DNA of 64,000 bases from Bemisia tabaci. Its lineage: Eukaryota > Arthropoda > Insecta > Hemiptera > Aleyrodidae. The notes under the pieces are model-generated. The model searched no databases. It was not told the DNA's origin and saw only the letters and a list, made by a program, of their open reading frames with translations. Each line of letters begins with the position of its first letter. Within the stretch, counting starts at the first letter, position 1. The DNA lies in the NCBI RefSeq assembly GCF_918797505.1, contig NC_092793.1:91524411-91588410 (forward strand), in the 5' to 3' direction. The position numbers were made by a program, and so were the translations under genes. Below, piece by piece: positions 1 to 64,000 of this stretch.

Positions 1-180
1 GTATGCCTCGTAATCTGAACGAAGTTTGGTTGTAGTTGATAATAGCCTCCGATGGTATTGGCAATTCAGGTATGTATGGTATCACTCCCTCTTCCCGCAT
101 TTCAGGTGTCGCAACTGGTGGTCGACGAGGGTCCAAAAATGGCCAAGGGATCTCTAGAATACCTCCTGAACTCAATGCAA
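1..180 (-). CDS. EMC1: EMC1 exon A (runs off the window)
   Basis: The acceptor is TATTGTAG. It encodes 'ALSSGGILEIPWPFLDPRRP', then 'IPYIPELPIPSEAIINYNQTSFRLRGI', matching '[20 protein letters not shown]...[28 protein letters not shown]'. The reading frame is open to position 1. About 50-60 C-terminal residues, including the transmembrane anchor, should lie beyond the window. Confidence 0.95.
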
Positions 181-3100
181 CTACAATACAAGATAAAAAT
201 TTCATGAGAGACTGCTTATTTCAGGGCATATTACTCACTAAACCCTAATTCTACCATCATCTTTTTTACCTTACAACCAACTTAGGTAAAAATAACCTGC
301 ATGTACTTAAACATGGTTTCCTAGAAATTAAGAAATCTTTTTGAGCGTTTTCTGAAATATTTTTCTGTCCGTAAACTGTTTCTAGTTTGCAATCGACAAT
401 TATCATTTCAGAAATCCTTCGTTCGATTTAGTCTCTTCAAGAGCTCCCCTTCCCCTCTTACCTCTTTCAGTTTACTTTCACAAAATATTAGCATTCTCTT
501 TAATCATTTTATCTTATCTTTATCCAGGTAAAATTTTTAGCATATGATGTTGAAGTGCTATTATTGGAAGTGAGTGAAGAAGGTTACTCTTAAGACATAC
601 CAGGAAAGGGAGGGGGAAGAATTTTTTAAAACACCAACAAAGGTCACTCTATAAAATTCGAGTTCTTTCCTTAAACTTAGTCATGGGCTATGTTCTTCTC
701 CCTCCAATCTTAGTATGTATACACTATGCAGGCATTAATTTGAGAAGATGTCCCAAAAAAATAAAAAAAATAAAGTTCTGGTAAATAGATAAACCCCAAA
801 TCCCAAATTTCAGGAAAATTAAAAAACTTATAGGGGTCGCCACTCCCCTTTTGTAATTTCTTGTCTCAACTTTAGTGAGATGATTCCAATGAGATTTCCT
901 CTCGTAAAAAAAGTGCTAATGCGAGGGGAGCATGAGACTTGGCTCAAATACATTCTTCACAAGAACAAGTTGGATAAGGTTTGTTCAGCTTTGACCCCTC
1001 ATTACTCAGAGCTTTCCTCTTCCTTCAGCCTAAAACTACTAATTTTGTTTAATTTTTACGGTTTAATATTTTCCTCATAAATTTTTTTTTTGTTCCTGCT
1101 TTAAAAAGTCACTTTACATGTACTGACCAAAAGACCCTCAGCCCCTCCACCTTTCCTACAAAAAAAACCCAAAAATATTGAAAAGTTTATCAGAATCACA
1201 GCTGCCATTTAGAAAAAAATTAAATTTGGCATGTCTCTGCCGTGAATTAATCCTTCTGTATAGCATTTGAACTGCATTAACACCACTTTCCAGAACTAAA
1301 GAACTAAACCTACTATAAATATACCCCCCCCTCTCCCCGGAGTTTCCCGTTCAATACCTAGAGAATCGTGGAATTAATATAAATGAAACAGCACCGTATT
1401 GAAAATATGGTCGAATCTTGCATTTCTTCATTCGTATATTTATAAGGTTATTATATAGGTATTAGTATCTTAAAATTTACAAAAACAAAGAAACTCTTAT
1501 GATCCTTGTGGAAAATCCCCCCCCCCGGGTCTAATTTGATGAAACTTCGATATTTTGCTCATCTAGTCATTCTGATCAAAAGCTCTCATGGACCAAAAGA
1601 GATCCCATGTACGGTTTTCGAGATATTCGTCATTTTGTCGCTAAGCAACATATCGATGTTTCATCAGATTTAACTGGCCGGGGGGGGGGGGGGGGAGATT
1701 CCCCAAGAGGATTGTGCGGGGTCCTTTTCAGGTCAATAAAAGCGTATTTAACTTGGCGGATTTTCGCTACTACTACTACGCTGATTTCACGATCTGTCAG
1801 TCGATTGGCAGGAGAAAAACAAGGGGACAGGAGGGCAAACGTGCCTTGATAGACCTGAAATTTGATAGTTGCATACACCAAGGACTCTCATAAAATACCG
1901 TCACCGGTTGCAGTCATGACCTTAGTTTATTTCAAAGTGGCGACTCATCAGATTAAGTAAGTAGATGTACTCTGTAAAAAAAAGAGAGAGAGAGAGAGAG
2001 AGAAAAAAAAACCCAATCTACATGAAAACGAGTAGGAAGCAGGGGGTGATTAAAATACGCTTCTATCAACCTGAAACTTGGTGGTTACAGGTATGAAGAA
2101 TACGACTAAAATGTTTTTAATGAGTGAAGGTTGAATTATAAATTTTTCAAAAACGTCGGCTTCTCAATTCTCAAGCAGATTTTGTCCTCTCATCTGAGAC
2201 ATGGAGTGAAAAATTGGAGGGGAGAGGAAGGCAAACATGTTTTCATTGACCTGAAAATTCATTTCTGTCTATTTCAAGAATACTCTTAAAGAATATTAAT
2301 AAGGTGATGCAAGATTCTACAATAATTTCAGAATGGTATCTTTCAATCTCCATTACTTTTATGATTTTCGAGGTATTTAACAGGAAAATTGAAGGGGCTA
2401 AACTTATCCCAGCTACCTGAAAGTTGGTTCTATGACAGTTCAAGGGCTCGACAGAAGGGGTAATTTACGGCAAGTCTAGAGTTCAATTTTTTTCAAAAAG
2501 GAGGCATTATTCTGATCAATTTTTTAATATTTACCATTTTTTCCATGGTTGAAAAGGGGCTGCGGGTCTAATAATGGTTTAATTGGTAAGAAAGGTCGAG
2601 AAAAGGAGCTTGATTTGTCAAAACAGGAACACGAAAAATTGGTGATTTTGCTTACCCAAAAAATTAAAAAGAGTGGTTTTTCACTGCAAGGGGAGCTGAG
2701 GTGTGGGAGACCTGAGTGGCAGGGAATCAGGAGGAAACGAGTCTCATCATGTTTAATCTTGTGAGAAAAAATGAGGCCAAGTCTCACATCACGGGTTTCG
2801 CATCAGTACTCATTTTGCAAGAGAGAATTGTATTAGAGCTCTCTCACTAAATATGAGACAAAAAATTAAAAAAGGGGGGTTGCAACTACGGTGGGCCAAA
2901 AACACTTATCTTTGAGAATCAAAATGCAGTGGTGCAGAAAAGCTGCATATTAGCTAACTTTGAAGCCTACCAAAGAGTTTTTTTTAAAAATATTTTGAGG
3001 TTGGGCCCTATGGTTTTGTGAAACATCTATAATTAAATTCAAGCATTTTTTTTGTTCTACCGTACTTTTCTAGTATGATAAAGATTGGTCAGAGCCCTAA

Positions 3101-6100
3101 TTTTTTACTCACATTAAATGCCACTTTAAGGTGTGATAATTAATTTTTGGATCAAAATAATTTTTAAGGCCTCCCTGTCCCCCTAGATATGCTAAAACCG
3201 CAATTTTAAACGGTATATTGACGATTTCATCGATTTTTCTGAGGTTATCAATGAACATGCAGAAAATCAGCTCTTGGGTTTTAGGGACCAAGCCGATAAC
3301 TTCAGATAAAATGTTTGTTTGTCGGATAGGGGGCGTCTACTTCAGAAAAAATGTTTGTTTGTCGGATAAGGGGCGTCTTTTCCCCTTGGAAGCTCATAAT
3401 TTCGCCAAATCGCTCCATTTAGTCGAAAATGCAGCGATTTTCCTAAAATTTTTTGGCCAACTTGGCAATCATTGAAAACTTGAACTCATCACTTTTAGAG
3501 ACCTTATATATATAGGCCAGTAAGAATATATAAGAATTACTTTGCCAGGGGTTGTTTTTGCATCTCCAAGGAACCAATTACCTAGTCAAAAATTACGATT
3601 TTCATCAACTTTTTATCAATTTTTGTCAATTCTTTTTAACAACCTTGGCAAGCACATAAAAAATTGAGTCTTTGATTTTTAGAGACTCTTATCATGATAG
3701 ATTAAGAGGGTATACGATTTGGTGGAGGGTGGTTGTCATTATGCCTCCTCAGAACCAACAGAAATTTTGAAAATCCTATTTTCCTAGATTTTTCTAAGAT
3801 TTTCGCCGATTTCTTCAATTGGCGGAGCAGAAGCAGAACTTTTTTCTTTAGTTTTTAATTTCGACCATTTAGTTAACTCCTCAGAGATACGAAAACATTT
3901 CCTGGCAAAATAATTCTTATCTATCTATACTATAAGCTCCGAGACCTCCTAATTTTGCATAACTGGTAACGCTTAGTTCCAGCGTTCTACCGGGCTGATT
4001 TTCATGATTTTTGCGGCTATTGACGGGCAATTGTCTCTGAATAAGCCCGCTTTATTCAGATTTTCAAAATGTGATCCAGGTTTTTTTATATTACGTGGTA
4101 AAGTTGCAAATTTTCCCATTTAAACAATGTAAATTTATGTTTTTTGTCATAGTTTGTTTGAGCGTTCTACAGGGCCGATTTCCATGATTTTTGTGGTTAT
4201 CAACAGGTGATAGGCCCTAGATGAGCCCGCTCTAATCAGATTTTGGAAATAGGACTAGGTTCTTTACAATCAAGATATAAAAGTGAGCGAATTTACAGAT
4301 TGCTCCGCACCTGCAACCGCTATGCGCAGAAGGTTGCGCAGTGGACGAGGAAGTTGTGTAGTGGCTGAGTAGCCTGCGCATCAGCTCTACTTATCAACAC
4401 AAGATTCGCCCTGGTCACTTCAAGTTGAGCGGTGGCCGAGTCGTCTAAGACGTCGGAAGCACTCACATGTTTCAAGATGTGGGTTCAAATCCTGACCCCT
4501 CAGCTGTTTATTTACAACTTGATTATCGTCATTCGTTGTTTTACTGCAATTTTTCATTAATTAGTCATTGCAAAACAAGTCCTTTTGACTTCACATTTTT
4601 TTTCTTTATTCATCAAAACGAAAATCATTTCATTCTAAAAGTAAAGTAATAAAGTATACCTCATATCGCAATTTTTTAGCGGAAAAATAAAACCAACATT
4701 GATAGGAGGCTACAAACAGGGCCGCGAAGCGGCTCATTGATGGCGTGGAGCGCCTTCACGGGGTTGGGCCGCGTAGCGGCCACGGGGCGTCGCCTCCTAG
4801 TACCCTCTCACTGATCTATATATAAGGTCTCTAAAAGTGATAAGTCCAGTTTCTTAATGATTGCCAATGTGAGCAAAAAAATTAAGGAAAATCGCGGTAA
4901 CTTCGACTAAATGGAGCTATTCGGCGAAACTATGAGCTTCCGAGGGCTTAATTTATATCGAAAGTAGTGTGTTAGAAGTCAACTATCTCGAGTTTTTACG
5001 ACGATAGAAATATTCCTTCAAACTTTAAAAAGTCAGTCAATTTGCTGAAATATATCCCATTTGTGCCTAAACAGCATTTTCAGTCAAGTTTCCGAATTTT
5101 TAAAAAATACTTGCTCGTCTTGCACGGCAAAATGTTCAATACAGGGTGAGCGAAAAGTCCCTGACCCCCCCTCTAACGTTTGAACACATGTTTGTATCGA
5201 AACGAAATTTTGGGGATGCTCCTAGATCAATAAGAGCTACTTTTTGGCACAACCAAAATTTTTGGGGGGCGACCCCCCCCGCAAGGGGCGCACACTAACT
5301 CGAAATTTTCAAATGGTAACCCCTCTCTTGTGATACATCGTTGGAAAGGTAATAAAAAAGAAACTTTTTGGCGCAAACCGGAGGTCGCTACGACGCGGCA
5401 CTCCCCCCCCCTCCCCGCCGCCGCACCGCCTCCTTTCCGTGGAAGACCAAAACTGCATCAACAAAACTATCATTCTACCACGGGAGGGTGCGGCGGCGGG
5501 GGGGGGGGTGCCGCCCCTCCAAATAGTCTGGGCTCTGTCAGGTAGCTGAGTTACCTTTAAAAAGGTACCTACTTCCGCCTCGAGTGAACTGGCCGCCCCT
5601 CCTGCAAGAAAGATATTTAAACGCGGGAGGGGAGGAGGGGCTAAAATCACTCTAGGCGCAGACGATAAGGTTTTTGACGATTTTTTTCTGAAAGGACATG
5701 CAATGCCGAGAATTTTGCCGCCTCGTTTGCCTTTCTGCACCTTTCTGAACCGGACTTACGATTTTTTGAAAACTGGCCTATTTTGAACTTTGACCGAGAA
5801 TAACTCGAGAACGAAAAGTTGTAGCGACCTCCGGTTTGCGCCAAAAAGTTTCTTTTTTTATTACCTTTCAAACGATGTATCACAAGAGGAGAGTTACCAT
5901 TTGAAAATTTCGAATTAGTGTGCGCCCCTCGCGGGGGGGTCGCCCCCCAAAAATTTTGGATGTGCCAAAAAGTAGCTCTTATTGATCTAGGAGCATCCTC
6001 GAAATTTCGTTTCGATACAAGCATGCGTTCAAAAGTTAGAGGGGGGGTCACGGACTGTTCGCTCACCCTGTATATCAAAAGTAGTGTGTTAGGAGGCTAT

Positions 6101-9100
6101 TATCTCAAATTTTCGGGGCTCTAGCATGACTGCTTCGTCCCTTAAAAAAATCACCAAATCGTCAAAAATCTCAGTTATCGGGATTGCAAATTTTAGAAAT
6201 GTGCGATGTGGCAACATTTTACAATTTACGTACTTCTGGCAACATTTCAATGGTCATAAATGAACTTGGCGTATCAAAATCATAGGAGTACGTCAGTTTC
6301 AAGATATAAAGTTGAAACCAAACAGCGCTAGACCGTTTTTTAGGTGAAAAAACGTGATTTTTTCGTAAATTCGGAACTTTAGTTGGACTGTGCCAACAGG
6401 AGTCAAAATTTCGGAAAAAGAAAGAACACGGGTCCGTTTATAATACGAGAGGCAACTTTTCTGATATTGCCGTCAAGCGATTTCGAAAAAAAGTGTTTTT
6501 CGCTCCACCCTATGGTCCCTAAAACCCGAGAGCTGATTTTCTGCGTGTTTGATAAGCTCAAAAGTCCTTAATTAGCCATATTCTTAGCTTTGAAACGAGT
6601 AATAGTTTTTTCCTAAATTTTACACAGGGGTTGCTAAGAAGTTAAAGTCGGCAGCCATCTCCTCTCACCGCAGGCCTGATTTTCCTATTACTGTGGAACT
6701 GCAAAGGTGGCATTATCAGGTCATAGAATTAAGTCAACCGTTTGGTGGAGTGCCAAAGGGGTGTTGCTAGTTGACCATCTACCACATGGTGTGAGCATAA
6801 AGACAGAAAAGTAATGCAAAGTCCTTAAAAAGCTCAGAACTTGGATTAAAAGGCAAAGGGCGGGCCTTCTGAGTCGAAAATTTCGGCTCCTGCATGACAA
6901 ATCCAGCCCTCATTTGGCGAGAGTCCTTCAAGGTTTGTTGAAAACTATCTATCAACACATTTTTTCACATCCACCTTGTTTCCCAAACTTGGCTCTTGGT
7001 GATTTTCACCTGTTCTCTAAACTCAAATCGGAACTTGGTGGATACCGCGTCGGTAGCGACGAAAAAGAGATGAAACACATCAACAGTTGGTTCCAAAATC
7101 AGATAATAGTGTTTTTTGCTGATAGGATGAGAAACTGGTGCCATGCTATGGAAAAAGCGTGGAAAAAAAAGGGAGTTACTTGGACAACTGAACCCAAGCG
7201 CTTTTTCTTTAAATTTCCTTATAATGAGTGCATTTTGGATGCCTCAAAATGAAATGCATGATAATGCACCTAGAAATCGGATCCGTGGCGAGAGCAGTTG
7301 GGTGCAATATAGATTGATTAAAAGCTTGGAGTATGATCAATAAAAGATTTTTTACAGATTTGCTCTACCTATAATATCTGCGGAGGAGAAAAATAGCAAA
7401 ACTTACTTTTTGGGATACCCTTGTACATACTAGAACTTAATTCTGTGTGGGCCAGATGAAAATTCGAACGTCAATTTTTGCAAGGGACATCCTGATGTAC
7501 ATAACAATTGTGAAATATATAAAGGGCCTCAAAGCTATTCTAAAAAGAAGCTTGAATTGGTAAATTTTAAAGCGCATACCTAATACATGTTTACTCGTGA
7601 TTCCTTTTTCTGTAATGGTTTCTCTCATTTTTTCTACAGACGCTGGCAGTATGTAGGCTTGTTTCCCCACCTGCGGTGCAATTAATGCAGCTTCAGAAGC
7701 TGTGAACGCTAGAAAAGATGAAGAAAGAAAGTGGAATGAAATGCTGAAAGTAACTTGAATTACGAGGACTACGAAGTAAGATACAAATAGAAAGGGAGAG
7801 ATTTATCAAGATTATACACGATGGTAGCACTGTAGGGTAAGTCTTATTTTTGAGTTTTTCGAAATCCAAAAAGCGCTACCTCTAAAAGGTTTCGCTTTGG
7901 TGTAAAAATGAACATACTTTTGGAAAAATTTAAAAAAATTAATTTTAACCCACCTCTCACAGGGCAAAAAGGGCCTAAGTGCAAAGTTTGAATTTCTGCA
8001 ACTTTAAGGTGTCATTCCGAAGTGGAAATTGAAAGTTACATTATTTAACCAATTTAATATTTGGTTTTATTCAGACATGAAAGTATCATAAAAACTTCAA
8101 GAATTTACAGGCTTTGTGAGGAGACGCCCAATTTTCCCAGACAATTCATCATTAGAGGGGGAGATTGGCAACGTCAGGAGGAGCACCGACTTTAGGAAAA
8201 ACGCTGATATCCGCTGGGAAATGCGCATGCGCGCCGCCAGCCGACCCAAGCGTAGGGAGCTGGGCCACTTGCTCCGACGCTCGAGGAAAGCCAGTCTTGG
8301 GCACACGGTCGTCTGGTGCTTGTGCTGAGGGCTCAAGCCTGCACTTGCGCGTCATCGACGAGCCAATAAGTCAGACGAACGACTCTGGTTCGCTCTCAAC
8401 ACCATCCATATTTTTTAAGTCTATTTTCTCATCTTAGCTATCCTTTCAGTCTTGCCGAGCTCTTTCAACTGAATAGAATAGCCAACTCAGAAAATATATC
8501 GAAATTCAGTCAAGGACAGACTCTCTCTTTATTGACTACGTCTTTCATTTTTGGGAGGGTCAACAACTGCCCTACAAAAGAGCACCCACTGTTGTGTTGT
8601 GTAGGTGGTCTGCACGAGATCTCTCTCCATAGAGAGACCACGGGCGACCATTGTCCGACGCAACAGCCTCCCTGGAGCCTTGTGACGTCAGCTCGAGATA
8701 TCTCTATTTAGAGACGTCCCGTCGGCTGACATCAGGACGCTCCAGCTACGCCCCCTTATTGACCCGCGATCAGGGTCATCACAGCTTTGATATTTTTTTT
8801 AAAGTTCACTTTCTTTCTGAAATTTTGAGAAGTTACTAGCAAATCTTGATATTCATCCTCTTTTTTAATTATCGATCGGCTTCATGTTTGCATGTGTCGA
8901 CTACCCTTCCGGCAGAATCCTAAACCACACGCAAACTTCCCTCCCCTTTAGGTAGTTAGAATTATTGTCCCACACCAAAGGTGAAACAAAAAGGAAACTA
9001 CCTGGAATACGTAAAATACTGAGGAGCATTTTCCTATTTGTTGTAAAGAGATCTGGGAGGCTGGGACATTCCAGCATGAATAGGTAATTGATTAGGGGGG

Positions 9101-9254
9101 TCGGGGAGACCATGATTATTCGTCACATTGAGGATGCAAGTCTCTTTTTCTTCTATGAAAAGTCGCGTGTCAAATAAAGATAAACGAATTAGAGTCTCAC
9201 CGGGCTACTAAAAAAGGTTTGATAGTTTTCTTAAGACTAATGTGACAGCAGTGC

Positions 9255-9304
<50 letters not shown>

Positions 9305-12300
9305 TAATTTTGAAGGTAATAATGAAATCTAACAACGTTTTATGGTGCACCAACAGGAGATGGACACTGGTTGGTACAAGATTTCATTACTACCTTCAAA
9401 ATTAAAAAAAAAAAATTGATAGCACCGCTGTCACGTTAGCCTTAATAAAACTATCAAATCAAGGCGAGGGAAATAGTAAAAAGTTTGCGTGTAATCAAGG
9501 ATTCTGCTGGAAGGGGAGTTCGACACATGCAAACATGAAGCCGATCGATGACTAAAAAAGAGGATGAATATCAAGTTTGCTAGTAACTTCTCAAAATTTC
9601 AAAAAGAAAGTGAACTTGAAAAAAAATATCAAAAGCCTGTAAATTCTTGAAGTGTTAGAGATACATTCATGTCTGAATAAACCCAAATATTTTGGCTGAA
9701 TGTTTTTTTACCGCAGCATAGCCTTTGTCAAGCTGGTGTACATAATGGATTTTAGTGTGCCTCACTTTCTTTACAGGTCATTTTACTAGTTAAATGAAGA
9801 AAAAGTCCACTATGGATTTCCGCGGTACGACGTCGCGTCGTGACGTCAGGTAAGTATGCGTATGCGCGCTGCGTGCGAGCGGCCGGCACTGCGCGCGCGG
9901 CCCAGCAAATATTTTTCAGAGGCTATTTATGCCTTTAAAATGCATGATATGGCAAAACGGACAAAATTTTGCGTCCTTACGACCGTAACTTAATTTCCAC
10001 TTCAGAATGACACCTTAAAGTTGCATAAATTCAAACTTTGCACTTGGGGCCCTTTTTGCCCCACGAGAGGCGGGTTAAAGTTAAATTTTTTAAATTTTTC
10101 CAAAAGTATGTTTATTTTTACACCAAAGTGAAACCTTTTAGAGGTAGCGCTTTTTGGATTTTGAAAAACCCAAAAATAAGACACACCCTATAGCACTGGT
10201 TTCCTCTGAAACAAACTCCTAAGCTCAAAAAAAGCTCTTGAGTTAGGGCTGTAATGGAAGGGATCGCTTACCCTGTCCCCGTTTATATCCAGTCAAACTC
10301 TCCATGCACAGATTGGGAGCAAATACATGAGTAGGGTTGTCATAGTTGCAACCTTGGAATCCCAACATAAAGTGGCATCCCTGCTAATGAATTGGCTCCC
10401 TATCTAAGCATAGAGAGTTTGACTGGATAAGAAGGAGGACTCTCATCATACGGTAGACGATTCCCTGCAGTATGACTTCAACTCTGAGAGCTTTTATCGA
10501 GCTTGGGGGTTGTTTTAGAGAGAATCAATGGCACCATCGTATTCCTGGCAAAATTTTACATACAAAAAGTACTTAAATTGCAATTCCCTGCAGCATGCAA
10601 GAGCTCCATTTTGAGAATTACCATCGCAAGCATCAATATGCTAAGTTTGCAACTAAGAGCTTACCACAAAAATACATAATTTAGATACTCTCTGGCAACG
10701 GCTGTTCAGTTCTTATCCTAGAAAGTCCACGATTCTTAGAATGAAAATTCAGAATGTCATTGATTATAATTCAGAATGTGCTGGGTTAAGAGACTAACCT
10801 GTTGTATTTCGCTGATTCTTTCCTTCATACAGCTCCAAGGTTGCGATTTCCGTTCGTCGAAATTTTTCATTAAAGAAACTATATACAACCCAATTTTCAG
10901 AGTGTATAACATGAACAGGGGGTGTTGCTCGTTTGTGAGAGGTTGAAAATGCTACTGCGCCACTTACAGCATCAATCAACCACAAATTCACGATACCTGA
11001 AAGTGAATAATTAGAGTTTTAGAAAAATTTAGTCATCTCACAACAATGATAAAGATTCATCATAATAACAGTAAAGAATTGTGTTTCCTTCGCTGAATTT
11101 TTTACATTGATTTTCATCAGTTTTCAGAAAAATAATTCTGACAGCAGCTGTTTTGGGAATAGGATTCATCCTTAGGTCAACCCTTGGAGTGAAAAAGTTC
11201 TCACTGTTTGGCATTATACATCAAGGTTCCAGGAAAACTGAAAGTTGAAAAGAATAAATGAAATAATATGACCGCATGAACGCAATACTCTCCCCCTCCC
11301 CTCCCCCGCCCAAAAAAAGCCGCATATCCGAAAATTTTAAGAATATCGAAGGCTTGGGATAAATGATTTTACTGTTTTGATTATCTGAATCCGAAAATGA
11401 GCTCAATTTTCCGCTGTCACCCACCTAGCGACACCGAACATTGATCTGACCTATTAGTAGCATGAAATAACTTTGATGGAACATTCCAGCTCCCATTTTG
11501 ATGGGTGTGGTAAATGTAACAATTTTCACTCTTCTCTAATCATTTCTTCCTTTAATATTTACTGAGACTTCTCTCAATCAAGTTCCAGCAGTAGTCCATT
11601 AGCGTGTTGCAACCAAGTAACCGGATTAAAAAAATGAGTAGCACCTTCAAAATACTTTCTCTTTTTTATTTATTTCTTCTTTACAAATGAATCAATAATT
11701 TTGAAAAGGGACCATCTCCACTCTTTTGAATTTATCAGGAAAGCAAAAAAAAAACTAAAAATAAAAAAATATTCTAGAAATTGGGATTTAAAGAAAATTT
11801 TGTAACGGAAGGTCTTTAAAATCTTAGGTGACGGCAATGAGGAAATCCAGAGCAAAACCAAACATTTAAATGAATAATGAAGGTGAGGAGAGAGAAAAGA
11901 ATGAGATGAGTATAACCCCACGTGAAATGATTGAAGGTATTTGAGGATTAATCCTAAAAGTCTTGAGTTAAAAGAGGGATTCCTCAATGATTCAGAAATC
12001 ACCCCTGAACAATATCATCTCGATTCATATTCTGTGACAGTATAGCACACATTATTGAGTGGTAATGCAGGTGACAAGTCAAAGTATAAAGGTAACAATA
12101 TTATCAGTCGCGTTTGGTTCTTAAATAATCTCACAGTTTTCAGTCTAACTGGGGATGACAGGCAAATCAAACCAAGGCAGAGGCTTACTAGTAAATATAT
12201 TAGTAAATGTATTTTTGGATGATACTATTCAACAAACAATTAAATTTAATTCCGAAAAGGAAATATTCCCTCCCCAAATAGACTGGTCCTTTCCAAAATT

Positions 12301-15300
12301 ATTGGCAAATGGGACCCCCTGGAAAGAGACGTTCCACAGTGTGACTGGCTGTAAGTATTTAAAGGTGGATTCGCCTACACGTCGGGAATAGATTCCTTCG
12401 GATAATTGAGTTAGTTAAAATTTAAGAGATGCTCCTTTTTTTAAAACATCCATTTGAGTACGACAATGAACAGAACATACTATGGAGTGGCTAAAAATTG
12501 CTTATTTTTTTTTGTTGATACATTTAAAATTTTGCAAAGAATTCTCAAATATTTCAGTTCATTTGGAGAAAAAAAGGGAGAACACCAAAGTTAATTGTAG
12601 GCATGCAACAGCCTTGAAATAAAACTTGAAATTCAATTATTTTGCAAAATTTTAAGGAATTATTGATTCAATCTCGATAAAACAGTGTGCTCATAATTTT
12701 TCTAAGATCATTGTGTGAATCTTGCACATTTTAAAGTGGATTAGCAATACATATGTAAAATCAAAAGCCTAGAATTTGAAGCAAACGTTATCTGTTTCCA
12801 TCAGGAGTTTCTGAGAAGTATCCATGTGAAAAAATTTTCCTGATAAGTGAAGGAGCGTTTTTCGTGTACATTTTACTCTGGTTTGCTTCTTTTAGTTTTT
12901 AGAACCTTGTAAAGGGTATATTTTGCATTCGGTGTCTATAAATAACAAAAGAGTTCATACAATTTTTGTAAAAACCAGGAAGAGAATATACTGTCTATGT
13001 TTCTTGTAAAATTCGCAGAACCGTTCGAAGTACATCATTGCATTCATGGTCCAAGTTGCCTCATTTATTCTTTTTTTTCCTTGCAAGATGATTAGAAAAG
13101 TCTCGAGTAGTAACACCGAGCCGTTGAACGGCTTTGGACTGTTTTAACGCTTCTTTTGGCAGCTGATCTTCATAATGTAGCAAGAAAATCCGGCATTTTG
13201 CAAAATGCCTGGGCAAATACAAAAAAAGGCAATGGAAGTACTGAAATTTTGCTATTTGCGTACGCATTTTGCACAATGCCTAGGTATTTATGAAAGTGAC
13301 TTGGCATTTTTGAAAGTGATTAGACATTTCTGAAAGTCAGAGGTCGGCAATGAATTCAGGCATTTACGAAAATGCGTTGGCAAATAGGAAAATTGGCAGC
13401 ATAGAGCTAATGATGGTACATTGTTTATGAAAATTCTAGTATGAGCACGAATTACACGACTATCTCTGGTGATGGTAATTCACAGCTATTAAATTTTGTC
13501 ATCATTTCACCTTATTTTTCGGTCTTGTGAGAATATGCAAAAACCCTTTAGCGGTCAACATCTTTGGTGACAAGAAATGTGTCATTTCTAGAGAATTTTG
13601 TCAAATTTTTCAGATAAGAGCATGATCAAACTATACTGAACGAAAAACTAGTTCACCCCTATTTCATCTAAACATGGGCAGAATACATAGTTGGAAAGGA
13701 TTTACATTTTACTTACTTTTGTGAACAGGATCCGGGTGATGAGTCGTAACAGTGATTAGATTTGGATTGATATACTTGTATAAAACACTTCGATCGCTTA
13801 ATACACGCCCTTGTGAGTGGACCCTCTCGAGTGGGTTTTTACCTTCTACACTAACTATTTCTTTGCCTACATTTACCTCCCAGATAGTCTGAGCAATTAA
13901 ACCCTGAGAAAAAAATCAAGCGATTTTAAAATTCGAACAAAAGTAAATGAAAAATTCACTTCAGATTACCATGTAAAGAAGAATTCAGATTCAAGGTCTA
14001 AGTCAATTCAGAGAAAACATGTAATCGCTGCTTCTATAATCCTACAATAGATCGCACTCTTGTCAATATTTCTATGAGTAAAGCGACCAACCTAAAACTT
14101 ATTTGTAGAGTAATATAATGGTTTCATACATTAATTCTGAACAATGGTACAGTTAAAAATACAAGAACTTTTCCGACCAAACTGCTTATACCCATGTCCA
14201 CGTGGGTAGGATTGTGCAACTTTTCCTTCTTTTTTTTACAAGTATCTGAAACCACCCACATTACGAATTTCTCGGCCAAAATAGAGAGAAAATTTGAGGC
14301 AAATTTCAGAATAAAGCTTACAGCTCTCTGACACCTAAAGAGCTGAATGTATGCAACGTTGACATGGGTATAGACTGATTGGTGATATTGGTCCTCATAT
14401 ACAATAACCTCAAATTTAACTGTTTTTGCGATTTCGGAGATTTTCACAGGGATTAATGAACACTATGAAATGATAAGGGACACTAAAGGATAGGGGAACT
14501 AATTCTGCACATATCTATATATTGCAACAAAATAATTTCCGCGTTTAACCGGCGTACATTCCAAGATTTGAGGAGCGTTACAGAAACACGTGCGCACTGT
14601 TACAGAGCTGTTCTAGGAAAACATTACAGAGCTGTTCTAGGAAAACCCTGTAAAAATATAAGTCACCGACGAGTTCCTTAACCAAACCTTCACACAACAA
14701 AACCACCAACCTGTAACGAACTGCCGCTGTCTGATGAGAAAAAGTGGGACCATTCTAACTACAATCTTACACCACAGATAATAGCGCCATCCATCAACTT
14801 TTATCACTTTTGAGGAGGGGAAAGGGTCGATTTTGGACTTCTTGGAATCAATGTGGGTAAAAATTTTCCTTACTTTCTGATTTTGATTAAATAGTTTCAA
14901 AATTGTGATGGAAGCCCCAATTTTCGAAGTCAGGATCTCCCTTTCAGTCTCAAGGATAACTAAGGGGGTTCCTGGATGATGGAATTCGGATTCATTGGGG
15001 TAATTTTCTGTTCGTCCCCACGATCCTCCTTTCGGTCCAACCAAAAATAACCTAGAAAAAAAGCCTGGTACTGATAGTCGAGGACACCCTGTCAGAAAAT
15101 TTAATGATGATCAGAGGTTAAGAAAAAATGCTGTTTGTAGGAAACCTTGTCTATAGATATACCACACGTGTGATTTCATCATTACGAGGAATGATTCTGA
15201 AAAAAGAAAAAAATTGAACATATTCTTATCTTACTTTGTTAGGCATTTTGGATACAGCAAATCCGGTCACTAAACCAGTTGAAGGATTTGCAATGAAAAA

Positions 15301-18300
15301 GTACGTGCTTGGTGCCACCATGATGGCTGTTTTCAGAGTAGAACTGGGATATGCATGAACTTGCTTGTTGTCACTCAGAAGTAAAATTCCATTGAGATTC
15401 TCTTCATCCTTTTGGTGTAGCATTAAAGTCTGCTGGATTCTGTATGATAGTTTCAGGATTCCATCTCCTAGGGAACAATACAATTCATATAGTGCCCCAG
15501 CAAGTTATTCAAGTGCCCTTATTCTTCCTGCAAAAGAGCAAAAGTTCCTGGCGCCTTGTCACTAGAGAGGAGGGGGCAACAGGCCTTTGAGATGAAGCAT
15601 TTGGAGTTTTCCTATAATCTTTGTTTCTTTTTTATTTTATTACACTTTTTCATCTGTAAAAAAACACAATCTTTTTTTTTTTTAATTAGTCTCTTATGCA
15701 GTCTCTTGAGCAGCACACACCAAAAACACAGCATTAAAAAAATAAATTGATGATGTTTAGTTTAATCTGTATTTTTTTAAATTGGTATTCACCCTTCCTT
15801 TCCAAATCAATGGCGAGAATGATGTGCAATGTTTCAAATGCTACAACCTGAAACCCGAATTATTAAATACTAGCGACCCTTACGTGCTTCGCTGTAGCAG
15901 TTTATGCAGATTGAATGACAGGAGAAAAAATTCGGTGATTTTCGGATTCAGCTGCCAAAATTACACAAGAGCCATTTATCCCATGCTTATTCAAGTTTCC
16001 TCTCTGTTCCTAACATCAATATTTTTTTGGACAAGTGCTCCTTTCCGCCCTCATAACGCCATGTAAAACTCATCCGATTGTTATGCATTGGAGAAGAGAG
16101 GAAAATTTTATTTCTCACATAACAAGTGGAGTTATTCCCACTCAATTCTTGACGCTGCAGCCGAAAATGATCCTCATTCTCTTCCAAAACCTTCGGAAAA
16201 ATCAGTATCCCAAAAAGAAGGGATTTTTTTGAGCTGAAAAATCTATTTTTCATAAATTTTGTAGATTTTAGATGAAAAATAAGATCATTTTCGGATTTAG
16301 AGGCAGAAATTGAATGAGAATCAACCACTAGTTACCTGAGAAAATTTTTTTCCTTACTTCCTTTCCGGGGCAAAACAATCAGATGAGTTATGCATGGTGT
16401 TATATGGGCGAATAGGAGCACTGGTCCGGAAAAACCTTGATATTAGGAACAGAAAAGAAACTTTAATAGGCATGCAATACTAGATTCCCTAAGTGATTTT
16501 GGCTGCTGAATCCGAACACGGATTTAGCTTTTTTCCATCATGCACAGATTTTCCGGAACATTGATACTTCTCAGGAAAAGCTAGATTTGTGGGGAAAATT
16601 CTTATTTTTGTGGGGAACATTGACCTAACACCTAACCCAGAAAAACGGACGTGATGTTCGATATCAGCGTTCATAAATCTATCCGAGGTGAGTTGAAGAA
16701 TTTCAGGCAAATCTAAAAAAATTAAAAGTCGACCATTGTTCCCAGTAAGTATTAATCTCGTTAATAACTCGATCACTTGCGCTACTTTTGCGCTACATTG
16801 AAGAATATTTGGAATGGATAAATTGTCGCTCCCAAAATTTTCTTTTATGCTTCCCATTTTATCAATGCTTGATGCTTTTGATCGGCAAACTGAAAAGACA
16901 ACATTGCAAAACAAAGATTTCTCGGATCCAGGAGTGGAATAGGATAGTGAAATATTTGCGATGGACCGTCAGATGGAGGCTTGAAACAAGGAATGTGTTA
17001 CTCAGTCCAAGAGTGCAAAATCCTAGGACACGCTATGCCTCGCGGTAAGCCCTACAATGACAAATTCTCAACCCCAGCACGCACCCTTCGTGAACAGGCA
17101 ATGCGTAAAATATTCCTTCAGTAATGTAGGCACTAACATGCGTTTTACGGTGTCTGAACTTTGTTTGACGCGATTATTTGAACTCGCAGAATTAGCGTTT
17201 TTCAACTCAGATTTGCTTTTTTTCAAGATTTTGAGGTTCTTGTACACTCCGTACAGATAATTTTTCTTCAATATAAAAAAAACATGAAAATCAAATTATT
17301 TTTCTCTCTTATCGTCTTTTTAATGGCCCAAAATAGAAGCATCGAAAATAAATTGTTTTTAAGAAATACTATAAGCAGTAAGCACGCATACTTTGGGTGA
17401 ATATTATTGCAATCGCAGTTGATTTTAGTGAACGTAGCTAAGAACATTTTGATTTATTTTGAGGAGTAATTGCAAACACACAGTGTAATAGCGACTGCTG
17501 AAACTTAAGATTGCAGGACTCTGCGTTTTATTTCAATTTTTTTTTTGGCAATGCGACGCTAGAACATACAAATGATGAAAAAAATTAAAATTCAAGAATA
17601 TCAGCCGTGTTCTGCGATCGAGCAATTCAAATCTTCCTCCTCTTCTCTTCTTATGAATGAAATTATTGAACTGCCGCAGCGACCCTAAAATCCCCAGCCA
17701 CTACGCTTCCCACACCAGAGTTTACAAATGAAAAGTAAAAAAGAAAAAGATGCGCAGCTACCGAATTCAGGTTTCCCGATGGACTGATTGTGAGCTCATA
17801 ACAATCCCGCCGGCGAGCGAGATCTTGCGACACCGCGCGCTCGAGCCGTGCGCAGTCACATGAGTATAGCATAACCATGGCAACAGCGATCCGGCCTTCC
17901 TTCTCCAAAATCCGCGTGACCTACTGAGAAACTGGGTCGGTCCCGGTACCCTTGGGGGGCTCCCGCGGCTCCCCCGTTGCGGAACCCCGGGGGAGCTCGC
18001 TCCGCCCAACGCGGAACGATGGGCAGAACCTCCGGTCTAAACGCGGCCCCGATTGGCCCAGCAGGAAGGGAGCCAGGCCGATTTTTCCGAAAACCGTTGA
18101 AGGGCACCAGCGCACCCCCAGATGGAGGGATCGCGAAATCCGACCTGACCGAACGTCGCCGACCCGCAGACGGAACCGGGAGCCCGGGGGACGAACGGGA
18201 AGGTAAGAAGTGGGGCACTCCGTGCGGGGGTCGTAAAAAACAGCCATTCGGGGCGAAGCGCCCCTCCGGAGAGGTTGGAGTCGGTAATTCTTGAAACTTA

Positions 18301-21300
18301 AGCTCCGGCCGCCCGGAGGCACCCGCGTGCGAATCCCGAGCCGAAAGAACGAACGGGGCGGGAACGGCGGCGGTTTTCCCGAAAAAACCCATGGGCCTTG
18401 TCTTCACGGGCCATTTCACGGGATATGTCCCAGGGAAAAATCTCACTTGCGAAGTTGGGAAAAATATTGAGTTAATCAATATTTTTTCCAGTACCAAGTT
18501 TGATCCTTGTACCCCTAGAAGGAACTGAGAGAGGAGGAAGAGGTGAAAACGAATTGTGCGATATTTTGTTGATTACTCCATTGTTCATGTTTGCTTTGTT
18601 AAAATAATGTGTCTAATTGTCAATTGAGTGCAATTATTATTTTAATCCCGGTTAAAAACTCGACTTTAACTAATTCATCTTCTCCCGCAAACTAGTCGTA
18701 GGACTGTATGAGCCCCGTCCCGTGGAGACGGTAACTGGGAAAAATCCCCGAAGTTTCATTCCTGCGATTCGAACTTGGGACAAATCCCATGAAAACGTAC
18801 CGTGGAGACAAGGCCTTCGGGACTGCAGCAACCTCCCGGAGGGTCGGACCAGAAAACCCGGCGGGGGGACGGGAGACCCGGCCGCAGGGGTCCCGCCGGT
18901 GGATCCTCAGGGGCGTGGGACACAGGGGGGCCGCGGGACGGGGCCGAGAAGTTCAAGGTCACAGCGGACCGTCTACAGCTTCACGTATTAGGGCACCAGT
19001 GCCCCCCGGATGGAGGAGTCGCGAAATCCAACCTTATCGAACGTCGCCGACCCGCAGACGGAACCGGGAGCCCGAAGGACGAACGGGAAGGTACGAAGTG
19101 GGGCACTTCACGCGGGGGTGGGAAAAACGGCCTTTCGGGGCGGAGCGCCCGCCCGCCCGCCCCTCCGAGGAGGCCGGGGTCGGCGATTCTTCGGACATAA
19201 GCTCCGGCCGCCCGAGGGCACCCGCGTGCCGAATCCCGAGCCGGAAGGACGGACGTGGCGCGAGGGGTGGCGGTTTTACCGAAAAACTCTTGGGGGCTGC
19301 AGCAATCCTCCGGAGGGTCGGACCGGAAAACCCGAAGGGGGGACCGGAGACTCGGCCGCAGGGGTCCCGCCGATCGATCCTCCGGGGTGTGAGACACAGG
19401 GAGGCCGCGGGACGAGGCCGAGACGTTCAAAGTCACGGCGGACCGCGTAAAATTTTATTTATTAGATTATAACGATGGCAATGTAGCAATGATAAGTTGA
19501 TGGGTCAAAATTGACAAATTTCATTGGTTTCAGCTGAGAGCTGATGGTTTTACCTTCATTTCAGAGCAGACATTGGCTCTCTGTAACAAACCATTCATGA
19601 TACATTTTGTTTCAAACTTTTGACTTTGAAACCCTTCCCTTTCCCTCCTACATAAAAGAACTAAAAAATCTTGGGTGTTTCAGACTAGAAAAATGATTCT
19701 ATATCGACCTCAAGAATATTTCCAAGTTCAGCAGGACAATTGTTTGACATCCTACGTTTTTTGATTGTACAAGACAAGGTAAAAGTGGAATCGAGTTGAG
19801 TGGTTGATCGGCTGTGTGGATGGAGCGACCGAAAACCACTGCAGGAGTCCTATATTGGGCAGGATAATCGACCGGATGTCAGCCAGCAAGGAGATACCTT
19901 TAGCCTGTGGATAATCGGCTGATAGAGAACTTGTAGAGTGACTCTTGGTCACCCCAATAACACAGCCGATCAATCACATAACTCCATTTCGCTGTAGTCT
20001 TGCCTTGTCCTATTGATTGACATAAAATTTCAATAATTGGCCTGCAAGCTAAACTTGGAAAGGTCCAATTTTGGGTACGGTCTTTAACTCGAAAGTGATA
20101 GAAACATTTTCAGATTTGAACACTGAAATAAGGATCAAGTATACTTACCCAGTGGTTCACCAGTGATAGGGTTAAATGAAAATAAGACACCATTGCGAGT
20201 GATCTGAAAAAAGAAAATAGAGGAGTTACTAGTTTTTGTTTTTTGAAAAAAAAAATTATAATAGACAAGAGTATATCTGTAGTAGGTTGTACAATGCAAA
20301 GTTTTGCGACAGTATTATAGGAGTATTAGAGTGATAAGAAGGTACTGAAGTGGTTTAGAGATGGCAAGGAAAAAAGTGGAAAAATTCAAGCATGTAGTTT
20401 TTGCAAACTCAGTTTTTTTCGAACTAGGAATCTTCAGTGAAAAATACTTGAGGACAAAGCAATCATCTGGACTTCAACGTTTAGAAGGTCCTTTGACATT
20501 CAGACTTTGCAGTTTGTGTCCCTGGTAAACTCAAATCACACATAGCTTCTTAGTGCTCTAAGCAGCTAGAAATCCATTCTACTACCTAGGACTAAGTCTA
20601 CTTTTGGATGATCAATGGCTTAACTGAAGATTGAAGCAGGAGATTTCTTGCATCCGAGAATTTTCTGCAGCATATTGTTTCCATTTTGGACATTTCCCTC
20701 AAAGAGCTATTAAAAAGGGGAAAGTCTCTTCAGAAGAGTCATTGTAACGTTCATTAGAAAGTAACAACATTGCATTGTCTTTGAATTGAAATAAGATGAA
20801 AACATTTGAAAAATGGAAATTCAAAACATGGTAAGCACCATCAGTTGTTGCAAAGATTGTGCAAGTAGTTCTTCACAGTTTAAGAACCAAAATGTCTTCG
20901 TTCATGAGCCACTTATTTGAAAATTTGTTGGCAGATCTGATATTCCTTTCTTAATGAGAACTGCTCTTCTCAGGCCACTGGATTCCCATGAAATGAGGGA
21001 GGAACTTGCTCAATCTTAGCAGCCCCTGATGGCCCTTGCAAGGTTTTGAAAGTCCATGCTTATCGAATCACAATGCAAAGGCAATGAAAAGTCACGAGCA
21101 TTACATCGAAACATCCTAATGTAAGTTGAGACATACATTGAACATTTGGAAGATACTTCCCTTTGCTTGAAAGCTTGCACTGGAATTTAGCGAAACGGGA
21201 AGAAAATGCTGTCGGGAATTCCAAAGAACATTTGCAGGTAAGTTCCTGCTTTGATCCCTAGGCAGAGCTACTGATGTAAAAATTTAAAACTCAAGAATAT

Positions 21301-24300
21301 TACTCACTGCATCTTGAAAAATAACAGTGCATACAGCTGGATGTGGAAAATGCCTCGTTGTCCGCTGAACGTAGAGAGGAATCGTTTGAGACTTGTCAGA
21401 GAGAGAAAAAGGAACAACATCCTTTACTAGGTAAGTCCATAAAATAGTTCCAGTTAAATTGTCAATACCAAACAGCTGTAAAACATTTCCTTTTTTAAAT
21501 GAATGTCACACAGACTTAATTTTGCAAGGGAAAAAAATCAACAGGATATGTAAAAAGAACAAGTGTGATACTAAAAAACAATGGCTGTAAATGTAACATA
21601 AAGAAATGTAAAGGTTTATACTTGATCCCCAGGAAACGAAATATAAAATTCGAAAAATATAAAATACGAAATTCATAAAGAGTGTACATAGGCTGTCCCA
21701 AAAGTATCCAGACTGGTTCAGTAACTTCAAAACTACGATAGATACAGACATGATCTTGGTCTCATTTTAAAGATCAACTCAATACCTATCGATTAAGACC
21801 AAGGTCAGCACAATCGAATAAAAATTGACCGAGTTATGGCAATGTGAAATCAGTGAGTAAAGATTACCCCTATGGTTTTTAAGGAAAATTCTTCATCGAC
21901 GATATTGATACCTAAAAGTATGATCTGGTATTGTGTTTTCACCCTAAAACTTCCATGCAATGCTAGAACAACCTGGCAACATTGCCCCGTGGTGGTCGGC
22001 TGTCGCCAGTTGTCGTCGTCCGCCTTTGGGCCAAGAGTCCAAAAGGCAAAAATCCCCGACCGACCAGGCGCACCCCGAACCGGTGGAATGCTGCACTTGA
22101 GAGCTTTGTGGATGCTCCATCAAGACAACGCGCGGCCTCACAACTCGAACTTTACACGTGAATTTATGAGTAAAAATGAAGTTGAAACAATCCTTCATCC
22201 TCCTTATTGCCCTGACATGGCTCCTTGTGATTTTTGGATCTCTCCTTTGCTTAAAAAGGAGTTTTGTGGGCAAAGATTCGAATCTAGGACCGAAATCCAG
22301 AATGCGATTCAGAACTTTTTCAACTATGGAGTTTTTCAACTATGGTTTCAACCCCTGGGATGGCCCAGGGGAAGAATTCAGGAAAACAATGTTAGAGAAG
22401 TGGCAAGAGTGCATGATGTTTAATGGACGGTACTTCGAAAAACAAAAGGAAGTTATGGAAGATTCGGAGGAAAGCAGAAACGAAGATTAACTTTTTGAAT
22501 CCTGGTAAGCGAAAAATCTTCCTTAAAAACCGTAGGGGTAAACTTTACTCACTGATTTCAAATTGCTATAACTCGGTCAATTTTTATTCGATTGCGCTGA
22601 CCTTGGTCTTAATCGATAGGTATTGAGTTGATCTTTAAAATGAGACCAAGATCATGTCTGTATCTATCGTAGTTTTGAAGTTACAGAACCAGTCCGGGTA
22701 CTTTTGGGACAGCCTATGTATGTAGTTCACTATATGGGTCAAGGATAAAAGATAGCAACGGCATATAACGCGTCCCTACATACATACAGATACGCCGGTC
22801 CTACAGTGCACTCTGGCGCTCTGTGACACCCAAAAGCCACATGTACATATCTTCCCAAAGGTTATGGGACAACTGAAAACGAAACAACCCTTTGTCAACG
22901 CCCTTGCATCATCCTTTCATGGGATGTCCCTGTCGTCTCCTTCCAGAGGGTACCCGCCTACCCGATACAAAACTTGTTCGGACAACCTTTCCTCCCAGTC
23001 TTTGCACATGCCTATACGGCACTAACTGCCTGGACATGACTTCAAGCACGATAATACTTCTCAATTCCATTACCTGCCGAACTTTTTCATTACAGACACA
23101 GTCCCGGCTCGAGCTTCCGGCAGACCGCTGTTAAACCATTTCAGCTGCCCTCAACAAACCTTGTGTTCGCTTTGTTAGAGGCCTCATTTCACTACCATAC
23201 AGCACAGTATTTTCCACGATGGCATTATAAGTCAATGCTCGTTTGCCTTTCAAATGATTTGATCCCAAAGAAATCCGTTCAGAATCTTGATGGCTTTCCT
23301 CCCATGGATGATCATCCATGGAGGATCATTGATCCTGTATTTAATTGTCCAAATTCATCATTCCATCCTGAGCCAGCAAAACATCTGAAGAAAATGGCAG
23401 TCAGCCAGGCGCTGCATTTGGGGTTTGTGGATCTTCAAAAAGCTTATGACACTAGTGAAATTTAGGAATCATTGGAAAAGTGGTTTTAGCAAAAGACTTG
23501 TGGGGACAATTAGAGAATTTTTTGATGGAACGATGGCAAAGGTTAAATCATACAGGAAACTGTTTGGAGTTTCTTCATCACAAAAGAAGTAAAACAAGCA
23601 GCCTGCTGTTTGTTACCCACATCATTTCAGGTGTACATGGAGCACTTATTGATGGAATGCAAAAGGAAGAGTGCCGGGATGGGAGTTCAACTCTCTGCTA
23701 CAGACCCCTTACCCTATGTGCAAAAAATTGTAATTTTCAAAAAATTCTGAATTACACGTTTTCAAAGTAAAGTCTCAATAGACAAACACTATGCCATGCT
23801 ATTAGGCCCCACAATTACACTAAACGTCCGTATATGCACGCACTACTACATACTCCTTCACTATAGGAGACCAACACAGCATCTTACAAGCCAACTTTTA
23901 ACTATCAATTTTTACTTTTAAAGTTTGTCTTTTTCAAAGTATATGGGACGTTCTAAATGTAAATTCCATCGTTGTATTCCAAAAAAACTGTAAAAGATAA
24001 AATGAATGAGCTAAAATAATTGTGTCTGCCATACTTGCTGCATTCCAACAAACTAAAATAGTTAAAAATTGGACAACTGGTTCGCTGGCGAAGTCCGTTT
24101 AGCAGAACTAGCTTCCTTTCTGCACAAGTTCAAAACTGAAACTTGAACCTGCCCTCAGAACATTGTAATAACGAATAAAAATTGACCGGAGTATAAAAGA
24201 AACATCCTAGAGAGGTCACCTTACTTTTAATAGCAGTCTCTGCCTACGTCCACACACTTCTGATATCAATGATACAATTTTCTGATGTCGGCTGAAAATA

Positions 24301-27300
24301 AGCCTTCATCTTGGCTATGAAATCAGGGAAAGAAACTTCCTTTATCTTAACATCAGTGGCGAACTTACTAGCATCAAGATCTGATTGCAGTTCTGAGAAA
24401 AGGTAAAAATTACTGGGGGCTACATCTGGCAACTATGGAGAATGGAGGTGAGAACCCTGCATACACTTCTGCGATACATTTTGAAAGGTTGCTACAGAAT
24501 GTGAAAAACCACTCAAAAAACGATCCTATTTAGAAATCTATAATTATTGACCAGATCAGAGATGAGCTCAGTCCAGCAAAACGGCTTTCCAGCGAATGAG
24601 AGGGCCTATTTTCAATTTCTTTCATTCGTTGGATAGGTAGCTGAAAGTATGACAGACACGTTTCTACTTATTGCAATCATTTATCGTAAATAGTTTCCGG
24701 GAAATAAGACTATGGAACTTACTTAATGGCCTCTAGAACTTCCCTCACATGGTAGGAACAAATAAACACCGCCATGCTGCCAGTCAACTTGTTAACATCA
24801 TGCACGTTAAATGACTTGGAACACCACCACAAACTTTTGAATTTGTTTTTTTTCTCAAAACTATGAACCTTGACCATGGAACTCCTGCTGGTAACGTCTT
24901 TAATTACAGTTTGGTACTAGTTTTCTAATGACCACTAGTTCATAATTACCTTCCCAACTTTGGAGACAGCAACAATAATTTTATGAAGGCCAAATTTATC
25001 TCGAACAAGATTTGTAGCTCCTAGTTTGTTCGGCTGATCCAACATCCCGCAGAACATGAAGACAAATGATTGAAGTTGATGCAGTTGACTGGAGATGCGG
25101 CGGTAAAACATGCTTAAAAAGCTAGCTGGAAAACGAAACCCAAAAATTAGTGCAACATCGATTTTGAGCCATGTTGCAATAGGGCTAAGACATTGTTCAA
25201 ATTTGAGTTCGATCAACATTTTCGTTCAACGTTTGAACGTCCATCAACATTTAGAAGTCCTGACAGATCCTCAAAAATGCAAAATTTGGATAATTTTGGC
25301 ATTTTTCATCTATTTTGGCAAATTCCGGTCTCTTGGAGAGTTGTAATTGATAAATGTATTCATAAATAGGCAATACATAACCTAAAATGCACCCCATTCT
25401 CCACCTAAAGCTCCCCATCCCCCCCAACTCCCATCCCCTAACGTTCCAATATTAATACACTCTTTAAAAACTACGCTATTTTGGTAGTGAACAGAGATCG
25501 AAAGAAACACTAGCCAGAGTGGGTAAAGGAGGGGTATCGATAAGGGCCGATTTTGGCCCCACTTCAAAAAATCATCTGAACCCATATTTTAAGTACCCTA
25601 GGGTAGGTGCATTCTGGCGCAAAATATTTTTGCGATTGTGCATCGTTTTCCTGCCAAAACAGCCGACTCAATTTTTCGGCTGAAAAATGGTTTTAATTTT
25701 ATGACGAGCCCAAAAAAGCTTCGTTTCATGAGTACGGGAGGTTCATGTACGTAATTTTTTGCGTACTTTTCAATGGAACAGGCGAAAATTGTCTAAACCT
25801 ACTTTTAAGGGGTCATTCTAGACGTTTTCAACGATTTTTGGGGTTTTTTGGCAATTTTTCACCTATAACTAGAAAACTGATGATTATACAACAAAAACGA
25901 TTGCAGATTCAAAAAGAGCGTAAAAAATCCGTTAGAAATCATTGGTTAGACATTTTCTCAGCTTAAACTGTCAACACGAAAAACAGCTCTAAACTTGAGA
26001 AAACCGAAAAAACTGCATTTTCCACGATTATTAGTCTTCATTTACACCCAGCACAATTTTGCCACATCACCAAAATTTAACAGATTAAAGTTACATGCCA
26101 GTACATGAAACACGCCAAAAATTACGGTGTGGAAAAATTGTGCTCATAGTTAAAAATGGACTTTTGTTGAATGGAACCATCCTTGAATAAAAGATGAAAA
26201 TTCTCTAACTCTCCGGGAAGATTCGCCAATCATTCATGGGATACCTGTATCCTGGTAATTTTTTGCGTACTTTCGATTGGGACGAGTGAAAATGGTGAAA
26301 AATCATGTTAAGTGGGCCATTCAGAGAATTTTTCAATATTTTAGGGGGGTTTTGGGGTTTTTCTGTGGGGGGGGTAGGGGTTGTTGGGGGGCTTGGAGAG
26401 CATTTTTTGTTTGTAATACACCAAAAAAATAACAAATTCAGAAAGAACGCGAAAAATTCGATAGGATTCGATACTTGACACTCTCTCTCAGCTTGGACTG
26501 TCCACACGAAAAACGGTCTCAAACTCGAGAAACTGGGAAAAACGGCCTTTTCTCCAGCTCCCCAGTCATAATTTACATCCTGGTCACTTAACAGGTTAGA
26601 TCGTTAAGGAGTATACAAGGTGTAACAACTAAGTGACGACAAACTTCCAGGGGTTGTTCCATGGCTCAAAACAAGCAGAAAAGTCCCGTACCAAAATCCT
26701 TTACGATGCGTGGTTCTCGACTTTCGGGGAGTTCAATTTTTGAAAAAAATACCGCACGTGTTCAGATATGACGTCACAGTGGCTGTCCGAATTGTCGGAA
26801 CCGAAAAAACTTGTGGTTTCGTAAAGTGATCATCAATAGCTTAACAAAAGGTATTTTCGTTTTTTTTTTCGTAAAACCCCTCTTAATGGAGTTATGGACC
26901 GTAAAAAAAATACCGTATTACCGCACGTCGCAAATAAAGTTGGTCAGGACGTACGGTAAAATGGTATTTTTTTTAACGGTCAATAACTCCACTAGGTTTT
27001 ATTAAAGAAATACCAGAGGGTGGTTCGGGTGTGTATGCAGAAGGCAGATGTAAGGCCCTTATTTAAGTTTTTAACTGTAATGCGATGTATTTTAGTACTA
27101 AGTATACAGTTTGTATATGATTGTTCAGAATAAAGTGACTTGTTTAATAAAGAAAGAAATAAATGAATGAATAATTATAATAAAAAAAAATTTAAAAATT
27201 TATCTCCATTAGAGGGGGTTTTACGAAAAAAAAAACGAAAATACCTTTTGTTAAGCTATTGATGTAAATTATGACTGGGGAGCTGGAGAAAAGGCCGTTT

Positions 27301-30300
27301 TTTCCAGTTTCTCGAGTTTGAGACCGTTTTTCGTGTGGACAGTCCAAGCTGAGAGAGAGTGTCAAGTATCGAATCCTATCGAATTTTTCGCGTTCTTTCT
27401 GAATTTGTTATTTTTTTGGTGTATTACAAACAAAAAATGCTCTCCAAGCCCCCCAACAACCCCTACCCCCCCCCACAGAAAAACCCCAAAACCCCCCTAA
27501 AATATTGAAAAATTCTCTGAATGGCCCACTTAACATGATTTTTCACCATTTTCACTCGTCCCAATCGAAAGTACGCAAAAAATTACCAGGATACAGGTAT
27601 CCCATGAATGATTGGCGAATCTTCCCGGAGAGTTAGAGAATTTTCATCTTTTATTCAAGGATGGTTCCATTCAACAAAAGTCCATTTTTAACTATGAGCA
27701 CAATTTTTCCACACCGTAATTTTTGGCGTGTTTCATGTACTGGCATGTAACTTTAATCTGTTAAATTTTGGTGATGTGGCAAAATTGTGCTGGGTGTAAA
27801 TGAAGACTAATAATCGTGGAAAATGCAGTTTTTTCGGTTTTCTCAAGTTTAGAGCTGTTTTTCGTGTTGACAGTTTAAGCTGAGAAAATGTCTAACCAAT
27901 GATTTCTAACGGATTTTTTACGCTCTTTTTGAATCTGCAATCGTTTTTGTTGTATAATCATCAGTTTTCTAGTTATAGGTGAAAAATTGCCAAAAAACCC
28001 CAAAAATCGTTGAAAACGTCTAGAATGACCCCTTAAAAGTAGGTTTAGACAATTTTCGCCTGTTCCATTGAAAAGTACGCAAAAAATTACGTACATGAAC
28101 CTCCCGTACTCATGAAACGAAGCTTTTTTGGGCTCGTCATAAAATTAAAACCATTTTTCAGCCGAAAAATTGAGTCGGCTGTTTTGGCAGGAAAACGATG
28201 CACAATCGCAAAAATATTTTGCGCCAGAATGCACCTACCCTAGGGTACTTAAAATATGGGTTCAGATGATTTTTTGAAGTGGGGCCAAAATCGGCCCTTA
28301 TCGATACCCCTCCTTTGCCACAAAGCATTCCACAGGGTAGGGGTAGTTTCTAGCCTTGAGTCCGAGGATGACCTCTGTCATGCTAGGTCAGGTCGATTTT
28401 CCCAGGAAAAATTAAGATTTCCCCTGAAAATTGAGCTTTTCCAGTGAAAAACCAATTTTCCGAAAAATCTGTGCAGACTGGAGAAAAGCTGAGGTCATTT
28501 CCAGATTCAGCAGCCAAAACTTCACGGTGATCATTGTATTATATGCCTATTTAAGTTTCCATTCTCTTCCTAATTAATATCAAGGTTTCTCCGAACAAGT
28601 GCTCCTTTCCGCCCATGCAACACAATTTTTTTTTCAGGCAACAGTTGGAGTTAACTACAATCAATTTTTGCCGCTGAAGCAGAAAATGACCCTCATTTTA
28701 TTCCCGAACCTTCAAGGAATCACGATTCCGAAAAGAGGGTAGTTTATTAAACTTTTTTGAGCTAAAAAAACGCATTTTTTCGAAAAATGGATTTTTCAAA
28801 AAATTGATAGATTTGGGAGAAAATGAGGGTCACTTTCGGCTTCAGCGGCAAAAATTGGATGGAGTTAACTCCACCTGTTGCCTGAGCAAAAACAATTTCC
28901 CTCCTTTCTGACGCAAAACAATCGGATTAGTACTAAATGTGATACATGGGCGGAAAGGAGTACTTGTTCGGAAAAACCTTGATATTAGGAAGAGAATGGA
29001 AACTTAAACAGGCATACAATACAATGATCACCATGGAATTTTTGCTGCTGAATCTGAAAATGACCTTAACTTTTCTCCAGTCTGCACAGATTTTCCGGAA
29101 AATTGGTTTTTCACTGGAAAAGCTCGATTTTTAGGGGAAATCCTGATTTTTCCTGGGAAAATCGACCTGACCTAGCATGACAGAGGTCACTCTCGGACTC
29201 AGGGCTAAAAACTACCCCTACCCTGTGGAATGTTTTGTGGCAAATTTACCCGCCTTGGCTAGTGCTTCTTTCGATCTCTGTTCACTACCAAAATAGCGTA
29301 GTTTATAAAGAGTGTATTAATATTGGAACGTTAGGGGATGGGGATATTTAGGTGAAGAATGGGGTGCATTTTAGGTTATGTTTTGCCTATTTATGAATAC
29401 ATTTATCAATTAGAACTCTCCAAGAGACCTGAGAAAATTTGCCAATATAGATGAAAAATTCAAAAATTATCCAAATTTTGCATTTTTGAGGGTCCTTCTG
29501 GACTTCTAAATATTCATCAACTGCAAAATCGTTCAACAACGTTTGTTTTCACATTATTTGGAACGTTTTGGTTGGGTCCCTTGTCAATTTGGAAATTCAT
29601 CATTTTAATTTGTTCGTGTAAGCCGCACCCTAGTGGGAACAAACGCTTCTTGTCATCGATTTTCTTGAAAATAGTGTGTTATATGGAAGACAAAGTTATT
29701 CTGTATGAAGTGTTTGAAATTATATTCTAAGTTGAACTCAGCCAAAAATACGGACGTTGTGGTCCGTTTTCCATACTTTGAATTTTCGATTTTGCTTGAG
29801 TATCCACGCCATATTGTACCTACCTTAAATGAGGAGGAAAAGAAAGGGAATGTCGATAGTTAACAAAAAAAAAAAAAAAAAAAAAGAGGTGGTGGTCGCA
29901 TTTTCAGGATTTTTTTATCCCGGTTTTCCTTTTTTTTCTCACAGGGTAAAAAAATCCTCAAAATGCGACCACCTTTTTTTTAATGACTATCGACATTCCT
30001 TTGTTTTTTCCTCCTCAATTTTATCATTCCAATGTGTGTTCCTCCTTCAAAATTTCATATTGAACATGGCTTGTGTGAAAGAAATTACAGGAATTAAGTC
30101 CCATTCAAGATCTTAACATTTTTATCTGGCATGGGTTATGAAAAATTTGAATGTACTGCTAACAAGCAAAACAAAAGTGTTCTTAGATCAAAACGTGCGC
30201 CACAACTGTCTTCATAGGCTTCTCAAAAAACATTCTCCTTCCCCACCCTGTGTTGTTCAAAGAGCAAACACCATATCATATCTGCGCCAAAGCGGCAATG

Positions 30301-33300
30301 TTGAGGTTGGCAGATTTTCTTACTGCACAGACTATCCTGGTAACAATTAGTGTGTGATTTAACTCAAGAAGATTATTGTTTTTTTTCTTTTTTTTCTTCT
30401 TTTTTCTCCTTTTTTTTCATGAGCAGGAACTTTGAATTTATGCATGGAAAAACGGTAATATCTTTGGTAGGAGTTACTTTCAATAATGTTGCTTGCCCAA
30501 ATCATGTTCTACAAGAAATTGTGATGAGAAAACATATATAATAATGCTCAAATTCGCACTTTGTGTAGTCATCCAATCAACAGTGCAGTTGTGTGCATCA
30601 GTACAAATTGAGAGTTTCAATTCAACCATTGCTAAATTACTCACATGATACTCCACCATCAACTGCAGCGGGAAAAAGGAAGCATAGAGTTAGAGGGTTG
30701 TCTTCAATGTACGTAGAGCAAAATGAGTAGAGCCTGAAAAATTTCGTTTTCCCTTTCTTTTTTTTACTTTAATCTTAAAACATTTTTTTCAATCTTTATG
30801 AAGTTGGATTTTAAAATTTTCCTTTATAGATTACCACACCATACAAATCTTGATAAAAATGACAAAGATTTCTTCATTTTTGAAAAACTTGTAAAAAATT
30901 AGAATACCGTTATTTTAGCCGAGAAAACAATTTCTACAGTCAAAAAGGAGCGCCTTGGAGAACACAACCTTCCCACACTTCACACTTCATCCCAATAACG
31001 CATATTGTGATAAGGATTTATTTCATTGTTACTTCACTTGATTTTTCTTACTTGTTAAAAATCATATAATACATCATAAAAAAGCAAACGAATAATGAGG
31101 CAACAAAGGTTCAGAACCTTAAAAACAACGATTTTGGATAACCTTAGAGATATTGCGATAGATTTGATTCCTTATTGTTAAATTCAACCCATTATGAATT
31201 TTATGAATTTTACTACGTTGCTTAAGAAAGGACCCTGTTCAAAATCGACCTTAATCAATTTCAACCTCGACCTAATCTCCGAAATATTTTCAGAGTTGAT
31301 CACTTCTCGAGTCCAAAGCTATGATTTTTGAAATTGAATAATTAGAGTGAAGGGAAGGGGGTTAAAGCTAAAACGTTAAACTGGCATACCTCGTGAACAG
31401 TTCCTTGTAGAGTGACGACCTTGGTCTCAAAATTTAGAGAAAACCGTCAGCTTTCAGCTGATATTTACGAAATTGGTCCCTTAAGAAATTTTCATCCATT
31501 ATTGCTACATTGCTTTGGCCAGAGGTGGAAAAAGAAACAAAAGGCTCGAATACATTTTACAAAATTTGAAATTTATTAATTTTTTTCTGAATTATTAATT
31601 GTACCTTTGGAGATCCGTTCCAACTGGTCTTCCTGTTGATGTGGCAGTATTATGCTACCCCAATGAGGTGCTATACACAAAAGGGGGGCATAAAGAGGAA
31701 TTAAAGGAGTCAAATCCCAACCTAACCTCTAAACCAAACGAAAACATTTGCAACAAGTGAATGTTTTAGGCTTGGGGTAAAAAATTTCAAAATCTAAAAT
31801 CACTGTTTCAAGGCTTTTTTTGGCCTTCTGAATTCATCCCCAAAAGTTTCAAACAATTTTGTGAAATTTCACGCAAATAAATTTCATGAGATTTTCCACC
31901 TCTGACTAGGGCTCAATTTTTCAATTTTTTACACTTTGAGCTGTGGCGTCAAAAAGATTGCCCGAAAATAGAAAAATTCTTGGTTTATGAAAGCAGACGG
32001 TACAAGCTTCAAACGAAGCCCAAGGCTCACTCTGGGGAAACTATTAAAAGCTGAGTTATGGTTTATCAAAGTTGACGCGGAGCACAAGAACCTGGTATGT
32101 TCAGAGTCCTCAGATCACCCATGCCTCCAAACTGACCACGAGTTACAACGTTTTCCATTTTTATACTTCTTAAGGTCTTTCCTAGACAAACTCATCCGAT
32201 AAAAGAGACGAAATCAGGAAAAATGAATATTATGCAATGGACATATGGGGTTAAAAGTTTCAATCCTGAAAAATGATGTATATCTTCCACGGTTCACTTT
32301 GGAGAAATGATGAAGGTCCTAAAATTTGGAGGTCAAAATGAATTTTTGGTTTAAATTAATGGAAATTATCTATTTTGAAATTTTAATCCACCATTGCCAA
32401 ATTGTATCATGTTGTGAAATTTTGGCACGAAACACTTGAAGAATCTTGACGAGAAAAAAAGAGGAGTAGCTCATGAAAGTAAGCAGTCCGAGCTTCTGAA
32501 AAAATCCTTGTCCGTTCCAAAGAACTGATTTCAAGCAGAGTTATGATTTTTAAAAGTTTAGGCTAGGTGGGAGCGTCATCTGAGACTCTCGTCCTTGAAC
32601 ATTCATACGTCTTGATTTTTTGGTCGTTTTTTAATGATATTTCAAAACTCAGACCGAGGTTGGAAATGACCGATTTCAAATAGGGTCCTTCGTCATCATA
32701 CAGAGAGTGAGAAAACTCCTAGAAGACCGCTACAAACACGAATTTTGACTCATTTTGAAAGTTTGCCACCCATCGACCTCTTTGACTTGGTCTAAGGCAA
32801 AAAAAAAGCATAGCGAAAAATCCCATACCCCCCCCCCCCCGTAACGGGGAAATTTTTCCCCCGTTTTAAAGTTTAAGTTGTATATAATCAAACAAATTGA
32901 AACAAGGAGTAAAGTCTCGAGCGCGCACGCTTGGCACCGCCGCGCCTGCGCCGGCGAGCAAAGGAAGGAAAATAATATTTCGACGCTCAGTTGACGCTCG
33001 GTGTCCGTCCGAGTACCGCGGCGCGCCAATAGATGGCGCTACGGCGATTCCGATCATTTTGAAAAATTTTCCATTATTTTTAAAATTTAAAAAAAATTGC
33101 CTTTAAATTTTATTGTATGAATCGATAAGAGAAGTCAAGGCAAAACCTGTGATGTAAATTTTATGTTTTTGAGGAAATTATATATGCTTAAGGAAATGAA
33201 CGGAACTCGAGTCCTTGGTTTTTTGAAAATTTAAAAACAGTGGCGTCCCCGCAGCCCGGCCGTGCCCGGTGTCAGCGGTTCCGATCCAGCTGACTTTTAG

Positions 33301-36300
33301 CGAGAAATCTAGTACGCCGATCGAGGTGCGGCGAGGTGAGCCTGCATTTCTCCTCTTACTTTGCGATTCTTGCTTGCTGTGTCTACGGTTAAAGCAAATA
33401 AGCAGTACGGTGGATAAGGCTTTACCGAAGATTTGCTCCAGCTTTGGACCTCTTAGGTTTTGGTTGCGTGAGACATGGAAACCCGAGCTGAGGATCATTA
33501 CCCCTGCAAACATGATCTAAGAGGAGAGGCCTTTCCTTGAAGGAAAGCGCAGAGCGAGGTGCGCGAGCTCAGCTGCATCTCTCTGCGAGTTCTCCAGAGA
33601 AAAGTAGTAGACCTTAGATTTTGTAGGTAGTCATCTTAAGAGATGAAGTTTATTTTTCATACTTTCCGAACTATTTCCCCTCGAGTTTCGGTCAGAATGT
33701 CCGTAAAATTTTAAGAATGTATTGTTATTACCTGTGTAAATTATTGTCAAATCTCAATTTAAATTTAATAAATCATGGTGAGTTAAAAAACAGGCTTTCA
33801 ACCTTTGAAAAAAGTAGAGTGAAGTAGTGGCGTGCGAGCTGAGCAGCATCAGACGGAGCTCTGCTAAGTTACCTTTCCCCTTGGAGTTAAAAAGTTGTTG
33901 TCTCTCTCTCAATTTCACAATTTTTTCTCTACAGCGCCCGAATCCAGGCATCCCACTGCAGTTTATCCGGCACCGTGAAGTAACGGCGGCGGAACTTTTT
34001 TTACCGAGATTTTCTCCTGTGAGGCTTCGAAGACCTGTCTTTGCGTTTTTCGTCCAGACGGGGGACATTCGCCTCGTTACAACCCCCCCCCCCCCCCTCT
34101 AACTTTTGACCTAATTAAGGTAAAGATTTGAAACTTGGGGGATGTTCGTAAGTCAAAGGGAGGGGTTACGGACCCCAACTTCTATTTCTTGAATGGAAAC
34201 ACCTCCTCCCCCCCTTTCATGATACTTCATTTGAAGGAACATAAAAAAGGAAATTTTTTTACGCAAACCCGAAGTCATTATCTCAAATCGTTTCAAAATG
34301 GCGGCCGGTTAAAGTTTAAAATGGCCGAAAATTGGCAACCTTGGTTTTTGCTGATAGATTTGTCTGAAACTTCGTATCTGACAGTATCTTGGCACGAAAA
34401 AAGTAAAGACGTTAGAAATTGAGAAAAACCGAGGTTGCCAGTTTTTAGGAGGGGGCCCTCTCGTAAGGGGGCCTCCTCCTAAACATTTTGGGGGGCCAAG
34501 TAGTAGCTCCCTTTGACTAGAAACGTTCCTCTAAATTTAAAATCTTTACCTCAATTGGGTCATAAGTTAGAGGGTTACCCAGGGACCTTTCGCATCTGTA
34601 GAATCAATTTTATAGAATAGTTGACAAGCTTTAATTTTGAAAAGAACTAATTTCATCTTTGGATCAACCCTTGGCAGGTCAGTATAGTGCAGTGGGCGAA
34701 CTGGGCTGTAGTATATGGGCCAAAAATGAAAAAAAAAGAGGACTTCAGGCTTTTGTGTCAAATTTGGTAACGTTGTAGCACAAAGTTGAAATCCGGATTC
34801 ATTGTCAGCTTCAGAAATTAAAACAGCAATGCTAAAATCACAGTAATTTGGGATTTAAGGGGCTAAAATTTCTGTTTTTGGACCTCCTTCACGGGAAAAA
34901 ATGCAAGATTTCCTTTCTGCAAGGCTTTACTTCTACTTATTCGAACCAATGTTATTTTTGCTGCAGACTCCAAGGCTCTCAGGATAAGGTGTAAGATCAA
35001 TATTTCAAAATATTTGTTGCTTTGCAATTTTTTCTGGGACCAAATGGAAAAGGAACATGTCTGAGGGTATGATTCTTTGGAATTTTTTCTACTTGGAGCA
35101 CCCAATCATTTGTTCTTTAATTAATGAAAAAGCGGGTGCAGCAACTTTGACATGATAAAACTCCTGGTTTAAACATTTCCCCGGTGGACAGTTTGAAGTA
35201 CCTTCTGGAAATGGAGTGTAGAATCTAAGTACCTGGTATACATTTTCATGGAATTATTAAACACTGCTAAAAAATGGCAAAATATACATTTGTGTACCTT
35301 AGAAAATGAAAAAAATAAATAGGTACAAAATTGAAATTTTGTTAATCTTTTGCTGAACGGACAAAAAGATCTAGTAAAGATCCTTCATTTAAAGTAAGTT
35401 CAACATGATCTAATGAGCCATCTACGAGGGGCGTTCAATAAGTAAGTATCCCCCCTCTCTAAAATCCATAAAAATGGACCAATTTTAAAAAAACTTGGGC
35501 TCAAAATCTTCCTTAGGATATTTTGAGTTCAACGAAACAAACCGCAACAAAATCGGACCATGTGCGGTCGAACGCGAGCCGTTTGAACGCGCCGAGGTGC
35601 TCGACGCTCCCGCCAAATCCGCGAGGATTTAAAGTCCGCTACAGGAGAAGAGCTTCTCTGCCAAAGCCTTAGTCGTTCATCACTGACGAAAAATCAAAGA
35701 AATTTTTGTAGAATAAGGGGCTTACCTCACTTCTTCACGTAACCAGCTCGATCCAAGCATGTCTGATACTGAGACTAAGACTAAGAGAACAGCTTTTGGA
35801 TGCCTCGTGCGTGGAAGTCTTTCAGCTGACCGCGGATGAAAGAGTGGACGGCTTGTTTGACCTCTTCCACTGATTCAAAATTAACTCCTCCAAGTTCAGA
35901 TTTGAGGAACGGGAATAAATGGTGGTCTGGTTTGCTATTTATTATCGTATCTGAAATCTGAACTCGGAGGAGTTAATTTTGAATCAGTGGAAGAGGTCAA
36001 ACAAGCCGTCCACTCTTTCATCCGCGGTCAGCTGAAAGACTTCCACGCACGAGGCATCCAAAAGCTGTTCTCTTAGTCTTAGTCTCAGTATCAGACTTGC
36101 TTGGATCGAGCTGGTTATGTGGAGAAGTGAGGTAAGCCCCTTATTCTACAAAAATGTCTTTGATTTTTCGTCAGTGATGAACGACTAAGGCTTTGGCAGA
36201 GAAGCTCTTCTCCTGTAGCGGACTTCAAATCCTCGCGGATTTGGCGGGAGCGTCGAGCACCTCGGCGCGTTCAAACGGCTCGCGTTCGACCGCACATGGT

Positions 36301-39300
36301 CCGATTTTGTTGCGGTTTGTTTCGTTGAACTCAAAATATCCTAAGGAAGATTTTGAGCCCAAGTTTTTTTAAAATTGGTCCATTCTTATGGATTTTAGAG
36401 AGGGGGGATACTTACTTATTGAACGCCCCTCGTAAAAGCTATAGGCAATTGAGGGTTTTGACTCTAACTCTCTCTCTCCCCCCTTTAGCCCTGCCACCCC
36501 TCAATGGTGGGCGGTTACAGGAAATAATCCGCCATATTTGAGCATCTTACTTGCTACTGTATCATCCCTAAAAAAACGGATTATATGTGGTGGGCGCCCG
36601 AATCTAATGAGAGATGAGGCGGCCGCTTCAAAGAAGATTTTTTTTATGTACAGAATGTAACACAGGACAGCAAAATTGGCCGACTTTCGACCGTAATTGA
36701 GCAGGACTCTTCCTGCCTCTGGCTTTAGTGACACCGTTTGCCCCCATTCCAAATCCTATCAATAGAAAATACGGCTTGAACTTACATTCTTTATTGTTGA
36801 ATTCCTTCTCAATTGCAGCTTCTTCCTCTGATACTCCAAGATCAATTAGTTGAACATTAACAATACTGGCTAAACCTTCTTCACGGTACCATGATATTTT
36901 TGGACCTAATTAACAAAAAGAACACTTGAGCTAAAAGAATAACTTGGGTTTCATTTTCATTTTTACTGACATTATGTCCACCATTTACACAAAGCCAAAA
37001 AATTAGGCGATTTTACTGTGTGGGAGCCGCGATGTTCTAGATCAAACTTGCAAACTATTTTATATGCGGTAGATGTAAATAAGGCGCTACGCATTGCCTT
37101 TCTTAACCTCTGAAGAACACTTAAGCTATACTCCTTTCTATGTAACAACGCCCTCTTCTTGCTCGCACTCAAGTGGACGCACGAGCAATGCGATATGGAG
37201 TCCACTACCAGTCGCAACTATTCCTTTAATTGAGAATAACATGCTGCGTGACCCTTTCATTTCATGATAGGGTACGCGACTGAGATCTCCCTGCATCTGC
37301 CATTTGAGTCTGAAACGGCAATTAGTTGCTGAAACGCAATTGGCAGATGCGTGGAGAAGGAATCGTATCGTGTTTGCACTAGCCGGGCCTGTAAGCACGT
37401 AACTGTGTGTGGGATCCAAGCTAGAATGCCCAACAACTGAGTGGGAGAACTCATATTTCTTCCACCATGCACTGACATGTCAGAAAATTGTCCGCAAGTT
37501 CAATCACGAATATCTCAGTCTCAGTTCCCTATTGGTGGAATCGCCTAATTTTTTGGCTTTGTGCTGATGAACTTCATATTGCCCTATTGAAGTTTCACCA
37601 TATTGTACAGGGTGCCACTGAGCCCCCAAAGGTGTGCAGGATTCTTTGTTTTAATTATGTTGCTATATGTAAGCCCCAAGATTCTTCCCTTCATCTCTTT
37701 CCATCAAATATTTATTTAATATTCTCAAATTTCTTGCTTGTGTGCTTGATTCTTCTTGTTTCTTCAAAACTGATGGATGTAGTAAAATATTAATTTTATC
37801 ATCTGAGCAACATTAAACCATTGAAATTCTCTCAATTAAATTATTTTGATGAATATGTTGCCAATGTCATTTACTATTTTATGTAAATAACTTTCTTTCA
37901 TTTAAAAGTCTTTTCAATAAACAAGAAACTTCAGTTATCGTTTCTTTAACATACCCTTGATCATAGATGTTTCACATGCCTAGTTCTTTGATTAATGTTG
38001 AGAAAAATGAGAGAAAATCTATTACACAACTAGGTGGTTAAGAGACGTATTTAAATTTCTCCCATTCCCATGAGCTTGATTTTGAGACTGCGCCATAGCG
38101 CACGTTATTTTTAGTGTCGAGAGGGATGAAGGTACACTTTGAAGACCATTTTCTCCTTGGCCCTGTCATTGACGGAGGTTTCACCCTCCCCTTGTGAGCC
38201 TCGCGGACGTGCCTTTTCAGAGTCAATTTCTTTCATGCTATGACCCTCTTATCACTTTACCACAGCCAGCATCACCTTGATGTGACCCACATACCACTTT
38301 GACATCCCCGAAGGGCCTCTCATCAGGGTGACATAGACCCCATGCCCCATGTATGCCTCTATTCTGCCGTGATACCGCAGAGAGCAGTAAGTGCATTTCT
38401 GTATGAGCCATAGTTAGCATATGCTTTAATGAGTCTTAAGCTTTGTCCCAGCATGCACTTACTGCTCTTTTTGCTATCACAGCAGTATTATTTACCTCCT
38501 CGAGTTCTGAGCTGCACAGTCGTATCCCATTATAATGTTTCTCAAAACAAATTTTTCCGGAAACAACGTTTGATTTTCCAAGTCCCAGTCAAACGTCCAT
38601 GAAAACCGTATAAAAATTTTAGCTTTATGTAATTTTCTGAAGTAAATTTTATCTGCAGAGAACGTTCGATTATTTTTTTTTTTTTGCTCTGCTCGAGGAA
38701 AAAAACGTGTTGTCGAGTAAATAACATGCCGAGTTGGCAACGATGCAAAGTGACCGCTGTCGCAGAGAGCTTTCTGTGATAATGTTCGTGTGGAACTGCG
38801 TTTGAGGTGCATAAATCAGTCTCCGGCTGCCGTCTTCAAAATCAGCGTGTCTCATGATTAGTGAACACAAATTTCCAACGGAAGATTTTTTCTTTAAACG
38901 TGAAGAAAAATATGATTTGTGAAGTAGACTCGAATGTGAACTTGAAAAAGCCACAGATAGCAGAGAGGTTTGTGGTACCAGTCTCTACTCTAAATACCAC
39001 TTATTCTAACGGGCGAAAAGTAAGCAAAAAGTGTCAAAAAGTGGTGCCAGGACACTGAGGCGGAAAACAGCGAAAGGACCTAAATTTTTGGGAGTAGAAA
39101 ATGCATTTCAGAATGTTTCGAACCTTTCTACTGGAACTGTCTTTGAAACAATGCTCTAAAACATTGTTTTGAATCACCGTCTTTTCTGAAACAATGTTTG
39201 ATTTTCTATTCCCCTTCAGAAACGTTATAACGAGAGATGACTGTACTTAAATTGAAAATGCTGCATTCTTAAATGAATTATCATTCCTCAATGAGAAAAG

Positions 39301-42300
39301 AGAAAAAATGATGAATGACAAATCTTACCAGAAGTGTTAATATACACAATGGTATCATCAACGGTGCTAACTATAAGATCACATGAAATAGTCTTAGCTC
39401 TTTCAACTATACAGTGTGCAGCTGGGAGACTGGCTCCTGCAATAGAAGTGGGCAAAGAAAATGTTTTTGACAATTCTGTCAGCTTTTCATCACTTTCCAA
39501 GACAGAGCCAGTGACAACTAAATTCTGAATAAATAAAAAAAAGAAAGATACAAGTACGTCTCAAGCAATAATAGAAAAAACAACATAGTGGTTATCATTA
39601 AAAAAGGTAAGGACAAAAAAAAGAGCCTCCAATTGAAAAGGTTCCGTGAAAACGAAAACATCGTGAAAAATTTTCATTGGTATGTTTTACTGTAAGAGCT
39701 GTCGACAAATGCTCATAATGATAGACTGTTTTATGAAATTAAATATATTTTTTGCTTTGATATCTCCCAGTTACTTTATCCAGCAAAAATTCAGGGGAAA
39801 TTTAATCAGTGAGCGGCGCTTCAAAATCTTCAGAAAAAAGTAACTGACCAATTTTCTTTTAACATTAGAACTGAGTAGCATGTTAAGACATGGCAACTGG
39901 TGCCTTACCTGAGTTGTTTTAAGAGTTTGGCTGCTGATTGCTGAATGAGGGAAACAGTTTTTCTCAAATTGAGGTTGAGGGGGGGGGAGCGACTGACAAA
40001 TTTTCTCTCTGCCCAAGTATTGACTGGAAAGTCAAGATACAGCAATTGATGTCTTGCTTGATGTGTTTGAATAAAGGTTGCTGACTTCCCAACGTAAAAA
40101 ATTTGAATTTGACTAGAATGACAGACAAAGTTTTTTGTGACACTGGTGAAGGTTAGCGAGAGACTAGAAATTTTTCAATCATACTTTGAAATTGCTTGAA
40201 AAATTCGGGCTGCAAACTTTGCGGGAGTGTATGATAACATGTTTGATTACCTTTCCTTGCTGAGTGACTTGAGCCGCAACAAATTTGCCTGGTGATAAAG
40301 AATGTATAGAGGTATCCGATTCATAGGGGATTACAGTAGGTTGCACAACAATTTGAACTGAATCTACGGTGATAAGCAATTTCTTTCGGGTGAGAGGTTG
40401 AACAGCCATGAATGCTGGTATGACGGAACTGCTGACTGCGTTTACGGTATACTCTCCATGTGGAAGAGAGCCAGTGAAATGTTTCAAGTCATGATCTAAA
40501 AATGTGACTGCGTTTAAGGCTCCAGATTCTGAAGCACACAGGAGGACACCATTTGAAATGCTGCAACTGGAAGCAACAGAGAGAAAGAAGTTGTGATTTG
40601 TTAAGATTTAGCCATGTTCGGCAGCACAAGGAGATCAAGGAAAACCAATGTTGGCTTACAGGCAACTGAATGTAGCATTGTCCAGATGTAGGATTAAAGA
40701 AGATTTAAAAATGAAAATTATTAATTATGATGGAAATAAAAATAGGAACACAATACTGAACATCGTGTATCAAGAAGTTTTGCAGTAATGCAAAATTCTC
40801 ACTCTGAAAATGATTGTCATAAAAATCGAGCAATGAAAAATGTAAAAAAATGTATTGTAATGTATATGCATACGACCTTATATCAGTTGTCACAACTGGA
40901 GAAACAAATACCATTAGCTACTACAAAAAAAAGAAAAAAAAGAATTAATCCGTAAAACCAAAAGATCTTCAGGAGTATTAATGAAAATTACGACAATAAT
41001 GTAGAAAAAAATTGACTGATGTTCTCTTTATAAAATGACGGAGCATATGAAAGGGTTGGGCCGCAGAGTGGCCAGGGGGCCTGCCACTTAATATATATAT
41101 GAGGACTTATCTGTAACAATAGCGGATGTTGAGTTTTCACATTAAGAGAAAATCGCGTTTGAAGTTTTTGAAGCTTTGCACTTTTCCGCCCGTAGGCCCG
41201 AGAGGATTCTTAAAAAGATTTTCATGAAGAGCACCTCTTCTGGTAAAAAACACAGGTTTCAATATATATTTAAAAGAAAAATTGAAGGAGTAACAGCGAT
41301 TTGAAAAAAATATGACACCCGCTATTTTTACTGCAAACACTTTTTTATGAACGAGACAAAGTTTTCAGGAAGGGTAAGGCTGGTGAAACGATTGAAATGA
41401 ACCAAAAGTAAGTCAATGCTGAGTCATATAACAAAATTGAACAAGAAACTAAACCGTTTGTAACTTTTACAACAAAAACAAGGAAGAAATTCTAAAATCA
41501 GTTGAAAACTCAACAATTCTGGCAAGATGGTCCCGGTACGTATAATTTGAGTGTCAGCTACAGCCCATGGCCGGTGGGCGGGCAGGTGGGTTCGAATCTC
41601 CACAGTGTCCTGCCGCGCCGGCCGAGGAAAACAGTGGATTCTCACATCCGCTGCTCTTACGAATAACATGTTTTTCAGTTCATATCTCGCCGAAAAATTG
41701 TGCTGGAAGTCTGAAACTTTGCATATAGTCCGGGTTCTTATGTTCAAAAAAAGCTTCCCGTGGAACGGTAAGTGAAGCAAGTGTGGAAAATATCTTAATC
41801 TCTTCATTTCGATGCGTAAAAAAAGAATTTCGATGTTGTCAAGCTCAATTTTGCGTCTAACCCCCCAAAATCAAGATGGCGGCCAAAATGGGGGCTCGGG
41901 GGGGGGGGGGGTGAAAATTATGGAATTTGATTTTGATGTCATGATTGCGGTCAACTTTTAGGTAATTTTGGTCGTAGAATCCGAATTTGAGGTCCAAAAT
42001 ACTCTCCGACCCAAAGGGATGCCCCAAATCCAAGATGGCCGCCAAAATCTCCAAGATAGGGTCAAAACTGCGATACGTATGTAAAAGTGCCAAGTAGGGT
42101 GTCCTTGGTAGGGTTCTTTGGGTCGGAGATTTCACCTATGATGTCAAAAACTTACCACGGATCCATTGAAGCCCAAAAAAATCAAAAGGGCTGCCGTTGC
42201 GGGGTGAAATATTTTGTTGAGGCAAATATTGTCGAATGAGGTGTCACTGTATAGGTTTTTTGGGTCGTAGATTCCAAAAATGAGGTCCAAATAACAAAAT

Positions 42301-45300
42301 AAGCTGATAGAAGTTCTCCAAAAGCCAAAATGGCGGCCATAATGGCTGCCGCCCAGGCATTGAACGCGTTTGAACAGTAGGGTGTCCCATTTTGGACGTT
42401 ACAAAAAAAAAAAATTGCGAAATCCAACAGAGGTACCTGCCAAAAAGTTGTCTCATAGTTAGAAAAAAAAGCACAAAAAAATCTCAGGGTCGTAGCTAAA
42501 GTTTGAGTGGTCCCGCAAGGTACTTAAGATGTTTCACCGATTTCTCATCTTGGCAATCTTGGCGATCTTGCAGATTTTTTTTCGGTAAATGCAATCGAGG
42601 TAAAAAGTCGCAAATGCGGATAATGAGACTTCTGATACTATATTTTAAGAGAAAAATAACGGTTTGGACCCACGAGGATCAGAATCCCTCGTTCTTAGCT
42701 CTCAAAATGCAAAAATCAGCGATTTTAGCATTTTGTAGTCAAACCGCTGCTCGACCGTCGCTCGACTTAAATGTCGCGGCATTTGACGCGCTGTTTCACA
42801 ATGATCCCATTGTAGGAGTAAAAAGTCCTTCAAGTATGTTCATTAGAGGTGTAAGAGGGTCACTTTAGCCAATTTTTGTTGCTTTTAAACATTGAGCTCA
42901 TTGTTTAAAATGTTTTTTGCTTTTTGTTTTTTTTTTTGTTTTGTTAATATAATTTTCCTGTTTTTCATCATTTTTTAAAATGGTTTAAAAAGGGCGACTC
43001 ATCTTGCACCAAAATTGAACTCCTTTGGCGAACAATATACGTAGGTGGTCAAATACTTCCTCTAAAACAGTTTTTGGATTCAAAGCCTCCCAAAAAAGCC
43101 AATGTTGCCATATTTTATCCCCGGAAAACACAAAAAACCGAGTACCTATTTCAGTATTTGGAGGCTGTTCCTCACCGAGCTCATTGAGCAAATTTCAGCA
43201 AACCTTGAATTTTCATACGTTATGACCAGATTACTAGTGATTATGTACATGTGTTTATCTATACAGCCTCTCACCGCGGCGCGACGTTGCCACATACCAT
43301 CGATAAAATTCGATAGAAATCCGCGTTTCCTTAGATTTGAGCCATTTTTTCGGATATTGCACATGGAATACATATGGGTCATTCCACGTCAACGCAACCA
43401 AGCTCGAAACCCGACCCCCTCCGATTTGGCTGAAAATTGGTGTACGGGGTCTTTATATCATATTAAGAAACCAATTTTGAAGGGTTTTCCCATCTGACGC
43501 CCCGTTCGCGAGATATCGACCCCCAAAGATGGGGTGAATTTTAGCGGTATTCAAAACAGCCCGTTTTAGCGATTCTCATTTTCTCGACTCTCCTCTCTTT
43601 GACTCTCCATAGCGAGACTCTTTATCAATCCATCATGCTTTGAAAGAGTGTTTCTAGACCACTTTTTCATGTAGATTCTGAATATGCCATCGAAATTGAG
43701 CTGAGAATTATTTAAATGACCGTAATTCAGGCTTTTTTAAAATTTACTCTTTCTTTGCCATTCAATGTTCAAACTGAAATATTCAAAATACAGTCTCTCC
43801 GATTTTGTGTGAGTACTTCATAGAACAGTGCATAGAGCGCGCTAAATATGCTCGTACAAGTAGAGTAACATCCTCGAATTCTTTTTTAGGGGGTCCGGCC
43901 CTTCCCGCATTGCAGGGTCCAGCCCTACCTTCTTCAGGACCCAGCCCTACCTTCTCCAGGGCCCAGCCCTATGTGGTTAGTGCTCGGCCCCGCCTCAGGT
44001 AGGACTAGGCCCTGAGGCAGGTAGGGCTGAACCTTAACTGCAGCATGGGCCTGCCCCTTCGATGTTTAGGTGAAGCAATGGGCCTGTTGCATGCAAGAGA
44101 TACAGTCGCGCGAATAGACTTTTTAGAGGTTAAATGACACGAAAATTACAATGGTCACATTAAAAAAGTCTGAAACACACTTCTTACTGCGCAATTTGCG
44201 TTGTTAGGAACGCGCTTTTTCAAATTTCCCGCGTCTGGGGGCGGTTTTCTAACGGAAACAATTAACGGCAACTCGCGGCGGCTATTTCCGGTCAACTAAA
44301 ACTGACAACATAACCTAAAAATCGGAGCTCGTGATATCGTGAAATGAAATGTAGAAGGATTGCGTTGGATATTTAAAAGTTGATCGATTTGGTTACCGCA
44401 TAAAGCGTATATGGACCACTATAAAAGATCACGTTGGGTTTCTAAACAAACTGAAGGAAAAAATAACAACAACAACAACGACTCGGCATCTTCCGGAAAT
44501 CACCGAGCCCGCCGTTTGCTCGTTTCCGGTGATTAGAAAACTGCCCCCCGACGCGGGAAATTTGAAAAAGCGCGTTCCTAACAACGCAAATTGCGCAGTA
44601 AGGAGTGTATTTCAGACTTTTTTAATGTGACCATCGTAACTTTCGTCTCATTTAACCTCTTGAAAGTCTATTCGCGCGGCTGTATCTCTTGCATGCAACA
44701 GGCCCATTTTACCTACCCCGGGTGTAGGGCCGGCCCTGCCCCGCAGGTCCCAACCCTAAACTCGTTTTTTCCGTGGAGATAGAAGGGGATCATACATTGT
44801 GCCAATATCTATTATTTTAAGACCCTGCGCTTATAGACAACCAATTTCTTACGATTTCTAGTCATGATGTTTGTGCACGAGGATGCGACTTTCAAACATT
44901 GACCGTGATCTGAGGACCAAAAAGAAACAGTGCCACATTTCAAAAACACGGGTTCTCAATGCTGAATTTTTGCACACCCTTAAACCTAGCCCTATCCCCC
45001 CCCCACCCCCGTCCTTTTGGACGGGTACCGATTCCTAAGAATGCTGCCTCTTAATTTCCCCATTTTTTTCTCAAACCGCAAAGTGGAAATTCCTCTACCC
45101 CCCCAAAGTCCTTCAAGGAGTTTGCACTCCCTAAGATTTGGACACACCACAAACATCATGCTTAGAATTCGTAAGAAATGGGTCGTCGATAAGAGCAGGA
45201 TCTTAAAATAATGATTATTGCCACAAGGTATGATCCCCTTCCATCTCTGAATACTGCATTTTAAGTTTTACATAAGTATTCCATGTGCAATATCCGAAAA

Positions 45301-48300
45301 AATGGCTCAAATCTAAGGAAACGCGGATTTCTATCGAATTTTATCGATGGTATGTGGCAACGTCGCGCCGCGGTGAGAGGCTGTATAGATAAACACATGT
45401 ACATAATCACTAGTAATCTGGTCATAACGTATGAAAATTCAAGGTTTGCTGAAATTTGCTCAATGAGCTCGGTGAGGAACAGCCTCCAAATACTGAAATA
45501 GGTACTCGGTTTTTTGTGTTTTCCGGGGATAAAATATGGCAACATTGGCTTTTTTGGGAGGCTTTGAATCCAAAAACTGTTTTAGAGGAAGTATTTGACC
45601 ACCTACGTATATTGTTCGCCAAAGGAGTTCAATTTTGGTGCAAGATGAGTCGCCCTTTTTAAACCATTTTAAAAAATGATGAAAAACAGGAAAATTATAT
45701 TAACAAAACAAAAAAAAAAACAAAAAGCAAAAAACATTTTAAACAATGAGCTCAATGTTTAAAAGCAACAAAAATTGGCTAAAGTGACCCTCTTACACCT
45801 CTAATGAACATACTTGAAGGACTTTTTACTCCTACAATGGGATCATTGTGAAACAGCGCGTCAAATGCCGCGACATTTAAGTCGAGCGACGGTCGAGCAG
45901 CGGTTTGACTACAAAATGCTAAAATCGCTGATTTTTGCATTTTGAGAGCTAAGAACGAGGGATTCTGATCCTCGTGGGTCCAAACCGTTATTTTTCTCTT
46001 AAAATATAGTATCAGAAGTCTCATTATCCGCATTTGCGACTTTTTACCTCGATTGCATTTACCGAAAAAAAATCTGCAAGATCGCCAAGATTGCCAAGAT
46101 GAGAAATCGGTGAAACATCTTAAGTACCTTGCGGGACCACTCAAACTTTAGCTACGACCCTGAGATTTTTTTGTGCTTTTTTTTCTAACTATGAGACAAC
46201 TTTTTGGCAGGTACCTCTGTTGGATTTCGCAATTTTTTTTTTTTGTAACGTCCAAAATGGGACACCCTACTGTTCAAACGCGTTCAATGCCTGGGCGGCA
46301 GCCATTATGGCCGCCATTTTGGCTTTTGGAGAACTTCTATCAGCTTATTTTGTTATTTGGACCTCATTTTTGGAATCTACGACCCAAAAAACCTATACAG
46401 TGACACCTCATTCGACAATATTTGCCTCAACAAAATATTTCACCCCGCAACGGCAGCCCTTTTGATTTTTTTGGGCTTCAATGGATCCGTGGTAAGTTTT
46501 TGACATCATAGGTGAAATCTCCGACCCAAAGAACCCTACCAAGGACACCCTACTTGGCACTTTTACATACGTATCGCAGTTTTGACCCTATCTTGGAGAT
46601 TTTGGCGGCCATCTTGGATTTGGGGCATCCCTTTGGGTCGGAGAGTATTTTGGACCTCAAATTCGGATTCTACGACCAAAATTACATAAAAGTTGACCCC
46701 AATCATGACATCAAAATCAAATTCCATAATTTTCACCCCCCCCGAGCCCCCATTTTGGCCGCCACACAGTGCAGTGTCCAATGGAAATAAGTCAAATTTT
46801 CAAACATATAAAATGGAAAAAGTGATGAGATATATGAAAAGAGGGGGGATTGGTGGTATCATTTTCAATGTTTGTTTACTGATTTGCATCAAATTGGCGT
46901 AAGGGGAGGTGATGAGATAAGCTCCGCGCGCGGTGACACCGGTCGCCGATGACGCGCTAGTGTTGTGATAGCAGTGATAAAGGCTGATTGACACCGTCCC
47001 AAATGTCCGGTTGGTGCTAATAATGGCTACACACACTCCCGGTAAGTTATTTAATTTAGATTATATCATAAAAATTATTTTTTCAACTTCTAAACATTAC
47101 TTTTCAGCACGTTTTTCGATGGTACTCTAATTTTACATTCTTCCCTCTTACTTAAACTTTAAAGACGTTTTTAAGAAAAACCAAAAATAACCAATTTTCC
47201 TGACAAGTGGTAATGATTGCAAATTTCCTGTAGATTCTGAATTTTTAGGTCCCATCTGCGTCTGGCTGCGAATAATAAAGTTATATCGTTTTTTCTGTCT
47301 CAAGGTCTGCCTCTGAATAACTCTGCTCTATTTGACTTATATACGCAAACATCGAAGGAGGAGCGAGTTGCAGCGATTGAAGGGAAACTTCGAGCCTATT
47401 TCGTTAACCAACATGTCTCAGATGAAAACTGGGCAAAATTTGCCAAAACGAAGTGCCTACATTTTGATACGTTGTGGAAAAAACATTCTAGAAGCAAATG
47501 TAGGGTAAGAAAATACGAAGATCGTTTTTTATCAACAGCGATTTCGTTGCCGGACTACTGTCTTCCGCAGACTCCCCATTCTCAAAAATCAGGTATTGGA
47601 GCGCCTCAAAAAAATTTTTCAGACTGCTGTTACAAAACAAAAAAACTTAAAGTTGAGCCCCTCTTGGCTTATACCTCGGAGGAGTTGAATTTTGCTGCAA
47701 AAATTAAGTCACCCGAGGCTCCGGTTAATACCCGAAGGATGTCAATGTACGAAACTCTTGCTTTAACACTAGACCTAGACTTGTCGGAGCGAAAGTATGA
47801 TGTGTTAAAAAATTATGTAAATAGAGTACATGCGGGTTTGATGCCCACCCTCTACAGTTTGAATAATTTTAAAAAACAGTTCTACCCTAAAATTATGTAT
47901 GCATCGGACACTCAAGTCCAAGTAGACGCACAGGACATGTTAAATAAAACAATAAATAGTCTCTTCCTGATGTTAGAGGAGGAAATTTTGAAAAATTATT
48001 GTTCTTCTAGTGAATTTGTCGTTGTATTTAAATGGGGCATGGATGGTAGCTCTGGACATAGTACATATAAACTCCCATTTAGAGATGAAAGTAACATTGA
48101 TCAAGAAACAGTCCAAAACACTGATCAAGAATCAGATCATGAGACTGACTCAGAAACTGACCAAGAAACTGGTCAGAACACTGAAAAAGATCCTATCTCA
48201 CAAACAGATGAATTTTTATTTTTTATAGCGTTCCTCCCAATATTTGTCAAAGAAAAACAATCCGGTTCAATAGTTTGGCGAAATCCGCGACCATCCTCGC

Positions 48301-51300
48301 CCCACTATTGCAGACCATTAAAATTTATGTTCTGCAAGGAAAATAAAGACATCACCCTGCAGGAATATAAAAGATTTGATGATTTGTTTAAAAATGCTAT
48401 TGAGAAATGTGATGTAAACATAAATAATAAGTTTGTAAATGTGGAATCCGAGTTCCACTTTACGATGATTGACGGCAAAGTATGTGACATCGTAAGTGGA
48501 ACAAACTCTTGTTCGGTATGCGTTATTTGTAAGGCCAAACCTACCGCGATGAATAGTTTAGATGTGGAGAAATTTATTCCTAATAAAGAAAACTACAAAT
48601 ACGGTTTATCTACACTTCATTGTTGGATCCGTTTTTTAGAATGCTGCCTGAAAATAGCCTTTCGATTACAAGTAGAAGAATGGAAAGAGACCGAGCAATA
48701 CAAGGCATTGAAAAAAACTAAAACGAAAGAGGACAAACGAGAAATTCAAATTATAGGGAAAAAATTAAAGGCTGATACTAAAAAACGAATCCAGCAAGAA
48801 ATGAAGGTTTCATTAGGGCTAAATATATCAAAGCCGAAACAAGGTTTTGGGTCATCGAACGACGGCAACACAGCCCGGACTTTTTTTCAAAAACATGAAA
48901 TAACTTCGAATATCACAGGTCTTGACCATCAATTGCTTGTGAATTTTCATGTGATACTGAGACTTTTGAATTGTAAGGAGGATCTCAATCTCGAAAAATT
49001 TGACGAACTGACTAAAGAGACCTTATCTTTATACATGGCAAAATATCAGTGGTATAAACTTCCTCAAACCGTGCATAAAATTTTGATTCACGGTTCGGAG
49101 GTAATGCGTAATTTTGATTTTCCAGTCGCTTTTTTAGCCGAGGACGCCTTGGAGGCCACTCACAAAGACATCAGAAGTGAGCGTGATGGTCGTACTCGAA
49201 AAAGGAGCCGCGTAGAATCGAACATCGATTTAATGAATCGTCTGGCCCTAAAATCCGATCCTCATGTAACCAGTTTCCGATGTAGCGCATTAAAAAAAAA
49301 AAAAAAATAAGAACTCTCGTGATGATCTAACAAAATATTTACTTGTCCCGGAGGAAACCAATGTCTTGGAGGAAATTGTGACAATTTACGATAATGAAAT
49401 CAGTTCCTAAAGTCAATTTTTTGTTTTCGATAAGATTTTATTTTCACCATTTACTATGTTTCATTTTTTCTGACCGAAGCTAGTCATTTCTTTTGTTTCC
49501 TTATATTGTTTGTAATTTGTTGTGTTTTTATGGGTTTTTTTGTTTTTTTCCTTCTTTTCTCTTCTTGTCCCTTGTGAGGTTTGATTTTGTTGTTAATTTT
49601 CTGTGATATTTTACTGTGATGAATTTTTATTTTTTGAAGTGCCTTTTTCTTTTTATTAAATATTTCTAATATGATCAAATCAAATTTTTCATCCATTTTC
49701 TCATGCTGATCCTCGGAAACCTCATTATTTCATTTTGTATATTTGAATTTCTCAGTGGTATTGACGCAGCATTGAAATCCGGAATTAAAGAGAGGATAAA
49801 CCTCAGCCTTGTTAGGCCCAGGGTTAAAAAATAAAATATGCATAGTTAATATCTGTAAGTGTACAGTCGATTTTTGGAGCGAGCTTGCGTGAATCTATAC
49901 ATTTTAATCGTTGAATTATAGCTAAAAAAGCTGATTTTTCCAGGCGCTTTGGCAACACAGCATTTTAATGGAGGGGTCATGAGAGGGCCAGATACCCTCG
50001 TAAGCCTTATACGTTATGATTTCAGGTTGGTTTTTCCTCTTTTTTCCACAAAAATAATGCATTCAAGTCATTACACTAAGTGGGAAAATAACGACACATT
50101 TGGCAAAATTTGGCAACACTGTGTTCTATCATTTGGGGAAGTTTGGAGAACTTTGACTTCAACACAAGCAAGTACATGATAAATACTTAATACTGTCAAA
50201 TTTTCATTGAATTCTATGCATTATTCGATCAGATATGAATTATTTCCTATCCGCCCATAAGGTCACTGCACTGTGCGCCATCTTGATTTTGGGGCGTTAG
50301 ACGCAAAATTGAGCTTGACAACATCGAAATTCTTTTTTTACGCATCGAAATGAAGAGATTAAGATATTTTCCACACTTGCTTCACTTACCGTTCCACGGG
50401 AAGCTTTTTTTGAACATAAGAACCCGGACTAACAGGCATTCTTGGAGGCTCTAGATTTCGAAATAAGCGTTTGCCCTAAAAATGGCGGATGTCAGCGACT
50501 GCCATTGTTACGTATATGTCCTCATGGATGAAAAAATAAATATATCGATGATGATGAGCTCAATAGTTAACGCCCATGTAAATTACATGGATGTTATTGA
50601 TTTTACCACATCATGATTGTAGCCATACACTGATTTACACAAAAACGATTACAATAAAAAACAAGAAGAAAAATTCGACAGGAATATGTTGGAAAAGCGT
50701 GCTGAATAACTGAAATGATGGACACATACCTACTATTTTCACGTCTTTGCTATTTGTATTAATTGGTACTTTTTGCTGAATTTGGGAGAAAATATTGATT
50801 CATGAACGTTTATTGTAAATTAATTTTAAAGATTCCGTCCAATTATCTTGATTTTAAGCTAATATGCGGCATTTACGCACGACCGCGATTTGGGCGAACT
50901 GCGGTGCATCGAAATCGCGTTGAGTTAATCTCTTTGGATTTCGAACTGTAACTTCTCTCCTATTCGGCCGATTTTTACAAATGAAGTTTCTTCTTATTTG
51001 TATTTTAACGGAGAGTAAGGAAATACTCGCTAAATGGATGGAAAACAATACAAAAATTGGTGGATCCTGGCGTCACAGTGTATGGTTAATTGGGCGTGAA
51101 AGATAAGGTTCGACGGCGAGGCGAGGGTCGCCGTCTTTTATTACCTCGCTCCAAACCAGACACCTAAAGCGATATCAGGAGATAATTGCAGTGGTTTAAG
51201 TGGATTCCTACGGGGGCCTTGGTTAGTACATGGTATATTGAGTCACGAGGCTGATGAGCCTCGTGCACTTACAGCGCAAGACGCTCATTGGCTAAAAAGT

Positions 51301-54300
51301 TTAGGCGGGGAAGAAGCTTCTTAAGTTGAGTCCTCCGAGCGTAGAAAAACTTGTATGAAGTTTCTGTCAAATGAAATGATACAGATTTGACAGGAAAATG
51401 TTCTCAAGGGTTTCCAATCAGCAGTTCGATCGGTTTATTGGTAAAAGACCATCAGGGCTTAACAGTGTAACGGTTCAAAGAGAAAAAAACGGGTCCGAGG
51501 AAAATATATTTGGATGGCCCATTGAATAGCATTGGTTGATCGGTGTGCTGTACTATAGTACATCCGAGTGATTTCAAAAGGCGAACCCTACTGGCACGCT
51601 TGATAATGGCTGAAAGATAAAAATCATCAAACCAGGATGTTGACTAAAATCTCTGGGTAAGCTGTCTACTAATAATAAACACTATGATTTCCTCTTCTAA
51701 AAATGTAAGTATCACATGCAGTAAGGAATTCCTACCTGGACACATGAGGAATCCAGGTCAATGGAATTGTATAGGACGGTTTGATTTTGGTTCCAGAAAG
51801 TATGTTGAAAATGCCAACTTCAATGTTGCCCTTTGTAAGCAATACTAATTGATACAACCTGTTATTCTGAGCCCAAAAAAGGACATCTTTGAGGCTGGAA
51901 CAAAAATCAGGACTTTTCAGTCTCCCAAAGCCTCATTCAGCAGGGACCTTCACAGTTAAAATTTTCGAGAGACAAAGTTGAGAAAAGCATGGAGTTAAAA
52001 AAAGGAAAAAAGAGATGAGACAAAGAAATTACTACACACACCAACACGCACACCCTCTCTCACACACAGACACACGGACCCAAACCAAGAAATAATGATA
52101 AATTATAAGGGTTCATAAAAGAAGAGAAATACTTGTCATCTACTGCAGGGCGATTATTGAAATGATATCGACTCTATTTCGCCGCTTTGTCGTGTCCCGC
52201 AATCGACTGAGTGCCACTCAGTCGATAAATGGCCGATGGATTGCGCGGCACGACAAAGCGGCAACATAGAGTCGATGTCATTTCAATAATCGCCCCGCAG
52301 GACAGCACTTAAAGGGTCAAATAAATGGGTTGAATGTTAGAAAAATGTGACCGATTATAAAAGTCGGAAACTCCCAATAAATTTTGAGAGGAAACGATTT
52401 TAATTAAGAGTTTACTTATTATCTATGGATACTGTGGCATGCTTATAAATATATAAGTAGAAATTTGTGTTGGAGCGTACGCGAGGGTATGAGTGTGGGA
52501 GGGTGTTTGTGGGTGTTACATAGCAAGTTGAATAGATCTGCTGCGATTATTCGATGGAGCAAAACGAGGGCATGAGCAAAGTCTAAAATTCAATCTCTGA
52601 TTCAAAATTTGGACATTTTTGAGCTTTCTGCTTTAAAAAATATAATACAGAACTGATAAAATTTGATTCGAAACAATTGCTCTGCTCTGATAACTCCAAG
52701 CAGGATCCAAAGTGACCACAATTTTGTGAGATTCTCTTTTGAATAACACAAACAATGAAGAAACATGAATACACATTATTGTGGAATATCTATGTTCTTT
52801 TCTGCTTCAAATTATTTAAGTGCGAAGAAGCATCTTGGTTGTTTGTAATTTTTAAAACCATATCACTTGATGACAGCCACTTTCGGTTTTGCATAGAGCC
52901 ATTGTCTTGTGCATCAAAATGCATCTTGACCGTAGTATAATTCTGGACGCGAAAAATCCAAAATAGTAGAACTTTCTTGCACAATTGTGACTTTTGAGTG
53001 AATTCACACGAGAAACAATTATTTTAGCTCTAGCAAAGGTTTGCAACATGCCCAATAAGTAAATTCATTAACATTCCTACTTAAAAAATTCAAATACTGT
53101 GACTCATGCCAGAACACGATGCGACTCTTTGGTACGCCACAAAAAAAGTTGGAAAATTTTATCTCCTCGGGTTGCAATAAGTGATAGAACATATAAAAAA
53201 ATTCGCGCAAAGTTTGAGCCCGATCCTATTATTTTTAAAATTCCTGCTAACGACTTTTTTTTACTAAAATCTTGATTTGTCTAGGATTGTGCGAATATTC
53301 GAAAATCTCAAATATTCGAGTTCGAACTCGAACTTAGAAACCTCGAATAATCGAATTATTCGACGACATTGAAAAAACTTCAAATCTGAATAAGAAAGAC
53401 CGACTATTCGTCTGATATTCGAACACTCGGCCATCGTGATGACGTATTAGTAGAAACTCGATCTGGCGCGCAGTTCAAACTACTTGTTTTGAGGTTACGT
53501 AAACAAAGGCGTTTCATTGGTTCATCCAGCGCACGGCACTCTCACTAGACGGGTCAATTCAAAATTCACGCCACTTGAGTTCCACCTAATTCGTCATCAA
53601 CAATCGGCGAATGTATTAACCTCCATTCCCTCAGTGGCGTGCGGTCCGGATAAGCAAGGCAAGCACTGCTTGCCCAAAGATTTCAAAAGAAAGAAGAAAA
53701 TTACACCTGTTAGATGCATGTTTTACATTTTAGCAAATATATTTATAAAGCGTGTTCAGTATGTAAATTGCATTAAAAACAGAAAGAGAGAGACAGAAAT
53801 ACGTATAGTGCCACTAAAGTATAGGTAAGCACCAGAGCGGATGGAGGTGGCGCTGGCGCAGCGCGCTGCGCGGCCTGAACACGGGCCGACTCATGCGCTG
53901 GAGAATCGCTTGCGATCAGCTGAGCGGAGAGCCCCTGCTCGGCGGCGGAATCAAGGCGGGCGGGGCGGGTAGAGCGGTACGTTCCGAGTCCGAGCCCTTC
54001 GCTACGCGATCGCAGCTCGCTTCTCTTGGCCATCTCTTGGCCCGTCACCGCAGCGCAGCGCGCTGCTTCTGCCTCCGATGCGCTATCTCGCTCCCTCTTT
54101 CCGTCGCGGTTGTAATTGCTCCTACGGAGCAAATGCCCTTAAATTCTATAAAATTTCGCTCACTTGATCGAATTAGTGATGAATTAGAAAATTCTTGATC
54201 ATGTTTTAAACGCAGAAAATTCTAATTTTCTAACTTATTTTTCCAATTTCTAATTTTAAACTCAAAAAATTCTAAATAATGTAGAATAAAGACTACAGTA

Positions 54301-57300
54301 CCTCAAATAAGTGGCAAAATTAGGAGTTAAGAGCATGGAGCCGTCCTCTAATGCTCAATAAAATTCGAAACAAGTTGAGTGAACGAAATCATAAGTAAGA
54401 GAGAAAGTAATAAAACCACAGTTTTGTAAGACGTTCCATCAGATTTCATCCGAAAAATAGAGCAAATACCGTAAAATGTTAACAATTTTCTAGGGAGGCT
54501 CCCTGAGGAGGGGAAAGAGACTACGTTAACACACCCCCCCCCCCCCCCAATGGCGAACGCTAGAGCTTGCCCTGTCACTAAACCCACCGCAGGCCACTGC
54601 ATTCCCTATCCTTCTCTGCCCCGCGCAGCACACCGGTCTTTACAATTTTGCTGGACTGTCTTTGTGAGATCAGCATTGATGTGAAGATAAACTGATTAAA
54701 ATGAATTTTTGGATAGCAAGCAGCAGTTTTACAGTTCCGCGATGGTTCAATTAATTGCTCGTCTTTAATTGAAGGAAACAATTCTCTCCCTTCTTATTTT
54801 TCCCCAGCAAATCAAAATTTATGCGAAACCATTTGATAATTAGCTGAATTGATTAATCTTGATCTTTTTATCTATAATAGTAATTTCTTTATTCAAAATT
54901 TGAATGTTAGAAAGAAAATCATTATTGATTCGATTTTTACTTCGACCGATACAGAGGTTGGTTTTGGTCAAAAATAGGTGAAAACTAAAAATATTCCATT
55001 CGAATTCGAAACTTTTTCAAAATATTCCATTTGATTCGACATTAAAAAAACAATAATCGCACAACCCTAATTTTTACCATGCAATAAGCGTTTTTTTGTT
55101 AAATAGTGTCCTATTCTGAGAAAAAGAAGAAGAAAAAAGTGCATCGTAGCAAAAAATGCATCTTTGCAAAATTGAAGAGCGTCTGCTTATAGACAGTGCT
55201 ATGTGCACACTGATTATGTGATTCCTTGAGAGATTCTAGACAAAATCGTGCAGTCCCATTTACTTTGAATCAGCTGATACAAAACCAACAAAGTACGATG
55301 ACGGACGGATTGAGCCACACCTGCAATAAGCTCATCGACAGCCAGCCAACAAGTAAAAATGCTTGCATCCTAACATCTCAAAATTCTGGATGATTCCTGA
55401 CAAATATGTCATCAAATACTTCATCATTGATGGCCATAGTACCAAATACTTTTCGACATTAAGGATTTTAGGGAATTCACGTTTAGGAAAACTGGAGACA
55501 GAAAACACGGACTAGTGTTTTGGGCCAAATTGTTTTTTTTCTTATATTTTTTCTTTGAAGGCCCTCTTTCAAGTAAAGCAGATTCTTCCTCTCTTGTCGC
55601 TGTGAGAAAAATATTGGGTTAAATGTTTGGAATTATTTTGATAAAGAAGAATTGGAGGAAAATCTGCTTTTAAGAGTGTAGCACTAGTAATTTTATCACC
55701 CCCCAAACCTATTTAAATGACCCAAAAGCTTTTTCTTGCGTATGCTGGCACACTTTTTTTTTACTTGGAAGTAGACTGTTCCATTAGATGAATTTAGTAA
55801 ATCTGAAATATTTTTGAAAATTTGTCGAAAAATTAAACAGATTCTGAGGTACAATTTTACGCTCTTTAATTTTGCAAAGATGCATTTTTTTTTTCAAAAT
55901 AAAGCAATTTTTTTTATCATCGGGACAGTTATTCCATGGTTAAAATAGAAAATTCAAGATTCATGTAAAAAAAAAAAGTTTAGAGAAAATCTAAAAATGG
56001 TATGATTGGGATGAAACTTTGCTGGAATTTTTTTTTAATTATTGGTATCTATTCGAAATAGGAGAGTTGAACTTTTCCAACACCTCTTTCCAGCCAAAAG
56101 ACAGCGATTGTTAAATACACATTCCTACATTCTAAGTGTAGATCAATTTGGATATAACCTTCTACAGTAATAGAAGACACCCACTATTTAAGAGGTGAAC
56201 TGACTTAGGGAAACTCACTTGGGAATGGCTGGGCGTGGAAGTGACCATTGGAAATCTAAGAAACCTGTGTTTGGCTGCCATCCTCTGATCAGAAAACTAG
56301 AAGTTCCAGTTACTGTTATTACAACTTTCTCCATGTGTAATAATTTGATATTTCCGAGTGGATCTTTTTCTAACACATGTCGCCATTTTATGTTTCCTAG
56401 AAGAAGATAAATTATTTAAAAGAAAAATGATGCCGCTTCAGTCCTCAAATTTAACAGGCCACCTTACATTTTTAGACTGATTTCAGTGTTGGGCAAAATT
56501 GATAAACTACCAACTGGAAAATAATACATTTTTACGTCGTTCCAATCTCTAAAAGAGGCTTGTAATGAAAAGCCAATCTTCACACTTCCAACATTCCCAG
56601 AATCCAAATTTTACTATTGTTGTTGCTGTATATGACAGTTTCGTTCTGGATCAGGGATTGGGAGTAGAGTTTGCGGGCGAACTCTAGGCAGGAGCGATCT
56701 CTTGTCAGAGAGTCTGGGTGCACATCCTCAATCCTCCGGTCCATCTTTCGCGTAGGTCCAACATCGGTCTCTTTCCCTCCAGCTCACTATTTAAGCCAGG
56801 CCGTAGTAGACTCAGCAGTTAGTGGCCACAGTATTGAGCGCCTTCCGTACGAAATCCTATCTTCAGGGGGAAGGGGGAAGAGGAGATTTCTCTTGGGAGA
56901 GAAACGAATTTCCGAGGGGTGGCGAAGGATACGTAGGGGCACAGAAACTTCTTCAGGGATGGAAAAACTTTTTTTTTGGGATGAAGAAGGATTTTCAGTG
57001 AGGCGTGGAAATTCTATGCTCAACTCTCCCGATAAATTTTCCTGTCCCTGATGGTGAATATATCGATTTTCTGGAGAAGCAATGAATAAAATACAAAATC
57101 CTTCCCCACACCATACGTTCGATATCGCGACTGCTCGGTGCAGAGAAGGATCTTGCCGCGGGAGAACTGCTTTCGATATTTGGATTGAGTGGCATGGAGA
57201 AACATTTCTGCAGTGGAGAACCATTTCAGCGGTGGAGAACCATTTTTGCGCGGCGAGGAGCCGATTCGGAAGCTTCTGTCTGCGATGACTGTTGAGCTCT

Positions 57301-58069
57301 CAACCCTTAGAAAGGAAAAATTACGCTGTTGCCATGTGCTATGTCATAACAGGACCGAGGACCCCTAAACTCTCATGAATCACATGAGCAGAACATGAAT
57401 CTCTGTAAAACAATAATCGAAACGTGTAAACAAACCTCATAGAGAATGATTGATTACGTTGTGATTTTCCTGAGACAAGTGATAATGTCGTAATTATCTT
57501 CAGCCGAAAGATGTTCTCGCCTTCGAGGCACCTCTATCTATTTGAAAGTAAGTGAGAATCTTCTGCAAAGCTTCAATTTATCAGTGTCATTTACAGGTTA
57601 TTTCGCAACAGAACTTTTTTGTAATAAAATAACTCCTTTGAAAAATTTGGCTACATCAATGAATCTACAAACAGATATCTTACACGTTTTGTTTATGATA
57701 TTAATTGTATTAATTTATTGTATTAATCCTGTTCATGTGATTTATTGAGTTAGTATATAAATAAATCTTTCATTAAGTTAGCAAAATTATTTCCACAATA
57801 AAAAAAAAAAAAAAATATGAGCAATATGCCATGGGCAACTTCATTTGAAAGCACCCTTCTAAGTCAATTTATTATGAAAATACTGTGATTCTGGCAAATA
57901 CCATGCTCCCAATTATGATTTGGGTTGATTCGCGATAACAATTTAGGTCTTACCTGAATTAAAATCAACAGATGCTAATACATTCTCTTTTGATGCGAGA
58001 AATAATTGCTTATTGCTTCCATGATCGACAATCCTTGCAAACTTTGGGGACCCAATAAGAGTCTTTTTC
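1..58069 (-). CDS. EMC1: EMC1, ER membrane protein complex subunit 1 (split gene, partial at both ends)
   Basis: EMC1 is the largest subunit of the EMC, an ER insertase for tail-anchored and multipass membrane proteins. Its bulk is luminal beta-propeller with a C-terminal membrane anchor (family knowledge). Fourteen exons read in order on the minus strand match the family, for example 'IKWRHVLEKDPLG', '[19 protein letters not shown]', 'VHSQGRVLSDRSVLYKYINPN' and 'PASVEKMRETITEKGITSKH'. Exons in coding order: 58069-57954, 56396-56219, 51894-51736, 40566-40251, 39524-39329, 36905-36786, 25125-24950, 21475-21308, 20203-20149, 15467-15235, 13903-13717, 10996-10799, 7708-7580, 180-1. Phases agree at every join and introns are GT-AG. 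This gives about 804 of the roughly 950-1000 residues expected. Missing are the signal-peptide exon, about 50 residues between the second and third exons, and the C-terminal anchor. No in-frame stop was seen, so the gene looks functional. Confidence 0.93.
181..1549. other. Intron sequence, nothing recognised
   Basis: AT-rich EMC1 intron with poly-A and poly-T tracts and a C9/G3 run near 1,517. I found no repeat boundaries, RNA gene or coding similarity. Confidence 0.5.
1550..2550. repeat. Degenerate tandem array, units about 170-215 bp
   Basis: The phrase ACCTGAAA, followed by a TTGNTNGTTNCA-like stretch, recurs at about 1,853, 2,069, 2,249 and 2,416. Shared flanks resemble 'GGCAAACATG..TT.AT.GACCTGAAA'. 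Copies are strongly diverged. A GA microsatellite (1,983-2,003) and a G16 run (1,680-1,695) sit inside it. It is probably an old satellite-like array. Confidence 0.5.
2551..3224. other. Intron sequence, nothing recognised
   Basis: AT-rich sequence with purine-rich runs. The short ORFs here lack similarity and overlap on both strands. It may include the decayed outer edge of the palindrome that follows. Confidence 0.4.
3301..3380. repeat. Two-copy 40-bp tandem repeat
   Basis: 3,301-3,340 and 3,341-3,380 are nearly identical (TTCAGA.AAAATGTTTGTTTG, then TCGGATA.GGGGCGTCT). This is a local tandem duplication within the palindrome arm. Confidence 0.85.
3920..4800 (+). mobile_element. Non-autonomous Helitron-like element
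   Basis: Starts TCTATCTATACTATAAG and ends CTAG, inserted between A (3,919) and T (4,801) with no target duplication. A GC-rich stem (GGCCGCGTAGCGGCC, 4,767-4,781) lies just before the end, as Helitron 3' ends require. The empty site is visible in the opposite arm of the surrounding palindrome: its inverse reads GGCAAAGTAATTCTTATATA without the insert. No Rep/helicase ORF is present. It carries a tRNA-like segment. Confidence 0.78.
4428..4505 (+). other. tRNA-like (Leu/Ser type) sequence, probably a SINE head or tRNA pseudogene
   Basis: Contains TGGCCGAGTCGTCTAAGACG (an A-box match to type II tRNAs) and GGTTCAAATCC (a B box) 49 bp apart. The anticodon arm and acceptor pairing are not convincing. 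Polymerase III promoter elements are therefore present, but a functional tRNA is unlikely. It lies inside the Helitron-like element. Confidence 0.55.
5142..6070. mobile_element. Foldback MITE, CAGGGTGAGCG termini, TA target duplication
   Basis: TA|CAGGGTGAGCGAAAAGTCC at the left and GCTCACCCTG|TA at the right. Inverted arms of roughly 270 bp cover 5,142-5,410 and 5,805-6,070. The centre holds very GC-rich runs and no credible ORF. The TA duplication suggests mobilisation by a Tc1/mariner-type transposase (inference). Confidence 0.85.
6811..7252 (+). pseudogene. mariner-type transposase remnant (C-terminal part)
   Basis: In frame: 'RLLHDKSSPHLARVLQGL', then 'HPPCFPNLALGDFHLFSKLKSELGG', then 'WFQNQIIVFFADRM'. 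These correspond to the mariner motifs LLHDNARPH..., HPPYSPDLAPSDFHLF..LK..LGG and the C-terminal FFADGI segment. The upstream catalytic half is absent and termini are not visible. It is an old, non-functional fragment in the EMC1 intron. Confidence 0.8.
7580..7708 (-). CDS. EMC1: EMC1 exon B
   Basis: The acceptor is TCATCTTTTCTAG and the donor GTATGC. It encodes 'FTASEAALIAPQVGKQAYIL', then 'PASVEKMRETITEKGITSKHVL', matching '[41 protein letters not shown]'. The split Val codon G|TT joins the exon at 1-180. Confidence 0.96.
8117..8783. mobile_element. 667-bp insertion in the foldback left arm, flanked by GCTTTG
   Basis: Comparison with the intact right arm shows that 8,117-8,783 is inserted. 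GCTTTG occurs on both sides (8,111-8,116 and 8,784-8,789). The insert is GC-richer than its surroundings. It contains two short stem-loops (GAGATCTCTCTCCATAGAGAG and GAGATATCTCTATTTAGAGAC) near 8,619 and 8,694. The family was not recognised. The ORFs in it overlap on both strands and look non-coding. Confidence 0.6.
9261..9303. repeat. Poly-T tract of 43
   Basis: An uninterrupted T run at the loop side of the foldback element, opposite an A12 run in the other arm (9,403-9,414). Its length may be unreliable in the assembly. Confidence 0.9.
10189..10798. other. Intron with a short inverted repeat
   Basis: TATCCAGTCAAACTCTCCATGC (about 10,287) is inverted at AGCATAGAGAGTTTGACTGGATA (about 10,408-10,430), forming a hairpin of about 150 bp. 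It is probably a small decayed MITE. Nothing else was recognised before EMC1 exon C. Confidence 0.55.
10799..10996 (-). CDS. EMC1: EMC1 exon C
   Basis: The acceptor is TTCACTTTCAG and the donor GTTAGT. It encodes 'IVNLWLIDAVSGAVAFSTSH', then '[41 protein letters not shown]'. It aligns with '[54 protein letters not shown]'. The split Ala codon G|CG joins exon B. Confidence 0.97.
10997..13716. other. EMC1 intron, no recognised gene or element
   Basis: AT-rich. A perfect palindrome GGCATTTTGCAAAATGCC lies near 13,192, with a related GCATTTTGCACAATGC near 13,264 and a loose GAAAGTGA tandem after it, suggesting a small repeat. The short ORFs (for example 12,155-12,391) have no similarity that I can name. 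Confidence 0.5.
13717..13903 (-). CDS. EMC1: EMC1 exon D
   Basis: The acceptor is TTTTTTTCTCAG and the donor GTAAGT. It encodes 'GLIAQTIWEVNVGKEIVSVE', then 'ERVHSQGRVLSDRSVLYKYI' and 'NPNLITVTTHHPDPVHK'. The 'VHSQGRV..DRSVLYKY.NPNL' block is a hallmark of the EMC1 C-terminal DUF1620 domain. Confidence 0.96.
14599..14651. repeat. Short tandem duplication
   Basis: TTACAGAGCTGTTCTAGGAA occurs twice in direct succession, followed by AACCCTG. It is a local duplication next to the MITE fragment. Confidence 0.8.
14655..15091 (-). mobile_element. MITE fragment, CAGGGTGTCC terminus
   Basis: Read on the minus strand from 15,091: CAGGGTGTCCTCGACTATCA, then GTACCAGGCTTTTTT and a GGTTGGACCGAAAGG stretch. 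This parallels the terminus of the complete palindromic element at 60,590 (CAGGGTGTTTCAGACCACC, GTACCAGGCCTTTTTC). The other end is not identified. The long ORF on this strand (14,637-15,044) resembles no known protein and is probably chance. Confidence 0.5.
15235..15467 (-). CDS. EMC1: EMC1 exon E
   Basis: The acceptor is TTGTTCCCTAG and the donor GTAAGA. It encodes 'DGILKLSYRIQQTLML', then 'GILLLSDNKQVHAYPSSTLK', 'STYFFIANPSTGLVTGFAVSKMPNK', matching 'KRPILQSLLLP...[20 protein letters not shown]...FFYLVDAEQGRLCGYRL'. The exon ends at a codon boundary. Confidence 0.93.
15468..15914. other. Intron sequence, nothing recognised
   Basis: AT-rich with poly-T tracts. No element boundaries or coding similarity were seen. 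Confidence 0.4.
15915..16650. mobile_element. Diverged copy of the foldback family also seen at 28.3-29.2 kb
   Basis: Shares with 28,314-29,244 the ordered blocks 'GATTCAGC.GCCAAAA', 'AAGTTTCC.CTCT.TTCCTAA', 'CAAGTGCTCCTTTCCGCCC' and their inverted counterparts (GGAGCACT.GTCCGGAAAAACCTTGATATTAGGA near 16,408). The termini are decayed. This is a second, older copy of one non-autonomous foldback family. Confidence 0.75.
16651..17799. other. Intron sequence, nothing recognised
   Basis: AT-rich, with overlapping short ORFs on both strands that show no family similarity. The last 150 bp grade into the GC-rich block. Confidence 0.4.
17800..19447. repeat. GC-rich, CpG-dense block with a tandem 460-bp unit
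   Basis: An abrupt change from AT-rich intron to very GC-rich DNA. Segment A (18,102-18,390) repeats at 18,991-19,290, and segment B (18,820-18,970) at 19,291-19,447. The layout is therefore A-B-A-B, with a 430-bp insert between the first A and B. Long ORFs occur on both strands (for example 18,789-19,472 plus, 17,856-18,497 minus) but are Pro/Arg/Gly-rich, overlap each other and change frame between copies. I read them as non-coding. The origin is unknown; an rDNA spacer or a retroelement UTR are possibilities. Confidence 0.7.
18391..18820. mobile_element. 430-bp element with inverted termini inside the GC-rich repeat
   Basis: GGGCCTTGTCTTCACGGG (18,393) is inverted at CCGTGGAGACAAGGCCTT (about 18,800-18,817). 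The similarity extends about 43 bp inward (ATGTCCC / GGGACAAAT). The second A-B copy (19,280-19,300) lacks it and shows the empty site, so it is a later insertion. No ORF. Confidence 0.7.
19768..20012. mobile_element. Hairpin MITE about 245 bp
   Basis: ACAAGACAAGGTAAAAGTGG... and its inverse ...GTCTTGCCTTGTCC form imperfect arms of about 60 bp. Both reach the shared TTGATCGGCTGTG / CACAGCCGATCAA block. The right end resembles 58,675-58,705. No coding content. Confidence 0.6.
20149..20203 (-). CDS. EMC1: EMC1 exon F (short)
   Basis: A 55-bp exon between TTTTTTCAG and GTAAGT. It encodes 'ITRNGVLFSFNPITGEPL', equivalent to 'GMSSLYVFNPIFGKWSQ'. The split Gly codon G|GA joins exon E ('GEPLGDGILKLSYRIQQTLML'). 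Confidence 0.88.
20204..21307. other. Intron sequence, nothing recognised
   Basis: The intron between EMC1 exons G and F. AT-rich, no inverted repeats or coding similarity noticed. Confidence 0.5.
21308..21475 (-). CDS. EMC1: EMC1 exon G
   Basis: The acceptor is TGTTTTACAG and the donor GTGAGT, with phase 0 at both ends. It encodes 'LFGIDNLTGTILWTYLVKDV', then 'LYVQRTTRHFPHPAVCTVIFQDA'. The near-invariant 'LFGI..'SGTILW' and 'VQRTT.HFPHP' blocks of EMC1 are present. Confidence 0.95.
21691..22714 (+). mobile_element. Internally deleted mariner with long (about 200 bp) terminal inverted repeats
   Basis: TA|GGCTGTCCCAAAAGTATCC at the left and ACTTTTGGGACAGCC|TA at the right. The inverted repeats run about 200 bp inward from each end (to about 21,895 and 22,515). 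The 1,024-bp length and broken ORF show it is non-autonomous. It sits 215 bp upstream of EMC1 exon G's acceptor, in antisense orientation. Confidence 0.92.
21940..22490 (+). pseudogene. Broken mariner transposase in the 21.7-kb element
   Basis: One frame gives 'MLHQDNARPHNSNFTREF', then 'HPPYCPDMAPCDFWISPLLKKEFCGQRF', the second-Asp and third-Asp regions of mariner D,D34D enzymes. A frameshift near 22,320 moves the continuation ('FRKTMLEKWQECMMFNGRYF') to another frame. The N-terminal DNA-binding region and first catalytic Asp are missing. Not functional. Confidence 0.88.
22890..23320 (-). pseudogene. Non-LTR reverse transcriptase C-terminal remnant
   Basis: On the minus strand: 'YNAIVENTVLYGSEMRPLTK', 'LLRAAEMV', then after a stop 'VRQVMELRSIIVLEVMSR' and 'SGRRRQGHPMKG'. 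This is the usual tail of RTE/CR1-like ORF2 proteins (YGSE.W.LTK...LRAAEMR..., GRRRRGRP). Several stops; non-functional. Confidence 0.7.
23370..23695 (+). pseudogene. Reverse transcriptase fragment, opposite strand
   Basis: 'LHLGFVDLQKAYDT' matches RT motif A (FVDLEKAFD). It is followed by a stop and degenerate downstream sequence. It faces away from the minus-strand RT tail at 22,890-23,320, so the two halves are inverted relative to each other or are separate insertions. Confidence 0.6.
23700..24189. other. Intron sequence, nothing recognised
   Basis: AT-rich filler between retroelement and mariner debris. No boundary repeats were seen. Confidence 0.4.
24190..24445 (-). pseudogene. mariner transposase fragment
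   Basis: The minus strand reads 'LHSP', a stop, then 'LPDVAPSNFYLFSELQSDLDASKFATDVKIKEV', matching mariner HPPYSPDLAPSDFHLF..LK..L.G.KF..D.EVK. Only the final catalytic Asp region remains. No termini were found. Confidence 0.75.
24950..25125 (-). CDS. EMC1: EMC1 exon H
   Basis: The acceptor is CGTTTTCCAG and the donor GTAATT. It encodes 'SFLSMFYRRISSQLHQLQSF', then 'NKLGATNLVRDKFGLHKIIVAVSKVGK', matching 'GMFLKRLSSQLILLQAW...[20 protein letters not shown]'. The outer end of a 4.3-kb palindrome starts about 90 bp upstream of the acceptor. Confidence 0.92.
26577..26830. mobile_element. About 255-bp insertion in the left palindrome arm
   Basis: The opposite arm reads straight through (inverse TTTACATCAATAGC), while the left arm has about 255 bp between TTTACATC and ATCATCAATAGC. 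CATC or ATC may be a target duplication. It includes a TGACGTCACAGTGG stretch. The family was not recognised. Confidence 0.6.
26891..27204. other. Palindrome loop with retroelement-like 3' tail
   Basis: Non-palindromic spacer. Around 27,128-27,190 it reads AATAAAGTGACTTG, several AATAAA/GAAAGAAATAAATGAATGAA runs and a poly-A stretch. This resembles the 3' end of a polyadenylated retroposed sequence on the plus strand. No ORF. Confidence 0.45.
28314..29244. mobile_element. Foldback element inserted in the palindrome arm
   Basis: Termini TTTGCCACAAAGCATTCCAC and GTGGAATGTTTTGTGGCAAA are inverted, with arms of about 450 bp meeting near 28,780. The uninterrupted left palindrome arm gives the empty site (CCTCC-TTT-ACCC), so insertion postdates the palindrome. 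TTT appears to be duplicated. A second, older copy is at 15,915-16,650. Confidence 0.88.
29829..30018. repeat. 190-bp hairpin with A/T-run arms
   Basis: GAGGAGGAAAAGAAAGGGAATGTCGATAGTTA, an A-run, GAGGTGGTGGTCGCATTTTC.. is followed by its inverse (..AAAATGCGACCACCTTTTTT, TGACTATCGACATTCCTTTG, TCCTCCTC). It is probably a small foldback MITE. The poly-A inside (about A22) makes a chance ORF. Confidence 0.75.
30019..32850. other. Intron sequence, nothing recognised
   Basis: AT-rich part of the 11.7-kb intron between EMC1 exons I and H. The short ORFs have no similarity and no inverted or direct repeats were noticed. Confidence 0.4.
32851..34050. other. Intronic CpG-rich pockets of unknown origin
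   Basis: Two GC/CpG-rich stretches (32,915-33,050 and 33,235-33,340) stand out from AT-rich surroundings. TGGCGTCCCCGC at 33,240 and TGGCGTGCGAGC at 33,829 resemble hAT-type starts (compare CAGTGGCGTGCGG at 53,632), but no matching opposite end was found. No recognisable protein. Confidence 0.35.
34097..34585. mobile_element. Foldback MITE related to the 62-kb elements
   Basis: CTCTAACTTTTGACCTAATTAAGG.. at the left is inverted at ..CCTCAATTGGGTCATAAGTTAGAGGG at the right (34,553-34,577). Internal blocks (AGTCAAAGGGAG / CTCCCTTTGACT) are also inverted. The exact termini are unclear because of a C18 run at 34,082-34,099. Confidence 0.65.
34586..35424. other. Intron sequence, nothing recognised
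   Basis: AT-rich. The ORFs here lack family similarity. Confidence 0.4.
35425..36432. mobile_element. Palindromic mariner derivative made of two inverted 3' halves
   Basis: TA|CGAGGGGCGTTCAATAAGTA at the left and its exact inverse, ending CCCCTCG|TA, at the right. The arms are about 490 bp and nearly identical, with a short loop near 35,930. Each arm carries the same transposase C-terminus. The TA duplication shows it moved as a unit. Confidence 0.92.
35941..36079 (+). pseudogene. mariner transposase C-terminus (right arm; mirrored copy in the left arm)
   Basis: Reads 'SELGGVNFESVEEVKQAVHS', then 'FIRGQLKDFHARGIQKLFS' and a stop. This matches the last part of mariner transposases (LK..LGG..F.S.EEV..AV..F...FF..GI..L). 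The same peptide is encoded on the minus strand of the left arm, at about 35,910-35,780. Both lack catalytic domains. Confidence 0.8.
36786..36905 (-). CDS. EMC1: EMC1 exon I
   Basis: The acceptor is TTAATTAG and the donor GTAAGT. It encodes 'PKISWYREEGLASIVNVQLIDLGVSEEEAAIEKEFNNKE', clearly matching '[39 protein letters not shown]'. The split Ser codon T|CT joins exon H across an 11.7-kb intron. Confidence 0.93.
36988..37563. mobile_element. 576-bp element with 25-bp perfect inverted termini
   Basis: CACAAAGCCAAAAAATTAGGCGATT (36,988) is repeated in inverse at AATCGCCTAATTTTTTGGCTTTGTG (37,539-37,563). No clear target duplication. The interior ORFs on the minus strand (for example 37,138-37,419) are unrecognised. 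Confidence 0.7.
37564..39328. other. Intron sequence with one short inverted repeat
   Basis: GAGCAGTAAGTGCAT (about 38,383) is inverted at ATGCACTTACTGCTC (about 38,454). Otherwise AT-rich with no recognised feature. The minus-strand ORF at 38,492-38,812 has no EMC1 or transposase similarity. Confidence 0.45.
39329..39524 (-). CDS. EMC1: EMC1 exon J
   Basis: The acceptor is TTTATTCAG and the donor GTAAGA. It encodes 'NLVVTGSVLESDEKLTELSK', then 'LPAAHCIVERAKTISCDLIVSTVDDTIVYINTSG', equivalent to the vertebrate segment ending '[20 protein letters not shown]'. The split Gly codon (G|GT) joins exon I to give 'TSGPKISWYREEG'. Confidence 0.88.
39525..40250. other. Intron sequence, nothing recognised
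   Basis: The EMC1 intron between exons K and J. AT-rich, no repeats noticed. Confidence 0.5.
40251..40566 (-). CDS. EMC1: EMC1 exon K
   Basis: The longest exon found. The acceptor is GTTGCTTCCAG (an alternative AG lies 6 nt downstream in the same frame) and the donor GTAATC. It encodes 'CSISNGVLLCASESGALNAV', then 'PLTRKKLLITVDSVQIVVQP' and 'LSPGKFVAAQVTQQGK'. This is the moderately conserved middle of the luminal region. It continues in frame into exon J ('QQGK|NLVVTG'). Confidence 0.88.
40567..41726. other. Intron with a Helitron-end-like scrap and a B-box-like motif
   Basis: GGTTGGGCCGCAGAGTGGCC (41,055) resembles the hairpin end of the Helitron-like element at 4,763 but lacks the CTAG terminus. 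GGTGGGTTCGAATCTCC near 41,586 resembles a tRNA B box without an A box. Neither is a firm feature. Confidence 0.35.
43880..44030. repeat. Short minisatellite, GGCCCAGCCCTACCTTC-type units
   Basis: About four degenerate copies of a 22-24-bp unit (CCAGCCCTACCTTCTTCAGG and variants), followed by its partial inverse (CAGGTAGGACTAGGCCCTGAGG). It lies in the loop of the large foldback. Confidence 0.7.
44080..44705. mobile_element. Nested foldback element (GGGCCTGTTGCATGCAAG termini)
   Basis: GGGCCTGTTGCATGCAAGAG (44,080) is inverted at CTCTTGCATGCAACAGGCCC (44,686-44,705). Arms of roughly 250 bp carry matching blocks such as GCGCAATTTGCGTTGTTAGG. An (AAC)n stretch sits in the loop. No ORF and no clear target duplication. 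Confidence 0.82.
44775..45250. repeat. Third nested inverted repeat
   Basis: GAGATAGAAGGGGATCATAC...TTTCTTACGATTTCTAG.CATGATGTTTGTG (44,775-44,876) is inverted with moderate divergence at 45,150-45,250. Its more decayed arms mark it as older than the 44,080 element. Confidence 0.7.
46765..46793 (+). repeat. Transib 5' terminal inverted repeat
   Basis: Heptamer CACAGTG, spacer CAGTGTCCAAT (11 nt), then GGAAATAAGTC. The heptamer equals the consensus V(D)J recombination signal heptamer. The first 12 bases match the other end perfectly. Confidence 0.9.
47023..49310 (+). CDS. Transib transposase (RAG1 core relative), two exons
   Basis: Catalyses cut-and-paste transposition; RAG1 was derived from this family (established). 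The start ATG at 47,023 gives a 19-bp first exon (MATHTP), donor GTAAGT. A 263-bp intron follows, then an acceptor CTCAAG, and exon 2 runs 47,305-49,310, for 674 residues. Candidate catalytic residues by alignment to RAG1: D253 in 'KWGMDGSSGH', D396 in 'FTMIDGKVCDI', E623 in 'LAEDALEATHKDI'. Zinc ligands: C412/C415 in 'SVCVICKA' and H597/H602 in 'TVHKILIHG'. Between the two Asp is an acidic run rich in DQET repeats (about residues 270-308). The ORF stops right after a 16-A run (49,292-49,307). Another frame then stays open to 49,410, so the ancestral C-terminus was probably about 34 residues longer. Confidence 0.93.
49308..49410 (+). pseudogene. Probable frameshifted C-terminal tail of the Transib transposase
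   Basis: After the A16 homopolymer, one of the other two frames reads 'NSRDDLTKYLLVPEETNVLE', then 'EIVTIYDNEISS' and TAA at 49,408. Hydrophilic, no stops, protein-like, and where Transib proteins normally continue. A length change in the A run, real or sequencing error, would explain the early stop. Confidence 0.6.
49411..50236 (+). other. Transib 3' untranslated region
   Basis: AT-rich sequence between the transposase and the 3' terminal repeat. AATAAA at 49,830-49,835 could serve as a poly-A signal. The small ORF at 49,949-50,179 has no similarity that I can identify. Confidence 0.5.
50237..50275 (-). repeat. Transib 3' terminal inverted repeat
   Basis: Read inward on the minus strand: CACAGTG, a spacer of 21 nt (CAGTGACCTTATGGGCGGATA), then GGAAATAATTC. 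The second block matches the 5' block at 10 of 11 positions but sits 10 nt further in. Confidence 0.9.
50431..51735. other. Intron sequence, nothing recognised
   Basis: EMC1 intron between the foldback edge and exon L. Includes a moderately GC-rich spot near 51,100-51,150. No boundary repeats were seen. Confidence 0.4.
51736..51894 (-). CDS. EMC1: EMC1 exon L
   Basis: The acceptor is TTTGTTCCAG and the donor GTAGGA. It encodes 'LKDVLFWAQNNRLYQLVLLT', then 'NIEVGIFNILSGTKIKPSYTIPLTWIPHVS', aligning with the vertebrate '[37 protein letters not shown]' region. The final split codon AG+T joins exon K to give 'HVSSCSISNGVLLC'. About 50 residues expected between exons M and L are not accounted for. 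Confidence 0.88.
52020..52085. repeat. CA-rich simple sequence
   Basis: Degenerate ACACAC tract with CTCTCT interruptions (52,036-52,077). Confidence 0.85.
52148..52298. mobile_element. 150-bp hairpin MITE
   Basis: GGGCGATTATTGAAATGATA..CGACTCTAT..CGCCGCTTTGTCGTG is followed by its near-exact inverse ending ..TTTCAATAATCGCCC. The loop holds a second stem (GACTGAGTGCCACTCAGTC). No coding capacity. An AGO/RNAi-type hairpin transcript is conceivable but not shown. Confidence 0.82.
52299..53281. other. Intron sequence, no confirmed exon
   Basis: AT-rich. The unplaced internal EMC1 exon could lie here or in 54.6-56.2 kb, but no segment fits in phase, splice sites and similarity together. Confidence 0.4.
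53282..55069. mobile_element. DNA element with TAGG(A/G)TTGTGCGA termini, interrupted by a hAT
   Basis: CTAGGATTGTGCGAATATTCG at the left and CAATAATCGCACAACCCTA at the right are inverted. Near the left end are multiple ATTCGA palindromic motifs (53,294-53,420). Without the nested hAT it is about 0.8 kb. No ORF. The family name is unknown to me. Confidence 0.65.
53632..54599. mobile_element. Non-autonomous hAT element with 8-bp target duplication
   Basis: Starts CAGTGGCGTGCGG and ends CCGCAGGCCACTG. CATTCCCT is present on both sides (53,624-53,631 and 54,600-54,607), the 8-bp duplication typical of hAT. The 968-bp element lacks a transposase. Its middle (53,840-54,125) is GC-rich, unlike its AT-rich flanks, with Arg/Ala-rich ORFs open on both strands that look non-coding. 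Confidence 0.93.
55070..56218. other. Intron sequence, nothing recognised
   Basis: AT-rich EMC1 intron. A minus-strand open stretch near 55,250-55,340 has no convincing match to the missing EMC1 segment. Confidence 0.4.
56219..56396 (-). CDS. EMC1: EMC1 exon M
   Basis: The acceptor is CTTCTTCTAG and the donor GTGAGT. It encodes 'NIKWRHVLEKDPLGNIKLLH', then 'VVITVTGTSSFLIRGWQPNTGFLDFQWSLPRPAIP', matching the 'GEILWRHVDKG...DVITVS...LNWEITL' region. The 5' phase joins exon N to make 'SGNIKW'. It ends with two bases of a codon. That phase also fits the next recognised exon directly, so an unseen intermediate exon would have to be a multiple of three. Confidence 0.92.
56397..57953. other. Intron with a GC-moderate segment of unknown origin
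   Basis: 56,660-57,290 is less AT-rich and carries overlapping ORFs on both strands (56,671-57,051 plus, 56,787-57,224 minus), with no recognised similarity. TGGAGAACCATTTC is tandemly repeated near 57,212-57,245. It may be a transposon fragment. The rest is AT-rich with an A15 run at 57,801. Confidence 0.4.
57954..58069 (-). CDS. EMC1: EMC1 exon N (most upstream exon found)
   Basis: Begins after a TTATTTTTCAG acceptor and ends at a GTAAGA donor. It encodes 'KTLIGSPKFARIVDHGSNKQLFLASKENVLASVDFNSG', matching the first blade of the N-terminal propeller ('VGKVKFASLEF...KNVIAALNSRTG' in vertebrates). It starts with one base of a split codon and ends with one base of a split codon. The expected preceding exon with signal peptide was not found up to 64 kb. 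Confidence 0.9.
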
Positions 58070-58444
58070 CTGAAAAATAAAAATTCACGATCAGAAGTTA
58101 AAATTCAGCTAAAACAAATTTAAGAAGTCAAAAGAAAGTTCTCTCCAGTTGATCACTGGGAGAACAAAAATCAGAGGGTGAATTGGGCCTTCAGATTTAG
58201 AGAATTGCATTCTGGGTACGATCAGATTCCTTAAAATTTTAGCAATTAGAGGAACTATTTTAAAAAATATCAAAATTGAAAACTGCAGATCACTTACACT
58301 CATTTTGAAATGTTCATGAAAAAAAGGCATTCCTCGAAATCTTACAATGAACTTCATTGTAAGATTTTTAATGAGGACAGATTCAAGGGTTCCTCCCATT
58401 AGTCCCATGAGGGAGGTGTCCAAGGTATAATGAAATGTTGTTTT

Positions 58445-58710
58445 TTGATCGATTGCCTGGTTACAATTTTTTAATTGGCGTTTTCCCCTGAAGTCAGACC
58501 TGGATCAAAGACCATGTAATGAGCATCAAGATCAAGAGGCCTATATCAAGCTGAATAATCAACTAGCTAAAAGAAACTCCTCGCTGGCTGACAACCAGTT
58601 GATAATGCAGCCCAAGTAAGGGTTTGCGATCTGGTTGGTGGTCATCTAATTGATATGACCAACAAATCACATAACTCCAGTTTATCTTGGTCTAGTCTTG
58701 TCCGCCAGAC
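58445..58710. repeat. Possible MITE fragment related to 19,768-20,012
   Basis: The right end 'CACATAACTCCAGTTTATCTTGGTCTAGTCTTGTCC' resembles 'CACATAACTCCATTTCGCTGTAGTCTTGCCTTGTCC' at 19,974-20,010. Left-end pairing is weak. Confidence 0.45.
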
Positions 58711-58869
58711 AAACACAAAAAATTAATTGGCCTTCTATCAAATTTTATCTGGAGGTGATAAAACTGCACTTGAATGAAACAACAAATTAAGGGAGAAAGC
58801 TTCGACTGGCTGCCACTAGTTGCTTGGAAATACATGTACATAATCGCAAGTGTAATAAGTTTTGTAAAA

Positions 58870-59500
58870 TGTCTTTGGTTCGCTGATGACATAAAGTTTT
58901 ATTCATGGATTAAATCACTAATAATATTCTTCTATAGGATCAGATATTGATAATGTTGCTGCCTGGTTGCATATCCAACGGTTTCTCTTTTGATTTAACC
59001 AAGTGTTTTTATATGAGGTTCTTAAAAAGAGGCTGCTTTGGTATCCAATATTCAATGTCACGCCATCAACTCCAATAATGCGCCGTTATTTAGAATCTTG
59101 GTGTGATGTTGGATTCAAAAATTTCCTTTGCTGAACATATTGATTGACCATGACCTATCACCTCTTCATTCTGCTCTAAATATATCAGAGTTAGATAAGT
59201 CATTTAGTTACATTGATACCTTATTCCTATTTAGACTATTTCATGGTCTGGTTAACTCACTTGAGCTTCTCTGTGAATACAATTTACTTACTTGTTCCCG
59301 CCAGACTAGAAATCGGGAGAAAGAGGCATTAAGTTCAATGTTAATACTAACAGTTCTGACAAGTTATTGGTTACCAGAGTGAGCAAGGTTGTAAATGCTA
59401 TACCAATCGACTTACTTAACTGCAATGTCGATTTCCTCAGGCCAATCTTTACAATTATTTTCCTGGAATTGATGTCTAATCTAATGTATTGATATGAACT
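58870..59500 (+). pseudogene. Degenerate non-LTR reverse transcriptase (jockey/CR1-like) remnant
   Basis: Across broken frames: 'FADDIKFYSWIKS' (motif C, YADD-like), 'LGVMLDSKISFAEHID' (the DLGV.LDS.L.F..H segment), 'YIDTLFLFRLFHGLVNSLELL' (the RR.L.FL.KLLNG.I.S..LL segment) and 'VSKVVNAIPIDL' (the R..N.LP.D segment). The order agrees with ORF2 C-termini. Stops and frameshifts show it is dead. Confidence 0.75.
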
Positions 59501-60401
59501 ATATTTTACTTAATGTTTTACTGTCAGCATTTATCTCAACCTGATTTAACACCACCTTGTTTTTGGTTATTTTGTAAAATTTTTTAGCTAATGGGTGTTT
59601 ATCACCCGTGGACACTGCAATGAATAAAAAGAACTGGCGTTCCGCCTCACTCCGCACCAGTCTTTCTTTTTTTGAGGGAAGTAGGGAGGGGGGGCTCTGA
59701 CACCCCCCTCCCCTCCAAGCCACAATAAGACACGCGCGTCTTTTCAGTCGTTTCTCCTTTTTTAATGTGAACCAAACATCCAACACAGGAAGCAAAGTGT
59801 ACTTTCTGAAGTGGGAGGTGAGATTTTGTCCAAAGACAGATCCCTTCCTCTGACCCTCTGTCCGACGAAAAAATTATCCAAAAACTTCCTTTCCCTGATC
59901 CACAGTGCGACGAAATTTTTGTCCAAAACTTTTTCCCCCTGCCTGACCCACGGTGCGACGAACAGTTGGTCCAAAATCGTCCTTACTATTGCCCACTGCG
60001 CGACTGCCCTTCTTCCCGCTCACCATGAAAGTTCAAAGCTGAAACGGCTGGGCCGATTTCCCTCTAATTCATTAATACCAAACCAGTCCTTCCTAGGGGA
60101 GAACTACCACCCATGAAAATTTCAGCTCAAAATATTCATTTTAACTCGAGCTATTGAGTGGACAAGATTTGACCTACCCCCACTTTCGAGCCCCACCTCT
60201 CAAAATCTATTGCCTCAAATTTTAATATTATTTTGCAGAATAGTAGCTCTGATGAGGCTCTACAAAATGCATACAATTTTGTAAAAATATCTTGCAACAT
60301 AAAAAAGATATAACTTCTCAAACATCGAGGAATCTTACTCTTTTTAAGGCGGAAATAAATACGTACGTACGTACGTACGAACCTAGGCAGATACGCACAT
60401 A
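59501..60401. other. Upstream sequence, no gene recognised; ACGT microsatellite at its end
   Basis: 59,640-60,050 has C-rich runs and repeated 'GTGCGACGAA' phrases (59,862, 59,908, 59,956), suggesting a short degenerate tandem repeat of about 47 bp. (ACGT)n lies at 60,360-60,379. The first EMC1 exon was sought here and not found. Confidence 0.5.
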
Positions 60402-62103
60402 CAGGATTATCCAAAAGTCCGGGACTCTCCTAATGACTATTGAACAAAAAATGCTACAGATTTGAAATGTGGGAATGTCCCTAGGTCAAAGGGACCTACT
60501 TTTTGGCGTACCCAACATTTCGGAGGACGCCTCCCCTAAAGGGGGCAGACCCTGACTTTTGTTTTCCGAATGGGAGCACCTCACTTGTACAGGGTGTTTC
60601 AGACCACCCGTACCAGGCCTTTTTCTCGGTTGGTATAGGTCGTACGAAGTCGGCGACCGCGGGGTTGAATAGGGAATTGACCCCAAGGAATCCGAATTTC
60701 GTGGTCCCGAAACCCCCCCACCCCCCCTTGGGGGATAAAGAGGGCGGTCACGATGCTAAAAGTCACGGTTCCCGACCGAATTGCGGATAGATCGCATCAG
60801 AATTGAAAAGCACGGAAAATTTCACGTGGAATTGACCCCTTAAAATCCAAAATCGGACCATCCAAGGCCCAAATTTGATCCCCTAAAGAGGGGGACAGTA
60901 CCCCCCTCCATAATTTCTCTTTGGTCTCAAAATTGACGTAAATTCTCCAGAAAAAGACGGTTTCCCAGGTAATCGACCTCGAGAAATCCAAATTTCATGA
61001 TCCCGAAGCTCCTCTAGCTCCCCTTGGGGGTTAAACGGGGGGGCCCAATTTTAAAAATCGGGGCTCCTTTCCGAATCGCAAATTGATTGCATCCAAATTG
61101 AAGAGCAGAACACATTTACATCTTAAGTGACTCCTAAGAGTTCTAATAGACCCCCTGAACGGCAGAAAGTAACTCCCTGAGGAGGGGGGCCTCGCCCCCG
61201 CCAAAAATTTCTCAGGATTCCTCTTTGGTCGCAAAATTGACGTCGATTCTCCAGAAAAAGACGGTTTCCTATGTAATCGACCCCGAGGACTCTAAATTTC
61301 ATGTTCCCTGAGCTCCTCGGGGTCGATTACATAGGAAACCGTCTTTTTCTGGAGAATCGACGTCAATTTTGCGACCAAAGAGGAATCCTGAGAAATTTTT
61401 GGGGGGGGGGGGCGAGGCCCCCTTCCTCAGGAGGTTACTTACTGCCGTTCAGGGGGGTCAATTAGAACTCTTAGGAGTCACTTAAGATGTAAATGTGTTC
61501 TGCTCTTCAATTTGGATGCAATCAATTTGCGATTCGGAAAGGAGCCCCGATTTTTAAAATTGGGCCCCCCCGTTTAACCCCCAAGGGGAGCTAGAGGAGC
61601 TTCGGGATCATGAAATTTGGATTTCTCGAGGTCGATTACCTGGGAAACCGTCTTTTTCTGGAGAATTTACGTCAATTTTGAGACCAAAGAGAAATTATGG
61701 AGGGGGGTACCGTCCCCCTCTTTAGGGGATCAAATTTGGGCCTTGGATGGTCCGATTTTGGATTTTAAGGGGTCAATTCCACGTGAAATTTTCCGTGCTT
61801 TTCAATTCTGATGCGATCTATCCGCAATTCGGTCGGGAACCGTGACTTTTAGCATCGTGACCCCCTCTTTACCCCCCAAGGGGAGATGGGGGGGTTTCGG
61901 GACCACGAAATTCGGATTCCTTGGGGTCAATTCCCTATTCAACCCCGCGGTCTCCGACTTCGTACGATCTATACCAACCGAGAAAAAGGCCTGGTACGGG
62001 TGGTCTGAAACACCCTGTATTACATCATTCAAAAGGCTTAGAAAAAGAAAATTTTTGGCGAACTGACTAACAATATCTCAATTTTTAACAAAATTGCCAA
62101 AAA
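60402..62103. mobile_element. Half of a CAGG(G/A)TTATCC foldback element, interrupted
   Basis: TA|CAGGATTATCCAAAAGTCCGG begins a left arm resembling that of the element at 62,104. It is split at 60,588 by the TA-flanked palindrome 60,590-62,017 and resumes at 62,018-62,103. A mirrored right arm of its own is missing. Confidence 0.65.
60590..62017. mobile_element. 1.43-kb palindromic element, CAGGGTGTTTCAGACC termini, TA duplication
   Basis: TA|CAGGGTGTTTCAGACCACCC at the left and GGTGGTCTGAAACACCCTG|TA at the right. Arms of about 700 bp are inverted with high similarity and meet near 61,310 with almost no loop. The arms contain 3-4 internally similar modules of about 185-240 bp (a 'CGAAATCC..GGTCCCGAAG.CCCC' phrase recurs). 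No transposase ORF. Probably mobilised by a TA-specific transposase. Confidence 0.92.
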
Positions 62104-62838
62104 TGGCGGGTTATCCAAAAGTCCGGGACCCCCCTTATGACTCTTGAACAAAAAATGCTCGAGATTCTAAATTTGGAGAATGTTCCAAGATCAAAGGGAA
62201 ATACTTTTTGGCGTACCAACAATTTCGGGGGGGGGGGGGGGGAGCGGCGGCCTCCCTAGGGGGAGGCGGACCCTAACTTTTTTTTAAAATGGGAACCCCT
62301 GTCTTGTGATAGATCATTCGAATTTCGAAAGGGCTTCATAAAAGAAAATTTTTGGCAAAAACCGATGGTCAATATCTCAACTTTTAACAAAGTGGCGGCC
62401 AAAAACTGGCGGAATATGCTTTTTTTGGCGATTTACCTACCGATGGTATCGTAAGGAGGTTGGTTTCAAGGGTTTTTCACTTTTCAGTCACGAGAAAAAC
62501 AAATCCGATCTCGGATTTACAAACTACCAAAGCCTTTTCAAGATGGCGGCCAGAAATCGCCAAAAAACGCATTTTCCGCCATTTCGTTAGAAGTTGAGAT
62601 ATTGACGATCGGTTTTCGCCAATTTTTTCTTTTTCATGAAGCCCTTTCGTATGATATATCATAAGATATAGGGGTTCCTATTGGAAAAATGCCGGGGTCC
62701 GCCCCCCCCCCCCCCCCCGAGATTATGGATAAGCCAAAAAGTAGTCCCTTCGACCTAGGAGCATTCTCCACATTTTGAATCTCTGGCATTTTTCGTTCAT
62801 AAGTTATAAGGGAGGTCCTGAAATTTTGGATAACCCTG
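62104..62838. mobile_element. Foldback MITE, GGGTTATCCAAAAGTCCGGG termini
   Basis: GGGTTATCCAAAAGTCCGGG is inverted at the right end (..TTTTGGATAACCC, then TG). Arms of about 320 bp carry matching blocks (GATCAAAGGGA.TACTTTTTGGC / GCCAAAAAGTAGTCCCTTCGACC). It contains G17 and C18 runs. Directly adjacent to the half element at 60,402. Confidence 0.8.
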
Positions 62839-64000
62839 TCTGCTGTATTAAGGTTAAGAACGCTTAATTTTTTATTTTATTGCGAAACCGCTAGGCAAAT
62901 TGATTTTTTGCAACCATACTGAGATGAGACCTGCGTATAATTTTATGTTTCTACAGAGCTGCTGGATACATTCCATAATTTTTTAATATTAACGGAAGTT
63001 TGCATACGAAATATTTTATGAATCACCACTAGTGACAGCAAACTGAACAAATGAAGATCTCGTATAGTTTCTTATGTATTAACTAACAAAACCGCTGGAT
63101 GAATCGGGTATTTTTTAGTGTTCACAGAAACTTGTATAAAAAATGATTTATGAATCAACCCTAGTCAAATTGAACACCAAGCGCGCAACTATTTGTACTC
63201 CGGTGTGGTCATGTGATATCACGCAAAAATGAAGGAAATCCTTAGCTTTTCGTCCATCTCACATTACTGACATTTATGAATGCGGCAGTAATCATGGAGA
63301 AATGCATAATTAGTAATTTTTTGTTTTTTCAAGGCAGCTGGAAAAATCGCACATATGTAAATAAATAAACTAGAGAAAGAGTTAAGTGATTCGTCATGGG
63401 TTCTAGACATGATCAAACTGGCGTGCGATATATTTTATCACATATCTGTGTAAAAACTCTGAGCAGATTTGGACTTGGTAGTCACTAAAACGTTGAACCA
63501 CATAGACCGTGCATCCTGTGTTACGGAAGGCGTGACAACTTTTAAAAATTCGCACGGCGCACTTAGCATCAATGTGTTCATGTGTCCCAATTGCACACAA
63601 CTGCGCATGTGTGTAAGCAGCTCCAGTGAATTTTTGTTGGGTTGTGAGGCTTATTTTCTCGGTTAACAATTAGTTCGGAAAAATGAAACATTGCTATTCA
63701 GTTGTAAAATTATATGTTCTAAAACTTCTCTTCCAGATTTTGTCTGAAAATGGACTCAAAACGAGATATTCTCGAAAAACCGAGCGCGCAAATGAATTCT
63801 CAATTGCTTTTCTGCAGTCTCTTGGAGTGCTTGGGACACACACTCTCTCCCCTTCCCTGTCTGCCCATCATGGGGCTCCGAGATACAAGTCACGCTTCAC
63901 GCGTACAAAACCAAGCCGGATGCACTGTCTACGTGATTCAATGTCTTTGGGTAGCGGAAATAAGAGAGACATCCCCTGCTCGAGAGGTTTGAGAATTATC
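62839..64000. other. Upstream sequence, nothing recognised
   Basis: AT-rich then mixed. The ORFs near 63,403-63,992 on either strand show no recognised family. Whether this is still the EMC1 first intron or intergenic DNA cannot be decided from the window. Confidence 0.4.

Follow-up and report, generated by a model that had tools for sequence, protein, structure and literature searches.

The list of Transib transposons whose two ends carry spacers of 12 and 23 nucleotides, give or take one, reportedly goes back, to judge by context, to Kapitonov and Jurka (2005). The Figure 2 legend of PMC8355894 describes this 12/23 +/-1 asymmetry in Drosophila and Anopheles families, naming Transib5 of D. 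melanogaster and Transib2 and N1-N3 of A. gambiae, and PMC9435367, in its passages on ends, describes Subgroup I Transibs as all asymmetric and Subgroup II as containing both kinds. The account of ends in PMC8289069 presents most Transib families as symmetric, gives CACAGTG as the consensus heptamer, and reports for Hztransib symmetric ends with little nonamer similarity. The same account gives spacers of 27 and 31 for the RAG-like transposon ProtoRAG, with the unequal pair preferred over an equal one, while the pelagophyte RAG-like element AanRAGL is listed with spacers of 4 and 13 in PMC9435367. Elsewhere, a passage of PMC7204232 proposes that invertebrate RAG-like transposases rely on the terminal ~15-17 bp, and the target site duplication of Hztransib is put at 5 bp in a passage of PMC1852546.

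Here, we analyze a Transib element with unequal ends in a stretch of Bemisia tabaci DNA of 64,000 nucleotides (the window). The initial annotation of this DNA held that Transib ends are usually thought of as similar to one another; this agrees with the description of most families as symmetric in the relevant passages of PMC8289069, but asymmetric ones are already in print in the portions of PMC8355894 and PMC9435367 that treat ends. Unequal Transib ends are already described, so that the asymmetry in itself is not new, and the element adds a clean further example; it is not named in the portions concerned with Transib ends in general of the literature on that subject, as distinct from genome surveys. 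Its 13/23-like ends, many insertions and near-complete transposase together make a practical system in which to ask if one RAG1-like protein could enforce an unequal-pair rule without RAG2, because most Transib families, Hztransib included, are described as symmetric in that part of PMC8289069. The answer would help to place the origin of the 12/23 rule in time.

Layout of the element and its two ends

The features of the element are as follows.

46760..46764, no strand: left target site duplication CGCCA (sequence)
46765..46776, + strand: left 12-bp terminal repeat CACAGTGCAGTG (exact-match search of the window)
46765-46771, + strand: left heptamer CACAGTG, inside the left 12-bp terminal repeat
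46772..46782, + strand: left spacer of 11 nt, heptamer to 11-mer block (sequence and family copies)
46783..46793, + strand: left second block GGAAATAAGTC (sequence and family copies)
46785-46793, + strand: left A-rich core AAATAAGTC, spacer 13, part of the left second block
47023..47041, + strand: putative first coding exon (ATG...), then a GTAAGT donor (by eye; the frame fits the main open frame)
47042-47304, + strand: putative intron (by eye, from sequence only)
47305..49310, + strand: Transib transposase main exon (open frame 47241-49310)
50237..50247, - strand: right second block GGAAATAATTC (sequence and family copies)
within 50237..50247, - strand: right A-rich core AAATAATTC, spacer 23, part of the right second block
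50248..50268, - strand: right spacer of 21 nt, 11-mer block to heptamer (sequence and family copies)
50264..50275, - strand: right 12-bp terminal repeat CACAGTGCAGTG (exact-match search of the window)
50269-50275, - strand: right heptamer, inside the right 12-bp terminal repeat
50276..50280, no strand: right target site duplication CGCCA (sequence)

Positions 46765-50275 are a 3,511-bp cut-and-paste DNA transposon of the Transib kind, kin of the enzyme that rearranges antibody genes. Perfect CGCCA duplications lie on both flanks, which rules out wrongly placed ends or a missing target site duplication, and they match the 5-bp, often GC-rich duplications typical of Transibs; both termini likewise open with a CAC heptamer, here CACAGTG. 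The repeat common to the two ends is 12 bp rather than 7, and a search of the whole 64-kb window for exact matches to it finds the two element ends only. From the left, the order is target site duplication, CACAGTGCAGTG, TCCAAT and GGAAATAAGTC; from the right, read inward, it is target site duplication, CACAGTGCAGTG, ACCTTATGGGCGGATA and GGAAATAATTC. The same conserved elements are thus differently spaced at the two ends, as in asymmetric Transibs. The initial annotation had reported an 11-mer at both termini with 10 of 11 positions matching, 11 nt from CACAGTG at the 5' end and 21 nt at the 3' end, and the sequence bears out both the match (46783-46793 and 50237-50247, shared form GGAAATAA(G/T)TC) and the two distances. 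The spacers become 13 and 23 when the block is read as AAATAA(G/T)TC, the A-rich core, a register that we chose; the full 11-mer gives 11 and 21.

This architecture resembles that of the 12/23-type Transibs in its CAC heptamer and A-rich second block, and its spacers differ by at most 1 from 12 and 23 when the A-rich core counts as the nonamer. It differs in having 5 more identical bases after the heptamer and in ends that align with one 10-nt gap, a comparison in which the listed families are known by description only. With the vertebrate RAG1/2 system and its 12/23 recombination signals it shares CACAGTG, the RAG1 fold, an A-rich block and a pair of spacer lengths that differ by about one turn; by eye, the block is alike at 5 of 9 positions to the vertebrate nonamer ACAAAAACC, and no RAG2 is seen in the element, which has one long open frame. 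The analogy to 12/23 signals drawn in the initial annotation is reasonable, with 13/23 in the A-rich-core register. Bipartite asymmetric ends are common to this element, ProtoRAG (27/31) and AanRAGL (4/13), whereas those two have a RAG1L-RAG2L gene pair and other blocks and spacings.

The transposase

Profile alignment and comparison of the predicted fold both identify the product of the main exon as a RAG1-core-like DDE transposase. Its putative catalytic triad is D246/D389/E616 (numbering of the 47307-49307 translation), which align with D600/D708/E962 of RAG1 (numbered as in PMC6941560), and the three acidic positions are conserved in 64 of 64 aligned proteins. The predicted fold resembles HzTransib and RAG1, with 35% identity to the HzTransib structure over 457 aligned residues; matches in the fold comparison mostly span residues 142-662, and there was no clear one for the N-terminal 141 residues. 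No Pfam match was found for the transposase open frame; as expected, phage records contained no relative, and neither did viral contigs at close range. It is the only long open frame within the element in a list of open reading frames, a scope distinct from short, spliced or decayed genes.

The main exon encodes an N-terminal segment resembling the nonamer-binding domain (NBD) of RAG1, which is marked by a GGRPR-type AT-hook motif and helices; the segment, GAPQK...KTKKLKV, is colinear with RAG1 in four alignments, weakly and not significantly so (i-E 0.046, 0.086, 0.13 and 0.18). Its motif reads GAP (window 47598-47612), as it does in the relative L002; at this place 56 of the 64 aligned proteins have GRP. 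At the other end of the protein, a run of 16 A at 49292-49307 is followed directly by the stop of the frame, and may have disrupted the C-terminus unless the length of the run was misread. The CTT1 tail motif that goes with Transib Subgroup I of PMC9435367 (Cx2Cx3GHx4C, as given in the part of PMC7204232 that describes it) occurs in 0 of the 64 aligned proteins, the C-terminus in the window being possibly cut by the A run. Compared with Hztransib (Helicoverpa zea; 6pqn, 6pqr, 6pqu, 6pqx, 6pqy, 6pr5), the element shares the transposase fold and the 5-bp duplication, but its spacers are 11 and 21 where the passages of PMC8289069 on Hztransib describe symmetric ends with little nonamer similarity, and the solved HzTransib chain, of 497 residues, starts after the NBD-like segment.

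Copies of the family in the same genome

Searching the genome that contains the window (610 Mb, 151 contigs) at the DNA level yielded 51 matches. With 40 of 89 candidates scored, the 37 loci fetched resolve into 32 distinct insertions, a subset, so that the genome holds at least 32. For the spacer count, loci that were duplicates by position were counted once, and up to 2 substitutions were allowed in the block. Only BLAST rows that began within the first 30 positions of the end query were used, which excluded, for example, the right ends of L032 and L034 and the left ones of L033 and L035. Many copies are ~2.2 kb long and match the element only over roughly its first 560 and last 760 bases; these look non-autonomous, because the coding middle is unmatched.

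Among the 32 insertions listed, 28 of 30 left end regions have a spacer of 11 and all 28 right ends one of 21, which rejects a 10-bp deletion private to the window copy, one of the ways in which the initial annotation's idea could have failed. The two remaining left regions are that of L027, with a spacer of 10, and that of L012, where the block is absent; the second block is accordingly present in all but one of the left ends (29 of 30) and in all 28 right ones. CACAGTG itself is found in 22 of the 30 left and 24 of the 28 right ends. Where both ends are present (25 insertions), the spacers differ by 10 in 24 cases and by 11 in one, and none has equal spacers; no result that would, by the initial annotation, have counted against its idea appears among these 25. 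These counts support the difference as a stable, inherited property of this Transib family, not one private to the window copy, and the recurrence of 11/21 across insertions is stronger support than any statistic on the single copy.

Identical 5-bp duplications flank 19 of the 25 two-ended insertions, and their 17 different sequences mark them as separate insertion events. The other six lack a perfect duplication, L014 and L015 among them despite intact ends. Eighteen of the 19 duplicated insertions carry 11/21 ends as now seen, so that, judged from their sequences, copies with such ends are shown to have inserted many times. Each implies a donor that moved, which is evidence for a functional unequal 11/21 pair but does not show an equal pair to be inactive. 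The exception, L027 (G000:C2:33292953-33296718), combines 10/21 ends and a CATAGTG heptamer with a perfect duplication; it could reflect a tolerated spacing or a deletion later than insertion, and unless the deletion did come later, the spacing may tolerate a change of one base. Block and spacing are also retained in two divergent copies, L002 (left end 80% identical) and L030 (77%). In L002 (G000:C3:54735568-54740404), by eye, the left half belongs to this family and is followed by the 3' half of another Transib transposase; the copy appears to be chimeric, and the genome appears to hold a second Transib family.

Divergence was analyzed over 24 left and 27 right ends, leaving out L002, L029, L030, L035, L036 and L037 as divergent or duplicate. 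Copies differ from their own consensus by a mean of 1.6% (left) and 2.1% (right), and because this is only about 2%, we read the family as a recent burst. Between consensus and window element, the mean is about 3 differences per 40 bases on the left and 5 on the right, and the terminal 40 bases hold 1 and 2, respectively. Of the 14 left bins of 40 bases, three others equal the terminal one at 1 difference; among the 19 right bins, the adjacent bin also has 2 and one inner bin has 1. Both right terminal differences fall in the spacer and the left one beyond the block, with none in heptamer or block. Terminal conservation is weak evidence of constraint, and in so recent a family much of the conservation is shared ancestry.

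How the unequal ends may be read

We propose a model in which the ends act as bipartite signals, the heptamer within the 12-bp repeat being joined by an A-rich block that lies one turn deeper on the right; we consider the chances of this function to be about even. By analogy with RAG and HzTransib, the catalytic core would nick at CACAGTG, and the transposase would form hairpins on the flanks and paste the element with a 5-bp stagger, a scheme that the target site duplications fit. The A-rich block would be a probable second contact, gripped by the N-terminal NBD-like segment, and one dimer would hold a short and a long end. The spacers of 13 and 23 differ by about one turn of the helix, and this 10-bp step would put both blocks on the same face, so that the block would face the protein alike at both ends. 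By eye, the ends can be aligned over ~29 nt with one 10-nt gap, so a single insertion or deletion in once-alike ends may have produced the asymmetry. The GAP sequence speaks against an NBD that reads the block, because with GAP in place of GRP the motif lacks the arginine by which RAG1 contacts the nonamer, and the use of the block by this segment is therefore uncertain.

Two other readings have to be weighed against bipartite signaling. It seems very improbable to us that AT-rich sequence produced the 11-mer match of the two ends by coincidence. On the single copy, the match is no more than moderately unusual: in a comparable search space, 10 of 11 is reached by 16 of 1500 simulated (Markov) pairs and by 14 of 1500 pairs taken at random from the window, about 1%, and since the motif was picked after being seen, this is suggestive only. 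Coincidence fits less well with the best inner alignment of the two ends, which falls at exactly shift +10 (18 of 33 identical, against 14 of 33 for the runner-up, among shifts from -15 to +15), and with the block's retention across the family, although a coincidence in the common ancestor would also give the latter.

A stronger competitor, which we rate as quite possible but short of an even chance, accepts the asymmetry as real and gives it no pairing function: the terminal 12-15 bp would be what is mainly recognized, and the inner block with its 10-nt difference would have been copied in one recent amplification. Common descent alone can explain the identity of copies so close to their consensus, and the small margin by which conservation of the terminal bins exceeds that of other stretches adds weight to this reading and takes some from bipartite signals. 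The GAP in the nonamer motif also favors it, as do the solving of the HzTransib protein without its N-terminal segment, the symmetric Hztransib ends with little nonamer similarity in that portion of PMC8289069, and the reliance on the terminal ~15-17 bp proposed in PMC7204232's passage on invertebrate RAG-like transposases. It accounts less readily for the persistence of block and spacing in L002 and L030, whose left ends are 77-80% identical, and for bipartite asymmetric ends in several Transib and RAG-like lineages, as described in the passages on ends in PMC8355894, PMC8289069 and PMC9435367.

For bipartite signals, the step from ends with two spacer lengths to a required unequal pair is one that we infer, and the parallel to, or precursor of, the 12/23 rule suggested in the initial annotation would be a further step beyond the sequence. 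It is unlikely, in our estimate, that this RAG2-free transposase requires a short and a long end (13/23), with a 12/23-like rule enforced by a dimer of one protein whose NBD-like segment carries the noncanonical GAP; if it does, such a rule would be older than RAG2 and the immune system, or a parallel to them. Elsewhere in the window, positions 21857-22423 (+ strand) hold an open frame that is probably a fragment and in which, by eye, we take HQDNARPH ... PPYCPDMAPCDFW for a transposase signature of the mariner/Tc1 type.
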